From positions 361,397 through 425,396 of the forward strand of contig NZ_JQSG02000003.1 of the NCBI RefSeq assembly GCF_000754095.2: a stretch of 64,000 nucleotides of DNA, read 5' to 3'. The DNA is from Acidihalobacter prosperus. GTDB taxonomy: Bacteria > Pseudomonadota > Gammaproteobacteria > DSM-5130 > Acidihalobacteraceae. Under the pieces are notes generated by a model that had not been told where the DNA came from, ran no database searches, and saw only the letters and a program-made list of their open reading frames with translations. Both the position numbers and the translations under genes were made by a program. Position 1 is the stretch's first letter. Each line of letters begins with the position of its first letter. Shown here piece after piece: positions 1 through 64,000 of the stretch.

Positions 1-206
1 CGGAACGCGCCGACCAGCACCTCGGCCGAGGGCAGCAGCAGGAAGGCGACGATATAGACGAAGAACGCCGCCACCAGCAGCCTCTGCAGGGCGCGCGCCA
101 GGCCGTCGCCCAGCCGCGAGCCCATGGGAGGCGCCAGACCGTCGGTGGGCGAAACGGCGGGCACGACACCCGCGGCCGCCGTTTCGGCCCGATCTGGCGA
201 TGACAT
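1..206 (-). CDS. ABC transporter permease, N-terminal part (cut by window edge)
   Basis: Only the first 68 codons lie in the window; the gene runs on past base 1. A polar, Ala/Pro-rich cytoplasmic stretch of about 40 residues precedes one hydrophobic helix (about residues 43-59, containing AFFVYIVAFLLL), as in the first span of spermidine/iron-type permeases. Its ATG shares one base with the TGA of the preceding substrate-binding protein gene, so the two are translationally coupled and probably serve one transporter. The family is inferred from this context plus the single helix; the diagnostic EAA loop is outside the window. Confidence 0.6.
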   Translation of the reverse strand, partial: MSSPDRAETAAAGVVPAVSPTDGLAPPMGSRLGDGLARALQRLLVAAFFVYIVAFLLLPSAEVLVGAF

Positions 207-1333
207 CAGGTGCGGACCATCTTCTGCCACAGCTTGCCCACCGTGTCCTGCGCCTTCTTGGTCTGCTCGGCGTTGGGGAAGCGGACGTTCTTGTAGGGCT
301 CGCTCGGGGGCAGCTCGGCCATCAGCGACTCGGGGATCACGCCGCGCGCGACCATGTCGTTGAAGCGCGCCGGATGTGCATAGCCCTTGAGGTAGAGCAG
401 CTGGCCTTCGTCGGAGTAGATGAAGTCCTGCCAGAGGCGCGCGGCGCTGGGATTGGGCGCGAAGCGGCTGACTGCCTGGCAGTAGTAGTTGCCGAACACG
501 CCGGTCTCGGGAATGCGCACGTCGATGGCGACGCGGCCCTTGAACTTCTTGCGGTAGGCCAGGTTCAGGTAGTCCCAGTCGACCGTGATCGGGGTCTGGC
601 CGCTCTCCAGGGTGGCCGGACGCGCAGCGATCGGGATGTAGTTGCCACGCTTGGCGAGATCGGCGAAGAACTCGATGCCGGGGGTGATGTCGTCCAGCGA
701 GCCGCCGTTGCCGAGCGCCGCCGCCCACACCGCGCCGAAGGCCGCACCGGCACGCAGCGGGTTGCCGTTGAGGGCGATCTGGCCCTTGTATTCGGGGCGC
801 TTGAGATCATCCCAGCTATGCGGCACGTGCTTGACCACGCGGGTGTTGACGCCGAAGGAGATGACGCCGAAATAGTCGCCGTACCAGTGGCCTTCGGGAT
901 CCTTCATGCCCTCGGGAATGCTGTCCCAGGTGGGCACCTTGTAGGGCACGAACAGGCCTTCCTTCTGCCCGATCAGGGCAAACGAAGGACCGACGTCGAC
1001 CACGTCCGGCGCGCGCGACTGGCCCTTGAGCGTGCGGATCGCCTGCAACTCCTCGGCGGAACTGGCGTTGGGCGACGCGCTGGTCACGCGCAAACCGTAC
1101 TTGTGGTGGAACGCCGGGATGATCTCGCCGTAGTTGGCCCAGTTCGGCGGCAACGCGATCACGTTCAGACGGCCTTCGTGCCTGGCCGCCTTGATCAGCG
1201 CCTCGTCGGTGCCGGCCGCCATCGCGCGCGAACCCAGACCGGGCAGCAGCCCGCCCAGGGCGCCCGCACCCAGCGTGTAGACTCCCATTTTCAGAAATGC
1301 GCGGCGCCCGCGCTGCTGCTCGTTCTGCGACAT
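206..1333 (-). CDS. Tat-exported ABC transporter substrate-binding protein
   Basis: Periplasmic solute-binding protein of the spermidine/putrescine/iron class (375 aa). The N-terminus carries a twin-arginine signal (GRRAFLK at residues 9-15) followed by a Gly/Ala-rich hydrophobic stretch and an AMA-A cleavage-like site near residue 40. An in-frame upstream ATG exists, but the chosen start has an AAGGGGG ribosome site and puts the signal at the N-terminus. A Tat signal implies folding before export. The gene has its own promoter-like sequence, separate from the operon upstream of it, and overlaps a permease gene at its 3' end. The ligand cannot be read from sequence; iron or a polyamine are the family options. 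Confidence 0.85.
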   Translation of the reverse strand: MSQNEQQRGRRAFLKMGVYTLGAGALGGLLPGLGSRAMAAGTDEALIKAARHEGRLNVIALPPNWANYGEIIPAFHHKYGLRVTSASPNASSAEELQAIRTLKGQSRAPDVVDVGPSFALIGQKEGLFVPYKVPTWDSIPEGMKDPEGHWYGDYFGVISFGVNTRVVKHVPHSWDDLKRPEYKGQIALNGNPLRAGAAFGAVWAAALGNGGSLDDITPGIEFFADLAKRGNYIPIAARPATLESGQTPITVDWDYLNLAYRKKFKGRVAIDVRIPETGVFGNYYCQAVSRFAPNPSAARLWQDFIYSDEGQLLYLKGYAHPARFNDMVARGVIPESLMAELPPSEPYKNVRFPNAEQTKKAQDTVGKLWQKMVRT

Positions 1334-1470
1334 GATACAGCCCCCTTGTATGCCCGGTTGGATGTGGAAGAGACCGCGCAGCCTACTCACCGACCATGAC
1401 GATTCGATGAAACATCGATGATGTCCTCGTCACGGCATGGCGACAGCCGTCCTGGACCTGCAGTCCGCGC

Positions 1471-1500
1471 ATTATAAGCAGTATCAATGCCAACGCGACG
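1471..1500 (-). promoter_or_regulatory. Promoter-like -10 upstream of the Tat-exported binding protein
   Basis: A perfect TATAAT lies at 1476-1471 on the minus strand in a 241-base gap between genes. The -35 region is weak (GTCGCG at 17-bp spacing; a better TTGGCA is too close at 11 bp). It would give a 5' leader of about 130 bases and make the last two genes a separate transcription unit. Confidence 0.4.
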
Positions 1501-1574
1501 GGAAACGACAGGCGGGCTTGCCGCCTCGCCGACACGGCGCGGCGGCTGGTTCCACGGCGGATGCTGCGTGCGTC

Positions 1575-1742
1575 TCAGTGACGCGCGAGCCAGGCTGAGC
1601 CGGCCAGCAGGCACAAGGGCAGTGCATAGCCGGCCAGGGCGGCCCAGGGGCTGTGCAGCAGCGGCCAGGCCACGGCCAGGCTGGCGCCGACCACGGTCAG
1701 GGTGCGCCAGTCGCCGAACAGGGTCTTGAACAGGGCCTTCAT
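1575..1742 (-). CDS. Small 55-residue membrane protein
   Basis: A 55-aa protein (MKALFKTLFGDW... to ...AWLARH) with two predicted hydrophobic spans (about residues 15-29 and 33-52) and basic ends. Its ATG overlaps the stop codon of the COG4280 gene (ATGA), so it is translationally coupled to it and last in the operon. I do not recognise a family. Co-translation suggests it is an accessory subunit of the membrane protein before it. Support is the overlap, length-filling hydrophobic pattern and position, not homology. Confidence 0.6.
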   Translation of the reverse strand: MKALFKTLFGDWRTLTVVGASLAVAWPLLHSPWAALAGYALPLCLLAGSAWLARH

Positions 1743-2464
1743 GCGGCACCTCCGATGGCGGCCGGATCGCGGCGCAGCAGGCGGGTGAGCAGCCAGCCGC
1801 CGCCCAGGTAGAAGGCCGCCAGCAGCAGCAGGCTGGCATCGCCCAGCGGCCACGCGTAGCCCAGCGATTCCAGGGTCCAGAAGCTGCCGAAGGCGGTGAT
1901 CATGCCGCCGACCACGAACTTCATGGTGTTCTCGGGCACGCGGCGCAGCGGCCGGTGGATGAACAGGCCGAGCAGCACCACGCCGAGCAGCGCGACCACG
2001 GCCGCAGCGGCGGCGAGCAGGGTGCGGTGTGTCGGCGCGCCGAGCGCGACCACAATCAGCCACACCTCCAGCCCCTCCAGCAGCACCGCCTTGAAGGCCA
2101 CCAGCCAGGCGCCGCGCGGGCTGTCCTCGGCCAGCTGCGTCTGCGCCTTGGCGAAGGCCTTGTCCTCGTCGTGCAGCGCCTTGAGGCCGGCGCCGCGGGC
2201 GACCGCCTTGCCCAGCCAGCGAATGCCGAACAGCAGCAGGAAAACCCCGATCACGCCCTGCAGCCAGGGCAGTTCCAGCCCCGCATGCAACGCACCGCCG
2301 GTCGCCGCGGTCATCGCCGTCAGCAGCAGCAGTGCCGCCGCCGCCGCGCCGAGCGCGCTGCGCCAGCCGATGCTCAGGGCCACCGCGAGCACGATGGTAA
2401 AGGCTTCCACCCATTCGACCGTGGCGGCCAGCCAGGTGGCAATGACGACTCCCCAGAACGACAT
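1739..2464 (-). CDS. COG4280-like integral membrane protein
   Basis: A 241-aa polytopic membrane protein with about six to seven hydrophobic spans, resembling the uncharacterised COG4280 family. Two similar segments each carry a paired glutamate motif at the start of a helix: E17-W-V-E20 and E130-G-L-E133. The second is followed by VWLIVVALG and resembles the REGLE motif of FTR1/EfeU iron permeases. The start at 2464 follows a GAGTAATC ribosome-site-like stretch. It lies 25 bases after an ABC ATPase gene and overlaps the small membrane protein gene. Metal transport or electron transfer to metal is an inference from motif and context only. Confidence 0.65.
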   Translation of the reverse strand: MSFWGVVIATWLAATVEWVEAFTIVLAVALSIGWRSALGAAAAALLLLTAMTAATGGALHAGLELPWLQGVIGVFLLLFGIRWLGKAVARGAGLKALHDEDKAFAKAQTQLAEDSPRGAWLVAFKAVLLEGLEVWLIVVALGAPTHRTLLAAAAAVVALLGVVLLGLFIHRPLRRVPENTMKFVVGGMITAFGSFWTLESLGYAWPLGDASLLLLAAFYLGGGWLLTRLLRRDPAAIGGAA

Positions 2465-2489
2465 GATTACTCCTTGCGTGTTTTTCGTA

Positions 2490-3548
2490 TCAATCGGTAG
2501 TTTGACGAGACGGTGCGGGCGCGAAGATGAAGGCCTGCTCCGGCTCGATGCGCAACCGCGCCTGCGCCGGCGGCGGCGCGTCCTCCAGGCTGACCAGCGG
2601 CTGGTCCACGCCGGGCACGCGCCAGTAGACGCGGTAGCGACCCGCCTCGAACACGGCATGCAAGCACTCTGCCGGCAGCCCGTCGGCCGCGCCGTTGGCG
2701 CGCACGCCCTGCGGTCGCACATACAGCGCGCCGTGGCCGTTGAGCCCGGACTGGCGATGATGTGCCGCCACATCGACCCCGGCCAGCACGATGCCGGGCC
2801 CGCGCAGATCGCCCTCGAAGCCGCCCTGGGCGCCGGTGAAGCGCGCCACACCGGGCGTGGCCGGGGCGCGGTACAGCGCCTCCGGCGTGTCGAACTGCAC
2901 CAGCCGGCCGCCTTCGAGCACGGCCACCCGGTCGGCCAGCCGCCAGGCGTCCGCCGGATCGTGGCTGACGAATAGCGCGGCGACCCCGGCCTCGCGCACC
3001 ACCCGGCGGATCTCCATCCGCAGCTGGTCGCGGGTGTCCACGTCCAGACTGGACAGCGGTTCGTCGAGCAGCAGCAGCCGCGGGCGCACCGCCAGCGCGC
3101 GGGCCAGGCCGACGCGCTGCTGCTGGCCGCCGGAAAGCTGATGCGGACGCTTGCCGGCGGCATGCGCCACACCGACGCTTTCGAGCAGTTCGCGGGCACG
3201 TTCCTCGCGCCGCTTTTCGCCGCGCGGGATGGCGGCGGTCACGTTCTCCTGGCAGCTCAGGTGCGGCCACAGCGCGTATTCCTGGAACACCATGCCCAGA
3301 CCTCGGCGCTCGGGCGCGACGAAGCGGCGCTCGGCCGGGGCGTCCACGCAGTTGCCGTCGATCTCGATGCGCCCTGCATCGGCGCGCTCCAGTCCGCCGA
3401 CCAGGCGCAGCAGCGTGGTCTTGCCCGAACCCGAGGCGCCGATCAGGACGACGAACTCGCCGGGTGCCATGTCGAGATTCACGTCGTGCAGCACGGCATG
3501 TCCGCCCAGCGACTTGGACAGGCCTTCGATTTTGACCGATGCGTTCAT
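2490..3548 (-). CDS. ABC transporter ATP-binding protein (FbpC/PotA type)
   Basis: Cytoplasmic ATPase that powers the adjacent double permease (352 aa). Walker A GASGSGKT is at 37-44, the Q-loop at Q89, the LSGGQ signature at 138-142, Walker B RLLLLDEP at 157-164 and the switch histidine at H196 (VSHDPAD). After about residue 240 there is a C-terminal regulatory region of the TOBE kind, as in FbpC, PotA and CysA. The ATG overlaps the TGA of the permease gene (ATGA). Substrate is undetermined; the long two-domain permease next door favours an iron- or thiamine-type importer. Confidence 0.9.
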   Translation of the reverse strand: MNASVKIEGLSKSLGGHAVLHDVNLDMAPGEFVVLIGASGSGKTTLLRLVGGLERADAGRIEIDGNCVDAPAERRFVAPERRGLGMVFQEYALWPHLSCQENVTAAIPRGEKRREERARELLESVGVAHAAGKRPHQLSGGQQQRVGLARALAVRPRLLLLDEPLSSLDVDTRDQLRMEIRRVVREAGVAALFVSHDPADAWRLADRVAVLEGGRLVQFDTPEALYRAPATPGVARFTGAQGGFEGDLRGPGIVLAGVDVAAHHRQSGLNGHGALYVRPQGVRANGAADGLPAECLHAVFEAGRYRVYWRVPGVDQPLVSLEDAPPPAQARLRIEPEQAFIFAPAPSRQTTD

Positions 3549-5122
3549 GCGGTAACCCTCCGCGCCCCGACGGGCAGCAGCAGATAGGCGACGACCCCGG
3601 CGAGCGCGACCACGGCGGCGGTCAGCGCGAAGCCGCTGAGCGCGAGCCGCGCCGCGGCGTGGAAATGCAGGGTCTGGTTGAGACGGACGATGGCCACGCC
3701 CAGCGGTTCGCGACCGGGCGGGTACAGCAGCTCGGACACCGGCAGCTCGAACAGGATGAAGCCGAAGGCCAGCAGCCAGCCGCGCAGCAGCGGCGCGGCG
3801 AGCAGCACGGCCTCGATGTCGAGCACGCGCGCGGCCCACGGCAGGGCATGCAGGCGCGCGGCCTCGCCGAGACGGCGGTCGATCTGCGCCACCGGCGACT
3901 GCAGCAGACGCGTGAGCATGGGCGCGTAACCCGCGGTGTAGCCGAGGATCAGCAGCAGCGAGGTGCCGTAGAGCGGCAGCCAGGGCGTGTTGAAGGCCAT
4001 CAGGTAGGCCGCGCCGAGCACCAGCCCCGGAATCGCCATGTTGCTCAGGGTGAACAGCTCGATGCCCACGGCCAGCCCCTGCCCGCTGCGGTTGGACGCG
4101 CGCGCCAGGGTCACGGCCAGGGCCAGACTCGCGGTTGCCGCGAGCACGGCGAAACCGGTGGAGTTGAACAGGCTGGCGTAGTCGCCGGCCCAGTCGTGTC
4201 CGGCGAGCGCCGAGGCGACCAGGGCGAGACCCGGCGTCAGCAGGCCCAGCCCCCACAACACTCCGGCCAGGAGCAGGATCGCCCCGTGCAGGACACGTCC
4301 CGGCGGCGGCGGCGCGGCATGCCGCGCGCGCCCGTGCACCAGCACCGCGCTGTGACGGTGATGCAGGGAAAGGTGCAGCAGCGCGCCACCGGCGGCCATC
4401 GCCACCACCACCCAGCTCAGCCGCGCGGCGCCGGCGAAGTCGAGCGGCGAGGTGCTCAGGTGCTCGTAGATCGCGTAGGTCAGGATGGGCATGCGCAGGT
4501 GTGCGCCGAGCGTGGCCGGGATGCCGAACTCCTGCACGCTCTCGATGAAGGCGATGACGAAGCCGGCGGCCACGGCCGGCAGCGCCAGGCGCAGGGTCAG
4601 ACCTGCCCGCCGGGCAAGCGGCAGGGCATGCACGCGCATCGCCTCCTCCAGCTCGCGGCCCATGCCCGCCCAGGTCGGGCGCACCACGAAGGCGCAGAAC
4701 GGCAGGGCCTTGAGCGCGAGCAGGGCGACGATGCCGAACGGGCTGAAGAACAGCGCCGCGGCCAGGCCATGCCGCAAACCCTGCTCGCGAAACACGATCT
4801 GCCAGCCGGTGGTGAGCAGGTAGCTTGGGGCCAGGAAGATCAGCCACAGCGCGGCCGTCATGGCGTGGTTCAGCGGCGAGGCGCGCCGCTCCAGCAGCCA
4901 CGCGATGGCCGCGCCGAGCGGCGCCGCGATGCAGGCCGCGCCCAGCGCGAGCAGCGCGGTGTTGCGCACGGCCACCAGCAGGCCGTTCAGCCATCCGTGA
5001 TCCGACGCCGACGCGGTCGCGAACGGCAGGGCGAGAAAACGCAGCAGCGGATAGGCGAAGAACAGCGCCAGCAGCGCGACCAGCAGCAGGCCGGCAATCC
5101 GGCGCGACCAGGTCGTCGTCAC
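3545..5122 (-). CDS. Fused two-domain ABC permease (FbpB/ThiP type)
   Basis: Inner-membrane permease of 525 aa made of two homologous halves of about six spans each. Each half carries an EAA loop: LEEAMRVHALPLARR in the first and LGEAARLHALPWAAR in the second. Fused permeases of this size are characteristic of iron(III) (FbpB/SfuB) and thiamine (ThiP) importers. The GTG start at 5122 is preferred over the longer open frame because GTGA overlaps the stop of the binding-protein gene, the usual coupling in such operons. The gene in turn overlaps the ATPase gene by four bases. Confidence 0.88.
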   Translation of the reverse strand: MTTTWSRRIAGLLLVALLALFFAYPLLRFLALPFATASASDHGWLNGLLVAVRNTALLALGAACIAAPLGAAIAWLLERRASPLNHAMTAALWLIFLAPSYLLTTGWQIVFREQGLRHGLAAALFFSPFGIVALLALKALPFCAFVVRPTWAGMGRELEEAMRVHALPLARRAGLTLRLALPAVAAGFVIAFIESVQEFGIPATLGAHLRMPILTYAIYEHLSTSPLDFAGAARLSWVVVAMAAGGALLHLSLHHRHSAVLVHGRARHAAPPPPGRVLHGAILLLAGVLWGLGLLTPGLALVASALAGHDWAGDYASLFNSTGFAVLAATASLALAVTLARASNRSGQGLAVGIELFTLSNMAIPGLVLGAAYLMAFNTPWLPLYGTSLLLILGYTAGYAPMLTRLLQSPVAQIDRRLGEAARLHALPWAARVLDIEAVLLAAPLLRGWLLAFGFILFELPVSELLYPPGREPLGVAIVRLNQTLHFHAAARLALSGFALTAAVVALAGVVAYLLLPVGARRVTA

Positions 5123-6129
5123 TGACCGAGCACCGTGCGCGTGAACCACTGATTGATGGTCGATTCGAGCGGGCCCCACTGCGGCGGCGGCACGCTTTCG
5201 AGGTGCAGCGTGGCCGGGTCTGGAATGCGCTTGTCCGCCGGCGCGTCGGTGGTCACCGGCCAGTACAGGCCGTCGGAACCCTTGTCGCGCATCGCCAGCG
5301 CCTGGCCCTCGGGGCTCATGACGAAACGGATGAAGGCGGCGGCCGCGCGTTTGGCCGCGGGCGACAGATGCGGCGCCTCGACCATCACGCGCGGCAGGAT
5401 GAAGGCCGGATCGGGCACGCTGACCGCGATGTCGGAGCCGGGCTTGTCGGCCAGATAGTAGGCGGCCGAGGACTGCACCATGGCGATCTTGATCTCGCCG
5501 CTCTTGAGCGCCGCGAGCGTGGTGCTGTTGGTGCGGTAGACCTGCAGGCCGTTCTGCTTGAGCGCCAGCATGAACTTCTGACCCTGCGGCCAGCCGCCGG
5601 CGGTCTGCAGCATGCCCGCAAGCAGCGGGTAGGTCGGCCCGGACACGGCCGGATTGTTCATGCCCACCGCATTGCGGTAGGCCGGGGTCAGCAGACCCTG
5701 CCAGCTCGCCGGCGGCGCCAGGCCGTCGCGGCGGTAGGCGAACACGCCGGACAGGGTGTAGCCGGTGGGCACGTAGGCGCCGTTGCTCGGCAACAGCTTG
5801 CGGCCTTCACTGTTCCACGACACCTTGGGCAGGACGCCCTCGGCCACCAGACCGGCCTTGTCGAGGCCGGCGGCGGCAGTGGCGCCGTCGAACCAGGCCA
5901 GCGTCCACTGCGGACGGGCGGCCTCGGCGGAAACGCGCGCGATCAACGGCCCGGTGGAGGTGGTGATCACGGTGACCGGAATGCCGGTCTTCTTGGTGAA
6001 GGCCCTGGCCACCGCGGGACCGTAGTCCACCGCGTTGTACAGCACCAGGGTCTGGCGGGACTGCGGCCAGAGTATCCACACGGCGGCCGCCGCCACGGCC
6101 ACGACCACGATCAGCACCAACTTGCGCAT
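5119..6129 (-). CDS. ABC transporter substrate-binding protein
   Basis: Binding protein of 336 aa, first gene of the transporter operon. An N-terminal hydrophobic segment (MRKLVLIVVVAVAAAAVWIL) acts as signal peptide or anchor; no lipobox Cys is visible. The following LVLYNAVD...ARAFTKKTGIPVTV resembles the start of the iron/thiamine binding-protein fold (LxxYxxxD...FxKxTGI). An AGAGG ribosome site precedes the ATG. The gene is distinct in sequence from the Tat-exported binding protein at 206-1333, so the island has two import systems or two alternative receptors. Confidence 0.85.
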   Translation of the reverse strand: MRKLVLIVVVAVAAAAVWILWPQSRQTLVLYNAVDYGPAVARAFTKKTGIPVTVITTSTGPLIARVSAEAARPQWTLAWFDGATAAAGLDKAGLVAEGVLPKVSWNSEGRKLLPSNGAYVPTGYTLSGVFAYRRDGLAPPASWQGLLTPAYRNAVGMNNPAVSGPTYPLLAGMLQTAGGWPQGQKFMLALKQNGLQVYRTNSTTLAALKSGEIKIAMVQSSAAYYLADKPGSDIAVSVPDPAFILPRVMVEAPHLSPAAKRAAAAFIRFVMSPEGQALAMRDKGSDGLYWPVTTDAPADKRIPDPATLHLESVPPPQWGPLESTINQWFTRTVLGQ

Positions 6130-6183
6130 GCCTTGTACCTCTTCATCGTTTCACGACGCACATCGCGCCAAATCCTGCCGTTC

Positions 6184-6210
6184 CCGCACCCGCCGCACCC
6201 GCCGCACCCG
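6184..6210. repeat. Three tandem copies of a 9-bp unit
   Basis: CCGCACCCG occurs three times without interruption (6184-6192, 6193-6201, 6202-6210) in the gap between the receptor terminator and the binding-protein gene. It may form part of the leader or promoter region of the transporter operon; no function is assigned. Confidence 0.7.
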
Positions 6211-6288
6211 CGGCCGGGACGGAATGCCGCCGACGCGCGCGCCGGCGACGAAAATTCGTTGTGGGCCGGTCTTCCCTGACGCCCCCTC

Positions 6289-6317
6289 AAAAAGAACGGG
6301 GCACATCCCTGTGCCCC
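6289..6317 (-). terminator. Rho-independent terminator after the first TonB-dependent receptor
   Basis: A perfect 8-bp stem (GGGGCACA / TGTGCCCC) with a 4-base loop at 6298-6317 is followed on the minus strand by GTTCTTTTTG. It lies 29 bases after the receptor stop codon and separates the receptor transcript from the transporter operon. Confidence 0.85.
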
Positions 6318-6345
6318 AATGGAGTCATCATGTCTTCTTGCGAAG

Positions 6346-8568
6346 TCAGAACTTGCTGGACACGCTCAGTTCCATGCTGCGCGAGGGCAGCGTCCAGTAC
6401 AGCGGGGTGTTGGCCCCGCCGGTGTAGCCGGCCAGGTTGATGATGGTCTTCTTGTCCAGCAGGTTGTCGATCTTCAGGCGCACGTCGACCGGGTGGGCCA
6501 GGCCGGCGTCGAGCTTGTAGCCCAGCGACAGATTCGCCACCGAATAGGCGTTGATCGGTTGGGTTTCGCCGCTGTCGCCATAGCTCGAACCCACATACTT
6601 GTCGAGCAGCGAGCCGTACAGGGCACCGTGGTTGTAGACCACGCCGACCACGGCCGTCGTCTTCGGCACGTTGGCGATCCACTGATGGGTGGTCTTGGTC
6701 TTGGCGCTGTTGAGGCTGCCGTTGACGTAGCCGCTGAAGCCGCCGCCCACGTAAACCGTGGCGCTGCCCTCGACACCCTGGTAGATCACGCCGCCCTGGT
6801 TGTACCAGACGGTGTTGCCGGCAACGGTGCGCGAGGCCACCGAGTTGTTGAAGTCGATGTAATAGACGTCGCCGGAGAGCGCCAGCTTCCGCGTCTGGTA
6901 GGCCGTACCCGCCTGGTAGTTCATGGTGGTCTCAGGCTTGACGCTGTTGATGCTGGAGTTCGGGTCGGCGGTGTAGAACAGGTTCAGGTTCGGTGCCAGG
7001 AAACCCTTGGCCACCTGGCCGTAGGCCGTCCAGTGCGGCGCGACCTGGTAGTGCAGCGCAACCGACGGGATCGCGTCGGACCAGGTCTTGGACACGGTCG
7101 CCGGCGCATTGGTGGGTCCCTGGTTGACCTGCGCGTCGAGATAGCGCTTGAACCAGGCGTAACGCACGCCAGGCGTCAGCGTCAGGCTCGGCGTGATGCG
7201 CCAGTCCAGTTCGAGGTAGGGCTGGGCCGAATCCAGGGTGTCGTACATCAGACGGTCGGTGGCGCCGAAGGGACCGGCCTTGCCGGCATTGATGTTGAGC
7301 GCGCCGCCCAGGGTCCAGTCGATTTCGTACTGGCTGCGGGTGTTCCACTGGTGGTCGAACCACATACCGTACTTGAGGTCGCCGATGGCGATCGGCTGCA
7401 CGAATCGCAGCGTGTCGCCGACACTCTGGTAGACCATGGTCATGCGCTGGCCAGGCACGTCGTTGGCGTACAGGGTGGTGCCGTATTGCGCGTCGAGGGC
7501 GTTGCCGATGTTGGTGCCGTTGGGCGTTTCGCCGTTCGGGTCGGCGCCGTTGTAGCCGGCATGGTTGTAGCCGTAGGTGTAGAGCTTGTTATCGACCCGG
7601 ATGCCGTCGCCCAGCACGGCGCTCAGGCCGATGTAGGCCATGTAGGTCGAGATCTTGTCGTAGTTGTAGCCGTAGTAGTTCTGCTGGGTCGGGTCGTTGC
7701 TCAGGCCGTAGTTCCAGCCGTATTTCCTGATCTGTGCCATGGTCGCGCCGATCGGCACGTTCTGATGGATATCGTTGTGCATCGCCACGAAGGTCAGCAG
7801 GGTGTTGTCGCCGATCGGGCGCAGCACCTTGAAGAAGTAGTTCTGGCGCTTCTGGCTGCTGTAGGTCAGATAGCCGTCGCTCGACAGGTTCTCGATGTCG
7901 AGAAAGGCGCGCGCGTCGTGGTAGTGCTGCATGTTGCCGGTATCGAACTGCAGCCCCTGCACCTGCGTGTTGAAGCTGCCGGTGGACAGCGTGGCGACGA
8001 GACCGGGTGCCGCGCTCGGCATCTTGGAGCGGATGGCGATGGTGCCGCCGAAGGTCGCGTCGCCGATGGTGCTCGCCGAGCCCGGACCGCGGTCGACGTT
8101 GACGTGGCCGATGTCGTTGGCCATGAAGTAGTTGGTCGAGTGGTGCGTGAAGTCGTTCGAGTCGCCCCACGGAATGCCGTCGAAGGTGACATTGAACTGA
8201 CCGTCCTGGAAGCCGCGCAGACTCAGGAACTGGGATTCCATCAAACCGGGGCCGTTGGGGTCGGTTACCGCAACGCTGGGCGACACGGCCGCGATCGAGC
8301 CGTAGTTTTCGCTCAGCTGCACGTTGTTCTTGATGTAGTGGTGCGAAATCACCGCGGTCGGCTGCGTGGCCTTGAGCGGGGTCTTGCTCGGTGCCTGGTG
8401 CGGCGCGGACTTCTGACTCTCGGCGGACGCGGTGCTGCCGTTGCTCGCGCTCACGGTGCCGAGATTCAGTGCGTCGGCATGGGCATTGCCGATGCCGCCG
8501 GCGAGGCAAAGGCCGCCCACGGCGGCGAGATGCACCATGCGGGCCAGGTACTTGCGACGAAACTCCAT
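6346..8568 (-). CDS. TonB-dependent outer-membrane receptor (module 1)
   Basis: Outer-membrane gated channel of 740 aa. A signal peptide (to about residue 31, NAHA-D) is followed by a plug domain with the recognisable FLSLRGF, FDGIPWGD and GPGSASTIGDATFGGTIAI elements, then a beta-barrel ending in the terminal Phe (SVSSKF) expected for BAM recognition. The start at 8568 is chosen over a longer frame because GGAGCGC lies upstream and the signal peptide becomes N-terminal. It is divergent from a degenerate OmpR-like regulator gene and followed by its own terminator. Substrate is unknown; the downstream metal-type ABC system makes a metal chelate plausible. Confidence 0.92.
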   Translation of the reverse strand: MEFRRKYLARMVHLAAVGGLCLAGGIGNAHADALNLGTVSASNGSTASAESQKSAPHQAPSKTPLKATQPTAVISHHYIKNNVQLSENYGSIAAVSPSVAVTDPNGPGLMESQFLSLRGFQDGQFNVTFDGIPWGDSNDFTHHSTNYFMANDIGHVNVDRGPGSASTIGDATFGGTIAIRSKMPSAAPGLVATLSTGSFNTQVQGLQFDTGNMQHYHDARAFLDIENLSSDGYLTYSSQKRQNYFFKVLRPIGDNTLLTFVAMHNDIHQNVPIGATMAQIRKYGWNYGLSNDPTQQNYYGYNYDKISTYMAYIGLSAVLGDGIRVDNKLYTYGYNHAGYNGADPNGETPNGTNIGNALDAQYGTTLYANDVPGQRMTMVYQSVGDTLRFVQPIAIGDLKYGMWFDHQWNTRSQYEIDWTLGGALNINAGKAGPFGATDRLMYDTLDSAQPYLELDWRITPSLTLTPGVRYAWFKRYLDAQVNQGPTNAPATVSKTWSDAIPSVALHYQVAPHWTAYGQVAKGFLAPNLNLFYTADPNSSINSVKPETTMNYQAGTAYQTRKLALSGDVYYIDFNNSVASRTVAGNTVWYNQGGVIYQGVEGSATVYVGGGFSGYVNGSLNSAKTKTTHQWIANVPKTTAVVGVVYNHGALYGSLLDKYVGSSYGDSGETQPINAYSVANLSLGYKLDAGLAHPVDVRLKIDNLLDKKTIINLAGYTGGANTPLYWTLPSRSMELSVSSKF

Positions 8569-8646
8569 GACTTGCGCTCCTGTTTTTTTTGAATCCGGGT
8601 ATGGATGACGGGGGCCGCAAGTCTCGGAGATAAGCTTTACCAATAA

Positions 8647-8663
8647 CCTTTCAGGAACCTTTA
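8647..8663 (+). promoter_or_regulatory. Candidate operator, copy 1 (11-bp direct repeat)
   Basis: CCTTTCAGGAACCTTTA contains two CCTT half-sites exactly 11 bp apart (8647 and 8658), the spacing bound by tandem OmpR/PhoB-family DNA-binding domains. Further CTTTAC copies lie at 8635 and 8690. A matching element lies before the paralogous regulator at 14776. This copy ends 102 bp before the ATG at 8765 and begins 79 bp from the receptor start. Confidence 0.55.
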
Positions 8664-8764
8664 CGATATTTAACTTGTCCCAGATCGTGCTTTACATTCA
8701 TCCGCTTACGCGTTTGTTTCGCGGCGGTGAAATTTTTGTTCCGCTTTGATTTCAGGAACTCTCG

Positions 8765-9481
8765 ATGCGCTGGATTCTGGTGGCGGGCAACGGCCCCCGA
8801 GCGACAGCGATCTCGCGTCGGCTGCGCCATGAAGGCTTTCGCGTCAGCGCCGTGGACGAGCCGGGCCAGGCCGTTGCGGGCCTGTGCGCCCGCCCGCATG
8901 AAGGCGCCCTGTTCGTCGGGCTGACGCCCGCGCACGCCGCCTCGCTTTCCCGGCTGGCCCGGGCGGCGCTCTCGGCACGCGGCGCCCGCTCCATCCCGAT
9001 GATCGCCGTATGCGACACCGCACCGGACGCGGCCGCGGCGGACGGGCTGCCGCTGTTCTGGCAGGCCGGCGCGGCCGACGAATCCCTGCTGCTCGCGCAG
9101 CTGCGTGCCCTGCTGCGTCGCGCCGACGGCTACCCGCGGCACCATCGCTTCGGCGCGCTCGGACTCGATCCGCAGCGCGCGCGCGTCAGTCTCGACGGCC
9201 AGTCCATCGCCCTGCGTCCGATGGAATTCAGGCTGCTCAACCTTTTGATAGAGGCTCAGGGCCGTCCGGTGCCGCCGACCATCCTGGCCGGCAGCCTGTG
9301 GCCCGATCGACCCTACTGCCGCGAACGGCTGGCGGTGCAGTTGCATCATCTGCGCCGCCGGCTGGGCGGCAAGAGCGCCCCAGTTCGCGTACAGCGCGTC
9401 AAGTCGCTCGGCTACGCGCTGGCCACCCGCCGGATCAGTCCCAAGAGGCCCGATACCCATGCAACTCCTCCTGCTCTGTGA
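8765..9481 (+). CDS. Atypical OmpR-like regulator with degenerate receiver (module 1)
   Basis: A 238-aa transcription factor. Residues 1-115 are a receiver-like fold that lacks the acidic pair and phospho-acceptor Asp (ILVAGNGPRA and ALFVGLTP at those places). Residues 130-228 are an OmpR/PhoB winged helix (LRPMEFRLLNLL...VQLHHLRRRLGG...VKSLGYAL). It is clearly paralogous to the regulator at 14776: both begin MRWIL and share GYP-H and LGLDP motifs. It is divergent from a TonB-dependent receptor, the likely target. With no kinase nearby and no Asp, activation by phosphorylation is unlikely; ligand binding or abundance control are alternatives. Confidence 0.85.
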   Translation: MRWILVAGNGPRATAISRRLRHEGFRVSAVDEPGQAVAGLCARPHEGALFVGLTPAHAASLSRLARAALSARGARSIPMIAVCDTAPDAAAADGLPLFWQAGAADESLLLAQLRALLRRADGYPRHHRFGALGLDPQRARVSLDGQSIALRPMEFRLLNLLIEAQGRPVPPTILAGSLWPDRPYCRERLAVQLHHLRRRLGGKSAPVRVQRVKSLGYALATRRISPKRPDTHATPPAL

Positions 9482-10118
9482 GCCTGGACACTCTCCCCGG
9501 CGTCTGATCACCGCGCTGCGCACGCGCTGCGAATCCATCAACGAAAGACCCTGGCCGGAGGCCGAAGACGATGCCTGGCCGCACGCGGAGGCGGTGATCA
9601 TGCATGGCTTCGACGACCGTGTGGTCGAGCACGTTGCCGCTGCGCGCGCACGCGCCGGCAAGGCTGCGCTGCTCGTGGTCGCCCCGCTCAGTCACAGCGG
9701 CCGCCTGGCCGCACTCGAACATGGTGCCGACGACTGTTTGCCGGACGACACGCCCGGTCAGACCCTGCATCAGCGCCTGCTCGCGCTGCATGCGATCACG
9801 CCGGCCGCGCTCAACGAGGGGCACTGCGTGGTCGGCGATCTGCGCATCGGCCTGTCGTCGGTGGATGTCTGGCGCGGCGACCGACACCTGCGCCTCGGCA
9901 TGCGCGAATATCAGTTGCTGCGCCTGCTGGCCCTCAACGCCGACCGCACCCTCAGCCGCGGAGAACTGGTCGAGCGCGTCTGGGGCATCGAGGCGGACCC
10001 CAACGACAATGTGCTGGACGTCTATGTGCACCGCCTGCGCAGCAAGGTGGACAAACCTTTCGCCAAGCCGCTGATCCAGACCGTGCGCGGCATCGGCTAC
10101 CGCCTGGCCGAAGACTGA
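9459..10118 (+). CDS. Second atypical OmpR-like regulator
   Basis: A 219-aa protein with an N-terminal receiver-like region and a C-terminal winged helix closer to canonical PhoB/OmpR (MREYQLLRLLALN...LVERVWG...NVLDVYVHRLRSKVD...VRGIGYRL). The receiver lacks the phospho-acceptor (AVIMHGFDD) and the conserved Lys (GADDCLPDD). The start overlaps the previous regulator by 23 bases, so the two are co-transcribed and probably co-translated. The pair may form heterodimers or cross-regulate. No sensor kinase gene is adjacent. Confidence 0.83.
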   Translation: MQLLLLCEPGHSPRRLITALRTRCESINERPWPEAEDDAWPHAEAVIMHGFDDRVVEHVAAARARAGKAALLVVAPLSHSGRLAALEHGADDCLPDDTPGQTLHQRLLALHAITPAALNEGHCVVGDLRIGLSSVDVWRGDRHLRLGMREYQLLRLLALNADRTLSRGELVERVWGIEADPNDNVLDVYVHRLRSKVDKPFAKPLIQTVRGIGYRLAED

Positions 10119-10147
10119 ACCCCGCGCGGGCCTCCCGCCCCAAGAAG

Positions 10148-10178
10148 CGCGGGCCGTACGTTTCCGGTACGGCCCGCG
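10148..10178. terminator. Hairpin between the regulator pair and the convergent hypothetical gene
   Basis: A perfect 12-bp stem (CGCGGGCCGTAC / GTACGGCCCGCG) with a 7-base loop lies 30 bases after the second regulator. No U-tract follows on either strand, so termination may be weak or Rho-assisted. Confidence 0.55.
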
Positions 10179-10197
10179 AATCCCCGTCATCACGGAG

Positions 10198-10440
10198 TCA
10201 TGACGCCTGAAACCGAGGGTGCGCCGACACGTACCGCTCGCGCAGCGCCCCCGGACCCACCAGGATGGCGCCGGCGCTGTTGCCGCCGGAACAACCGCTG
10301 CCGGTGGTGTGTCGGATCGGGGCGAACGCGTACCCAACTGACTGTTCACGCCCCGTGTGCCCCTGCGCCACTGCCATGCCTGCCGCCCCGAGCCACACCG
10401 ACAGCACTCGACAAGTCTGCGCATAAACCATACCGCCCAT
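10198..10440 (-). CDS. Hypothetical small exported protein
   Basis: An 80-aa open frame with AAGGA nine bases before its ATG and a hydrophobic N-terminus ending in AVAQG, which could be a signal peptide. The mature part (about 55 aa) contains one Cys and a Gly/Ser-rich stretch (TGSGCSGGNSAG). It resembles no family I know. It starts just beyond the left end of the insertion element. It may be a chance frame; the ribosome site and signal-like N-terminus are the only positive evidence. Confidence 0.3.
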   Translation of the reverse strand: MGGMVYAQTCRVLSVWLGAAGMAVAQGHTGREQSVGYAFAPIRHTTGSGCSGGNSAGAILVGPGALRERYVSAHPRFQAS

Positions 10441-10456
10441 CTTTCAGATTCCTTAA

Positions 10457-10470
10457 CAGGCTGTTGAAAA
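10457..10470. repeat. Left terminal inverted repeat of the IS5-like element
   Basis: CAGGCTGTTGAAAA, preceded by the TTAA target duplication; the exact complement closes the element at 11741-11754. Confidence 0.85.
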
Positions 10471-10603
10471 TTCCCCCGATTTAGCGGTTATCATGTTGAT
10501 CAGGGTCCATTGGCGACGTGCCCCTTCGGATCTGGGGCCTGATTTTTCCCGAAAACAGCCCAAATCCCGATCTCTGGGCGCACCGATCCCTTGATGTGTG
10601 CCT

Positions 10604-11695
10604 TCAACATGCTGCCAGTCCCAGATTGCGCATCCGCACCAGGTTGTAGGCCGCCGCGCTGAGCACAAACTGGAAATCCAGTTTCTCGCGTCCGACAAAC
10701 CGACTTTTGCGCAGACCCGCAATGGTCTTGAGCCAACCGAAGCATTCTTCGATCCGCTTGCGGATCGTCAGGCTGGTTCGGTAACCGGGATGGCCGATGG
10801 TGCGCCCGTCGATGGCCGAGCGGCGCCCGGCCGTGTTCTGAGCCACATGCGGCGTGACGTTTCGTCCACGCATCGCCGCCACAAAGCCTTGCGTGTCATA
10901 GTTCTTGTCCGCGCCCAGCGTGATCCGGTGGCTCCCGCCGAGCGCGTCGACAAGCTCGACACCGGCCTCGCGCTCGGCCGTGCCGGTGGCCTGGCTCGTC
11001 TGCGACTCGACGATCAGGCCGTGGCGGTTTTCCATCAGCAGGTGTCCGAGGTAGCTGAGCTTGGCGGTCGTGCCTTCGCTCTTGCGATACAGCAAGGCAT
11101 CCGGGTCGGTCCTGGAGACGTGCGTTTCCCGACACCGCTTCTGCCCGCGAAAGTCCACCGTGGGATTGCGCCCGCCACCGCTCGGCGGCGCGTCCTCGTC
11201 CCGGGGCCGGTAGCTCTTGTGCGAGGCCAGCGCTTCGATCAACGTGCCATCGACGCTGAAGTGTTCGCTAGACAGCAGATCGGCCGCACGGGCCTGATCC
11301 AGCACCCGGGCGAAGAAGGTGCGGGCCACATCGCCTGCAAGCAGGCGGTCACGGTTCTTGGTAAACGTGGAGTGGTGCCAGACCGGATCGTCCATGGAAA
11401 AGCCCACAAACCAGCGAAACAGCAGGTTGTAGTCGATCTGTTCGACCAACAGGCGTTCGCTGCGGATGGTGTAGAACGCCATCAACAGTTGCGCGCGCAG
11501 CAGCTTCTCCGGCGGGATCGAGTCACGGCCCATATGGGCATACAGCGCATCGAAGTCAGCGTCGAGTTCTTTGAGCGCTTGATCGACCATCCGCCGGATC
11601 GGGCGCAGAGGATGGTCCTTCGGCACCCGTTGCTCCGGGCTGACCGTGCTGAACAGCCCATCCTGATGTATGTCGGCACCGCGCATCGGCCACAA
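10604..11695 (-). CDS. IS5-family DDE transposase
   Basis: A 363-aa transposase with the DDE triad visible as D149 (FSVDGTLIEA), D263 (GADKNYD) and E316 (RIEECFGWLK). The N-terminal domain has the IS5-type sequence LLVEQIDYNLLFRWFVGFS. It fills the insertion element, leaving about 60 bases on the start side and 147 on the other. No frameshift or stop is seen, so it is probably functional. A second in-frame ATG at codon 4 could also serve as start. Confidence 0.93.
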   Translation of the reverse strand: MWPMRGADIHQDGLFSTVSPEQRVPKDHPLRPIRRMVDQALKELDADFDALYAHMGRDSIPPEKLLRAQLLMAFYTIRSERLLVEQIDYNLLFRWFVGFSMDDPVWHHSTFTKNRDRLLAGDVARTFFARVLDQARAADLLSSEHFSVDGTLIEALASHKSYRPRDEDAPPSGGGRNPTVDFRGQKRCRETHVSRTDPDALLYRKSEGTTAKLSYLGHLLMENRHGLIVESQTSQATGTAEREAGVELVDALGGSHRITLGADKNYDTQGFVAAMRGRNVTPHVAQNTAGRRSAIDGRTIGHPGYRTSLTIRKRIEECFGWLKTIAGLRKSRFVGREKLDFQFVLSAAAYNLVRMRNLGLAAC

Positions 11696-11740
11696 CCCTC
11701 ACTCAACAATACAAAACCAATCTTCCGGGTTTACAGGACT

Positions 11741-11754
11741 TTTTCAACAGCCTG
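11741..11754. repeat. Right terminal inverted repeat of the IS5-like element
   Basis: TTTTCAACAGCCTG, followed by TTAA; complement of the left end. Confidence 0.85.
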
Positions 11755-11909
11755 TTAAAGGCGATTTCAGAAAAACACGCAACGATATGAAAATAATTAT
11801 TTTTTTATGAACTGCCACTGTTTGTGAATTTCCAATTTCAGCATCGTGAATGCGGTCACGCACCAGCCTGCGCGGCGGCGACGCAACAGCGCCCCGCCGC
11901 CGCACCGAC

Positions 11910-14315
11910 TCAGAAATGCGCCTCAACGCTGGCGTAATACGCGCGTGGCGCACCAGGCTCGGCCAGTAGCTGGCCGGCGATGCCGTAGTAACCGCCGCCG
12001 GAAATATACTCGTAGGCGTTGTATTTCTTGCCCAGCAGGTTGGTCACATCGAATCGCAGCGACAAAGACTTCATGCCGGCGAATCCGACCTGGCGCCCGA
12101 GGACGATCTTGAGTCCGGCATTCCACAAACCGAAGGCAGGCAGTTTTTGCGTGGTCGGCGCCCCGGTATTGTTGTTGTAAATGTACTGGGCACCGGTGTA
12201 GTTCCACCACAACCGAGGTTTGTAGATCACGCCCTCGCGGTAGAACTCGTCGAAGACGCCCGCATTGACAGTGTGATCCGGCACGTTGGAGATCGGCTTG
12301 CCGTTATACGAGCCATGACTGGGGCTGACGTAATTCGAGTACACCGCACGCTCGATGCTGAGATTCGCGAACAGATGCAGGCTGTAAACGGGATTGTCGA
12401 CGAACGACAGATTGACCCCGTCGAACGTCGACGAACCGGACGCGAACAGACTGTAGGCATGACTCACGACCGGAATCGGAATGATCTCGTTGGTGTCGTC
12501 CAGATGATAGTAATTGACGCTGAGCAGGGCATTGCGCAGGTAGCCGTCGTGCGGCAGATAGGCCTTGACCCCGATCTGGTACTGGGTCGACTTCTGTGGC
12601 TTGAGGGTCGAAACCAGGAAATGCGCGTAGGTACCGGTCGCACCCGCCGGAGAACGATATCCGGTCGCGTAATTGGCATACAATGCGAGTTTTTTGGTGA
12701 TCTTCCAGTTGGCGCCAATGGAGGGTTCTACCTCGGTGAAACTGGTTTCGGAGTTCGGCTGCGTATCGCCGTTGTTGCCGATCGCATATTGCACATTTAT
12801 CGGAAAAGCAGCGGCTGCATTGTTGACGAAATTGGATTTGAAATTCACCACGCGGATACCGGGCGTGATGCGAAAACGGTCCGTCGGCTGAAAATCATCC
12901 TGAACGAATGCGGCAAGATCGGTTTCGTAGAGATACGAGCTGTGGAAATGATGCGGCAGAGAAAGACTATGGTAGAGCGTCTGACCATTCACATTGACGG
13001 TCTGCGTTGGATTGTAAAAATCCAGCAGCGAGTAATACTGATTGTTGACGAAATAGCCGCCAACCGAAACAAGATTATGGTAGGGCAGCGCGAAGCTCAG
13101 ATATAGCTTGTCGCCATACGTATGGCTGGTCGCATTGTAATACTGGTAAAGCACGCTCGGTGACTGACCGAGATTGTTGTAGTGCAGATGAATACGGTTG
13201 CCATAACGGTAGAACAGCATATTGTGCAGATGCGTATCCTGCGTGAGCGCGTCCTCGAATTTAGAATAGATCAGAGTCGTGTTGACGAACGCGCGTTTCC
13301 AGTAGGTCGACTTGGGCAGCGAAGTGTAATAGCCAGTGGTCGACTGACTGTAGACCGGCCCCGGTATCGGGTTCCCGGTATTGGGATCGACGCCGTATAT
13401 CGTGACGTTGCTGTTGGGACTGACCGGTATGGGTACCGGCCGATAGGCCACCGAATGCGAAGTATAGGCGCCGAAGCTGAGATGACCGCCGTTGAACGTT
13501 TTGGTCGTCTTGGCGTAATACGCGTAGTTGTTGGCCGGATTGTTGAACCCGTAACCGTTGACGAAATTGCCGCTGCTGCCGACACCACCGGCCACCACCG
13601 TCGACCAACCGTCGATACTGCCGGATTGTGCGCTGAAATTAGCGCCCTGGGTGTCGAAACTCCCCACGAAGCCGCCGATCGTGACGCCAGGTTTCGCGCT
13701 CGGCTGCAGCGGCATGAAGTTGACCGAGCCGCCGATATTGTCGTACCACCGGTTGACCGGATAACCTGGCCCATAGGTCACCGAAATCCCCTTGAACATG
13801 GATATCTGCGGCACCTCGGATGCCTGCCAGACACCATAGGCGGGATCGATCATCGGCACGCCGTCGAAGGTCACCATCACCATGCCGTCGTTGGCGTTGC
13901 CGCCGATATTTCCCCATCCGGTCTTCATGCCGTTGATGCTGATGCTGGCGCGCGGCGCGCCGCTGGGGCCGTCGTTGAGGACGTTCACGCCGGGCGCCTG
14001 TTCAAGCGCCTGACCCGCTCCCATGCCCGGACCGACCGTATCCAGCTCCTGCTTGCCGATCACCTTGACGGACTGGGTCGAATCGAAGATGTGCTTCATG
14101 CTCGGCAGCTTGCCCAGGGTGTCCAGTGGGCTGAGGCGATCGCTGACGACGCCGACATTGTATACCGGCGAGGAAGCCGATTTAGCCGTGTCGCTTGCTG
14201 ATGCCGCCTCCTTGGGCTGTGTGGTTGACTGGGCCGGCGCCGCCATGGCCACGACGGGCATGGCAGCAAGAATCGACAGGGCCAGCTGATTCCTCCTGAA
14301 ATTCCTGAAACGCAT
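11910..14315 (-). CDS. TonB-dependent outer-membrane receptor (module 2)
   Basis: Outer-membrane receptor of 801 aa. The signal peptide ends near AMAAP; the plug contains QALEQAPGVNVLNDGPSG, ISINGMKTGWG, VTFDGVPMIDP and YGPGYPVNRWYDNIGGSVNF; the barrel is rich in Asn/Tyr and ends in Phe (YYASVEAHF). The start at 14315 has CGAGGAGTT upstream and excludes an improbable 15-residue extension. It is not a close copy of the first receptor, but like it is divergent from a degenerate OmpR-like regulator. It reads toward the insertion element. The substrate is unknown. Confidence 0.92.
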   Translation of the reverse strand: MRFRNFRRNQLALSILAAMPVVAMAAPAQSTTQPKEAASASDTAKSASSPVYNVGVVSDRLSPLDTLGKLPSMKHIFDSTQSVKVIGKQELDTVGPGMGAGQALEQAPGVNVLNDGPSGAPRASISINGMKTGWGNIGGNANDGMVMVTFDGVPMIDPAYGVWQASEVPQISMFKGISVTYGPGYPVNRWYDNIGGSVNFMPLQPSAKPGVTIGGFVGSFDTQGANFSAQSGSIDGWSTVVAGGVGSSGNFVNGYGFNNPANNYAYYAKTTKTFNGGHLSFGAYTSHSVAYRPVPIPVSPNSNVTIYGVDPNTGNPIPGPVYSQSTTGYYTSLPKSTYWKRAFVNTTLIYSKFEDALTQDTHLHNMLFYRYGNRIHLHYNNLGQSPSVLYQYYNATSHTYGDKLYLSFALPYHNLVSVGGYFVNNQYYSLLDFYNPTQTVNVNGQTLYHSLSLPHHFHSSYLYETDLAAFVQDDFQPTDRFRITPGIRVVNFKSNFVNNAAAAFPINVQYAIGNNGDTQPNSETSFTEVEPSIGANWKITKKLALYANYATGYRSPAGATGTYAHFLVSTLKPQKSTQYQIGVKAYLPHDGYLRNALLSVNYYHLDDTNEIIPIPVVSHAYSLFASGSSTFDGVNLSFVDNPVYSLHLFANLSIERAVYSNYVSPSHGSYNGKPISNVPDHTVNAGVFDEFYREGVIYKPRLWWNYTGAQYIYNNNTGAPTTQKLPAFGLWNAGLKIVLGRQVGFAGMKSLSLRFDVTNLLGKKYNAYEYISGGGYYGIAGQLLAEPGAPRAYYASVEAHF

Positions 14316-14775
14316 TGCAAACTCCTCGAAACGCGGTCGATGATCGTGACCCCCATGCAAGACACGGCCGGCATACCCGAAAGCAAAGCCCGATCCGCGT
14401 CTGCTGCCGACCGATCGCCCACTCTAACGACCATTTGCACGCAGATAATTCGTCGTATCGGCATGCGCCGATACTGCTTGCGGACAACGCTCCGTTTTCA
14501 GGCCTGCGCCATGCGTAACCCATACCGCCGTTATCGAGATTGCATCCATGCGGCCATCAATCGTTTATATGAATGAACCGAAACGATTCCCACGAACCCC
14601 TGTCATAGCGACTCGTGACCGGCGAGAGCCAGTTTGCTGAGCGAGGCGTGTTGGCGCCTTTCATTTACCTTAAAAAACATTGCATCGAAGGAGATAAATT
14701 CATATCTATCAATGATTTGAATATTAAATTTCATTTTAATGAATATACCGTTAACCTTTTATTAAGGTAAAAAAT
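14316..14775. other. 460-base divergent intergenic region of module 2
   Basis: No convincing gene. The half nearer the receptor has ordinary GC content. The half nearer the regulator (about 14660-14775) is strikingly AT-rich for this genome, suggesting promoter DNA. It holds the candidate operator at 14657-14673, an AACCTTT at 14753-14759, and a 9-bp inverted repeat TTACCTTAA (14665-14673) / TTAAGGTAA (14762-14770). No cobalamin-type riboswitch was recognised before the receptor. Confidence 0.7.
14657..14673 (+). promoter_or_regulatory. Candidate operator, copy 2 (11-bp direct repeat)
   Basis: CCTTTCATTTACCTTAA has CCTT half-sites 11 bp apart (14657 and 14668) and matches copy 1 at 13 of 17 positions. 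It ends 103 bp before the ATG at 14776, against 102 bp for copy 1. It is therefore most likely an element of the regulator promoter, perhaps for autoregulation. Confidence 0.55.
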
Positions 14776-15531
14776 ATGCGCTGGATATTGATTTCAGGCG
14801 ATAATCGCCAGGCATTTGCCCTGCGCCAGCTTCTGATCAGGGATGGCTTTAAGATCGCGCATGCCAAGTCGCTGGAACACACGCGAGAGCAACTGTCGAC
14901 TCGCGAATTTTCAGCGATCCTGATGTCGGGTTTCGGACATGCCGACGTCCGCGCCTGGGCGCAAACCGTCGAACGGGATCTGGCGGGGCGGATCAATGGA
15001 TGCACGCCGGTTTTCTTGCTGCGGTCTGAAGCGCACTGCGATTTGTATCACGTCAACGGATGGGCCCCGGTGTTTTGCACGCACGAGGACATTTCGAACG
15101 ACGAAATACTGCTGCGTGTGCGTGCATTGCTCCGCCGCGCCGCCGGTTACCCGAATCACAGCTACATCGGGCCACTCGGCCTCGACCCGCTCACGCATCG
15201 CGCCTACCTCAACGGCTGGCCGATTTCCCTGCGCGCCAAGGAAATCGAGCTGCTGCAGGTGCTATGCGATCATGGCGAACGGGCGGCCTCGTACGAACAG
15301 CTGGAGGCGCTGCTCTGGGACGGCCGCTCGGGCGCGCGCGCGCGGCTCGCCTCGCAAGTGCGGAACCTGCGCGCCTCGCTGACCCGCCAGGGCGTCCCCC
15401 TGACCATCCGTAATGTGAAGGGATACGGCTACCGCCTGGTACAGCCAGGCAACGCGCCCCGAATCCGCCGGCCCGCGGGACGTGTCGCCCAACGCGGCGC
15501 GCGCGGCGAGGCGAGCAGCCAACTGCCCTGA
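14776..15531 (+). CDS. Atypical OmpR-like regulator with degenerate receiver (module 2)
   Basis: A 251-aa paralog of the regulator at 8765. The N-terminal receiver-like region (MRWILISGDNRQ...AILMSGFGHAD) has no phospho-acceptor Asp. The winged helix spans about residues 145-225 (LRAKEIELLQVLCDHG...RLASQVRNLRASLT...VKGYGYRL). A basic, Pro/Arg/Gly-rich tail of about 28 residues follows. Upstream DNA is AT-rich with a shared operator-like element. It is divergent from the second TonB-dependent receptor and is its likely regulator. No histidine kinase gene is nearby. Confidence 0.85.
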   Translation: MRWILISGDNRQAFALRQLLIRDGFKIAHAKSLEHTREQLSTREFSAILMSGFGHADVRAWAQTVERDLAGRINGCTPVFLLRSEAHCDLYHVNGWAPVFCTHEDISNDEILLRVRALLRRAAGYPNHSYIGPLGLDPLTHRAYLNGWPISLRAKEIELLQVLCDHGERAASYEQLEALLWDGRSGARARLASQVRNLRASLTRQGVPLTIRNVKGYGYRLVQPGNAPRIRRPAGRVAQRGARGEASSQLP

Positions 15532-15545
15532 GCCGGGGCGGCGCC

Positions 15546-18272
15546 TCAGTCGTCCAGCGGCGAGCCGCCGCCAGCGATCCGCCGCACCAGGTCGAGCAGG
15601 GCCTCGTCCAGCGTTTGCGCGCATTGCTGCAAGGCCCCGACGGCATGTGCCAGCTCGGCACGCCCACCCGCCTGCCATGCCTGCACCGCGGCGGCCGCCT
15701 GCTCATGCAACGCGTGGTGCAGCTGCCGCAGCGCGTCGAATCCGGGCTGGTGTCGGTGGCGGCTTCCGGCTCCGTCCAGCCAGTGACTCAGGCTGCAGTG
15801 CCGCTCGTCCACGCTGTCGTGAGCCGCCAGCATAGGGTGGTCCTCGCTGCGCGGCACGGCCAGCGCGCCGAGCAATTGCGAAACGCCGTAGCGATGCGCC
15901 GTGCGCGCCATCAGCAACGGCAGATCCTCATGCGTGAACCACACGCTTTTCTCGCCGCCGGTCCATTGCGGCGGCGGCAGCCAGGCGTCGGCCCATGCCG
16001 TCAACGCGTCGGCCGGCAGCGGATGGCTGATCAGATAACCCTGGGCCACCTGACAGCCGAGCTGCAGCAGCAGCTCGCCCTGCTCCACCGACTCGACGCC
16101 CTCGGCAACGACGTCCAGATCCAGCAGTCGTGCCGAAGTCAGCGTCCCCGCGATGATCGCAAGAGCCCGCGGCTCGACGAGCAAGCGGCCGACAAAGCGC
16201 TGGTCGAGCTTGATCTGATTGGCCGGCAGCTCCTGCAGATAGGTCAGCGAGGCATGCCCCGTGCCATAGTCGTCCAACGCGACCGCAAGCCCGCGCGCGC
16301 GGCAGGCGGCGAGCGCGCGGCGCGTGCTTTCGAGATCGCGCAGGGCCGCCTGCTCGGTGACCTCAATCTGCAGCCAGGCCGCGGCTGCCGGATGCCGCGC
16401 CAGCACTTCGTCGACGTCTTCGATGAACGCGGGGTCCAGCAGATGCTGGGCACCGATATTGACCGAGACATACCATCGGCGCCCGGTTCCCAGCCAGTGG
16501 TCGATCTGGCTCGCAGCCGCCTCGAGCATGTGCCGCCCAAGCTGTCGGATCAGCGGTGCCCGCTGCTCCACGGCCTCGATAAAACCAGCCGGCATGCGCA
16601 GCTCGCCCTGCCGCAGCCAACGCACCAGCACCTCGACGCCCCAGATCTCGCCCGTCGACATGTCCACCTTGGGCTGGTAGTGCAGCACCAACTCGTCACG
16701 CGCCATCGCCTGCAGGAATTCCCGCTGCAACAGATCGATGCGCTGCAGGTGGTCCTCACGGTCGCGCTCGAACAGGCGGTGAACGCCGCGACCGGCGTCC
16801 TTGGCCTGGTAGAGCGCGATGTCGGCATGACGGATCAGATCCTGCGCATCGACGTCGTCGAGCGGGTAGAGCGTCAATCCCAGGCTGGCGCCGACCTGAA
16901 CCTGCTCGCCGTGGATATGAAACGCCGGCGTGAAGGCTTGCTGCACGCGTTCAATCACCACCTCCGCCTCTTCGATCGTGCGCAGGTCGGGCAGCAGCAG
17001 ACCGAATTCGTCGCCGCCGAAACGCGCCACCGTATCGCCCTGCCGCAGGGCCGCCTGGACACGCGTGGCCACCTCGCGCAGCAGGGCGTCGCCGCTGGGA
17101 TGCCCCATGCGGTCGTTGACCGCCTTGAAGCCGTCGAGATCGATCATGCCGACGGCAAGCATGCGATCGCGGCGCAGGTTCTGCGCCATCGCATGGCGCA
17201 GACGGTCCATGAACAGCCCGCGATTGGGCAGCCCGGTCAACGGATCGCGCAAATGGCTCTCCTTGAGCCCAAGCAGCACCTGCCCCAGCCGCGCGAACGC
17301 GCCGAAGGGCGTCAGGTCGATATGGTCGAAGTACCAGCTGCGGTCGGAATAGACCACGCCCACACCGCGCAGACCGCCGACCCGGCCGAAAGGGAAGATC
17401 GCCACGGCTTCGATGCCCTGCCGCCAGGCGCACCAGCCCGGCACCGCCTGGCCCTGGCAGGTGAGCACCTGCAGGCGGTTTTCGTCGAGCGCCCGCCACA
17501 ACGGATCGGCGGGATCGTAGTCCACCTCCACCGTCTCCCAGAGCTGGCGCCGGCCGGCACCGGCATAGGCTCGGATCGGCGTGTGGGTGTCTTCGATGAG
17601 ACCGAACCAGACCGCTGGCAGATGGCGCGAACGCGTGACCAGCTCGGTGCAGATGCTCGCCAGCACGTCTTCCGGCGCGGCCAGATCGGCGAGCTTGAGC
17701 GTGGTCTCGATCAGCGCCTGGGAAATGGTCGCACGCTCGGTCATGGTCTCGTTGTGGATCGACTCGAAGCCCGCGAACTGCAACATGATGTCGGCCAGCA
17801 GCACGCGGAACACGGCCGAGCGCAACGGCGGCCGCTCCTCCAGCGGCAGTTCGCGGATGCGTGCCTCCAGATGATCGAGATAGAGGCTGAACCCGCCCGC
17901 CACCCAGACCGGCGAGACCTCATGGGCATAATGCGCCCGCGCGACACGGCCGACGGAACGGCCGGCGGTCTCCGGCCAGTCGGCGATCAGGCCGCGCAGG
18001 TGCCCGGCCTGGGCCACGGTAAGTTCGTGCAGACGATCCGGCCCCAGACGCTCGAACAGCACCGAGGTTTCGGGATAGGAGAGCAGGTAGTCGTAAAAGC
18101 GCTGCGAAAACGTCTCGGCGTCGGCGGTCAACAGCGGGGCATGGCGGGCAAGCAGGTCGAGCGTGTCGTCGTCCAGTCGGATGAAACGTCGCACGCGCGC
18201 CAGCAGATCGCGCCAGCGCGCATCGTCTGCCGATTCGCGTCGCCTACCCCGCGAAGTCTCTTCATTCGACAT
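15546..18272 (-). CDS. Globin-GAF-GGDEF-EAL-CZB c-di-GMP signalling protein
   Basis: A 908-aa cytoplasmic sensor. Residues 20-175 resemble a globin-coupled sensor with proximal His H114 (HYAHEVSPVW). Residues about 185-335 resemble a GAF domain. The GGDEF domain is intact (GGDEF at 419-423) with an inhibitory RxxD site (R410-D413) five residues before it. The EAL domain reads E547-V-L and keeps N605, E637, D667-D668, K688 and E724, so phosphodiesterase activity is plausible. The last 120 residues resemble a CZB zinc-binding domain: H793, C826 (CSLSHWL), H852/H853 and H856. It could join gas and zinc (or oxidant) sensing to c-di-GMP turnover. It lies 41 bases after nhaD on the same strand. Confidence 0.88.
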   Translation of the reverse strand: MSNEETSRGRRRESADDARWRDLLARVRRFIRLDDDTLDLLARHAPLLTADAETFSQRFYDYLLSYPETSVLFERLGPDRLHELTVAQAGHLRGLIADWPETAGRSVGRVARAHYAHEVSPVWVAGGFSLYLDHLEARIRELPLEERPPLRSAVFRVLLADIMLQFAGFESIHNETMTERATISQALIETTLKLADLAAPEDVLASICTELVTRSRHLPAVWFGLIEDTHTPIRAYAGAGRRQLWETVEVDYDPADPLWRALDENRLQVLTCQGQAVPGWCAWRQGIEAVAIFPFGRVGGLRGVGVVYSDRSWYFDHIDLTPFGAFARLGQVLLGLKESHLRDPLTGLPNRGLFMDRLRHAMAQNLRRDRMLAVGMIDLDGFKAVNDRMGHPSGDALLREVATRVQAALRQGDTVARFGGDEFGLLLPDLRTIEEAEVVIERVQQAFTPAFHIHGEQVQVGASLGLTLYPLDDVDAQDLIRHADIALYQAKDAGRGVHRLFERDREDHLQRIDLLQREFLQAMARDELVLHYQPKVDMSTGEIWGVEVLVRWLRQGELRMPAGFIEAVEQRAPLIRQLGRHMLEAAASQIDHWLGTGRRWYVSVNIGAQHLLDPAFIEDVDEVLARHPAAAAWLQIEVTEQAALRDLESTRRALAACRARGLAVALDDYGTGHASLTYLQELPANQIKLDQRFVGRLLVEPRALAIIAGTLTSARLLDLDVVAEGVESVEQGELLLQLGCQVAQGYLISHPLPADALTAWADAWLPPPQWTGGEKSVWFTHEDLPLLMARTAHRYGVSQLLGALAVPRSEDHPMLAAHDSVDERHCSLSHWLDGAGSRHRHQPGFDALRQLHHALHEQAAAAVQAWQAGGRAELAHAVGALQQCAQTLDEALLDLVRRIAGGGSPLDD

Positions 18273-18313
18273 AGCCTGCCTCCCCGTTCATGCGCTGTGC
18301 ACCCCGCCGCCGC

Positions 18314-19750
18314 TCAACCGCCGCCGGCGGGCAGGCGCATCAAATCGGCGTTGAGCCACAGATGCACCAGGATGCCGGCGGCATAACCCAGCGCCACCGC
18401 CCAGGTCCAACGCAAGTGGGCGAAAAAGGTGTAGATGCCCCGGGCCTGCCCCATCAGCCCGACACCGGCTGCCGAACCGACGGACAGCAGCGAGCCGCCC
18501 ACGCCCGCCGTCAGCGTGACCAGCAGCCATTGCCCGTGCGACATGTCCGGCTGCATGGTCAACACCGCGTACATCACCGGGATGTTGTCCACCAGCGCGG
18601 ACAGCAGGCCGACGATGACATTGGCGGGCGTTGCGCCGAGTCCCGCGTACAGAGCCTCCGACACCAGGGCCAGGTAGCCGAGGGCGGCCAAGCCGCCGAC
18701 GCACAGGATTACGCCGTAGAAGAACATCAGCGTATCCCACTCGGCGCGCTGGAGCTGCTCGAACACGTCGAACGCCTGCGCATGCCCGTTGCCGCCGTTC
18801 ATGCCGGCCAGTTCGCGGCGTTCGCGCATCTTGATGCGGTAGCCGTAGAGCTTGAGCAGACCAAGACCGGCCATCATGCCCAGCATCGGCGGCAGATGCA
18901 GATACTGATGGAAGACCACCGCGCTGGCGATGGTGACGAAGAACAGCAGGATCACCGTCACGCCGCCCGGTCGCAGCACCACCTGCTCGGTCAGCGGTCG
19001 CGGCCTGCCGCGCGGCACGGCGAAGGACATGATCGCCGCCGGCACCAGCCAGTTCACCAGCGCCGGCAGAAACAGGTCGAAGAACTGAGTGAAGGTGACC
19101 ATATGGCGCTGCCAGACCATCAGCGTGGTGATGTCGCCGAAGGGGCTGAACGCGCCGCCGGCGTTCGCCGCGACCACGATATTGATGCAGGCGAGTACCA
19201 CGAAGCGGGGATTGTCGCGCGCCACCGCCATCACCACCGCGGCCATCAGCAGTGCGGTGGTGAGATTGTCGGCCACCGGCGAGATGACGAAGGCCAGCAG
19301 GCCGGTGATCCAGAAGATGCTGCGCAGGGAAAAGCCGCGCGACACCAGCCAGGCGCGCAGCACGTCGAACACTCCGCGCTCCTGCATGGTATTGATGTAG
19401 GTCATCGCGGCCAGCAGGAACAGCATCAGCTCGACGTATTCAAGCAGGTTTTCGCGGATCGCCTCCTGCGGCAACGTGGTATTGCCATGCGCGGCGTAGG
19501 CGAGCGGCACCAGCACCCAGATCGCCGCGGCGGCGATCATCATCGGCTTGGACTTGCGCAGATGCAGCGCCTCCTCGGCCACCACCAGGAGATAGGCAAG
19601 CACGAACACCAGCAGGGCAGCCATGCCATACCAGCTGCCGGTGAGATCCCACGCCGGTGGCGGGCTGCCGGCGTTCGCCCAGGCAGCCGTGGGCAGCAGC
19701 AGGGCCGGAGCGGCGGCGAGTGCGCGGGCGAATGCTGACAGTGGCTTCAT
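18314..19750 (-). CDS. nhaD: NhaD-type Na+/H+ antiporter
   Basis: Inner-membrane sodium:proton antiporter of the ion-transporter superfamily (478 aa), used for pH and salt homeostasis. A cleavable-looking N-terminal signal (to AAWANA) precedes about twelve spans. NhaD-like signatures include SPVADNLTTALLMAAV, NAGGAFSPFGDITTLM and LSALVDNIPVMYAVL. The start at 19750 gives the signal peptide; no strong ribosome site is seen. It is divergent from an SLC13-like transporter and is followed by the c-di-GMP gene, with which it may be co-transcribed. Confidence 0.9.
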   Translation of the reverse strand: MKPLSAFARALAAAPALLLPTAAWANAGSPPPAWDLTGSWYGMAALLVFVLAYLLVVAEEALHLRKSKPMMIAAAAIWVLVPLAYAAHGNTTLPQEAIRENLLEYVELMLFLLAAMTYINTMQERGVFDVLRAWLVSRGFSLRSIFWITGLLAFVISPVADNLTTALLMAAVVMAVARDNPRFVVLACINIVVAANAGGAFSPFGDITTLMVWQRHMVTFTQFFDLFLPALVNWLVPAAIMSFAVPRGRPRPLTEQVVLRPGGVTVILLFFVTIASAVVFHQYLHLPPMLGMMAGLGLLKLYGYRIKMRERRELAGMNGGNGHAQAFDVFEQLQRAEWDTLMFFYGVILCVGGLAALGYLALVSEALYAGLGATPANVIVGLLSALVDNIPVMYAVLTMQPDMSHGQWLLVTLTAGVGGSLLSVGSAAGVGLMGQARGIYTFFAHLRWTWAVALGYAAGILVHLWLNADLMRLPAGGG

Positions 19751-19895
19751 GACGTGGACCCGTAAGCTCGGCAAGGCGGATACCGCAGCCGCCAAATCCG
19801 CCGAGACTACCATCACGCGCCAAGACGCACACCCCCGGCGGCGCGGCGCGGCGGTGTGGGCTATGCTGGTGTCGAAGTCGACCCGGGGGAATCGC

Positions 19896-21722
19896 ATGAC
19901 CGAAGCCATGAGCCTGACGCCCGCCATGATGGTGGTGCTCGGCCTGCTCGCCTTGACCGTACTGCTGTTCGTGACCGAAATCGTGCGCGTGGACGTCGCC
20001 GCCGTGCTGATCATGGTCCTGCTCGGGCTGCTCACCCTGGTGCCCGGGCTGGAAAAACTGACCGACCCGAGAAGGCTGTTCGAAGGCTTCGCCAGCAACG
20101 CGGTCATCTCCATCATCGCGGTGATGATCATCGGTGCCGGACTCGACAAGACCGGCATGATGGGACGTCTCGCGGGCACGATACTGCGCGTGGGCGGGCG
20201 CACGGAACGGCGCATCATCCCGCTGATCTCGGGCGCCGTGGGCCTGATCTCGAGCTTCATGCAGAACGTCGGCGCCGCCGCGCTGTTCCTGCCCGTGGTC
20301 GCGCGTATCTCGGCGCGCACCGGCCTGCCGATGTCGCGCCTGCTGATGCCCATGGGTTACTGCGCGATTCTCGGGGGCACCGTCACCTTGGTCGGCTCCA
20401 GCCCGCTGATCCTGCTCAATGACCTGCTGCCACCCGGCGTCGCCCGCTTCAAGCTCTTCGAAGTCACGCCCGTCGGCCTGGCCCTGGTCGCGGCCGGCAT
20501 TCTCTACTTCGTACTCGCTGGGCGCTACGTACTGCCGAGCAACGACACCCCCGGCGCGCGCGGCACCGACGTGATGGGCTATTTCCGCCGGCTTTACGGG
20601 CTCGATCTGGCCGCGATCGAGGCGCGCGTCAGCCCCGAAAGCCGACTCGCCGGCCGCCAGGTCGGCGAAATCGAGGAAGGCGACGGCATCCACATCATCG
20701 CGGCGCTGGTCGGCGGCACGCCGATGATCGCGCCGCCGCGCGACGTGACCATCGAGGCCGGCACACACCTGGTGCTGATGATCGAGCGCACGCGGCAGGT
20801 CGCCTACCTCGACGAGACCTCGCTGACGCCGAAACCCGAACTGGACGTCTTCAACGACCTGCTTGCGCCCACCCGCGCCGGCGTCTGCGAGGTGGTCATC
20901 CCCACCCGTTCGCGGCTGATCGGCCACAGTCTGCGCGAACTGTGGATGCGCAAGACCTACGGCCTGGCCGTGCTGGCCATCCACCGCGGTCGCGAAACCC
21001 TGCGCGAGGGCCTGCGCGACGTCGAACTTCAGCCCGGCGACACGCTGGTCTGCCACAACACTTGGGAAACGCTCGCGCGCATCGACCACGACCGCGATTT
21101 CGTGGTGGTGACCACCGAGTACCCGCACGAGGAGGAGCGTCCGCACAAGCTGGGCTTCGCGCTGTTCTTCTTCGCGCTGGCGATCGGCCTGGTGCTGTTC
21201 TCGCCGCTGCGCCTGTCGCTGTCGCTGATGGTCGGCGCCATCGGCATGGTGATCTCCGGCGTGCTGCATATGGACGAGGCCTACAAGGCGGTCGACTGGA
21301 AGACCGTGTTCCTGCTTGCCGCGCTGATCCCGCTGGGCATGGCCATGGAACAGACGGGCACCGCCGCCTGGGTCGCGGCGCAGACCCTGCAGCTGCTCGG
21401 CGGCGCGCCGCTGTGGGTGATCGAGGCCATGGTCGCGGTGCTCGCTACCGTGTTCACGCTGGTGATGTCCAACGTCGGCGCCACCGTGCTGCTGGTGCCG
21501 CTGGCCATCAGCATGGCCGTCGAATCCGGCGGCGACCCGCGCCTGTTCGCGCTGATCGTGGGGCTGGCCACCTCCAACTCCTTCATCATCCCCACCCATC
21601 AGGTCAATGCCCTGATCATGGGTCCCGGCGGCTACCGGGTGAAGGATTTCCTGCGCGCCGGGGGCATCATGAGCGTGCTGTTTCTAGTCGTCATGCTGGT
21701 CATGCTCAACCTCGTTTTCTGA
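19896..21722 (+). CDS. SLC13/DASS-family transporter with RCK_C domains
   Basis: A 608-aa inner-membrane transporter of the divalent anion:sodium symporter family. Hydrophobic halves (residues about 5-210 and 420-608) flank a cytoplasmic insert of about 200 residues with two TrkA-C (RCK_C) domains (SRLAGRQVGEI... and SRLIGHSLRELWMRKTYGL...). Such proteins are often annotated as sulfate, thiosulfate or dicarboxylate transporters. GGGGGA precedes the ATG. Substrate unknown; for an autotroph sulfate or a sulfur oxyanion is reasonable, but this is inference. It is divergent from nhaD with a 145-base shared control region. Confidence 0.88.
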   Translation: MTEAMSLTPAMMVVLGLLALTVLLFVTEIVRVDVAAVLIMVLLGLLTLVPGLEKLTDPRRLFEGFASNAVISIIAVMIIGAGLDKTGMMGRLAGTILRVGGRTERRIIPLISGAVGLISSFMQNVGAAALFLPVVARISARTGLPMSRLLMPMGYCAILGGTVTLVGSSPLILLNDLLPPGVARFKLFEVTPVGLALVAAGILYFVLAGRYVLPSNDTPGARGTDVMGYFRRLYGLDLAAIEARVSPESRLAGRQVGEIEEGDGIHIIAALVGGTPMIAPPRDVTIEAGTHLVLMIERTRQVAYLDETSLTPKPELDVFNDLLAPTRAGVCEVVIPTRSRLIGHSLRELWMRKTYGLAVLAIHRGRETLREGLRDVELQPGDTLVCHNTWETLARIDHDRDFVVVTTEYPHEEERPHKLGFALFFFALAIGLVLFSPLRLSLSLMVGAIGMVISGVLHMDEAYKAVDWKTVFLLAALIPLGMAMEQTGTAAWVAAQTLQLLGGAPLWVIEAMVAVLATVFTLVMSNVGATVLLVPLAISMAVESGGDPRLFALIVGLATSNSFIIPTHQVNALIMGPGGYRVKDFLRAGGIMSVLFLVVMLVMLNLVF

Positions 21723-21865
21723 ACGGCCTTCTCGCGCCGCGCCATTATCCCCGCTAGAATGCGATGGTTTTGCGCGGCGACGCCGTGGCGCAGCGCCCTG
21801 CGGGGCGGCTGCCCGAGCGCGGTTCCGGCCGACGGATTTTCCCTACGAGTAAAGGAGTCACCGAC

Positions 21866-22756
21866 ATGTCCAAGCGGCACCCCGTCATCGCGGTCACCGG
21901 TTCGTCCGGGGCCGGCACCTCCACCGTCAAGCGCGCGTTCGAGCACATTTTCCATCGCGAATCGATCAAGCCCGTGATCATCGAGGGCGACAGCTACCAT
22001 CGCTACAACCGCGTCGAGATGAAGGCGGCGATGAAGAAGGCGGCCGAGGCGGGCAACAACCACTTCAGCCACTTCGGCCCCGAGGCCAATCTCTTCGATA
22101 AGATAGAGGAAACCTTCCGCGCCTACGGCGAATCGGGCACCGGCAAGAAGCGCTACTACCTGCACAGCGACGAAGAGGCCGCCGAACACAACAGCCGCCT
22201 CGGCAGCGCCCTCAAGGCCGGCGAGTTCACGCCCTGGGAAGACATCCCCGAAGGCACCGACCTGCTGTTCTACGAAGGCCTGCACGGCGGCGTGCGCGAC
22301 GGCGAGATCGATGCCGGCCGTTTCGTCGACCTGCTGATCGGCGTGGTGCCCATCGTCAACCTCGAATGGATCCAGAAGATCCACCGCGACAAGGCCGAGC
22401 GCGGCTACGCGCCGGAGGCCACGGTGGAAACGATCCTGCGCCGCATGCCCGACTACGTGCGCTACATCACGCCGCAGTTTTCGCACACGGACATCAACTT
22501 CCAGCGCGTGCCCCTGGTCGACACCTCCAACCCCTTCATCGCGCGCGACATCCCGACGCCGGACGAAAGCCTGGTCATCATCCGCTTCAAGGATCCGGCC
22601 AAGTTCAACGTCGACTTCAGCTACCTGCTGGCGATGCTGCAGGGCTCGTTCATGTCGCGCCGCAACGATCTGGTCGTGCCAGGCGGCAAGATGGGCTTCG
22701 CCATGGAAATCATCCTCGGCCCCATCATCGACCGCATGCTCGCAGAACGCGATTGA
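21866..22756 (+). CDS. prk: Phosphoribulokinase, class I
   Basis: Phosphorylates ribulose 5-phosphate to ribulose 1,5-bisphosphate, the CO2 acceptor of the Calvin cycle (296 aa). The P-loop is GSSGAGTST near the N-terminus; EGDSYHRYNR and DLLFYEGLHGG match the family's substrate-binding and Walker B regions. The length matches the bacterial octameric enzyme. AAAGGAG lies eight bases before the ATG. RuBisCO is not in the window, so prk is unlinked to it here. Its presence is the main argument for an autotrophic host. Confidence 0.96.
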   Translation: MSKRHPVIAVTGSSGAGTSTVKRAFEHIFHRESIKPVIIEGDSYHRYNRVEMKAAMKKAAEAGNNHFSHFGPEANLFDKIEETFRAYGESGTGKKRYYLHSDEEAAEHNSRLGSALKAGEFTPWEDIPEGTDLLFYEGLHGGVRDGEIDAGRFVDLLIGVVPIVNLEWIQKIHRDKAERGYAPEATVETILRRMPDYVRYITPQFSHTDINFQRVPLVDTSNPFIARDIPTPDESLVIIRFKDPAKFNVDFSYLLAMLQGSFMSRRNDLVVPGGKMGFAMEIILGPIIDRMLAERD

Positions 22757-22796
22757 ACGGTCGCCGGCCGCGCCGGCCGGGGCAGGGCTGAGATAC

Positions 22797-22830
22797 GTGA
22801 CCTCGGGTGCTATCATGCTCCCGAGGTCAC
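22797..22830. repeat. 11-bp perfect inverted repeat flanking a -10-like sequence
   Basis: GTGACCTCGGG (22797-22807) and CCCGAGGTCAC (22820-22830) surround a 12-base centre containing TATCAT (22811-22816). A CTGAGA 17 bp upstream could serve as -35. It may be an operator over the promoter of the next gene, or a hairpin ending the prk transcript; no U-tract follows. Confidence 0.5.
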
Positions 22831-22846
22831 GCCACGCCCGGAGCCC

Positions 22847-23287
22847 ATGCCCCTGCGATCCACCGGTTCTCCCCTGACGCGATTCCGCGCGCGCTACCAA
22901 GGCCGCGTGCTGATCGTGCACCAAGGCTTCCCGCCCGACTGGCTGGCGGAGCTGCTCAAGCAACCCGGCGGCGGGGGCCATTTCCGCATCGATGTGCGCC
23001 ACTTCGGCGAAGGCGATCCGACGCCGGTCGAGTGGCTGGTGCGCCAGCATGTGTTGCCGCTCTCGCTGCCACTTCCGCTGTTGATGCGCGTGACAGACGA
23101 GGCGATCTTCCTGCGTCATCTGACGCGCGGCGAGCAGCCGGTCCATCCCAGCGAAATCTTCTGGTTTCTGGAGGAAATCGCCAAACGCCATCACGCGCGC
23201 CTGCGCCCCGACGGTGCCTCCCTCGAAGCGGAAACCGGCATGCCGTTGACCGACAACGAGGCACGCGCCATGCTCGACAGCCTGTAG
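22847..23287 (+). CDS. Conserved-looking hypothetical protein, 146 aa
   Basis: I do not recognise this protein. It is soluble, with a predicted alpha/beta composition (RVLIVHQGFPPDWLAELLKQ, FRIDVRHFGEGDPTPVEWLV) and no signal peptide or membrane span. Codon use matches its neighbours. A GGAG lies close before the ATG. It stands between prk and a FIST-domain gene, with a perfect inverted repeat in the gap before it, so it may be separately regulated. Confidence 0.7.
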   Translation: MPLRSTGSPLTRFRARYQGRVLIVHQGFPPDWLAELLKQPGGGGHFRIDVRHFGEGDPTPVEWLVRQHVLPLSLPLPLLMRVTDEAIFLRHLTRGEQPVHPSEIFWFLEEIAKRHHARLRPDGASLEAETGMPLTDNEARAMLDSL

Positions 23288-23348
23288 CGTCGGCAATCGC
23301 CGCGCCCAACCGCTCATCGCCACAGCCGACGGACCGAATCGACGCCCC

Positions 23349-24467
23349 ATGGAACGCTTCGCACTCGCCCACACCACCGGCATCGACCCCGAACAACTGA
23401 TCGCCGACTGCGCACGCCAGCTCGGCCCGCTGCCCGATTCCGCCAGCCTCGGCATCCTCTATCTCACCGACGCACTGGCGCCGCGACTGGATGAACTGGT
23501 CGAAGGCCTGCGCGAGGTGACCGGCGTGCCGCACTGGGTGGGCACCGTCGGCGTGGCCGTCAGCGTCACCGGGTTCGAATATTACGACGCACCCGCGCTG
23601 TGCGCGCTGGTCGGCGACTTCCCGCCGGAAAGCTTCCGCATGATGCCGCTGATCGACAGCGACCCCGCGCACTACCTCGCGCTGCACCGCGACTGGCTTC
23701 AGCGCGAGGAAACCATGGTGGCGCTGGTGCATGGGGATCCCACCAACCCGCGGACGCCTCAGCTCATCGGCGCACTGGCCGACGCCGTGCCCAATCTGTT
23801 CATGTTCGGCGGCATCACCTCCAGCCAGGGCGATCACCGCCAGGTCGCCGATCTGGTGGTGGGTGGCGGCCTGTCGGGCGTCGTTTTCGGGCCGGAAGTC
23901 GGCCTGGTCACCGCCCACACGCAGGGCTGCACGCCCATCGGCCCCCGTCACCGCATCACCCGCAGCGACCGCAACCTTGTGATCGAACTCGATCACAAGC
24001 CGGCGCTCCAAGTAATGAAGGCCGACATCGGCGAGGTACTCGCGCGCGACCTCAACCGCGTCGGCGGCTACATCTTCGCCGGCCTGCCGGTGCCTGGTAG
24101 CGACGACGACGACTATCTGATCCGCAACCTGGTCGGCGTCGACCAGCCCCGTCAGATCGTCGCCATCGGCGACTACGCCGAGGAGGGCGGCGAGCTGATG
24201 TTCTGCCGGCGCGATGGCAACACCGCGCGCGTGGATCTGCAACGCATGCTCGGCGACCTCCAGGGACGCATGAACAGCTCGCCGCGCGGCGCGGTCTACA
24301 TCTCCTGCGTCGGCCGCGGCCGTTACCAGTTCGGCGACGACTCCGCCGAACTGCGCATCATCCAGGACGCGCTAGGCGACGTGCCGCTGGTCGGCTTTTT
24401 CGCCAATGGCGAGATCTTCCGCAACCGGCTTTACGGTTTCACCGGCGTTCTCACCCTGTTTCTCTGA
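23349..24467 (+). CDS. FIST-domain signal-sensing protein
   Basis: A 372-aa protein with FIST_N (about residues 25-210) and FIST_C (about 220-365) domains. The end GFFANGEIFRNRLYGFTGVLTLFL is the characteristic FIST_C terminus. FIST proteins are proposed cytoplasmic small-ligand sensors, often genetically linked to c-di-GMP or chemotaxis proteins; a c-di-GMP enzyme and a chemoreceptor lie within a few kilobases. The stand-alone form here has no output domain, so it would act through a partner. The ligand is unknown. Confidence 0.85.
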   Translation: MERFALAHTTGIDPEQLIADCARQLGPLPDSASLGILYLTDALAPRLDELVEGLREVTGVPHWVGTVGVAVSVTGFEYYDAPALCALVGDFPPESFRMMPLIDSDPAHYLALHRDWLQREETMVALVHGDPTNPRTPQLIGALADAVPNLFMFGGITSSQGDHRQVADLVVGGGLSGVVFGPEVGLVTAHTQGCTPIGPRHRITRSDRNLVIELDHKPALQVMKADIGEVLARDLNRVGGYIFAGLPVPGSDDDDYLIRNLVGVDQPRQIVAIGDYAEEGGELMFCRRDGNTARVDLQRMLGDLQGRMNSSPRGAVYISCVGRGRYQFGDDSAELRIIQDALGDVPLVGFFANGEIFRNRLYGFTGVLTLFL

Positions 24468-24498
24468 CTCATCGCCCACGCACCCAAGGAGCCCCCGC

Positions 24499-25536
24499 AT
24501 GCAACATCGTCCCCTGGGACATACCGACCTGTCGGTCAGTCTGATCTGCCTCGGCACCATGACCTTCGGCGAGCAGAACACCGAAGCCGAGGCACACGCA
24601 CAGCTCGACCGCGCCCTGGCCGCCGGCATCAATTTCGTCGACGCCGCCGAGATGTACCCCGTGCCGCCACGCGCGGAAACCCAGGGACGCACGGAGTCCT
24701 ACATCGGCAGCTGGCTCAAGAAGACGGGGCGTCGCGACGACATCGTGCTCGCCAGCAAGGTGGCCGGCCCCGGCAATGGCCTCGGCTATCTGCGCGGTGG
24801 CCCGCGCCTGACGGCGACCCACATCGCGCAGGCCGTCGAGGACAGCCTGCGCCGCCTCAACACCGACGTGATCGACCTCTATCAAGTGCACTGGCCGGAC
24901 CGCAACACCAACTTCTTCGGCCAGCTCGGCTATACCCACGACCCCGACGAGGACGCCACCCCGATCGAGGAAACCCTGACCGCGCTGGCGCGCCTGGTGG
25001 AGCAGGGCAAGATCCGCCACATCGGCCTGTCCAACGAAACGCCCTGGGGCGCGATGCGCTACCTGCACTTGGCCGAAACCCTCGGCCTGCCGCGTCCGGC
25101 GAGCATCCAGAACCCCTACAGCCTGCTCAACCGCAGCTTCGAGGCGGGACTCGCCGAAGTGGCGCACCGCGAAGGCCTCGGCCTGCTGGCCTATTCGCCG
25201 CTCGCCTTCGGCGTGCTCAGCGGCAAATATCTCGGCGGCAAGCGGCCGGCCGGTGCGCGCATCACCCTGTTCGAGCGCTTCCAGCGCTACAACGCACCCT
25301 ATGTCGACGGCATCGTGGCGCAGTACGCCACTCTCGCGGCCGAACACGGCCTGAGCCTCACCCAGATGGCACTGGCCTACGTCAACAGCCGCGGCTTCGT
25401 AACCAGCAACATCATCGGCGCGACCACGCTGGAACAGCTCGACGAGGACATCGGCAGCGCCGAGATCAACCTCGACGACACGGTGCTCGCAGCCATCGAG
25501 CGCATACACGAGCAGCACCCCTACCCCTGCCCGTAA
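24499..25536 (+). CDS. tas: Aldo/keto reductase, Tas family
   Basis: NAD(P)H-dependent oxidoreductase of the aldo/keto reductase superfamily (345 aa). The catalytic tetrad is visible: D and Y in FVDAAEMYP, K in VLASKVAG, H in LYQVHWPD. Tas-type features include GTMTFGEQN and RAETQGRTE. AAGGAG is seated before the ATG at 24499. The in vivo substrate is not known for the family. It lies 31 bases after the FIST gene on the same strand and ends in a hairpin shared with the convergent chemoreceptor gene. Confidence 0.93.
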   Translation: MQHRPLGHTDLSVSLICLGTMTFGEQNTEAEAHAQLDRALAAGINFVDAAEMYPVPPRAETQGRTESYIGSWLKKTGRRDDIVLASKVAGPGNGLGYLRGGPRLTATHIAQAVEDSLRRLNTDVIDLYQVHWPDRNTNFFGQLGYTHDPDEDATPIEETLTALARLVEQGKIRHIGLSNETPWGAMRYLHLAETLGLPRPASIQNPYSLLNRSFEAGLAEVAHREGLGLLAYSPLAFGVLSGKYLGGKRPAGARITLFERFQRYNAPYVDGIVAQYATLAAEHGLSLTQMALAYVNSRGFVTSNIIGATTLEQLDEDIGSAEINLDDTVLAAIERIHEQHPYPCP

Positions 25537-25543
25537 TGACTTT

Positions 25544-25572
25544 GCGTATCGCGCCGCCAGGGCGCGATACGC
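25544..25572. terminator. Bidirectional hairpin between tas and the chemoreceptor gene
   Basis: A perfect 12-bp stem (GCGTATCGCGCC / GGCGCGATACGC) with a 5-base loop occupies almost all of the 37-base gap between the two convergent stop codons. Neither side has a long U-tract. Confidence 0.65.
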
Positions 25573-25573
25573 A

Positions 25574-27595
25574 TCAGGCGATGCGGAACTGCCCCACCAG
25601 CCGCTGCAGGCGCTGTGCAATATCCGCCAGCTGGGCGCTGGCGGACTCCAGTTGACGCGTGCCGGCCGCCGTTTCCTCGGCGATGCCGTTGATGGCGACG
25701 ATATTGCGGTTGATTTCCTCGGCAACGGTTTGCTGCTCGGTGGCCGCGGTGGCGATCTGCGCGTTCATATCGGTGATCGTGGTGACAGCGGTCGCGATGT
25801 CGCCCAGGGCGCCGCGCGCCTGCGTGGCCTGGACGACCACCTCGCGGGCCGCCTCTGCGCTCTGGCCGATGGTGTCCACGGCGTCGTGCGCGCCCCCCTG
25901 CAGACGTTCGACCATTTGCTGAATCTGCCCGGTCGCCTCCTGCGTGCGCGAGGCCAGGCCGCGCACCTCGTCCGCGACGACCGCGAATCCGCGTCCCTGC
26001 TCACCGGCACGGGCCGCCTCGATGGCGGCGTTGAGCGCCAGCAGATTGGTTTGCTCGGCGATACCCTGTATGACATCCAGGATTTCGCCGATGCGTTCAC
26101 TGTCCTTGCCCAGGCGGTTCATCACCCGGCTGGCGTCTTCCACCCGCGCCGCGAGCGACTCGATGGCGCGCGTGGTGTCGTCCACCACCCCGCGGCCGCT
26201 GCGCGAGGAATCGCCGGCGCGCTCGGCGGACTGCGCCGCCTCCGCGGCGTGTCGCGCCACCTCATCCGCACTGGCGGCCATCTCGGTGATCGCCGTTGCC
26301 AGCAGCCCGCTCTCGTTCTGCTGGCGCGCGGCGCCGCCGTGGGTTTCGCGGGTGATGTCCTCGACCCGCCCCGCCGCAGCACCCAGTTCGTCGATCGAAC
26401 GGGCCACCTGCACCACCAGGGTCTGAATCTTGCCTACGAAGGTATTGAAGGCCTGCGCCAGATCCCCAAGCTCGTCGCGCGCGTGTGTTTCGATGCGCGC
26501 GGTAAGATTGCCCTCGCCCTCGGCGATGTCGCGCAGGGTGGCGACGGTCCGGTTGAGCGGACGCGTGATCGAGCGTCCGATGGCCCAGGCGGCGATCAGG
26601 CCCAGCAGCAAGCCGAGTCCCAGCAGCAGACTGATGGTCAGGCGCGTCTGGGCGACGTTACCGATCAAACGCTGGCTACCTTCCAGCGTACGTGCGTTCA
26701 GGGCCTTGATCAGGGTTCCCAGCGCCCCCGAAATCCGCTCCTGCAGCGGACCGATGCGGGTACGGATCAGATAGGCGTCGGTACGCCAGCGCGGTCCGCT
26801 CTGGATGCGGATCATTTCTTTCAGATGATCGGCAAAAGCCGGGTATTGCCGCTTGAAATCATCGAAGGCGGCCGATTGCTCGAAGGTCATCGAATCCTCC
26901 TCCGGCGCCAGCTTTCCGATCAGGGAGCGGATCTGGCCGGTGAAGAGGGTGATGTTGTCGATCTGGTTCTGGCTGCGGAACGCAAGATAGGAACGCGTTT
27001 CGTTCATCACGTTGATCAGCGCGTAGCGCAGCGCGTACATCTGCCGGAGCAAGGCGAACTGGTGCGCGTCGGGCACGCCGTCGAAGGCCAGCATTTCCGA
27101 CACGTCCTGCTGCAGCTGGCGGGCCAGCGGGTTGACGTGATCGTTGGCGTATTGCGCCGCCGGCATATTGGCCAGCTGATCGTCGGCCAGTTTGAGAAGT
27201 TCGTCGCGCGAGGCGGCGAACTGCCGCAACTGGGCGATGAGCGACTTCACTTCGCGCGCATAGCGGGGATTTCGCTCGACCAGGTCGGTATGCAGCAGCT
27301 GGTCTGCGCTTGCCTGCAGCGCCTCCAGACCGGCGAGATAATGCTCGCGGTGTACCGTTTCCTTGCTGAGCAGATAGTAGCCCAGGGCCGTGGTGGTCTT
27401 CTCCAGGGCATGGCGCACGCGCATCGCGGCGATGATGGCCGGCTGGTCCTCCGCCAGCACCTCGTGCAGGTGGTGCTCGGTGACCGAAAAACTGCGCAAC
27501 GCAGACAGGGACGCCACCAGCAGGATGGCCAGCATGAAGCCGAAGCCGCCCCAAATACGATGTCTGATCTTGAGATGGGCAAGCAATGCGGACAC
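25574..27595 (-). CDS. Methyl-accepting chemotaxis protein
   Basis: Transmembrane chemoreceptor of 673 aa. TM1 is near residues 15-35, a periplasmic helical sensor of about 300 residues follows, then TM2 (LLLGLGLLLGLIAAWAIG), HAMP and a long cytoplasmic coiled coil. The hairpin tip EQTNLLALNAAIEAARAGEQGRGFAVVADEVR region is canonical in pieces. A GTG start at 27595 is chosen because AAGGGG lies just upstream and the longer frame adds a basic non-membrane extension. It signals to CheA/CheW encoded elsewhere; no che genes are in the window. No C-terminal CheR-binding pentapeptide is seen. Confidence 0.93.
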   Translation of the reverse strand: MSALLAHLKIRHRIWGGFGFMLAILLVASLSALRSFSVTEHHLHEVLAEDQPAIIAAMRVRHALEKTTTALGYYLLSKETVHREHYLAGLEALQASADQLLHTDLVERNPRYAREVKSLIAQLRQFAASRDELLKLADDQLANMPAAQYANDHVNPLARQLQQDVSEMLAFDGVPDAHQFALLRQMYALRYALINVMNETRSYLAFRSQNQIDNITLFTGQIRSLIGKLAPEEDSMTFEQSAAFDDFKRQYPAFADHLKEMIRIQSGPRWRTDAYLIRTRIGPLQERISGALGTLIKALNARTLEGSQRLIGNVAQTRLTISLLLGLGLLLGLIAAWAIGRSITRPLNRTVATLRDIAEGEGNLTARIETHARDELGDLAQAFNTFVGKIQTLVVQVARSIDELGAAAGRVEDITRETHGGAARQQNESGLLATAITEMAASADEVARHAAEAAQSAERAGDSSRSGRGVVDDTTRAIESLAARVEDASRVMNRLGKDSERIGEILDVIQGIAEQTNLLALNAAIEAARAGEQGRGFAVVADEVRGLASRTQEATGQIQQMVERLQGGAHDAVDTIGQSAEAAREVVVQATQARGALGDIATAVTTITDMNAQIATAATEQQTVAEEINRNIVAINGIAEETAAGTRQLESASAQLADIAQRLQRLVGQFRIA

Positions 27596-27759
27596 GGGAT
27601 CCCCTTTGTCGCGTGGCTGGATTATTGTTCTGTCACGGCGCGCAGCCGTGTCTATGCGTATCGACCGGCGGGCGCGCGACTTTAGCGGCCCCATCCGGGG
27701 GCGCGCGGGTCCGACGCGAACGCGTTTAAACTATCGCCTCGTCCCAGCAGGTGAATGGC

Positions 27760-28560
27760 ATGATCCCGGCACTCGTCGACTCGCACTGCCACCTGGATGC
27801 CCCCGCATTCGACAACGACCGCGAGGACGTGCTCGCGCGTGCGCGCCGCGCGGGTGTGGGCGCGATCATCCTGCCCGCCGTCACCGCCGCCGGCTGGCCG
27901 CGGTTGCGCGCGCTGGCTGCGTCGCACGCGGGACTGTATCCGGCCTACGGCCTCCATCCCATGTTCGTGAGCGCGCACCGGCCGGCACACTTGGACGCGC
28001 TCGGCGAATGGCTAGCCGCCGAGCGGCCCGTCGCGGTAGGCGAATGCGGTCTCGATTATTACGTTCCCGGGCTCGACGCCGACGCCCAGATGCGCTACTT
28101 CGACGCCCAGCTTGCGCTGGCGCGCGAGCGGAATCTGCCGGTGATCGTGCATGCACGCAAGGCCCTGGACCGGGTCATCCAGCGCATTCGTCGCCAGCCC
28201 GGTCTGCGTGGCGTGGTGCACAGTTTCTCCGGCAGTCTGCAACAGGCGATGCAGCTTCACGACGCAGGATTCTGCGTCGGCCTCGGCGGCCCGCTGACCT
28301 ACCCTCGCGCCCAGCGCCTGCGCCGCATCGCCGCGGCGCTGCCGCTTGAGGCCATCCTGCTTGAAACCGACGCCCCCGACCAACCCGGCCATGCACACCG
28401 CGGCGAGCGCAACGAGCCGGCCTTCATCCGTGAGGTGCTCGCCGACCTGGCTGCCCTGCGCGACACGGATTCGGGTACCATTGCCGCGGCCACCACGGCC
28501 AATACCTGCAGGCTGTTCGGCCTGCCGGCCGCTCGCGAAACCGCCGCCTCGGAATCCTGA
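27760..28560 (+). CDS. TatD-family metal-dependent hydrolase
   Basis: A 266-aa TIM-barrel hydrolase of the TatD/YcfH/YjjV type (DNase or deoxyribonuclease-related). Metal-binding motifs are present: DSHCHLD near the N-terminus, GECGLDYY in the middle, then VHARKA, HSFSG and LETDAPDQPG. The ATG at 27760 is preferred to the GTG at 27751 because AGCAGG is correctly spaced from it. The position just before tcdA and sequence resemble the YjjV subgroup. It is divergent from the chemoreceptor gene. Confidence 0.92.
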   Translation: MIPALVDSHCHLDAPAFDNDREDVLARARRAGVGAIILPAVTAAGWPRLRALAASHAGLYPAYGLHPMFVSAHRPAHLDALGEWLAAERPVAVGECGLDYYVPGLDADAQMRYFDAQLALARERNLPVIVHARKALDRVIQRIRRQPGLRGVVHSFSGSLQQAMQLHDAGFCVGLGGPLTYPRAQRLRRIAAALPLEAILLETDAPDQPGHAHRGERNEPAFIREVLADLAALRDTDSGTIAAATTANTCRLFGLPAARETAASES

Positions 28561-28562
28561 AC

Positions 28563-29348
28563 ATGTCGCCGGAAATCCCCGCCACTCAAGAACGCACCGC
28601 CATCCTCGTCGGCGCCGACGGACTCGCACGCCTGCGCCGCGCGCACGTATTGGTGGCCGGTCTCGGCGGCGTCGGCGGCAGCGCGGCAGAGGCGCTCGGG
28701 CGCGCCGGCATCGGCCGCATCACCCTGCTCGACCACGACACCGTCGCGCCGTCCAACCTCAACCGCCAGATCATCGCACTGCACACCACGCTGGATCGTG
28801 CCAAGGCCGAGCTGATGGCCGAACGCCTGCACGACATCGATCCCACAATCGAGACGACGGTGCTCACGGATTTCCTGCGCCCGGAAGACACTGACGCGCT
28901 GGTCGCGCGCGCGCCCTACGACTTCATTCTCGACTGTATCGACTCGATCGCCTGCAAGGCCGCGTTGGTTGCCGCCGCCCAGCGCGCCGGACGGCCCATC
29001 GCCTCCAGCATGGGCGCGGGCGGCCGCCTGGACCCCACCCGCATCCGTATCGTGACTCTCAACCAGACCCATACCTGCGCGCTGGCCCGCGAAATGCGCA
29101 AGTCACTCAAGTCCCTGGGCGCGCGACTCAACTATCCGGTGGTCTTCTCGGACGAACCCCCGGTGGTCAAGGGACTGCCGCATCAACCCGTAGGCGGCCC
29201 GGCCGGCCGGCCACGCGCGGTCAACGGCACCATCAGCTACATGCCCGCCCTGTTCGGCCTCACCCTGGCCGGCCACGCCATACGCACGCTGCTTGCCGTG
29301 GACGTGGACGTGGACGTGGACGTGGACAGCGATAAACTCACACGATAA
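28563..29348 (+). CDS. tcdA: tRNA threonylcarbamoyladenosine dehydratase (TcdA/CsdL)
   Basis: E1-like ATP-dependent enzyme that cyclises t6A at position 37 of tRNAs (261 aa). The nucleotide-binding loop VAGLGGVGGSAAEALGRAG and the following LLDHDTVAPSNLNRQ are typical of the ThiF/MoeB fold. The SMGAGGRLDPTRI and YMPALFGLTLAG segments match TcdA. The start is two bases after the TatD gene stop, so they form an operon. The C-terminus carries an unusual Val-Asp repeat encoded by five tandem hexamers. Confidence 0.9.
   Translation: MSPEIPATQERTAILVGADGLARLRRAHVLVAGLGGVGGSAAEALGRAGIGRITLLDHDTVAPSNLNRQIIALHTTLDRAKAELMAERLHDIDPTIETTVLTDFLRPEDTDALVARAPYDFILDCIDSIACKAALVAAAQRAGRPIASSMGAGGRLDPTRIRIVTLNQTHTCALAREMRKSLKSLGARLNYPVVFSDEPPVVKGLPHQPVGGPAGRPRAVNGTISYMPALFGLTLAGHAIRTLLAVDVDVDVDVDSDKLTR
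29298..29327 (+). repeat. Five tandem GTGGAC hexamers at the 3' end of tcdA
   Basis: GTGGAC is repeated five times without interruption, encoding VDVDVDVDVD near the TcdA C-terminus. Because the unit is six bases, gain or loss keeps frame and only changes tail length. Confidence 0.9.
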
Positions 29349-29514
29349 GCGGGTGGTTTTGATAAATTAATTTAATTGCCGCACAGACTGACTCTCTTTG
29401 AAGCGCCACCGCGTTTCCTCTAAGCTACGCGCGCCCTGACCCCGTCGGGCGCCGGCGATCGTCATGTCCGGGACTGCCCAGCGCCGATACCCTGCAGCGA
29501 ACCCGAGGTAACGC

Positions 29515-30441
29515 ATGGACATCTTCCTGCCCATTGCCCACATGGATGTGAATCTTCTGATCATCCTGTTCTTCGGCGCCGTCGTCGGCTTTCTCTCCGG
29601 GCTGGTCGGTGTCGGCGGCGGCTTCCTGATCACGCCCTTGCTGCTGTTCATCGGCGTGCCCCCGCTGGTCGCGGTCGCCAGCGGCGCGGCGCAGATCGTC
29701 GGCACCTCCGCCAGCGGCAGCTACGCGCACTGGCGGCTGGGCAACGTCGACTTCCGCATGGCCTTCGTGCTGCTGATCGGCAGCTGGACCGGCGGCGCGG
29801 TCGGCGTGCATATCGCCCAGGTGCTGCAGGCCGGCGGCGATTTCGGCACCATCGTCACCTTTCTCTACGTCGGCCTGCTGGGCATCGTCGGCAGCAGCAT
29901 GCTGATCGAATCGCTCAACGCGCTGCGCGGCGCCTCGAAGGCCAAGGCCCGCCAGGACGAGGCGACGGACAGCAGGGACCGGGGCGGCTGGATGGCGCGA
30001 CTGCCGCTGCAGATCCACTTCCCGGTTTCGCAGCTCAGGCTTTCGCTGATCGTGCCCATCGTCATCGGTTTCGGCGTCGGCATCCTCACCTCGCTGATGG
30101 GCGTCGGCGGCGGCTTCATCATGGTGCCGGTGATGATCTACCTGCTGCGCATGCCGACCAAGGTCGTGGTCGGCACCTCACTGTTCCAATTGCTGTTCAC
30201 CACGGCCGAGGTCAGCATTCTGCAAGCCGGCGTGAATCATGCCGTCGACCCCTTCCTCGCACTGGTACTGGTCATCGGTTCGGCGCTCGGCACGCAATGG
30301 GGCACCAAGCTCGGCGCCCGGCTGCCAGGCGAGCAGCTGCGCCTGATCCTCGCCCTGGTGGTGGTCGCGGTCGCAGTGAAGATGCTGTTCGGGATACTGA
30401 TCAAACCCCACGACATCTACAGCCTGGTACTTGCCCGATGA
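29515..30441 (+). CDS. TauE/SafE-family membrane exporter (COG0730)
   Basis: A 308-aa inner-membrane permease with about eight spans in two repeats, each starting with the family's Gly-rich motif (GLVGVGGGFLITPLLL and LMGVGGGFIMVPVMIY). A hydrophilic linker of about 25 residues separates the halves. TauE/SafE proteins move sulfite, sulfoacetate or other organic sulfur compounds, generally outward. The next gene overlaps by four bases and encodes the partner commonly found beside this subfamily. Export of sulfite or another sulfur metabolite is an inference. Confidence 0.9.
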   Translation: MDIFLPIAHMDVNLLIILFFGAVVGFLSGLVGVGGGFLITPLLLFIGVPPLVAVASGAAQIVGTSASGSYAHWRLGNVDFRMAFVLLIGSWTGGAVGVHIAQVLQAGGDFGTIVTFLYVGLLGIVGSSMLIESLNALRGASKAKARQDEATDSRDRGGWMARLPLQIHFPVSQLRLSLIVPIVIGFGVGILTSLMGVGGGFIMVPVMIYLLRMPTKVVVGTSLFQLLFTTAEVSILQAGVNHAVDPFLALVLVIGSALGTQWGTKLGARLPGEQLRLILALVVVAVAVKMLFGILIKPHDIYSLVLAR

Positions 30442-31220
30442 AAACGAGACTCGCATTCGCCGCGCTCGCGCTGCTGCCCATGCTGGCTCAGGCTCAGACG
30501 CAGACCCAGAGTCCGTCCGCACCGGCCTCCCGGCCGAACTTGGTCACCGAACTGACCCGCGACCACGTCGACATCTCCACGCGCTATACCGGCGACGAAA
30601 TCACCCTGTTCGGCGCCATGTCCGAGCCGGCGCAGGTCGTGGTCAAGGTAACCTCGCCCGACCAGCCGGTGTCGATCAAGCAGAAAGGCCGCGTCGGGCC
30701 GTTCTGGCTGAGCGTGGCCAAATACGACATCGACCGTACCCCCGGCCTCTATTTCCTGCTCTCCTCGGCGCCGGTGGACAAGATCCTGCCGCCCGGCCAG
30801 CGCAGCCGCTACGGGCTCGGACTCGACGACGCGATCACCGGCATGAAGATCTCGCCGGCACCGACGGACGCCAAGACCCTGCAGGCCGCCCTGCTCAAGC
30901 TCAAGCGGGGTCATCACCAATACGTGGTGGACGGGAATGCCGTGAAGATCCTCGGCCAGCGGCTGTATTCGACCACCATCAAGCTGCCGGCGCAGCTACC
31001 GCTGGGCGCCTATCGCGTGGACATCTACCTCGTGCGCGACGGCAAGGTGGTGGCGACCGAGCATCGCAAGATCGACGTTGCCGAGGTGCGCATCGAACAT
31101 TGGGTATCGAGCATTGCCAACAACCGCTCCTGGCTGTTCGGCATCAGCTTCACCCTTGCGGTGATGGCGCTCGGCCTATTCCTTGGGGTGGTGATGGGGC
31201 GGGGCGGCAAGAAGGCCTGA
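30438..31220 (+). CDS. Alph_Pro_TM (TIGR02186-like) exported membrane-anchored protein
   Basis: A 260-aa protein with a signal peptide (to LAQAQ), a periplasmic beta-rich region of about 200 residues (FGAMSEPAQVVVKVTSP...GPFWLSVAKYDI...) and one C-terminal transmembrane helix (FGISFTLAVMALGLFLGVVMG) ending in a basic tail. It matches the putative transmembrane protein family typically encoded beside COG0730 permeases. The ATGA overlap with the exporter gene indicates coupled synthesis. Function is unknown; the layout suggests a periplasmic subunit of the exporter. Confidence 0.82.
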   Translation: MKTRLAFAALALLPMLAQAQTQTQSPSAPASRPNLVTELTRDHVDISTRYTGDEITLFGAMSEPAQVVVKVTSPDQPVSIKQKGRVGPFWLSVAKYDIDRTPGLYFLLSSAPVDKILPPGQRSRYGLGLDDAITGMKISPAPTDAKTLQAALLKLKRGHHQYVVDGNAVKILGQRLYSTTIKLPAQLPLGAYRVDIYLVRDGKVVATEHRKIDVAEVRIEHWVSSIANNRSWLFGISFTLAVMALGLFLGVVMGRGGKKA

Positions 31221-31231
31221 GACGCCGCCGG

Positions 31232-31855
31232 CTATTCGTCCAGCACGCGCGCAACCGCATCCTTGACCGCGGCGCCGGCCCCCGGCCCGTAGCGGGTCAC
31301 GCCCGGATCGAATTCATCGGTAAAGGCATACTCGAAGGCCAGATCCTGTATCCCCAGCGCACCGAACAGTCGATTTTCCAGCGAATGATCGTCCGCAGCG
31401 AACACCAAGGTCGGCCAGCCGTCGCCGCCGGGGCTCAGGGCCGGGCCGAAAAACACCGCGCCCGGCTTGTTCTTGAGGCGCATCCCGCAACTGCCCGCCG
31501 TCACGCCTGACAGCGGCAGAAAATCGATGGTGCGGGTCAGGCGACTCTTGTTGTCGAGCACGATATCGACCGTCCCCTCGATCGCCGGCGCCTCGGCAGC
31601 CGTGGCGAGCACCTCCGCACCGGAGGCCGCACGCCAGCGCTCGACGTCGCGTGCTCCGTGGCGGCTGGGCAGGAAGATATAGCGAAGCGGGCGCTCGGCC
31701 TCCAGCGCCGCCAGCAGCGCCGGGTCGAAGGGCGGCGCATTCACCAGCACGCCGTCCGCCTGCTGATCGGCAACGTAGTAAGCGGCGGGATCGCTCCCGC
31801 TCACCCAGAAAATTCGGCGGTCGGGAAATTCGGCCAGCGGCTGTAGCAGACTCAT
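31232..31855 (-). CDS. Putative degenerate metallo-beta-lactamase-fold protein
   Basis: A 207-aa cytoplasmic protein. The order of elements (YYVADQQADGVLVNAPP, RYIFLPSRHGARDVERW, then a GDG-containing stretch) recalls the metallo-beta-lactamase fold, but the HxHxDH metal motif is absent (SRHGARD stands in its place). Assignment is tentative. Its ATG overlaps the stop of the acyltransferase gene, making it the last gene of the glyQ-glyS-gmhB-plsC operon. It converges on the Alph_Pro_TM gene with an 11-base gap. Confidence 0.55.
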   Translation of the reverse strand: MSLLQPLAEFPDRRIFWVSGSDPAAYYVADQQADGVLVNAPPFDPALLAALEAERPLRYIFLPSRHGARDVERWRAASGAEVLATAAEAPAIEGTVDIVLDNKSRLTRTIDFLPLSGVTAGSCGMRLKNKPGAVFFGPALSPGGDGWPTLVFAADDHSLENRLFGALGIQDLAFEYAFTDEFDPGVTRYGPGAGAAVKDAVARVLDE

Positions 31856-32592
31856 GGTTTCTGTTCTCCCTCGGCGCCGAGCAGCCGCGGCATGCAGCCC
31901 TCGATCCAGGCCTCCGCCTCAGCATTGACCGCCTCTGCCTCGCGACCGGCGGTCTGGATCGCAGGCCCGATCACCACGCGGATCGTCCCCGGGCGCTTGC
32001 CCCCGTCCCGCGGCCAATACAACCCGGCATTGTGCGCCACGGGCACGACCGGCACGCCGGCGTTGACCGCCAGCACGGCGCCGCCGCTTTTGTATCGCCC
32101 GTGCTCGCCGGGCGCGACGCGCGTGCCCTCGGGGAACACCACGACCCAGATTCCTCGCTGGAGGCGATCTCGGCCCTGCCGGATCAGTTGCACGACCGCC
32201 TTGCGCCCGGCCGCACGGTCGATGGCGATCGGCTCGAGCATGCGCAAGCCCCAACCGAAGAAAGGGATGCGCAGCAGTTCCTGCTTGAGCACCCAGACCT
32301 GTGGCGGAAAGATCAGTTGAAAGGCCATGGTTTCCCATGCCGACTGGTGTTTGGCCAGGATCACCGCCGCTCCCTCGGCGGGCAGATGCTCGCGTCCCTC
32401 GACGGTGAAGCCGATTCCGCAGGCGATGCGCAGCCACCAGATCGCCAGCCGCGTCCAGGTCGTGATCACGCCGTAGCGCACCCGGAACGGCGCGGCGAAC
32501 AAGAGCATGCCGAGCAGGGAGAACACGATCGTGGTCGGCGCCGCCAGCGCCAGCCATACCCACGAGCGCCATCGGCCGGGCACCGCGCTCAT
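31852..32592 (-). CDS. plsC: 1-acylglycerol-3-phosphate acyltransferase (PlsC-like)
   Basis: Membrane-bound lysophospholipid acyltransferase (246 aa). An N-terminal membrane segment (WLALAAPTTIVFSLLGMLLF) is followed by acyltransferase block I KHQSAWE, in which Glu replaces the usual Asp of HX4D, and block III FPEGTR. The HQSAWE variant occurs in proteobacterial PlsC homologs near gmhB. The gene overlaps its neighbours at both ends by ATGA junctions. It would acylate lysophosphatidate in phospholipid synthesis; another lysolipid is possible. Confidence 0.87.
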   Translation of the reverse strand: MSAVPGRWRSWVWLALAAPTTIVFSLLGMLLFAAPFRVRYGVITTWTRLAIWWLRIACGIGFTVEGREHLPAEGAAVILAKHQSAWETMAFQLIFPPQVWVLKQELLRIPFFGWGLRMLEPIAIDRAAGRKAVVQLIRQGRDRLQRGIWVVVFPEGTRVAPGEHGRYKSGGAVLAVNAGVPVVPVAHNAGLYWPRDGGKRPGTIRVVIGPAIQTAGREAEAVNAEAEAWIEGCMPRLLGAEGEQKP

Positions 32593-33137
32593 GCCTCCGC
32601 TCCCGAGCTGACCAGTGTTTCCGCGACCTGGGCGAGGTCGTCGAAGATCGGCACGTCCGCCGGCAGCTTGCCGGCCGCCAGGGTACGGCCTCCCTTGCCG
32701 GTCCGCACCAGCATCGGTTGCGCGCCCACCGCCTGGGCGGCCTCGATGTCGCGCAGCGAATCGCCCACCGCCGGCACGCCGCCGAGATCGGCACCGTATC
32801 GGCGTGCGATTTCCTCGAACAGCCCGGGTGCCGGCTTGCGGCAACCGCAGCGCTGCCCGGGCGCATGTGGACAAAAAAACACGGCATCGACACGACCACC
32901 GTGAACAGCGAGCAGGCGGCGCATCTTCTCGTGCATCGCGGCCAGGGTCTCTACGTCGAACATGCCGCGCCCGATACCGGACTGGTTGGTGGCGACGACA
33001 ACCTGATAGCCGGCCTCATTGAGCTTGGCGATCGCCTCCAGGCTCCCCGGAATCGGCACCCACTCGTCCGGCGACTTGATGTAATCGTCCGAATCCTCGT
33101 TGATCACGCCGTCGCGGTCGAGAATGATCAGCTTCAT
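32589..33137 (-). CDS. gmhB: D-glycero-beta-D-manno-heptose 1,7-bisphosphate 7-phosphatase
   Basis: HAD-superfamily phosphatase of the ADP-heptose pathway for the lipopolysaccharide inner core (182 aa). The nucleophile/acid pair is D7 and D9 (LDRDGVIN); VVVATNQSGIGRG and GDSLRDIEAA are the other HAD motifs. A zinc-binding loop, CPHAPGQRCGCRKP, is the GmhB hallmark. It lies four bases after glyS, in the order seen in many gammaproteobacteria. Confidence 0.95.
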   Translation of the reverse strand: MKLIILDRDGVINEDSDDYIKSPDEWVPIPGSLEAIAKLNEAGYQVVVATNQSGIGRGMFDVETLAAMHEKMRRLLAVHGGRVDAVFFCPHAPGQRCGCRKPAPGLFEEIARRYGADLGGVPAVGDSLRDIEAAQAVGAQPMLVRTGKGGRTLAAGKLPADVPIFDDLAQVAETLVSSGAEA

Positions 33138-33141
33138 CGTC

Positions 33142-35226
33142 TCAACCCGCTGACTGCAACCGCGAGATGTCGGCCACGCGCAGGAACAGCTCGGAAAGCC
33201 GCGCGAGCAGGGCGATGCGATTACGTCTTACACCGGCATCCTCGGCCATTACCATGACCGCGTCGAAGAAGGCATCCACCGGCATGCGCAGTCCGGCCAG
33301 GCGCGCCAGCGCCTGGCCATAGTCGCCCCGTTCGAACAGCGGCGCCGTCTCGGCCTCCGCCGCCGTCAGCGCTTCGAACAGCGCGCGCTCGGCGGCCTCG
33401 GTGAGCTGCGCTTGCGCAACCGCGGCGCCGGCATCGTCGCCCGCCTGACGCAACAGGTTACGGATGCGCTTGTTGGCCGCGGCCAGGCTTTCGGCCTCGG
33501 GCAGAGCGCGGAAGGCCTGCACGGCCTGCACACGACGATCGAGGTCGGTCAGGCGGGTCGGCCGACAGGCCAGCACCGCCTCGACCACATCGCCGGGGAT
33601 GTCGCGTTCCGCGTAGTAGGCGGTCAAACGTTCCATCACGTAATCGAACACCGCTTCGACCGCGCCGGCGGCATCCACCTGGCCGGCCAGCCCTTCCGCC
33701 GCCAGCACGAGCAACTCGCGCAGATCGAGCGCGAGGTCGCGTTCCATGAGGATGCGCACCACGCCGAGCGCCGAGCGGCGCAGCGCGAAGGGGTCTTTGG
33801 TACCGCTCGGGCGCTGGCCGATGGCAAAGATTCCAACCAGCGTGTCGAGCTTCTCCGCCAACGCCAGGGCCTGGCCGATCGATCCCTCGGGCAGATCGTC
33901 GCCGGCATGCGCGGGGCGGTACTGATCGGCCAGGGCCTGTGCCACCGCGGCCGGCTCGCCGTCATGCTGCGCGTAATGGCGGCCCATCACGCCCTGCAAC
34001 TCGGTGAATTCGAACACCATGCCCGTGACCAGATCGCACTTGGCCAGTTCGCCCGCCCGCCGACCCTGCGCGGGGTCGGCGCCGAGTCGCGAGGCAATCG
34101 CTCCCGCCAGGACGGCGAGACGCTCGCTCTTGTCGTACAGGGTGCCCAGCTGCTTCTGGAACACCATGCCCTTGAGCGCTTCGCGCCGCGCGGCCAGTGG
34201 CTGACGGCGGTCCTGCTGCCAGAAGAATTCGGCATCATGCAGGCGAGGGCGGATGACCCGCTCGTTGCCGATTCGCACCTGATCCTCGTCCCGGCTTTCG
34301 AGATTGGCCACGGTGATGAAATGCGCCATCAGTCGCCCATCTGCGCCGATCACCGGGAAATAGCGTTGATTGTCTATCATCGTGGTGATCAGGGCCTCGT
34401 GCGGCACATCCAGGAATCGCGCCTCGAAACTGCCGGCGACGGCAACCGGCCACTCCACCAGCGCGGTCACCTCGTCCAGCAGGTCTTCGTCAAGCATCGC
34501 GCGCCCCCCGAGGTCCGCCGCCAGCGCCTCCACCTGGGCCCTGATCGCCGTACGGCGGCACGTGAAATCCGGCAGCACATGCCCTTCGCTTTCCAGCAGT
34601 GGCGCGTAGGCCGCGGGATCGGCGACATGCAGCGGCTCGGGACGGTGCGCCCTGTGGCCGCGGGTCACGCGCCCGCTTTTCACGCCCAGTATCTCGGCCT
34701 CGACCAGCATCTCGCCAAGCAGCAGCACCACCCAATGTACCGGGCGCACGAATTCCGCCTCGCCCGCTCCCCAGCGCATGCGCTTGGCGATGGGCAGCTT
34801 GCCCAGTGCGGTTTCGAGCATTTCGGGTATCAACGCGGCGGTGGCACGGCCGGCTTCGTGCAGATAGGCGCACAACCAGGCGCCCTTGTCCGTTTCCTGA
34901 CGCTCCAACGCATCGACCGCGAGGCCGACGGAACGAGCGAAACCCTCGGCCGCCTTGGTGGGACGACCATCGGCGTCGAATGCGGCGGCGAGCGCGGGGC
35001 CGCGTCGCTCGATGCGGCGATCGGGCTGCATCAGCGGGACGCGCTCGATCAGCACCGCCAGACGCCGGGGCGTGGCATAGACGTGCCGCGCCCCGCCGCC
35101 GACGCCGGCGGCCTCCAGCCGCGCCCCCATCTCCTCGGCCAGACTTTCGGCGAGGCGCCGCAGCGAGCCCGGCGGCAATTCCTCGGTGCCGATCTCGATC
35201 AGCAGGTCGGCGTGGGTCTCAGTCAT
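33142..35226 (-). CDS. glyS: Glycine-tRNA ligase beta subunit
   Basis: Beta subunit of the heterotetrameric bacterial glycyl-tRNA synthetase, providing tRNA binding (694 aa, normal length). It opens with [15 protein letters not shown] and contains [17 protein letters not shown] and the C-terminal helical anticodon-recognition region ([22 protein letters not shown]). The ATG at 35226 overlaps the end of glyQ by eight bases. Essential gene of the translation machinery. Confidence 0.97.
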
Positions 35227-36139
35227 CGTGTGTCTCCGGCGCGTCGGCAAGCAGGGGAAATCCGAGCGACTCGCGCGCCGCATGGTAGGCCTCCGCAATG
35301 GCACGCGACAGGGCGCGCACGCGTAGGATGTAGCGCTGGCGCTCGGTCACCGAAATGGCCTGGCGGGCATCCAGCAAATTGAAGGTGTGCGAGGCCTTGA
35401 GCATCTGCTCGTAGGCGGGGAGCGGCAGGCCGGTTTCGATCAGGCGCGTACTTTCCGCCTCGCAGGCGTCGAACCAGCGCAACAGGGCCTCGACGTCGGC
35501 CTGCTCGAAGTTGTAGCGTGACTGCTCGACCTCGTTCTGGTGAAACACGTCGCCGTAGGTGACCGTACCCTGCGGCCCTCGGGTCCAGACGAGATCGTAG
35601 ACGCTCTCGACCCCCTGCAGATACATCGCGATACGCTCCAGACCGTAGGTGATCTCGCCGGTCACCGGACGACAGTCGAGTCCGCCGACCTGCTGGAAGT
35701 AGGTGAACTGACTGACCTCCATGCCATTGAGCCAGACCTCCCAACCCAGCCCCCAGGCGCCCAGCGTGGGCGACTCCCAGTTGTCCTCGACGAAGCGGAT
35801 GTCGTGCACAAGGCGGTCGAGGCCGAGCGCCGCCAACGACCCCAGGTAAAGCTCCTGGATGTCGTCGGGCGAGGGCTTGAGCATCACCTGGAACTGATAA
35901 TAATGTTGCAGTCGGTTCGGGTTTTCGCCGTAGCGGCCGTCGGTAGGGCGTCGCGACGGCTGGGCATAGGCCGCCCGCCAGGGTTCCGGCCCGATCGCGC
36001 GCAGGAAGGTCGCGGGGTGGAAGGTGCCGGCGCCCATTTCCATGTCGTAGGGCTGCAGGATCACGCAGCCATGGCCGGACCAATAGTCCTGCAAGGCCCT
36101 GATCAGGGCTTGGAAGGTGGAGACGTCGTAGCTGGTCAT
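35219..36139 (-). CDS. glyQ: Glycine-tRNA ligase alpha subunit
   Basis: Catalytic alpha subunit (306 aa) with class II synthetase motifs visible: the family signature [38 protein letters not shown], and [11 protein letters not shown]. The ATG at 36139 is selected; the longer open frame adds 58 non-homologous residues. It is first in the glyQ-glyS-gmhB-plsC operon and divergent from a hypothetical gene across 121 bases. Confidence 0.97.
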
Positions 36140-36260
36140 GGGTTTCTGCGCCGCGCTGGAAACGGCGGCAAGTATAACCCGCCGCAGGCGGGCCCCAGCA
36201 AGGCGGCCAGGCACGTCGTGTGCTAGGGAAAATACTGAAGCCTGCACGTGGAGGTGAGGT

Positions 36261-36833
36261 ATGAGCGATCTGATCCTTGAACCGACGGCCGCGGCCCTGT
36301 GGCAGCGCCTCATACGCGAGGGCGCCAGCGACGCCGGCCAGCCCCTCGATGACGAGCTGGAAGCCTATCTGATGATGCTGCTGCAACGCTTTCACCGTCG
36401 GCCCGAACTGGCGCGCACCATCATGGCGCTCGAATATCTCAAGGCCCAGACCGGAAACGGCGGCATCCGCGCCGGGCAGCTGCGCGACGTGGGCGACCAG
36501 TGCCTACTGTTCGCCGGCCTGTTCCCGGGCATCGCCCGGCGGCGGCGCGTCGGCATCGACTACTTCGTCGATCTCGGCCGCACGGCCTATCTGGATCTCG
36601 CCGGCGCTCTGAGTCAGGGCGCCGGGCAGCTCTTCCACGCGCTTGCCGCAGGCTTCGTCACCCTGATGGACACCCTCAGCGCCATGCGCGCGCGCCCGGC
36701 CTTCGAGGCCCTCGGCGCGCTCGACCAGTTCGAGCTGTGGTCGCGCACCGGCAGTCGCGGCGCGCGCGAGGCGCTCGCCCGCCATACCCGCGCCATCCCC
36801 GTCGCGCCGCCTCATACGGACACCCGGCACTAG
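36261..36833 (+). CDS. Hypothetical protein, 190 aa
   Basis: Function not recognised. A mostly helical soluble protein ([32 protein letters not shown]...[22 protein letters not shown]) with no signal peptide. The GGAGGTGAGGT stretch before the ATG is an excellent ribosome site, and codon use matches flanking genes, so it is a real gene. A 17-bp hairpin follows it, giving a probable single-gene transcript. It sits between the glycyl-tRNA synthetase operon and the thiolation pair. Confidence 0.8.
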
Positions 36834-36839
36834 CGAACG

Positions 36840-36883
36840 CTCCGGCGACCGCCGCCACGCGGACGGGGCGGCGGTCGCCGGAG
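36840..36883 (+). terminator. Long perfect hairpin after the 190-aa hypothetical gene
   Basis: A 17-bp uninterrupted stem (36840-36856 with 36867-36883) and 10-base loop begin seven bases after the stop codon. TTGGG follows rather than a U-run, so it may act as a terminator or as a 3'-end stabiliser. Confidence 0.65.
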
Positions 36884-36941
36884 TTGGGCGCCGGCAGCGC
36901 GTTTGCTAAGATGCCCGCCCATCCCACATCCGTACAGCACG

Positions 36942-37988
36942 ATGACCCAGCGCAAGGCCGTGGCCCTGATTTCCGGCGGACTCGATTCCATGCTCGCCGC
37001 GCGCGCCGTTCAGGCGCAGGGCGTGCATGTCGAGGGCATCAACTTCTTCACCGGCTTCTGCGTCGAAGGCCACACGCACGCGATCCGCAAGCAGGACCGC
37101 AGCAAGCCCAAGCGAAACAACGCCCTGTGGGTGGCGGAACAGCTCGGCATCAAACTGCACATCATTGATATCGTCGAAGAGTACAAGGACGTCGTGCTGA
37201 ACCCAAGGCACGGCTACGGCGCCCACCTCAATCCCTGCCTGGACTGCAAGATATTCATGGTCGGCAAGGCGCGCGAGTGGATGCAGGCGCACGACTTCGA
37301 CTTCATCATCACCGGCGAGGTGATCGGCCAGCGCCCCAAATCGCAGCGCAAGGTCACCCTGCCTATCGTCGCCCGCGAGTCCGGTGCCGACGACCGCCTG
37401 TTGCGGCCGTTGTGCGCGAAAAACCTGGCGCCGACCCTACCCGAGCGTGAGGGCTGGGTCGACCGCGACCAGCTGTTCGACTTCTCAGGACGCTCGCGCA
37501 AGCCCCAGATCGCGCTGGCCGAGCGCTTCGGATTCGACGACTATGCCCAACCCGCCGGCGGCTGCTGCTTTCTCACCGACGAAAGCTATTCGCGCAAGCT
37601 CGGCGATCTGTGGCAGCACCGCGGCGAAAAACGCTACGAGCTCGACGACATCATGCTGCTCAAGGTGGGCCGCCATCTGCGCCCGCGCGCGCACTTCAAG
37701 CTGATCGTGTCCCGCGAGGAGGGCGAATCGCGCTTCCTCGAGGGCTACCGCAAGCAGTTCGTCCACCTGCAGCCGCTCAGCCATGCCGGTCCGCTGACCC
37801 TGGTGGAAGCCAGCGAAACCCTCAGCGCCGAGGACCTCTCCCTCGCCGCCCGCATCGTCGCCCGCTTCAGCCAGGGACGCGACGCCGACTGGGTCGAAGT
37901 CGGAGTGACCGAGCCCGGCGATGAGCCGCGCGCCCTGAAGGTCGCACCGCTGTCCGCGGCCGACGTACCTACGTCCTGGTACGTCTGA
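36942..37988 (+). CDS. PP-loop tRNA thiolation enzyme (MnmA/ThiI-like, Fe-S type)
   Basis: A 348-aa ATP-pyrophosphatase with the PP-loop SGGLDS at 11-16. It has a CxxC pair (C99, C102 in NPCLDCK) and a third conserved Cys in AGGCC (C208/C209), the pattern of iron-sulfur-dependent tRNA thiolases. GRSRKPQIALAERFG and PAGGCCFLTDE are typical of this MnmA-related subgroup, which is not MnmA itself. A TusA-like sulfur carrier gene follows after two bases. Predicted role is ATP-dependent activation of a tRNA uridine for sulfur insertion; the target position is unknown. Confidence 0.8.
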   Translation: MTQRKAVALISGGLDSMLAARAVQAQGVHVEGINFFTGFCVEGHTHAIRKQDRSKPKRNNALWVAEQLGIKLHIIDIVEEYKDVVLNPRHGYGAHLNPCLDCKIFMVGKAREWMQAHDFDFIITGEVIGQRPKSQRKVTLPIVARESGADDRLLRPLCAKNLAPTLPEREGWVDRDQLFDFSGRSRKPQIALAERFGFDDYAQPAGGCCFLTDESYSRKLGDLWQHRGEKRYELDDIMLLKVGRHLRPRAHFKLIVSREEGESRFLEGYRKQFVHLQPLSHAGPLTLVEASETLSAEDLSLAARIVARFSQGRDADWVEVGVTEPGDEPRALKVAPLSAADVPTSWYV

Positions 37989-37990
37989 GC

Positions 37991-38233
37991 ATGGCCGAAC
38001 ACAGCCTCGACGCACGCCGGCTGCTCTGCCCGCTGCCGGTGATCCGCGTACAAAACCGCATCGCCGAGCTGCCTCCCGGCGATACCCTGCGGGTCTTTTG
38101 CACGGACCCCGGCGCGCTGCTGGACGTGCCCGCTTGGTGTCGCGTGCATGGACACCGCGTACTGGAATCCCGACAGCAAGACGGCGAGGTCGTCCTGCTG
38201 ATCGAGGTACGAACGGGCGACGACAGCGCCTGA
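37991..38233 (+). CDS. TusA-family sulfur carrier protein
   Basis: An 80-aa sulfurtransferase of the SirA/TusA fold with the CPxP motif (LLCPLPVIR, C13), whose Cys carries a persulfide. It lies two bases after the PP-loop thiolase gene, so the pair probably forms a dedicated sulfur relay to tRNA. TusA proteins also serve sulfur oxidation or molybdenum-cofactor synthesis in other contexts; the immediate neighbour favours tRNA thiolation. Confidence 0.9.
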   Translation: MAEHSLDARRLLCPLPVIRVQNRIAELPPGDTLRVFCTDPGALLDVPAWCRVHGHRVLESRQQDGEVVLLIEVRTGDDSA

Positions 38234-38302
38234 CGCGACCGGCATGGGTATTGCGCCCGTGCCGGTGGCATAATTCCCAGCCCGACGCGAGACCCAGGCC
38301 CC

Positions 38303-39475
38303 ATGGAAACCATCGACATCGCCCCCTCTGACGCCCGCTTCGGCGCCATACGCCGCGTCACCCTGATCGGCTCCCTGATCAATCTGATCGTTTCCACGGC
38401 ACAGATCGCTGGCGGACTCATGGCGCACTCCCAGGCGCTGGTCGCCGACGGCCTGCACACCCTGTCCGATCTCGCCAGCGACGTCGTCGTTCTACTTGCC
38501 GCCAAACACGGCAGCCAGGATGCCGACGACGAGCATCCGTACGGGCATCGGCGCATCGAAACCCTGGGCTCCGTCGTGGTCGGGCTCGCGCTCATGGGCG
38601 TGGCCGCAGGCATCGCCATCGAGGCATTCAGCCACCTGCTGCAGCCAACGCACGGCCCCGGCCCCGAACCCGTTGCCCTGGCATTCGCCCTGCTGGCCAT
38701 CGCCGCCAAGGAATCGCTGTACCACTACACCATGCACGTTGCCAAGCGGGTCAAATCCAACCTGCTCAAGGCCAACGCGTGGCATCATCGCTCCGACGTA
38801 CTCTCGTCGCTGATCGTGTTTGCCGGCATCGGCGGCACCCTGCTCGGTTTCGAGCATCTCGACAGCATTGCCGCCATCGCGGTCTCGGCGATGATCCTGC
38901 GGATCGGCTGGCAGCTTGCCACCAGCGGCGTGCGCGAACTGATCGACACCGGCCTCGACGCCGACGAGGTCGAAGCCATACGCGACAGCATCCTCGCGCT
39001 GGACGGCGTCAAGAGCCTGCACATGCTGCGCACCCGTCGCATGGGCGGCGAGGCGCTCGCGGACGTGCACATTCAGGTCAACCCGCGCATCAGCGTCTCG
39101 GAAGGCCACCATATCGGCGAAGCGGTACGCGACCACCTGATCACCCATTTCGAGCACGTCTCCGACGTGACCGTGCATGTCGATCCCGAGGACGACGAGC
39201 GCGAGGCCAGCTGCATGCATCTGCCGCTGCGACAGGCCCTGCTTGCAGCGCTGCGTCAGCAGTGGAAAGATATCCCGGCAGCGGCGAACCTCGAGAATGT
39301 CCACCTGCATTACCTCAACGGGCGGGCCCACCTCGACCTATTCATGCCGCTTCGCGGGCCGTCGGAAGCGACCGACTCGGTGCACGAGGTCGCGGAGCAG
39401 CTCATTTCGACCAGCAAACAGTTACCGGAAATCGGCGAAGTCAGGGTCTACTTTCGCCACGAATGCACCAAATAA
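38303..39475 (+). CDS. Cation diffusion facilitator transporter (zinc-type)
   Basis: Inner-membrane metal/proton antiporter exporting Zn2+ or a similar ion (390 aa). Six spans hold the metal site as H52-x3-D56 with D49 in TM2 (ADGLHTLSD) and H161-x3-D165 in TM5 (AWHHRSD), the His/Asp arrangement of zinc transporters. A standard cytoplasmic domain (about 215-300) is followed by an extra region of about 90 residues that looks like a second small alpha/beta domain, longer than FieF or ZitB. The gene's 3' end overlaps the distal NtrC-like site of glnA. Confidence 0.92.
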   Translation: METIDIAPSDARFGAIRRVTLIGSLINLIVSTAQIAGGLMAHSQALVADGLHTLSDLASDVVVLLAAKHGSQDADDEHPYGHRRIETLGSVVVGLALMGVAAGIAIEAFSHLLQPTHGPGPEPVALAFALLAIAAKESLYHYTMHVAKRVKSNLLKANAWHHRSDVLSSLIVFAGIGGTLLGFEHLDSIAAIAVSAMILRIGWQLATSGVRELIDTGLDADEVEAIRDSILALDGVKSLHMLRTRRMGGEALADVHIQVNPRISVSEGHHIGEAVRDHLITHFEHVSDVTVHVDPEDDEREASCMHLPLRQALLAALRQQWKDIPAAANLENVHLHYLNGRAHLDLFMPLRGPSEATDSVHEVAEQLISTSKQLPEIGEVRVYFRHECTK

Positions 39476-39480
39476 GTGCG
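39464..39480 (+). promoter_or_regulatory. NtrC-binding-site-like sequence, distal (glnA)
   Basis: TGCACC-AAATA-AGTGCG keeps the GCAC-N7-GTGC core of NtrC sites. It overlaps the last codons of the CDF gene and centres about 113 bp upstream of the predicted glnA start point. Confidence 0.55.
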
Positions 39481-39493
39481 CCATGGGCGTTAG

Positions 39494-39510
39494 CGCACCA
39501 TGATAGAGCG
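39494..39510 (+). promoter_or_regulatory. NtrC-binding-site-like sequence, proximal (glnA)
   Basis: CGCACC-ATGAT-AGAGCG is a weaker match, with one good half-site. Its centre is 30 bp (about three helical turns) from the distal site, like the paired NtrC sites before E. coli glnA. Confidence 0.4.
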
Positions 39511-39558
39511 CCATTCCGGCGCGCGGCGGCGGCACCTGCGCCCGCTCAGGCGCTTGTC

Positions 39559-39575
39559 TTGGCATTTTTTGTGCT
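39559..39575 (+). promoter_or_regulatory. Sigma-54 promoter-like sequence of glnA
   Basis: TTGGCA-TTTTTT-GTGCT has the invariant GG at 39561-39562 and GC at 39573-39574 with exact 12-bp register. Transcription would start near 39585, about 80 bases before the glnA ATG. NtrC-like sites lie upstream. Confidence 0.7.
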
Positions 39576-39666
39576 TATGAAACGCATCATACGGTGGGGC
39601 TCGACCGCCAACAGAGCTGCCAGTCAGGACTACATCTAACGAACCACGCGTGAGGAGCCTATAAGC

Positions 39667-41076
39667 ATGTCCCCGAATGACGTTCTCAACATGATGAAGG
39701 AACACGACGTCAAATACGTCGATTTCCGCTTTACCGACACCCGCGGCAAGGAACAGCACGTGAGCGTGCCGGCACACACGATCGACGAATCGCTGTTCGA
39801 GGACGGCAAGATGTTCGACGGCTCCTCGATCGCCGGCTGGAAGGGCATCGAGGCCTCCGACATGATCCTGATGCCCGACGCCGATACCGCGGTCATCGAC
39901 CCGTTCTTCAACGAGACCACGATGAACCTGCGCTGCGACATCATCGAGCCGTCCACGATGCAGGGCTACGAGCGCGACCCGCGCTCCATCGCCAAGCGCG
40001 CGGAAGCCTACCTGAAGTCCACCGGCATCGCCGACACGGCCTACTTCGGCCCCGAACCCGAATTCTTCGTGTTCGACGATATCCGCTGGGGCGCGAACAT
40101 GCAGGGCGCGTTCTACAAGATCGACTCCGACGAGGCCGGCTGGAACTCCGAAAAGGTCTTCGAGGAAGGCAACATCGGCCATCGCCCCGGCGTCAAGGGC
40201 GGCTACTTCCCGGTGCCGCCGGTCGACTCGCTGCAGGACCTGCGTTCGGCCATGTGCCTGGTGCTCGAGGAAATGGGGGTGCCCACCGAAGTCCACCATC
40301 ACGAAGTCGCCACCGCCGGCCAATGCGAGATCGGCACCCAGTTCAACACCCTGGTCAAGCGTGCGGACTGGAATCAGATCCTCAAGTACGTGGTGCATAA
40401 CGTCGCCCACAACTACGGCAAGACCGCGACCTTCATGCCCAAGCCGCTGGTCGGCGATAACGGCAACGGCATGCACGTCCACCAGTCGCTCGCGAAGGAC
40501 GGCGTGAATCTGTTCGCCGGCGACCTGTACGGCGGCCTGTCCGAAACCGCGCTGTTCTACATCGGCGGCATCATCAAGCATGCGCGGGCCATCAACGCGC
40601 TGACCAATGCCTCGACCAACAGCTACAAGCGCCTGGTACCCGGTTTCGAAGCGCCGGTCATGCTGGCCTACTCGGCACGCAACCGTTCCGCCTCCATCCG
40701 CATTCCGTGGGTTTCCAGCCCCAAGGCGCGCCGCATCGAGGTCCGCTTCCCCGATTCGACCGGCAACCCTTACCTCGCCTTCACCGCGATGATGATGGCC
40801 GGCATCGACGGCATTCAGAACAAGATCCATCCCGGCGACGCGATGGACAAGAACCTGTACGACCTGCCGCCCGAAGAGGAGAAGAAGATTCCCCAGGTCT
40901 GTCATGCGCTGGATCAGGCGCTTGCGGCCCTGCACGCGGATCGCGCCTTCCTCACCGCCGGCGGCGTGTTCAGCGACGATGCCATCGACGCCTACATCGA
41001 CCTCAAGATGGAAGAGGTTACCCGTATGCGCATGACCACGCATCCTGTCGAGTTCGACATGTACTACAGCATCTGA
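39667..41076 (+). CDS. glnA: Glutamine synthetase, type I
   Basis: ATP-dependent glutamine synthetase (469 aa, the length of the dodecameric GS I-beta). Recognisable segments are [46 protein letters not shown] and [10 protein letters not shown]. The adenylylation site NLYDLPPEE is present, so GlnE control is expected. GAGGAG lies before the ATG. It is preceded by a sigma-54 promoter with two NtrC-like sites and followed by a strong terminator; ntrBC are downstream beyond one gene. Confidence 0.98.
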
Positions 41077-41100
41077 TCTGCCTGTATTGAGGATCGGACG

Positions 41101-41132
41101 AAGGGCGCCCCGCCGGGGCGCCCTTCTTTTTT
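41101..41132 (+). terminator. Rho-independent terminator of glnA
   Basis: A perfect 11-bp stem (AAGGGCGCCCC / GGGGCGCCCTT) with a 3-base loop followed by CTTTTTT, 24 bases after the glnA stop codon. One of the clearest terminators in the window. Confidence 0.95.
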
Positions 41133-41181
41133 GGATAGTCCCGCAAAACCGGCCACTTGCAGCCAAGCCCGTCGCAGGCCT

Positions 41182-41829
41182 ATGCTCTGCCCCATGCTGC
41201 GCGCGCTACTCGTCCTCAGCCTGCTGCTCGTCACGGCGACCGCACAGGCAACCATCTACCGCTGGGTCAACGCCCAGGGCGACGTCGTCTTTTCCGACAC
41301 GCCGCCTCCCAACGGCAAGGCGCAAAAACTCGAGCTCAATCACCCACTCGACACCATTCAGACGCCGCAGCAGCCGCTCTCGCCACCCCCGGGCCTCGCC
41401 CCCGGAAACGGCAACCAACGCTCAGCCTATCGTGCGCTGACCATCACCTCGCCGGCCAACAATCAGGCGATACGCGCCAACAATGGCGACATCACGGTTT
41501 CGTTGAACCTGATGCCCGCGCTCATGCCCGGCGATCGCATTCGCCTGTTCATGGATGGCGCGCAGGTCTACAGCGGCACCTCCACCCAGATTCCGCTGCA
41601 CAATGTCGACCGTGGTAGCCATACGCTCTACGCCGCCGTCGAAGGCCGCGCCGGTGGCATCGCCATCCGCTCACCGGGCGTCACCTTCAGCGTGTTGCGC
41701 CACTCGGTGCTGTTCAATCCCGGACAATCGCCCACAAACGGCGCCACGTCGAATGCCAGCGGAGCCGCGAATCAGGCGCCGCGCGCCCCCATGATGCCGC
41801 GCGCGCCGCAATTCCACGCGCCCAACTGA
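41182..41829 (+). CDS. DUF4124-domain exported protein
   Basis: A 215-aa exported protein. A signal peptide (to TAQA) is followed at once by the DUF4124 motif YRWVNAQGDVVFSDTPP, then an Ig-like beta-rich region (LTITSPANNQAIRANNGDITVSL...) and a Pro/Ala/Asn-rich tail. Start choice is uncertain: ATG 41182 has an AGG upstream, ATG 41194 gives a shorter signal. DUF4124 proteins commonly lie between glnA and ntrB in gammaproteobacteria, but their role is unknown. Confidence 0.82.
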   Translation: MLCPMLRALLVLSLLLVTATAQATIYRWVNAQGDVVFSDTPPPNGKAQKLELNHPLDTIQTPQQPLSPPPGLAPGNGNQRSAYRALTITSPANNQAIRANNGDITVSLNLMPALMPGDRIRLFMDGAQVYSGTSTQIPLHNVDRGSHTLYAAVEGRAGGIAIRSPGVTFSVLRHSVLFNPGQSPTNGATSNASGAANQAPRAPMMPRAPQFHAPN

Positions 41830-41867
41830 CCGACACGGCCGTACCGGCCCACCCCTGTCGCCCGGCA

Positions 41868-41884
41868 TGCACCATTTAGGTGCA
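41868..41884 (+). promoter_or_regulatory. Perfect NtrC-site palindrome before ntrB
   Basis: TGCACC-ATTTA-GGTGCA is a perfect match to the NtrC consensus and abuts CATAAT (41883-41888), a -10-like sequence. Binding there would block a sigma-70 promoter, as NtrC does at glnL in enteric bacteria. Confidence 0.75.
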
Positions 41885-41962
41885 TAATAAGCGTGCGCGA
41901 TTGCCGTGCATGCAAGGCTGCCGCCGCCGGCACGCACGGCGCGCTTTTTGCTTGCCAGTGCC

Positions 41963-43044
41963 ATGATGACAACGATGACGCCGCCAACATCCATGGCTCC
42001 CAGCGAAGCCGAGATACTCGACAACCTCACGACCGCGATTCTGTACTTCGACAGCGGACTAATCCTGCGGCTGCTCAACCCCGCGGGCGAAATGCTGCTC
42101 GAACACAGCGCGCAGAATGTGATCGGCAGCCCGGCCGAACTGCTGTTTCCCGGCGACGAGGCCTTTATCCTCGCCCTGCGCGAGGCCGTGGCCACCGCGC
42201 ATCCCCTGACCGAGCGCGAAAAGCTCCTGCACCTGCCAGGCCATCGGCAGACCAACGTCGACTGCACCATCACGCCCTGGATCATCGGCGAACACGTTGA
42301 CGGCGTCATGCTGGAACTCAGCCATATCGATCGCCAGCTGCGCATCACCCGCGAAAAGCGTTTGCTCAGCCAGCAATCGACCGCACGCGAGCTACTTCGA
42401 GGACTCGCGCACGAAATCAAGAATCCGCTGAGCGGCCTGCGCGGCGCCGCCCAGCTGCTGGAGCGCGAGCTCATCGCGGACGATCTGCGGGAGTACACCC
42501 GGATCATCGTCGCCGAAGCCGACCGCCTGCGTGGCCTGGTCGACCGCATGCTCGGCCCCAACAGCCGCCCGCGCATGAACATCAGCAATATCCACGAGGT
42601 ACTCGAACGCGCCCGTCAGCTGGTCAACGTCGACCTGCCTCCCGGCATCAGCCTCGCGACCGACTACGACCCGAGCATCCCCGAGCTCATGTTCGACCGC
42701 GACATGATCTTCCAAGCCGTTCTCAACATCCTTCAAAACGCCGTGCACGCGGTCGGCGAAAGCGGCCGGATACTGCTGCGCACGCGCATTACGCGCAATC
42801 ACACCATCGGCAGCGTCCGCCACCGTCTGGTCGCCGTCATCCATGTGGTCGACGATGGACCGGGCGTACCCGAGGGCATGCTCGACCGCATCTTCTACCC
42901 CATGGTATCCGGGCGCGCAGAAGGCACAGGACTCGGTTTGGCCATCTCCCAGTCACTGATTACCCAGCATGGAGGATTGATCGAATGTCAATCTCGGCCA
43001 GGGCACACACAATTCACCATTCTGCTCCCACTGGGGAACGAAAC

Positions 43045-43048
<4 letters not shown>
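41963..43048 (+). CDS. ntrB: Nitrogen regulation sensor kinase NtrB
   Basis: Cytoplasmic two-component kinase (361 aa from the start used). It has an N-terminal PAS domain (AEILDNLTTAILYFD...), a phosphoacceptor H150 in LAHEIKNPLSGLRGAAQLLE, and an ATPase domain with N-box NILQNAVHA, DDGPGVP and GTGLGLAISQ. It phosphorylates or dephosphorylates NtrC under PII control. The start could also be ATG 41993. The stop overlaps the ntrC ATG (ATGA). A perfect NtrC site upstream indicates autoregulation. Confidence 0.96.
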
Positions 43049-44484
<1,436 letters not shown>

Positions 44485-44497
44485 CCTCCCTTCCGCC

Positions 44498-45463
44498 TCA
44501 GACGCAGGCGCTGCCCGGCCCGTTGGGCACCAACGCACCGACCAGCTCGCTGACATGGGACACGCCATGGCGCTCCATGTAAGCGAGCATGCCCGCGTTG
44601 ATCCGCGGCAGGATCAGGGGATCGTAGAACAGCGCCGTGCCGATGCCGATCGCGGATGCGCCGGCGAGCAGGAATTCGATCGCATCCTCTGCGCTGGCCA
44701 CCCCGCCCTGACCGATGATCGGCACGCCGTGCGCTTTCGCAACCTGGTGTACCTGCCAGACCTTGAGCAGCGCGATCGGCTTGATCGCCGGCCCTGACAA
44801 CCCACCCTGATTGTTGCCGATATGCGGCCTGCGCGCATGGATATCGATGGCCATGCCCATCAGTGTATTGATCGCCGCAAAGGCGTCGGTGCCCGCCTCG
44901 ATGCAACGGCGCGCATTTTCGGCGATGTCGGTCTGGTTCGGCGACAACTTGGTGATCAGCGGCTTGTCCGTGGCCCGGCGGCATGCCTCGACCACCCGCG
45001 CCGACATGTCGGGGTCGTTGCCGAAGGCGACGCCGCCTTCCTTGACGTTGGGGCAGGAGATGTTGATCTCGATGGCGTCGATGGGCGAGTCGTCGAAACG
45101 CCGCGTCACCGCCTCGTACTCCTCCACGGTCGATCCCGAGACATTGGCAATGTAGCGCGTCTCGCCGAAATCCAGCGTCGGCAGGATTTCGTCCACCACC
45201 TTGGCCGCCCCCGGGTTCTGCAGGCCGATGGCATTGAGCATACCCGCCGGCGTTTCGTATACCCGATGCGCAGGGTTGCCGAGGCGGGGCGCCTCGGTGG
45301 TGCCCTTGAGGCAGATCGCGCCCACGTCGCGGTTGGAGTAGCCCGCCACGCGCGTGTATTCTTCGCCGAAGCCGACGCAGCCCGACAGCAGCACCAACGG
45401 TGTCGCCAGCTTCAGACCGCAGAAATCCACCGCCAACCGGGGGTCGCTACCGCGCTCGCTCAT
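44498..45463 (-). CDS. pyrD: Class 1 dihydroorotate dehydrogenase
   Basis: FMN enzyme oxidising dihydroorotate to orotate in pyrimidine synthesis (321 aa). The catalytic base is Cys (C137 in [11 protein letters not shown]), marking class 1 rather than the membrane-bound class 2 with Ser usual in gammaproteobacteria. IIGQGGV and [10 protein letters not shown] are FMN-binding parts. The class 1B electron-transfer partner PyrK is not adjacent. The start codon overlaps that of trmL head-to-head. A related dihydropyrimidine-type dehydrogenase is a less likely alternative. Confidence 0.87.
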
Positions 45464-45926
45464 GTTCCACGTCGTCCTCTATCAACCCGAAATCCCGCCC
45501 AACACGGGCAATGTGATTCGCCTCTGCGCCAATACCGGCTGCCAGCTGCATCTGATCCGCCCGCTGGGCTTCGCGCTCGACGACCGCCGCCTGCGCCGTG
45601 CGGGGCTGGACTACCACGAGTGGGCGCAGGTGCAGGAGTATGACAGCCTGCTGGCCTTCGCCGAAACCGTGCGCCCGCCGCGCAGCTTCGCCATGAGCAC
45701 CCGTGGCGCGCGTCCGCTCGCCGACGTCCGTTTCGCCGCGGGCGATGCCTTCGTGTTCGGCCCGGAGACGCGAGGCCTGCCCGATGCCGTGCTCGACGCC
45801 TACCCGCCCGAACAACGATTGCGTCTGCCGATGCGGCCACATAGCCGCAGCCTGAATCTTTCCAACAGCGTGGCGGTCACCGTGTTCGAGGCCTGGCGGC
45901 AGAACGGTTACGCCGGCGGCGCCTGA
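45462..45926 (+). CDS. trmL: tRNA (cytidine/uridine-34-2'-O)-methyltransferase
   Basis: SPOUT-class methyltransferase modifying the wobble base of tRNA-Leu isoacceptors (154 aa). [29 protein letters not shown] and [19 protein letters not shown] form the knotted AdoMet site. The homology-supported ATG shares CATG with the pyrD start on the other strand, so its upstream control lies inside pyrD. No clear ribosome site is seen. It converges on gpsA with six bases between stop codons. Confidence 0.95.
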
Positions 45927-45932
45927 AACCGC

Positions 45933-46955
45933 CTAGCCGGCGAAGGACGCGCCCAGCTCCGGGCGCGGATCGCGCGCCAGCAGCGCCTGTACGGCGGCGG
46001 GCGCCGGCACACCCTCGTGAATCACGCGATAGACCTGCTCGCAGATCGGCAACTCCACGCCGTAGCGCTGGGCAACGCGCATTACGGCCTCCGCGGTCGT
46101 CGCACCTTCCACGACCTGCCCGATCGCTCGCCGGGCCGCCGCCAGCGTCTCGCCTCGCCCCAGGGCCAATCCAAGACGTCGGTTGCGCGACTGGTCGTCG
46201 GTGCAGGTCAGCACCAGATCCCCCAGCCCAGACAGCCCCATCAGGGTTTCCGGCCTGGCCCCCGCAGCCTCGAACAGACGCATCAGTTCCGCCAGGCCGC
46301 GGGTGATCAGCGCCGCCCGCGCATTGGCGCCATATCCCAGGCCATCGGAAATGCCGACCGCAATCGCCAGGACGTTCTTGAGCGCCCCACCCAGCTCGAC
46401 GCCCAGCATATCGTCGCTGGTGTAGACGCGAAACACCGCATTGCGCAGCCAGCCCGCCACCATTTCGGCATAGGCGGGATCGGGTGAAGCCACGGTGACG
46501 GCGGTCGGCTGACCGCGCGCGACCTCGGCCGCGAAACTCGGCCCGGAAATGACCGCGCGAGGTCGGTCGTCGCCCAACACCCGGGCGACGACCCGATCCA
46601 ATGTGTCCGCGTTTTCATGAGCCAGGCCCTTGGTCAGCCAGGCCAGTCGGGCCTCGTCCGGCAAACGCCCGCGCAGGCCTTCGACAAACTCCGGGAAGCC
46701 TGCACTGGGGATCGCGAGCACCAAGTCGCGCGCGCGCGCCAGCACATGATCGAGATCGGCCGTCGGCGTGAGGCCAGCCGGCAATTCGATATCGCCGAGG
46801 TAGCGCGCGTTGCGCCGGCTGGCGGCCATATCCGCGGCGTGCGTCGGATCGCGGCACCAAAGGAGGCAAGGGCGGCCGTTGCCGGCCAGCAGCACGGCAA
46901 CGGCCGTGCCCCATGAGCCGGCACCGAGTACGGCCAGCGGTGCCTCGCCTTGCAT
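45933..46955 (-). CDS. gpsA: Glycerol-3-phosphate dehydrogenase [NAD(P)+]
   Basis: Makes sn-glycerol 3-phosphate from dihydroxyacetone phosphate for phospholipids (340 aa). The dinucleotide fold starts LAVLGAGSWGTAVAVLLA; VISGPSFAAEVARGQPTAV and GLSGLGDLVLTCTDDQSRNRRLG are family hallmarks. It follows secB by 12 bases in the conserved rhodanese-grxC-secB-gpsA cluster. Confidence 0.97.
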   Translation of the reverse strand: MQGEAPLAVLGAGSWGTAVAVLLAGNGRPCLLWCRDPTHAADMAASRRNARYLGDIELPAGLTPTADLDHVLARARDLVLAIPSAGFPEFVEGLRGRLPDEARLAWLTKGLAHENADTLDRVVARVLGDDRPRAVISGPSFAAEVARGQPTAVTVASPDPAYAEMVAGWLRNAVFRVYTSDDMLGVELGGALKNVLAIAVGISDGLGYGANARAALITRGLAELMRLFEAAGARPETLMGLSGLGDLVLTCTDDQSRNRRLGLALGRGETLAAARRAIGQVVEGATTAEAVMRVAQRYGVELPICEQVYRVIHEGVPAPAAVQALLARDPRPELGASFAG

Positions 46956-46967
46956 GGTCCCTGCTGC

Positions 46968-47447
46968 TTAGTGGCTGGTGTTCGCCGCTTCTTCGCCCGC
47001 GCCCTGCTGCTCTAGCTGCTGCATGTAGAGGGCATCGAAGTTGATCGGCGCGAGCAGAAGCTGCGGGAAGCCACCCTTGGCGACCAGATCGGAGACCGCC
47101 TCGCGCGCGAACGGGAACAGCAGATTCGGGCAATAGCTGCCCAGCAGATGCCCCATGTGCTCGTCGGGAATGTTCTGCGCGGTAAACACACCAGCCTGCT
47201 TGATCTCGGCAAGATAGACGGTGCGTTCGCCGGAACGGGCCGTCACGGTCACCTGCAGCTCGACTTCCCATACACCGGCATCCAACGCCTGGTGCGCGAC
47301 GTTCAGCTGCACCTCGGCCTCCGGCTGCCACTCGCGCGTGAATACCTGCGGGGCGTCCGGCGACTCGAAGGAAACGTCCTTCAAGTAGATTTTCTGGATG
47401 CCAAACTGCTGGTCGATCGCTTCGGCGTTGCTGTTTTCGTCGGTCAT
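46968..47447 (-). CDS. secB: Protein-export chaperone SecB
   Basis: Tetrameric cytosolic chaperone holding precursors for SecA (159 aa). FGIQKIYLKDVSFESPDAP, YCPNLLFPFARE and FPQLLLAPINFDALY are diagnostic. The ATG at 47447 fits the family N-terminus; a longer frame adds 23 unrelated residues. It is in the grxC-secB-gpsA order. Confidence 0.97.
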   Translation of the reverse strand: MTDENSNAEAIDQQFGIQKIYLKDVSFESPDAPQVFTREWQPEAEVQLNVAHQALDAGVWEVELQVTVTARSGERTVYLAEIKQAGVFTAQNIPDEHMGHLLGSYCPNLLFPFAREAVSDLVAKGGFPQLLLAPINFDALYMQQLEQQGAGEEAANTSH

Positions 47448-47547
47448 CGGTCTTCTCGAGGCAGGGAATGTCGGGGGGCTATGGTAATCGCTCGCAGCGC
47501 GCGGCGGAACCGCCAACCGCCTTCAATGCGAACTGCGCCACACCATT

Positions 47548-47814
47548 TCAGATCGCGCCCGACGCCTCGAGCAACGGATCGAGCTCGCCGCGCCGTTCCA
47601 GCGCGGCCATATCGTCGAAGCCGCCGACGTGGCGGTCGCCGATAAAGATCTGCGGCACGCTGGTACGTCCGCTGCGTGCCTCCATTTCGGCACGCAGATC
47701 GTAGCGCCCCTCAAGCTTGCGGTCCTCGTAGCCGACGCCCTTGGCATCGAGGAGCCGGCGCGCGGCAACGCAGTAGGGGCAGTACTCGGTGGTGTACAGG
47801 ACGACGACACTCAT
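47548..47814 (-). CDS. grxC: Glutaredoxin 3
   Basis: An 88-aa dithiol glutaredoxin with the CPYC active site (TTEYCPYCVAA) and the glutathione-binding TSVPQIFIGDRHVGGFDD stretch. It reduces disulfides and mixed disulfides with glutathione. Located four bases after the rhodanese gene, in a cluster joining thiol and secretion functions. Confidence 0.95.
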   Translation of the reverse strand: MSVVVLYTTEYCPYCVAARRLLDAKGVGYEDRKLEGRYDLRAEMEARSGRTSVPQIFIGDRHVGGFDDMAALERRGELDPLLEASGAI

Positions 47815-47818
47815 GGAA

Positions 47819-48244
47819 TCAGCGCTTGCGCACGGGCAGATTGGCGTCGCGCCAGGCCAGCATGCCGCCGCGCAGATTGACCACCTTTTCGAAGCCGGCC
47901 TTGCGCAGCATCCGGCACGCCTGCGACGAGCGGTTACCCGAACGGCAATAGGCGATCACGGTCTTGTCGCGGTGCTTCTCCAGCTCCACCAGACGCTTGG
48001 CCAGCGAAGACAGCGGGATGTGCTTGGGCTTGCCGATCATGCCCTCACGCACCTCGTTGTCGTCACGCACATCCAGCACGATAGCGTCGTCGCTGTTCAT
48101 GAGCCGCACCACCTCGCCCGCACTCAAGTGCTTGACGCCGCTGGTCATGCGGGAAAACTCCACCCACACGATCATCGCGACGTTGAAAACCAAGGCCACG
48201 AACGGTATCGGATTGTTGGCTACGAACTGAAGATAGGCTTGCAT
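47819..48244 (-). CDS. Membrane-anchored rhodanese (YibN-like)
   Basis: A 141-aa protein with one N-terminal transmembrane helix (about residues 10-30) and a cytoplasmic rhodanese domain with catalytic Cys in AYCRSGNRSS. Single-domain rhodaneses of this kind carry persulfide sulfur. It precedes grxC, as yibN does in E. coli, and follows an ArsR-type gene whose cysteine spacing matches persulfide-sensing repressors. Confidence 0.93.
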   Translation of the reverse strand: MQAYLQFVANNPIPFVALVFNVAMIVWVEFSRMTSGVKHLSAGEVVRLMNSDDAIVLDVRDDNEVREGMIGKPKHIPLSSLAKRLVELEKHRDKTVIAYCRSGNRSSQACRMLRKAGFEKVVNLRGGMLAWRDANLPVRKR

Positions 48245-48298
48245 GAGACCCGGAACCCCAAGCTGACAAAAGCGGCACTATAGCCCAATGTCAGGGCG

Positions 48299-48616
48299 CT
48301 ATATACCGCTGCTGCAGAAGACTTCCTGCATCATGCCGATCAGGCGCAGGGTACGGTGGTCGCTCACGCGGTAGAACACCTTGTTGGCGTCCTTTCGCGA
48401 GGCCAGAATGCCCTTGTCGCGCAGGATCGCGAGATGCTGCGAAATATTGCTCTGCGAGGTGCCCACGCTGTCGACGATATCCTGCACACTGATTTCCTGG
48501 TCGCCCAGGGTGCAGAGAATCTTCAGGCGCAGGGGGTGCGACATGGCCTTGAGGGAACGCGAGGCACGGTCGATGTCCTCGTCGAGCGTCATCAATTCGG
48601 AGTTCAGGACTTCCAT
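48299..48616 (-). CDS. ArsR-family repressor, BigR/SqrR-like persulfide sensor candidate
   Basis: A 105-aa winged-helix repressor (SHPLRLKILCTLGD...TSQSNISQHLAILRDKGIL...). Two cysteines, C35 (KILC) and C101 (EVFC), are 66 residues apart, the spacing of the dithiol sensors SqrR and BigR; the arsenic-type CxCxxC is absent. It is 54 bases upstream of the rhodanese gene on the same strand. An AT-rich imperfect dyad (GCTGAATAATATTAGC, 48656-48671) lies 40 bases before its ATG and could be its operator. Redox or persulfide control of the cluster is inferred. Confidence 0.85.
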   Translation of the reverse strand: MEVLNSELMTLDEDIDRASRSLKAMSHPLRLKILCTLGDQEISVQDIVDSVGTSQSNISQHLAILRDKGILASRKDANKVFYRVSDHRTLRLIGMMQEVFCSSGI

Positions 48617-48837
48617 GCTTCTGACCTTATCGGTGGCGCGGGTGCCGGATCAACCGCTGAATAATATTAGCACTTTCCGATCAACCCATCCCGGCGCTTC
48701 AACCGGTGGCGTCGGGCATCGGCGCACCGGCTCTGTCGGACGGACGCCATCCCCGCGATCCGGATGGGTATACTGGCTTGCTTCGGCGCGCTGCGTTCGT
48801 AAATTACCAACTCCTTAATTATTACCCTGAACAATCC

Positions 48838-50022
48838 ATGCGGGCTAGTCGTTTTTATACCACCCCAAGAGCGGCCGCCCTCGCGGCCCTCGTTGCATGG
48901 CCGCTACTGGCCACCACCGGTGTTGCGCGCGCCGACAACGGCACCAGCCACAAGCTCAAGGACATCCAGAACCGCATTCAGACCGTCACGCGCGAACTCG
49001 AAAAAGCTCAGGGACAGCGTGGCCGCGTCGAAGCGCAGCTACGGCGCAGCGAACAGGCGATCGGCGCCGCCGAACAGGCACTGCGGCAGACGCGCGCAAA
49101 ACTGAGCGGACAACAGGCGCGCCTGGGCACGCTGATGGCACGCGCAAACCGGCAACAGGCCCGCCTGAAGAAACAGATCGAAGCACTGAGCGCCCAGGTC
49201 GTATCCGCCTACAAGGCCGGCCGCCAGCCGCGACTTCAGCTGCTGCTGAACCAGGAAGACCCCGCCAGGCTGAGCCGCATGCTCACCTATTACGACTACC
49301 TCAACCGCGCCCGCATGCGGGAGATCGCCAGTGCCCGACAGCATCTCGCGGGATTGATCAAGACCCAGCAGGCGCTCAAGGCGGAAACCCGCGCGCTCAA
49401 CGCCACGCTCGCCCAGCAGCGGCAACACCAGACCGAACTGGCACAGGCGGAGCGCCAGCGGCGGCTCGCGCTGGCCCAGCTCGACCGCAGCATCAGCGAC
49501 AAAAAGGCCCACCTGGCCAATCTCAAGCAGAACGCCAAGCGGCTGCAGGACGTGGTCGACTCCATCAATCGCGCGGTCGCCAGCAGCGCCTCGATCAACG
49601 CCCTCGACCATGCCCCCTTCGACACGCTGCGCGGTCGCCTGCCCTGGCCGGTGGCCGGCAGCATCGCCGCCCGCTACGGCGAACCGAGGGACGGCAGCGA
49701 CGGCGCGCTGCGCTGGCAAGGCACTTTCATCAGCGCGAAGCCCGGCACGCCCATCCGGGCCGTCGATGCGGGCCGCGTGGTGTTCGCCGACTGGCTGCGC
49801 GGGTACGGACTGCTGCTCATCATCGACCACGGCAAGGGATACATGACCCTCTATGGCCATGACCAGGCGATCTACCGACCGGTGGGGGCCTGGGTACGCG
49901 CCGGCGAAGTGGTGGCGAGCGTGGGCGACAGCGGCGGCGTACGCAGCAGCGGGCTGTATTTCGCAATCCGCCGCAACGGCCGCCCGCTCAACCCGGAACG
50001 CTGGTGCAGCGGGCATCCCTGA
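48838..50022 (+). CDS. envC: Murein hydrolase activator EnvC
   Basis: Periplasmic activator of AmiA/AmiB amidases at the division septum (394 aa). Signal peptide to about residue 30, a long coiled coil (about 35-270) and a C-terminal LytM domain. The LytM zinc ligands are degenerate (WQGTFISAKPGTPI where HxxxD would be), while LRGYGLLLIIDHGKGYMTLYGH and GGVRSSGLYFAIRRNGRPLNP match EnvC. It begins the envC-ctpA-deacetylase operon. Confidence 0.94.
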   Translation: MRASRFYTTPRAAALAALVAWPLLATTGVARADNGTSHKLKDIQNRIQTVTRELEKAQGQRGRVEAQLRRSEQAIGAAEQALRQTRAKLSGQQARLGTLMARANRQQARLKKQIEALSAQVVSAYKAGRQPRLQLLLNQEDPARLSRMLTYYDYLNRARMREIASARQHLAGLIKTQQALKAETRALNATLAQQRQHQTELAQAERQRRLALAQLDRSISDKKAHLANLKQNAKRLQDVVDSINRAVASSASINALDHAPFDTLRGRLPWPVAGSIAARYGEPRDGSDGALRWQGTFISAKPGTPIRAVDAGRVVFADWLRGYGLLLIIDHGKGYMTLYGHDQAIYRPVGAWVRAGEVVASVGDSGGVRSSGLYFAIRRNGRPLNPERWCSGHP

Positions 50023-50125
50023 GCCGCCGAAATCCCGTACCGCACGGCGGACCTTGGCCGGCCAAAATGGTAGAATCCGAACCACCGCCCCGCCAGCCTC
50101 CGGGGCCCCTGCCTTGGAGCACCGC

Positions 50126-51463
50126 ATGACGTCCAGATTCCGCACCCTGAGCACCCTGTGTCTGACGCTGACCCTGGGTATCGGCCCGGGCATGGGCGCA
50201 GCGATGGCCGCCGAAGGTCCAGCAGCATCCTCCGACAAGGCCGCGCAATACGCGCTCCCGCTCAAGGAACTGCAGACATTCAGCGAGATCTTCCAGCGCA
50301 TCAAGCAGGACTACGTCAAGCCGGTCAGCGACAAGGAACTGCTCGACAACGCCATCCAGGGCATGTTGACGGGGCTCGACCCCCATTCGGCCTACCTCGA
50401 CGCAAAAGCCTTCAAGCAGCTGCAGATCGATACCACCGGCGAATTCGGCGGCCTCGGGCTCGTGGTCGGCATCAAGGACGGCTTCATCCAGGTCGTTTCG
50501 CCCATCGACGACACGCCGGCGCAGCGCGCGGGCATCAAATCGGGCGACATCATCACCCGCATCAACGGCGTTTCCGTACAAGGCATGGGCCTGGACGAAG
50601 CCGTCAAGATGATGCGCGGCAAGCCCGGCACCGAGGTCAAGCTCGAAGTCGCGCGCGAAGGCGTCAGCAAGCCGCTGCACTTCACCCTCAAGCGCGAGGT
50701 CATTCGGGTCGACAGCGTCAAGAGCCGGATGCTCGAACCGGGCTACGGCTACGTGCGCATCACCAGCTTCCAGGCCAACACCGCAGCCAGCCTGAAAAAG
50801 GCCGTGGAAAAGCTCGATCATGAGAACAAAGGGGCGCTCAAGGGGCTCGTGCTCGACCTGCGCAACAACCCCGGCGGCGTACTCAATGCCGCGGTCGGCG
50901 TTTCCAACGCCTTCCTCAATCACGGCCTGATCGTCTACACCAAGGGCCGCATGTCCGATGCAGACCTGCGCTACGAGGCCACGCCCGGCGACATCCTGCA
51001 CGGCGCGCCGATGGTGGTGCTGGTCAACGGCGGCACGGCCTCCGCGGCCGAGATCGTTTCCGGCGCGCTCAAGGACAACCACCGGGCACTGATCGTCGGC
51101 ACGCGCACCTTCGGCAAAGGTTCGGTGCAGACGGTGCTGCCGCTTTCGCACGACACCGCGGTCAAACTCACCACCGCGCTCTATTTCACGCCCAACGGCC
51201 ACTCGATCCAGGCCGAGGGCATCGAACCGAACATCGTGGTCGAGCCGCTCGCCGTTGGCAAATCCCTCAGCGACGGCTTCCAGGCCCTGCGCGAGGCCGA
51301 TCTCGCCGGCCACCTGGCCAATCCCGACGGCAAGGACCAGAACCTGCGCAACGGCAAGGGCGACCCCGGGCTCGCGCGCACGGACTTCCAGCTCTATGAG
51401 GCGCTCACCGTGCTCAAGAGCCTGGTGCTGAGCCGAGGCTTCGGCGCCGCCGCCAGCGGCTGA
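50126..51463 (+). CDS. ctpA: Carboxy-terminal processing protease (S41)
   Basis: Periplasmic serine protease of 445 aa with a signal peptide (to AMAAEG), a PDZ domain (about 95-180; GGLGLVVGIKDGFIQVVSPIDDTPAQRAGI) and an S41 catalytic domain. The Ser/Lys dyad is seen in NGGTASAAEI and GTRTFGKGSVQ. Members trim lipoproteins and cell-wall hydrolases. It lies between envC and a divergent deacetylase, a common order. Confidence 0.96.
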   Translation: MTSRFRTLSTLCLTLTLGIGPGMGAAMAAEGPAASSDKAAQYALPLKELQTFSEIFQRIKQDYVKPVSDKELLDNAIQGMLTGLDPHSAYLDAKAFKQLQIDTTGEFGGLGLVVGIKDGFIQVVSPIDDTPAQRAGIKSGDIITRINGVSVQGMGLDEAVKMMRGKPGTEVKLEVAREGVSKPLHFTLKREVIRVDSVKSRMLEPGYGYVRITSFQANTAASLKKAVEKLDHENKGALKGLVLDLRNNPGGVLNAAVGVSNAFLNHGLIVYTKGRMSDADLRYEATPGDILHGAPMVVLVNGGTASAAEIVSGALKDNHRALIVGTRTFGKGSVQTVLPLSHDTAVKLTTALYFTPNGHSIQAEGIEPNIVVEPLAVGKSLSDGFQALREADLAGHLANPDGKDQNLRNGKGDPGLARTDFQLYEALTVLKSLVLSRGFGAAASG

Positions 51464-51471
51464 GCCGGGCG

Positions 51472-53138
<1,667 letters not shown>

Positions 53139-53142
53139 CATC

Positions 53143-53168
53143 CGAAGCGGGCGAGTCAGTCCGCTTCG
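53143..53168. terminator. Hairpin between the ferredoxin and chorismatase genes
   Basis: CGAAGCGG / CCGCTTCG form an 8-bp stem with a 10-base loop; the right arm lies inside the end of the chorismatase gene. No U-tract. It may serve both converging transcripts. Confidence 0.4.
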
Positions 53169-54163
53169 CCGAAGTAGGCGCCCTCGATTTCCGCCAGCAG
53201 TTCAGATCGGCACACGTCGCCATGCAAAAACAGCATCGGCAGCTGCGGGCCGAGGCGTTCGCGCAGCCAAGCTTCCGCAGCCGGTGCATCGGCTGGGTCG
53301 CGCAGATACACCTTGATCAGACTCAGCTCGTCGGGCGTGCGGATCGCCAGACCCTCGGCCCGGTGCGCCTCGCGCACCACCGCCTCGATATTGGCCAGCG
53401 TTTCGCCGAGCTGGGATTCCAGGGTTTCGTGCAACGAAGCATGGCCGACGATGCTGGCCGTGCCGGAGATATACAGGTGCACGCCCTCGCGCCAGTGCTT
53501 GAGCGTGGCCCGCGAGAACGAGGGGCTGCGCGGTCCGTAGCGCGGCGGATAACGGAAGGCGCTGACCTGCCGCGGATTCTCGATCTGCACGCCCGGCTCG
53601 CGCGCGGCCACGGCGAAAATCTGCAACCCGCCGGCGCAGGACCCCAATCCGCTGGCGGCCGGCAACCGGGCGTCGTCCAGCGCACGCAGTGCCTCCAGCG
53701 CGGCCGCACGGCCGACGCAGAAGGATTGATAGCGTTCCCGACCGGCTTCCTCCAGATTGATTCGCGGCAGATAATTCCACACGCGCACCAGATAGGGGTA
53801 ACCCGACGCGCGCAACGTTTCCAGCAACGCCGCGTACATCGTCTGCGCCTCGTGCTCGATGTGCGCCGAATCGGGCTGCAGCGCGCGCAGGAACAGCAAT
53901 TCGGAAGTGCGGGCGCCTTCGAATCGACCGTAGCGGTCGTGCACGACCGGCTCCGCACTGTGCCAGTACTCGCAGACCCTCGGACCGCCGATCTGCGGCA
54001 GCAGCACCGGAAAGTCGGCCACGCCGTCCGGCGGACGCAGCCTGGCACCGAAATCGATCAGGGCCAGCGTGTGTCGGTCGCCGACCAGCTCCGCACGCGC
54101 TTCGTCTGGCACGTACGCCATGCCGAAGGGGCCGGTGTACGCGGGGATGAGACCTGCGTTCAT
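53156..54163 (-). CDS. xanB2: Chorismatase, XanB2 type (hydroxybenzoate-forming)
   Basis: A 335-aa enzyme of the FkbO/Hyg5/XanB2 family, which splits chorismate into pyruvate and 3- or 4-hydroxybenzoate or a dihydrodiol. Length and landmarks fit XanB2: YLVRVWNYLPRIN, FCVGRAAAL, HLYISGTASIVGHASLH and the C-terminal MLFLHGDVCRSELLAEIEG with the catalytic-type Glu. The C-terminal half has the YjgF/RidA-like fold. The ATG overlaps the halogenase stop. In Xanthomonas this enzyme supplies the starter for xanthomonadin; the polyene operon nearby suggests the same here. It could also feed ubiquinone through 4-hydroxybenzoate. Confidence 0.88.
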   Translation of the reverse strand: MNAGLIPAYTGPFGMAYVPDEARAELVGDRHTLALIDFGARLRPPDGVADFPVLLPQIGGPRVCEYWHSAEPVVHDRYGRFEGARTSELLFLRALQPDSAHIEHEAQTMYAALLETLRASGYPYLVRVWNYLPRINLEEAGRERYQSFCVGRAAALEALRALDDARLPAASGLGSCAGGLQIFAVAAREPGVQIENPRQVSAFRYPPRYGPRSPSFSRATLKHWREGVHLYISGTASIVGHASLHETLESQLGETLANIEAVVREAHRAEGLAIRTPDELSLIKVYLRDPADAPAAEAWLRERLGPQLPMLFLHGDVCRSELLAEIEGAYFGEAD

Positions 54164-55509
54164 TCCCGGTCCACCGGCAGGGTGCCGCCCTCGAAGACCA
54201 GCGCGCGATTGCGGCGACGCCGACGCCAGACGGCCCAGGTCGCAGGCAAATGGGCCAGCGCGGTCACGTAGTAGACGAATTTGAACAGGCCGATGGAAAT
54301 GTCCACCGGCGTACGTCGGAACACGTCGCCGGCCAGCAGCGTGGTCACGCCCTCCAACATGCGGAAGGTATTGCGCGGAGACAAAAACAGATTCTGCATC
54401 GCGGGGGTATTGAATCGGTAGATGAACCAGGAGAAGACCTTCATGCCGCGTCGAAGCCGGCGTTCGTAACGCGCGCACAGTCGGGCAGCATCGCCCGGCC
54501 TGTCGAGAATGGCGTCCACCGTGGCCGCGGCCTCGAAACCGCCGGTGATCGCAAGATGCACCCCGCTGGAAAATACCGGATCGAGAAAGGCGAACGCGTC
54601 GCCGACCAGCAGATAGTCGCGCCCGTAGGCCGTCTTCGACAGATAGGTGAAGTTGCCTGTGGCCTGCACCTCGCCAACCAGCTCCGCGCCGACCATGCGC
54701 GCCTGCATGCCGGGAGACAGCGCGATGGTGCGCATCAGATATTCGGCCGGAGGGCAGTCGCGCCGCCGCAGATATTCCGGCCAGCACACGGCACCGACGC
54801 TCATGGTGCCGTCGCGCAACGGGATCATCCAGAACCAGCCATGCTCGAACCAGTACACGCTGATGTTGCCGGCATCGTCTCCCTCGCGGCGCTTGACGTT
54901 GCGGAAATGCCCGAACAGCGCCGCGCTATTGTGCGCCGGATTGCGTTCGCGCAGGCCGAAGCGGCGCGAAAGCAGGGTGTCGCGTCCACTGGCGTCGATC
55001 ACGAATCGCGTATCCCAAACGTGTTCGGTGCCCGCTTCGTCAATGGCGCGCACGCGTGCGCCGCCACCGCCCCGGAACTCGATGCCGTTCACGCGCATGC
55101 TCTCGCGCACGTCTGCCCCCTTGCGCGCGGCATTGCGGAACAGCACTTCGTCGAACTCCGATCGCCGCACTTCGTAGGCGTAGGGATAACGCTTGTCCCA
55201 GGCTTCACGGAAGTAGTACACCTGCCGGCGGTTCGGATGGGTATCCGAATTGAATTCCGCCCCAGGTTTGAGCAACCCGATTTGGGCATGCACCTCGTCG
55301 AGAACGCCAAGCGACTCCAGCAGCGGCAGCGTCATCGGCAGTAGCGATTCGCCGATATGGAAACGGGGATGGCGCCCCTTCTCGAGCAGCACCACCCGCC
55401 GCCCTCGCTCGGCCAGGCGGGCGGCCGTCGTGGCGCCCGCGGGTCCGCCGCCGATGACGACGACATCGCATTCGTGAATTGCGTCCAGCGCCTCGTTCAT
55501 TTCGTCCAT
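54160..55509 (-). CDS. Flavin-dependent halogenase (XanB1-like)
   Basis: A 449-aa FAD monooxygenase-fold enzyme with the halogenase signatures: GGGPAG at 20-25, K81 in the GLLKPGAEF context of the catalytic lysine, W225-F-W-M-I-P230 matching WxWxIP, and F308-LDPVFSSG matching FxxPxxSxG. The HPRFHIGESLLP stretch is typical of the halogenase subgroup acting on carrier-bound or phenolic substrates. ATGs at 55509 and 55500 are both possible starts. It is coupled to the chorismatase gene. A reductase-type or non-halogenating monooxygenase role is the main alternative. Confidence 0.83.
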   Translation of the reverse strand: MDEMNEALDAIHECDVVVIGGGPAGATTAARLAERGRRVVLLEKGRHPRFHIGESLLPMTLPLLESLGVLDEVHAQIGLLKPGAEFNSDTHPNRRQVYYFREAWDKRYPYAYEVRRSEFDEVLFRNAARKGADVRESMRVNGIEFRGGGGARVRAIDEAGTEHVWDTRFVIDASGRDTLLSRRFGLRERNPAHNSAALFGHFRNVKRREGDDAGNISVYWFEHGWFWMIPLRDGTMSVGAVCWPEYLRRRDCPPAEYLMRTIALSPGMQARMVGAELVGEVQATGNFTYLSKTAYGRDYLLVGDAFAFLDPVFSSGVHLAITGGFEAAATVDAILDRPGDAARLCARYERRLRRGMKVFSWFIYRFNTPAMQNLFLSPRNTFRMLEGVTTLLAGDVFRRTPVDISIGLFKFVYYVTALAHLPATWAVWRRRRRNRALVFEGGTLPVDRE

Positions 55510-55551
55510 CTCTTCATGCAGCCAGGATTATCGCACGCATTGGACCTTCGC

Positions 55552-56367
55552 TCAGCGCTGGCAGTCCGGGCAGTAAAAGGTATTGCGTTGCGCCAGCACC
55601 AGACTGCGGATGACCGCCCCGCACTGCGGGCAGGCCTCGCCGCCGCGTCCGTAGACGCGCAGATTGACTCGGAAATATCCCGGTCGTCCGTCCTCGCGCA
55701 CGAAATCGCGCAGGGTCGTGCCGCCGGATTCGATCGCCTCGACCAGCACCTCTCGCACGCAGGCGGCCAGTCGCTCATGGCGCGCGGCGGCGATCCGGCC
55801 CGCCGCGCGCCGTGGGTCGATACCCGCGCGGAACAGCGATTCGCTGGCGTAGATATTGCCGACGCCAACCACGACCCGTCCATCCATCAGCAGCGCCTTG
55901 ACCGGTGTGCGGCGGCCATGTGCGCAGGCGGCCAGATACGCGCCATCGAAGGCGTCGGACAGCGGCTCCGGCCCCAGGTTCTTCAGCAGCGGATGTGTCT
56001 CGGGCGGGTCCACTGTCCACAACAACGCGCCGAAACGACGCGGATCGTGCAGCCGCAGGGCCATGCCGCCGGCCAGACGAATGTCGACGTGGTCGTGTCG
56101 CGCCGGCGCGCTGTCCTGCGGCACGACCCTCAGACTACCCGACATGCCGAGATGCAGGATCGCGGTGCCGACGCCTGTGCGAAGCAACAGATATTTTCCA
56201 CGTCGCTCGACGGCTCCGATGCGCTGTCCGCGCAACTGCTCGCCCAGCTCGGGCGGCACCGGCCAGCGCAGGCGAGCGTCGCGCACCACCACGTCCGTGA
56301 TGCGGCGGTCCAGCAAATGCGGCGCGATCCCCCTGCGCGTGGTCTCGACCTCGGGCAGCTCCGGCAC
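55552..56367 (-). CDS. mutM: Formamidopyrimidine-DNA glycosylase
   Basis: Base-excision repair enzyme removing 8-oxoguanine (271 aa). The N-terminal [12 protein letters not shown] supplies the catalytic Pro and Glu; GRRGKYLLL has the conserved Lys; the C-terminal zinc finger is CPQC-x16-CPDC. The start is GTG at 56367, which shares one base with the TAG of the MipA-like gene. A housekeeping gene inserted in the pigment locus. Confidence 0.97.
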
Positions 56368-57188
56368 TAGGGCTCCTCGCTTTCGACCAGGCGCGAGGAC
56401 GTGGCGAATATCCAGCTGACGCCCATGCCGGCAGCCAGATATTGCTGGGTTTCGACCAGAGGGCTCGACACGAAACTCGCGCCGGCGAGATTATCGTAGC
56501 GCAGAAAGGCACCCACCCAGTATGGGCCGAAGCGTCGACTGGCACTCAGATATACGCTGCTGCCGCTGTAACCCGACGTCGCGGAATAGGCTGGCCTGCC
56601 CGGGCGCGCATAGGCCGTGGCCACATCGTAAAAGTAGGCATGATAGCGACGATCGGCAAAATTGGGGCCAATCGAGGCGCCCACGATCCAGCCGCTGCCG
56701 CGGAAATCCGGCAGGGTGAGGTTGAGATGGGGCGTGCTGATCCAGCCGATAGGCTTGAAGGACAGCGTGAAGGCCGCCCGCACCGGCAGGCGCAGATCCA
56801 GCTCGAGATCGGGCGATTCGATCAGCACATATTGCAGGGAAGGACCGATTTCGAAGCTGGGGCTGAGATTCGGCATGCCCGCACGCGCTGGAATCTGCCC
56901 GCTCTGGACCGGAGGCCCGGCATACGCGCTCAGGTTGATCTGGACGCGCTCGCCCTGATAGAACACGCCGCGCAGCCCCTGACGATCGGAACGCAGAAAT
57001 CGCCCCCGATACACGAAATAGGGTAACGGCAGGATGTAGTTGACCTCGCCGCGCGCGCCCCGGTACGCGGGGATGGACGTCACCCCCACGCCGGCGCCAA
57101 GCTCCCACAGGGGACGCAGCTCGGCCTGGGCCGAGGTTGTCCAGGCGAGCATGCCTGCCATCAACGTACCGCGACTGCATAACGGCAT
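56367..57188 (-). CDS. MipA/OmpV-family outer-membrane protein
   Basis: A 273-aa beta-barrel protein with signal peptide ([13 protein letters not shown]) and MipA-type sequence ([47 protein letters not shown]). The start at 57188 is tentative; an upstream ATG at 57236 would add a basic extension. No strong ribosome site is visible. It is the first gene of the minus-strand half of the pigment locus, divergent from the polyene operon. MipA homologs bind murein-synthesis proteins in E. coli; the role here is unknown. Confidence 0.78.
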
Positions 57189-57314
57189 GCGTCGTCGGCC
57201 CTGACGTCGTGGGTGTGCTGGAGGATCAAGCCTCATCGAACAGTCCGTGGTGCGCTGGCGCGGCGTGTGCGAAGATCGGGGGCGCTGCCCGACGGGCGAT
57301 CCGTTGGCAAGCTT

Positions 57315-57346
57315 TTGACATTTCTGACCCATTGGTAAGATAGCAT
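57315..57346 (+). promoter_or_regulatory. Promoter-like sequence of the aryl-polyene operon
   Basis: A perfect TTGACA (57315-57320) lies in the 219-base divergent gap. Candidate -10 hexamers are TAAGAT (57336, 15-bp spacing) and TAGCAT (57341, 20-bp spacing); neither spacing is ideal. It is about 70 bases before the carrier-protein ATG. Confidence 0.4.
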
Positions 57347-57407
57347 ACCGTTTTCAGGCGCTCGCCGGGCTATGCGGGCGCATAGTCGAACAGTTCGGGG
57401 GAATTCA

Positions 57408-57677
57408 ATGGATCAAGCGGCAGGGATCGAACAGGAAGTGGCCGATCTGATCATCTCAACACTCAATCTCGACGAAGTCGGCGTGACCGAAATCGATCCC
57501 GACGCGCCCCTGTTTCGCGAGGGCCTGGGCCTGGACTCCATCGACGCGCTGGAACTCGCGCTCGCCATCTCCGGCCGCTATGGCTTCCAGATCAAGTCGG
57601 ACGACAGCGAGACCCTGAGCATTTTTTCCTCGTTGCGCAGCCTTGCCGAACACATCCAGCGCAACCGGATCCGTTAG
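57408..57677 (+). CDS. Acyl carrier protein of the aryl-polyene pathway
   Basis: An 89-aa carrier protein with the phosphopantetheine Ser in GLGLDSIDALEL (S44). It is the first gene of the operon, with GGGGGA before the ATG. Aryl-polyene clusters usually have two carrier proteins near their start; only this one is visible. It would carry the growing polyene chain for the ketosynthase, dehydratase and ligase encoded downstream. Confidence 0.92.
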   Translation: MDQAAGIEQEVADLIISTLNLDEVGVTEIDPDAPLFREGLGLDSIDALELALAISGRYGFQIKSDDSETLSIFSSLRSLAEHIQRNRIR

Positions 57678-57687
57678 GGCGGCACGG

Positions 57688-58299
57688 ATGCGACGCTGGC
57701 CAATCCTGTTGCTCGCATACCCGATCGTGGCTCACCTCGGCGTTGTCTACGGCACGCCGGTCCCCGCCATCATCCTGCTGATCGCCTTGCTATCGCTGAG
57801 CTTCCGCCAGGCCATGGTGCGCCGCGAACGCACCCACGTGCTGATACTGACCCTGTACGCGGTCGGCACGCTGACGATGATCGACTGGCTCGGCCTGCGG
57901 GGGGCGCTCTACCTGCCGCCCGTGATGGCGAACGCGACGGTCGCGTACTGGTTCGCCCGTTCGCTGATGCCGGGGCAGACGGACCTGATTACCCGGATCG
58001 CGGCCCAAATCGAACCCGAAATGACGCCGGACCTGACGCGCTATTGCCGCCGGGTTTCCTGGGCGTGGGCCTGCTTCTCCGCCGCGCTCGCCCTGGCAAC
58101 GGCGGCGATCGCGATCGCCGCGCCCATCGAGATATGGTCCTGGTTCACCAATTTCGCCATTTACCTGCTGATTGCCGGCTTTTTCATCGGCGAATGGCTG
58201 ACGCGCATTTGGGTACTGGGCCGCGGCCGCACCGCAGGGCCGCTTCGCATCCTCAAGAGCCTGCCCCACTTCGATTATCGGCGATTGCTGTACGCATGA
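57688..58299 (+). CDS. COG4648-like membrane protein
   Basis: A 203-aa inner-membrane protein with about six hydrophobic spans (PILLLAYPIVAHLGVVYG, PAIILLIALLSLSF, ...). COG4648 proteins are recurrent in aryl-polyene clusters without a defined role. Eleven bases after the carrier gene and overlapping the ligase gene by ATGA. A role in membrane tethering of the assembly line is a guess. Confidence 0.82.
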   Translation: MRRWPILLLAYPIVAHLGVVYGTPVPAIILLIALLSLSFRQAMVRRERTHVLILTLYAVGTLTMIDWLGLRGALYLPPVMANATVAYWFARSLMPGQTDLITRIAAQIEPEMTPDLTRYCRRVSWAWACFSAALALATAAIAIAAPIEIWSWFTNFAIYLLIAGFFIGEWLTRIWVLGRGRTAGPLRILKSLPHFDYRRLLYA

Positions 58300-59609
58300 G
58301 CGTCCCCTCCTCACCGCTGATACGCGACAGCGCCCATCCCATCGCTTGGCGGGGCGGCCATGCAGTCGATCGTGAACGCTTCCTTGCCGACGTCCGCGCC
58401 GCCGCCACCGCCCTGCCGGACAATCCGCACGTCATCAATCTCTGTCATGACCGCTATCACTTCATGGTGGCGTTTGCCGCCGCACTGTTGCGCGGGCAGC
58501 TCAGCCTGCTGCCGCCGAGTCGTGCGCCCGAGGTGATCGACGAAATTGCGGATGAATATGACGCCTATTGCCTGTCCGACGGACCGATCGAAGGATTGAA
58601 CCGCCCACTGCACCCGCTGCGTCTCGCCAAGACGCACGGCCCAGAGAACATTCCCCATATCGCAAATACCCAGGCCGCCATCCTGATCTTCACTTCTGGC
58701 AGCACCGGACGCGCCCAGGGGTACCGCAAAACCTGGGGCCAGCTCGTCACCGGCACGACCCTGGCCCTGCAGCGCTTCGGCTTCGACGAACACCCACAGC
58801 ACCTGCTCGCAACGGTCCCGCCACAACATATGTACGGGCTGGAATCGACCGTGCTCTACGCCATGCTAGGGCCCAATGCCGTGCACGCAGGCCACCCCTT
58901 CTACCCGGAAGACATTCGCGCCGCACTGAACCATTTGCCGCGACCGCGCACGCTGGTCACGACGCCGATACACCTGCGGGCAATGACGCGCGCGGGACTC
59001 CGCTGGCCGGCCGCCGACGCCCTGCTGTGCGCGACCGCGCCCCTCGACGGCGGCCTCGCCTTCGACGCCGAGCGTCTGTTCGAGGCGCCAGTACATGAAA
59101 TCTACGGATTCACCGAAGCAGGCGCGGTCGCCAGCCGGGAACCTGTGCGGAACCCATGCTGGCAACTTTACGAGGGCATGCGCCTCACGCGCGCCGGCGA
59201 TGACTGGCAGATAGAAGGGCCGCAGCTCGAGCGCCCGCAAACCTTGTCGGACCGGATCGAACACGATCGCGACGGCTGCTTCGCGCTGCTCGGACGCAAG
59301 GCCGATCTACTCAACATCGCCGGGAAGCGCACCACGCTGAGTGAGCTGAACCACCGTCTGCTTTCCATAGAAGGCGTCATCGACGGCTGCTTCATTCAGC
59401 CTGACCCGGAACGCGAGCGGCTCGCGGCACTGGTTGTCGCACCGACATTGGACGAGGCCATCTTGCTGCGATTGCTGGCCCGCCGCATGGACCCGGTCTT
59501 TCTCCCTCGCCCGCTGGTCAGACTCTCCGCTCTGCCCCGGACCGATACCGGCAAGCTGCCGCGGCAAGCCTTGCTCTCGCTGATCGATCGCGCCAGATTG
59601 ACGGCGTGA
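58296..59609 (+). CDS. AMP-dependent acyl/aryl ligase (ApeH-like)
   Basis: ANL-superfamily adenylating enzyme of 437 aa. The ATP-binding loop is LIFTSGSTGRAQGYRK; YGFTEAGAVASR is the A5-like motif and RTDTGKLPRQAL the end with the catalytic-type Lys. It would activate an aryl or fatty acid, most simply the hydroxybenzoate made by the chorismatase, for loading on the carrier protein. Coupled to flanking genes by ATGA and GTGA overlaps. Confidence 0.88.
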   Translation: MSVPSSPLIRDSAHPIAWRGGHAVDRERFLADVRAAATALPDNPHVINLCHDRYHFMVAFAAALLRGQLSLLPPSRAPEVIDEIADEYDAYCLSDGPIEGLNRPLHPLRLAKTHGPENIPHIANTQAAILIFTSGSTGRAQGYRKTWGQLVTGTTLALQRFGFDEHPQHLLATVPPQHMYGLESTVLYAMLGPNAVHAGHPFYPEDIRAALNHLPRPRTLVTTPIHLRAMTRAGLRWPAADALLCATAPLDGGLAFDAERLFEAPVHEIYGFTEAGAVASREPVRNPCWQLYEGMRLTRAGDDWQIEGPQLERPQTLSDRIEHDRDGCFALLGRKADLLNIAGKRTTLSELNHRLLSIEGVIDGCFIQPDPERERLAALVVAPTLDEAILLRLLARRMDPVFLPRPLVRLSALPRTDTGKLPRQALLSLIDRARLTA

Positions 59610-59908
59610 GCGAGGCAACATTTCTTATCGATGACGGGCACCCCAGCCTGGCAGGGCATTTCCCGGGGCAGCCAGTGGTGCCCGGTGTCGTGATTCTGGA
59701 CGAAGTGATTGCCGCGGCGGCAGCCGCCGCGCCTGGCATGCGGATCGCGGGCATTCGCGAAGCCAAATTCCGCCACCCGCTGCCACCGGGCGTCCGTTGC
59801 CTGCTGGCATTCACACCCGCCAGGCCAGGGCAACTGCGCTTCCGCGGATGGCATGGGGACAAAACGGTGGTCGAAGGCAGCCTCAACCTGGTACCTGCTA
59901 CCGCATGA
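59606..59908 (+). CDS. 3-hydroxyacyl-ACP dehydratase, hot-dog fold (ApeI-like)
   Basis: A 100-aa hot-dog protein with the FabA/FabZ-type active-site segment GHFPGQPVVPGVV (catalytic His). It is shorter than FabZ, like the dehydratases of aryl-polyene clusters. GTG start overlapping the ligase stop. It would form the double bonds of the polyene during elongation. Confidence 0.87.
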   Translation: MSEATFLIDDGHPSLAGHFPGQPVVPGVVILDEVIAAAAAAAPGMRIAGIREAKFRHPLPPGVRCLLAFTPARPGQLRFRGWHGDKTVVEGSLNLVPATA

Positions 59909-60795
59909 GCCGTCGCTGGACTGCGCAGACCGAGCTGAGCAACCGTTGGGCCATGGGCTTGCTCAGCTGGGTCGCCCTGCACCTGGGACGGCGGACCGCA
60001 AGACTCGCCCTGCTGCCGATCACCGCCTACTACCTGCTGCGCGCTGGCGAGTCCCGACGCCAGTCGCGCGCCTACCTTTCGCGCGTGCTCGGCCGACCGG
60101 CCGGGCTGCGTGACGTCGCGCGCCACATGCACTGCTTCGCTGCCACCATCCTCGACCGGGTGTTCCTGCTCTCGGGGCGCGACGCCGGCCTGGACATCCG
60201 CATTCATGGCGAGGCGGAGCTGTGGCGTCGGGTCGAGCGCGGCGAAGGCTGTCTGCTGCTCGGCGCGCATCTCGGCAGTTTCGAGGTGCTGCGCGCGCTC
60301 GGGGTACGGCGTCACGCCCTACCCATCCGCGTGCTCATGTACCCAGAACACAACCAGACCCTGACCCGCATGTTGAGCGCGCTCAATCCAGCCATCGCCG
60401 ACACCGTGATTCCGCTCGGCGGCATCGATACCCTGCTGCGGGTCAGGGAGCGACTGGCCGCCGGCGATCTGATCGGCCTGCTGGGGGACCGGGTTGCCGA
60501 AAGCGACAAGACGCTGGCCTGCGACTTTCTCGGCGGCACCGCCACCTTTCCCAGAGGCCCGCTGCTGACCGCCGCAGCGCTCAAGGCGCCGGTCCTGCTA
60601 TGCTTCGGCCTCTATCGCGGCGGCAACCGCTACGACATTCACTTCGAACCGCTGACGCCGGCGCTCGACGTGGCGCGGGGTCGGCGCGACGAGGCGACCG
60701 CCGAGCTGACCCGGCGCTATGCCGAACGCCTGGAGCACTATACCCGCCTGGCCCCATACAACTGGTTCAACTTCTATGACTACTGGCAATCCTGA
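59905..60795 (+). CDS. LpxL/HtrB-like lipid acyltransferase
   Basis: A 296-aa membrane-associated acyltransferase. The HX4D/E-type box is GAHLGSFEVLRAL, followed by the conserved LLGDRVAESD and FLGGTATFPRGPLLTAAALKAPV segments. Homologs in aryl-polyene clusters are proposed to attach the polyene or a fatty acyl chain to a lipid anchor. The ATG overlaps the dehydratase stop. Confidence 0.87.
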   Translation: MSRRWTAQTELSNRWAMGLLSWVALHLGRRTARLALLPITAYYLLRAGESRRQSRAYLSRVLGRPAGLRDVARHMHCFAATILDRVFLLSGRDAGLDIRIHGEAELWRRVERGEGCLLLGAHLGSFEVLRALGVRRHALPIRVLMYPEHNQTLTRMLSALNPAIADTVIPLGGIDTLLRVRERLAAGDLIGLLGDRVAESDKTLACDFLGGTATFPRGPLLTAAALKAPVLLCFGLYRGGNRYDIHFEPLTPALDVARGRRDEATAELTRRYAERLEHYTRLAPYNWFNFYDYWQS

Positions 60796-60835
60796 GCGTG
60801 CGCGCCCTTGCGTCGACGGTTTTCGGGGCGGGGTC

Positions 60836-61408
60836 ATGGCCGTGCTGATCGTTCTGCTGCCATGGCCGGCTCAAGCCGCGGCGACCTGGACCCTCGGCGA
60901 TCTCATGCACGGATTCGCGCGCATCGCTTCGGCTTCAGCGCAATACACCGAGACCCGCAGTTCGAGCTTCGTGGACATTCCGCTGATCAGTCGCGGTCGC
61001 TTCAGCTACCGTGCGCCCGACTATCTCGCCAAGCGCGCCGATGGCGGCAGCGGCTATATCGTGCGCGGCAACGAGGTCGAAGTGCTCGGCAGCCAGCCGG
61101 CGCGCCGGCTGCATCTCGACAATTATCCCCCGCTCGAAGCCCTGATCGCGGCACTGCGCGCCACGCTCTCGGGCAATACCGCGACGCTGCGCCGTTACTT
61201 CGCCCTGAAACTGACGGGCACTTCCGCCGGCTGGCGCCTGCAGCTCACGCCCACCGGGCAGGAACTGGCGCGGTACATCACCGGCATCACGCTGCAAGGT
61301 GTTGCCAACCGCCTGACCCGCATCGACATCCAACAGGGCGACGGCGATCACAGCGAGCTGACGCTCAATCACCAGGTCATCCGTGAACGCCCCCACCCCG
61401 CCGCCTGA
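60836..61408 (+). CDS. LolA-like outer-membrane lipoprotein carrier family protein
   Basis: A 190-aa periplasmic protein with a signal peptide (to PAQAA) and a LolA-like barrel (FARIASASAQYTETRSSSF, GRFSYRAPDYLAKRA). GGGGCGGGG precedes the chosen ATG; an alternative at 60776 would overlap the acyltransferase. It overlaps the exporter gene by 26 bases. Likely ferries the lipid-linked polyene across the periplasm. Confidence 0.83.
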   Translation: MAVLIVLLPWPAQAAATWTLGDLMHGFARIASASAQYTETRSSSFVDIPLISRGRFSYRAPDYLAKRADGGSGYIVRGNEVEVLGSQPARRLHLDNYPPLEALIAALRATLSGNTATLRRYFALKLTGTSAGWRLQLTPTGQELARYITGITLQGVANRLTRIDIQQGDGDHSELTLNHQVIRERPHPAA

Positions 61409-63755
61409 ACGTCGATGGACCGGGCCGCTGATCTGGCTCGCGCTGTGCGCCGCCGGTGCGCTTTACCTTGCCGGCGGCGCACGACTTGCCACCAGTCTGG
61501 CTGCCTTCATGCCCCCCGGCAAAACGCAGGCGCAACGCCTGATGCTGACCCAGATGCAGGATTCGCCCGCCACCCGCGCGATCCTGATCGGCATCGCCGG
61601 CGGCGACCGTGTCCGCCGGGCCGCCGCCAGTCGCGCCTACGCGCACAGCCTGGCATCGAGTCATCTGTTCACCCGCGTGGCCAACGGCGCCTTTACACCC
61701 GGTCTCGACGACAACCCGCGTCTGTTCGCCTGGCGTTATCTGCTCAGCCCCACGGTGAGGCCCGAGGATTTCACCGTCGAGGGTCTGCACGCCGCGCTCG
61801 AACGCCAGCTTGAGGCGCTCAATTCGCCGCTCGGCATGATCAGCCGGCGCTATCTGGCCGCCGATCCCACCGGCAGCTATCTCGCCATGCTCGAATCCTG
61901 GCGCCCGGCGCAGCAGCCCGAACGCCGCGACGGCGTCTGGGTTGCGCCGGACGGCAGCGTTGCCCTGCTGCTGGTACAGACGCGCGCGCCCGGCCTCGAC
62001 CTGGATGCGATGCAACATGTGGTGGAGGCCCTGCACCAGCGCTTCGACGCACTGCCGCAGGCGCATGGCCTGCACCTGATACTCAGCGGCACGCCGGTCA
62101 TCGCGGTGCACTCGCGCGATACCATCAAGGCGGATGCACAGCTGTTCAGCACCGCCGCCAGCGTGGCCCTCGCCCTGTTGCTGTTGCTGGCATACCGTTC
62201 CGTGCGCCTGCTCCTGCTCGCCGCCCTGCCGCTGCTCAGCGCCGTCCTTGCCGGCGCGGTGGCCGTCAATCTCGGATTCGGCGAGATCCAGGGCATCACC
62301 GTGGCCTTCGGCTCGACCCTGCTCGGCGTGGCCGTCGACTACCCGATGCACCTGTTCAGCCACCTGCAGCGCGAAATGACGGCACGACAGAGCCTGAGGC
62401 ACATCTGGCCGACCCTGCGGCTGGGCGTGCTGACTACCGCTGCCGGCTACCTGGGTCTGCTCGGCACCCGTTTCAGCGGACTGATGCAACTCGGCGTGTT
62501 CGCGATCGCCGGCCTGCTCGCCGCGGCTGCCGTCACGCGCTGGGTGCTGCCGCAGCTCATACCGGCCGGTTACGCACCGACGATGCGCCTGCGCACGCTG
62601 ACGCACCTGTCGGAAACCGCCTGCCGCTGGCCGGCCCGGCACAAATGGGGCGTGGCCTGCTTGCTCGCGATCACCGCGCTCGGCGCCCTGTGGCTGCAGA
62701 GAGGGCATCTGTGGGAAGACAATCTGGCCGCGCTCAGCCCGGTGAGTCCTGCCAGCCTCGCCACCGACCGGCGCCTTCGCACCGATCTCAATGCACCCGA
62801 CGTCGGTCAACTCGTGGTGATTCAGGCGGCGGATGCCCAGACCGCGCTCAAGCGCAGTCTGGCGCTTGCCGAAGCGCTCAAGACCCCGCTCGCACGCGGC
62901 TGGCTGCGCGGCGAGGAAATGGCCGCACGCTACCTGCCGCCCGCCGCGGTGCAGAAACAGCGTCAGGCGGCAATCCCCGCACCCGCCCAACTTGCCGAAC
63001 GGCTGCAAGAGGCGCTCGCCGGCCTGCCGTTCAAGCCCGGCGTGTTCGCCCCCTTCCTGCACGATGCGGCGGCGGCGCGGCACCTCTCCCCGGTGACTCC
63101 GGACGAAGTTCGCGGCACGCTGCTCGGTGCCCGCGTCGACAATCTGCTGTATGCGCAGGGCGGCCACTGGTACGCGCTGATCCCGCTCATCGGCGTCAGC
63201 GCGCCCCAGGCGCTGGCCGGCTGGTTCGCCGCCCACCCGATGCCGGGCGTCACCTATCTCGACACCCACACCGAATCGACGCACCTGATGCGCAGCTTCC
63301 GTGAACAAACCGTGGGTCAGCTCGGCCTGGTGGGCACCGCGATACTGCTGGTGCTGTTCGTGGGACTGCGCGACCCGCGCGAGGTCCTCCGCGTGCTGGC
63401 GCCGCTTGCGCTCGCGGAGCTGATCGACCTCGCCGTGCTGGTTTCGCTGGACGAGCGCCTGACCCTGTTCCATCTGATCGCCTTGCTGATGGTGGCCGGC
63501 ATCAGCATCGATTACGCGTTGTTCTTTGCTCGCCCCGACAGCGCACCGCAAGGTCGGCGACGCACGCTGCACGCCCTCACCCTGTGCGCGGCTTCCACGG
63601 TCGGCGTATTTGCTATCCTAGCCCTTTCGTCACTGCCCGTACTGCGCGCGCTCGGCCTGACCGCGGCGATCGGCGTCGGCGTCGCCTATCCGCTGGCGAT
63701 GCTGCTCGCCCAACGCCCGGGCACTCCCCCGGCAGCCGAACGGGCGCTGTCCTGA
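61383..63755 (+). CDS. MMPL/RND-family exporter of the aryl-polyene cluster
   Basis: A 790-aa inner-membrane exporter with about twelve spans in two repeats and two large periplasmic loops. Helix clusters start LIWLALCAAGALYLAGG, then ALALLLLLAYRSVRLLLLAALPLL; GVAVDYPMHLFSH and ISIDYALFFA are the MMPL-type acidic helix motifs of the two halves. GTG start. It would move the polyene lipid to the periplasm with the LolA-like protein. Confidence 0.92.
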   Translation: MNAPTPPPERRWTGPLIWLALCAAGALYLAGGARLATSLAAFMPPGKTQAQRLMLTQMQDSPATRAILIGIAGGDRVRRAAASRAYAHSLASSHLFTRVANGAFTPGLDDNPRLFAWRYLLSPTVRPEDFTVEGLHAALERQLEALNSPLGMISRRYLAADPTGSYLAMLESWRPAQQPERRDGVWVAPDGSVALLLVQTRAPGLDLDAMQHVVEALHQRFDALPQAHGLHLILSGTPVIAVHSRDTIKADAQLFSTAASVALALLLLLAYRSVRLLLLAALPLLSAVLAGAVAVNLGFGEIQGITVAFGSTLLGVAVDYPMHLFSHLQREMTARQSLRHIWPTLRLGVLTTAAGYLGLLGTRFSGLMQLGVFAIAGLLAAAAVTRWVLPQLIPAGYAPTMRLRTLTHLSETACRWPARHKWGVACLLAITALGALWLQRGHLWEDNLAALSPVSPASLATDRRLRTDLNAPDVGQLVVIQAADAQTALKRSLALAEALKTPLARGWLRGEEMAARYLPPAAVQKQRQAAIPAPAQLAERLQEALAGLPFKPGVFAPFLHDAAAARHLSPVTPDEVRGTLLGARVDNLLYAQGGHWYALIPLIGVSAPQALAGWFAAHPMPGVTYLDTHTESTHLMRSFREQTVGQLGLVGTAILLVLFVGLRDPREVLRVLAPLALAELIDLAVLVSLDERLTLFHLIALLMVAGISIDYALFFARPDSAPQGRRRTLHALTLCAASTVGVFAILALSSLPVLRALGLTAAIGVGVAYPLAMLLAQRPGTPPAAERALS

Positions 63756-63774
63756 CACGAATTTCCGGATTGGC

Positions 63775-64000
63775 ATGCGGGCACTCAAGATTGCTTCATA
63801 CACCCTGACCAACGCCCTTGGGCGAGGGCGCGACGCCACGCTGACGGCGCTGCGCGAACAGCGCGGCGGGCTGCGGCCGAACGATTTCGGCACGGACGGC
63901 CCGACAACCTGGATCGGGCGGGTCGACGGCATCGAGTCGCAGGCGCTGGACGGTCCGTTCTCCGTCTATGACTGCCGCAACAACCGCCTGGCCGCGCTGG
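63775..64000 (+). CDS. Beta-ketoacyl-ACP synthase, N-terminal part (cut by window edge)
   Basis: The first 75 codons run to the right edge. The N-terminus (ASYTLTNALGRGRDATLTALREQRGGLRPNDF) matches the start of FabB/FabF-like ketosynthases of aryl-polyene clusters (ApeO/ApeR type). The catalytic Cys lies outside the window. It starts 19 bases after the exporter gene on the same strand. Confidence 0.82.
   Translation, partial: MRALKIASYTLTNALGRGRDATLTALREQRGGLRPNDFGTDGPTTWIGRVDGIESQALDGPFSVYDCRNNRLAAL

Follow-up and report, generated by a model that had tools for sequence, protein, structure and literature searches.

The window analysed here is a stretch of 64,000 nucleotides from Acidihalobacter prosperus, and the gene under study is an open reading frame of 908 amino acids on its minus strand (15546-18272). 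The frame begins with an ATG and the sequence just upstream, GGGGAGGCAGGCT-ATG, contains a putative ribosome-binding site. The positions of the gene, its predicted domains and its two neighbours are collected in Table 1.

Table 1. Genes and protein domains at the locus, with positions in the window
Feature	Positions	Strand	Basis
nhaD, sodium:proton antiporter	18314..19738	-	NCBIfam NF038006 568 bits; on the strand of the c-di-GMP gene and 41 bp upstream of it
Protoglobin-GAF-GGDEF-EAL-CZB protein, 908 aa	15546..18272	-	Pfam, GAF profile comparison, orthologs L006-L009
Protoglobin domain, residues 24-166	17775..18203	-	PF11563 55.5 bits (Pfam cut-off 25); candidate proximal His H114, B10 Tyr Y60
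GAF domain, residues 191-339	17256..17702	-	hhalign 99.7%, HMM 84 bits against paralog GAFs
GGDEF domain, residues 342-495	16788..17249	-	Pfam 152 bits; motif GGDEF 419-423, I-site R410/D413
EAL domain, residues 517-751	16020..16724	-	Pfam 197 bits; catalytic residues checked
C-terminal tail with CZB, residues 765-908	15549..15980	-	Pfam CZB 820-863; ligands H793, C826, H852, H856
Convergent OmpR-type winged-helix regulator, downstream neighbour	14776..15531	+	Pfam Trans_reg_C 43.9 bits

Among the four genomes compared with the window, the adjacency of nhaD and the c-di-GMP gene is retained in three relatives (G001, G002 and G004) and not in G003, and nhaD is probably the operon partner of the gene, co-transcribed with it. 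A promoter scan of 15300-20100 found no promoter-like site, together with two terminator-like sites that are not in excess over shuffled sequence. The absent promoter match agrees weakly with such co-transcription, weakly because the scan covered the sigma-70 consensus only. On the other side, the regulator keeps its position in G001 and G002. Neither this regulator nor a second OmpR-type winged-helix regulator of the window (9459-10118, plus strand) has a Pfam match to a receiver domain. Farther away, a protein with FIST N and FIST C sensor domains (23349-24467, plus strand) lies beside a phosphoribulokinase-family gene (21803-22756), a block that is retained in G001, G002 and G004, and a DDE transposase (DUF772/DDE_Tnp_1; 10604-11695, minus strand) is likely part of an insertion sequence.

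The sequence-only reading had described, without naming a strand, a five-domain protein in the order globin, GAF, GGDEF, EAL and CZB. This reading is right, since four of the domains are recognised by Pfam and the GAF domain by profile comparison. The matches to GGDEF and EAL are both over their own cut-offs, and so are those to protoglobin and CZB (55.5 bits against 25 and 31.7 bits against 29.4, respectively). The region of residues ~190-340 has no Pfam match to GAF in the window protein. A profile built from paralog GAF domains matches residues 191-339 with 84 bits, and alignment of the ortholog alignment with the paralog GAFs by hhalign gives a probability of 99.7%, against 0.2% for a CZB-versus-GAF control. 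Chance domain calls were considered and rejected, as GGDEF, EAL and protoglobin score far over the cut-off and the invariant ligands support CZB. We take the architecture and family assignment as protoglobin-GAF-GGDEF-EAL-CZB to be almost certain. A full-length AlphaFold model, built from two sequences only, has a mean pLDDT of 50.8, which is too poor for domain contacts.

Two further claims about this domain order do not hold. It had seemed rare, and CZB was said to sit normally at the C-terminal of chemoreceptors or at the N-terminal of DgcZ. In the literature, 3.4% of 10,140 CZB proteins are of the EAL-CZB type and globin is among the sensor domains found in CZB proteins (Perkins 2021, PMC8262984), and AFE_1712 is a Protoglobin-GGDEF-EAL-CZB protein conserved throughout the Acidithiobacillia (2019 survey, PMC6416229). 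The A. caldus protein WP_004872567.1 matches the window protein end to end, with 39% identity over 888 columns that span all five domains (E 2e-174); it has protoglobin (79.6 bits), GGDEF, EAL and a CZB match of 27.2 bits, which is under the cut-off. This CZB is missing from Table 3 of the 2019 survey (PMC6416229), in which the pAca1 protein stands as GCS-GGDEF-EAL. The window gene is thus a further example of a five-part protein already known from related acid bacteria that live in mines. The placement claim fails as well. In gammaproteobacteria CZB often follows EAL directly: GGDEF-EAL-CZB proteins with Pfam matches to CZB occur in many foreign genomes, and searches and stretches of the window's own genome gave several further GGDEF-EAL proteins that end in a CZB-like tail.

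Surveys of related genomes show how often the two sensor domains meet. CZB and protoglobin were each found in at least 116 of 369 sampled genomes of the class. Among the matches listed, 8 of the 20 long CZB frames examined are GGDEF-EAL-CZB proteins (7 by Pfam and L104 by its tail sequence), and a single one of the 20 long protoglobin frames examined, L116, has protoglobin and CZB together. L116 has lost the B10 Tyr; its relative L136 also combines protoglobin with CZB, in a frame without the globin start. In a search of the phylum (398 genomes, with at most two candidates scored in each), no foreign hit among the matches listed extends into the globin. A profile scan of contigs with the tail alignment found one relative only, the MAG that holds the ortholog L009/L055.

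Orthologs of the window protein are 79% (L006) and 75% (L007) identical in the same genus, and 53% (L008) and 46% (L009) identical in the same family. In L009/L055 the GGDEF-EAL-CZB part is retained and the protoglobin match is absent; as L009 has the tail without the globin, O2 sensing would be dispensable in its lineage. The paralogs L037 and L041 have protoglobin-GAF-GGDEF-EAL followed by a short CZB-like tail; their GGDEF motif reads SGDEF, the position of H91 is occupied by Asn, and L037 is without the I-site Asp. Another paralog group of the same genus (L046 and L048) has lost the Cys motif of CZB. A quick tree of GGDEF-EAL cores, whose branch order is provisional, separates the ordinary globin-GGDEF-EAL proteins from those that bear CZB, whether these have a globin or not. 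Within the latter group the presence of globin and CZB varies, as in L032 (without CZB) and L009 (without globin).

The catalytic core carries the residues of both enzymes. In the GGDEF domain the motif G419-F423, the metal-binding D378 and the RxxD I-site (R410 and D413) are intact, and all of them are conserved in the orthologs and in the A. caldus protein, in agreement with the I-site noted earlier. The EAL motif takes the form EVL at 547-549, and E547, N605, E637, D667, D668, K688, E724 and Q744 are invariant in 9 homologs. Based on these residues, there is a high probability that both synthesis and degradation of c-di-GMP are possible. In dual-domain GGDEF-EAL proteins one dominant activity is often seen, and it could be suggested that the cell uses a single catalytic domain here, with the protein acting as a phosphodiesterase regulated by O2 and zinc and GGDEF serving as a GTP-binding allosteric domain. 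The full set of EAL residues listed above is in line with this option, but a GGDEF domain whose motif, metal Asp and I-site are kept through the orthologs and the A. caldus protein shows no visible decay, and we regard the option as possible though rather doubtful.

In the C-terminal tail, the CZB match (residues 820-863) is barely over its cut-off and covers the profile only from position 24 of 64, and in two orthologs the score is under the cut-off (24.3 bits in L053 and 24.9 bits in L009). Profile-profile comparison of the tail with better-scoring EAL-linked CZB tails gives 98.3%, with the ligands in register, and recovers the 5' part of CZB. These EAL-linked tails in turn match the solved CZB domain of DgcZ (3T9O, E 2e-7), and it is via them that the tail was linked to DgcZ; a profile search of the PDB with the ortholog tail alone gave coiled-coil noise and did not find DgcZ. 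The predicted ligand set of three His and one Cys (H..C..HxxxH) had been named as H793, C826, H852 or H853, and H856. Of these, H853 is unconserved and drops out; H793, C826, H852 and H856 do not vary among five orthologs, although identity of the tails falls as low as 32%. The set also aligns with that of the A. caldus protein. We consider it probable, based on these residues, that the tail binds zinc.

Could this domain instead be a structural four-helix dimerisation bundle that has lost zinc sensing, as in DosC, whose middle domain is CZB-like? The model of the tail is a four-helix bundle (pLDDT 78). In VIA-align its match to the middle domain of DosC, 4zvc (Z 11.7, rmsd 2.6, 114 residues), is about as good as that to the DgcZ CZB, 3t9o (Z 10.9, rmsd 3.0, 115 residues), and many unrelated four-helix bundles have similar or higher Z. 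Foldseek with the tail model found nothing at E <= 0.001. Two positions of the zinc motifs also deviate. At H+3, three positions past the first zinc His (H-x2-W), the Trp that is invariant in other EAL-linked CZB domains is replaced by G796, and an aromatic residue is missing here across the ortholog family; the Cys motif (CxLGxW) has Ser829 instead of its near-universal Gly in the window protein only, the orthologs retaining Gly. The loss of the Cys motif in the paralogs L046 and L048 points the same way. Neither the Gly in the Cys motif nor an aromatic residue or Leu at H+3, usual as both are in CZB, is necessary for zinc ligation. Against the structural reading, such a bundle would not need the four ligands that are invariant in five orthologs and shared with A. 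caldus. We regard a purely structural role as unlikely. In DgcZ and TlpD the zinc Cys is the sensor. This Cys is retained here, but the Trp at H+3 and, in the window protein, the Gly next to the Cys are not, and sensing of hypochlorous acid modelled on these two proteins can be put forward only as a tentative idea.

The globin family profile matches the solved heme globin-coupled sensors 8h17 (4.5e-14) and 2w31 (7e-13), and also HemAT 1or4 and AfGcHK 5ohe (6e-7). H114 is the sole invariant His among 7 family globins and is aligned to the conserved His of 8h17 and 2w31. In HemAT numbering the proximal His lies 53-54 residues past the B10 Tyr, a position that corresponds to H114 in the window protein. 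H114 is therefore the likely heme ligand, as candidate proximal His, and H91 was rejected for this role since H114 alone is invariant and has the HemAT spacing. Heme binding and O2 sensing by the globin seem likely from these residues and profile matches. A globin without gas sensing, kept as a structural or partner-binding domain only, might be read from the ortholog L009 without globin, from L116 without the B10 Tyr and from the Asn at the H91 position in L037 and L041, but it is very unlikely given that Y60, H91 and H114 are all retained in the window protein, L006, L007 and L008 and that the family profile matches proven heme sensors.

Several known systems share parts of this layout. The A. 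caldus protein has the same domain order, zinc ligands and candidate heme His, and differs in having R, where the window protein has G, three residues past the first zinc His (H+3). The setting differs too: the A. caldus gene is carried by a mobilizable plasmid (L138, A. caldus pACA1.1, 2133-5571), on which it comes directly after a gene for a PilZ c-di-GMP effector, and the window gene follows nhaD. The gammaproteobacterial PAS/GAF-GGDEF-EAL-CZB proteins, which belong to the EAL-CZB group of Perkins 2021, have CZB right after EAL, as in the window protein, and their cores form one group with the globin forms in the quick tree; in these proteins an N-terminal PAS, CHASE, HAMP, CBS or receiver domain replaces the globin and the H-x2-W of CZB is retained. 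In DosC (YddV) of E. coli an N-terminal heme globin controls GGDEF and the middle domain is 'CZB-like' in Pfam (PF21118), but there is no EAL, and GGDEF is separated from the globin by the CZB-like domain. In DgcZ (YdeH) a CZB with a zinc site of three His and one Cys controls a GGDEF enzyme, which is inhibited by zinc and relieved by HOCl (PMC8262984). Its CZB is N-terminal and globin, GAF and EAL are absent, unlike in the window protein.

A mechanism that fits these comparisons is that of a cytoplasmic bifunctional enzyme in which the globin would bind heme and detect O2, and its state would be relayed via GAF to a dimeric GGDEF-EAL core, which synthesises as well as breaks down c-di-GMP. 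At the C-terminal, binding of zinc by CZB or oxidation of the zinc Cys may shift the balance of the two activities, similar to the effect of zinc and HOCl on DgcZ. Heme, zinc, the activities and their coupling are taken here by analogy with DgcZ and with globin-coupled cyclases of the DosC type. Input of O2 and of zinc or redox state to c-di-GMP, as proposed in the sequence-only reading, is in this sense supported as plausible, with heme and zinc binding read from residues. The prediction, which we hold with good confidence, is that the protein makes as well as degrades c-di-GMP, with a globin that senses O2 and a CZB that senses zinc or redox state; for control of the output by both sensors in one protein the chances are about even. 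Because of the probable co-transcription with nhaD, the conditions of c-di-GMP output would coincide with those of sodium/proton exchange in this salt-tolerant acidophile. We tentatively propose, as a possibility of rather low probability, a two-input gate (heme-O2 together with zinc or thiol oxidation) that is operon-wired to the sodium/proton antiporter, by which salt, oxygen and metal or redox state would together control attachment during saline acid leaching.

In the literature we did not find biochemistry of a globin-CZB protein, and since the architecture is already described, the value of the window protein lies in its biochemistry. If the two-input gate is real, c-di-GMP signalling would gain its first demonstrated dual sensor of globin and CZB; if both sensors work, the protein becomes a test case for a GGDEF-EAL enzyme that combines gas and metal or oxidant inputs. 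In the bacteria concerned, bioleaching is driven by attachment to ore.

Two minor observations concern other GGDEF-EAL proteins of this set. L047 and L045 have Cys-rich tails that do not resemble the usual CZB ligand pattern (in L047, CLSCE and CETCQQAEDGCEH), and an altered metal site is possible there. The ~1090-amino acid GAF-GGDEF-EAL-CZB proteins L035 (G000:C7, on a 32.9-kb contig of G000) and L043 (G002) are almost identical, whereas the orthologs of the window protein in G000 and G002 are only about 75% identical, and this difference suggests recent transfer of L035/L043 by a mobile element.
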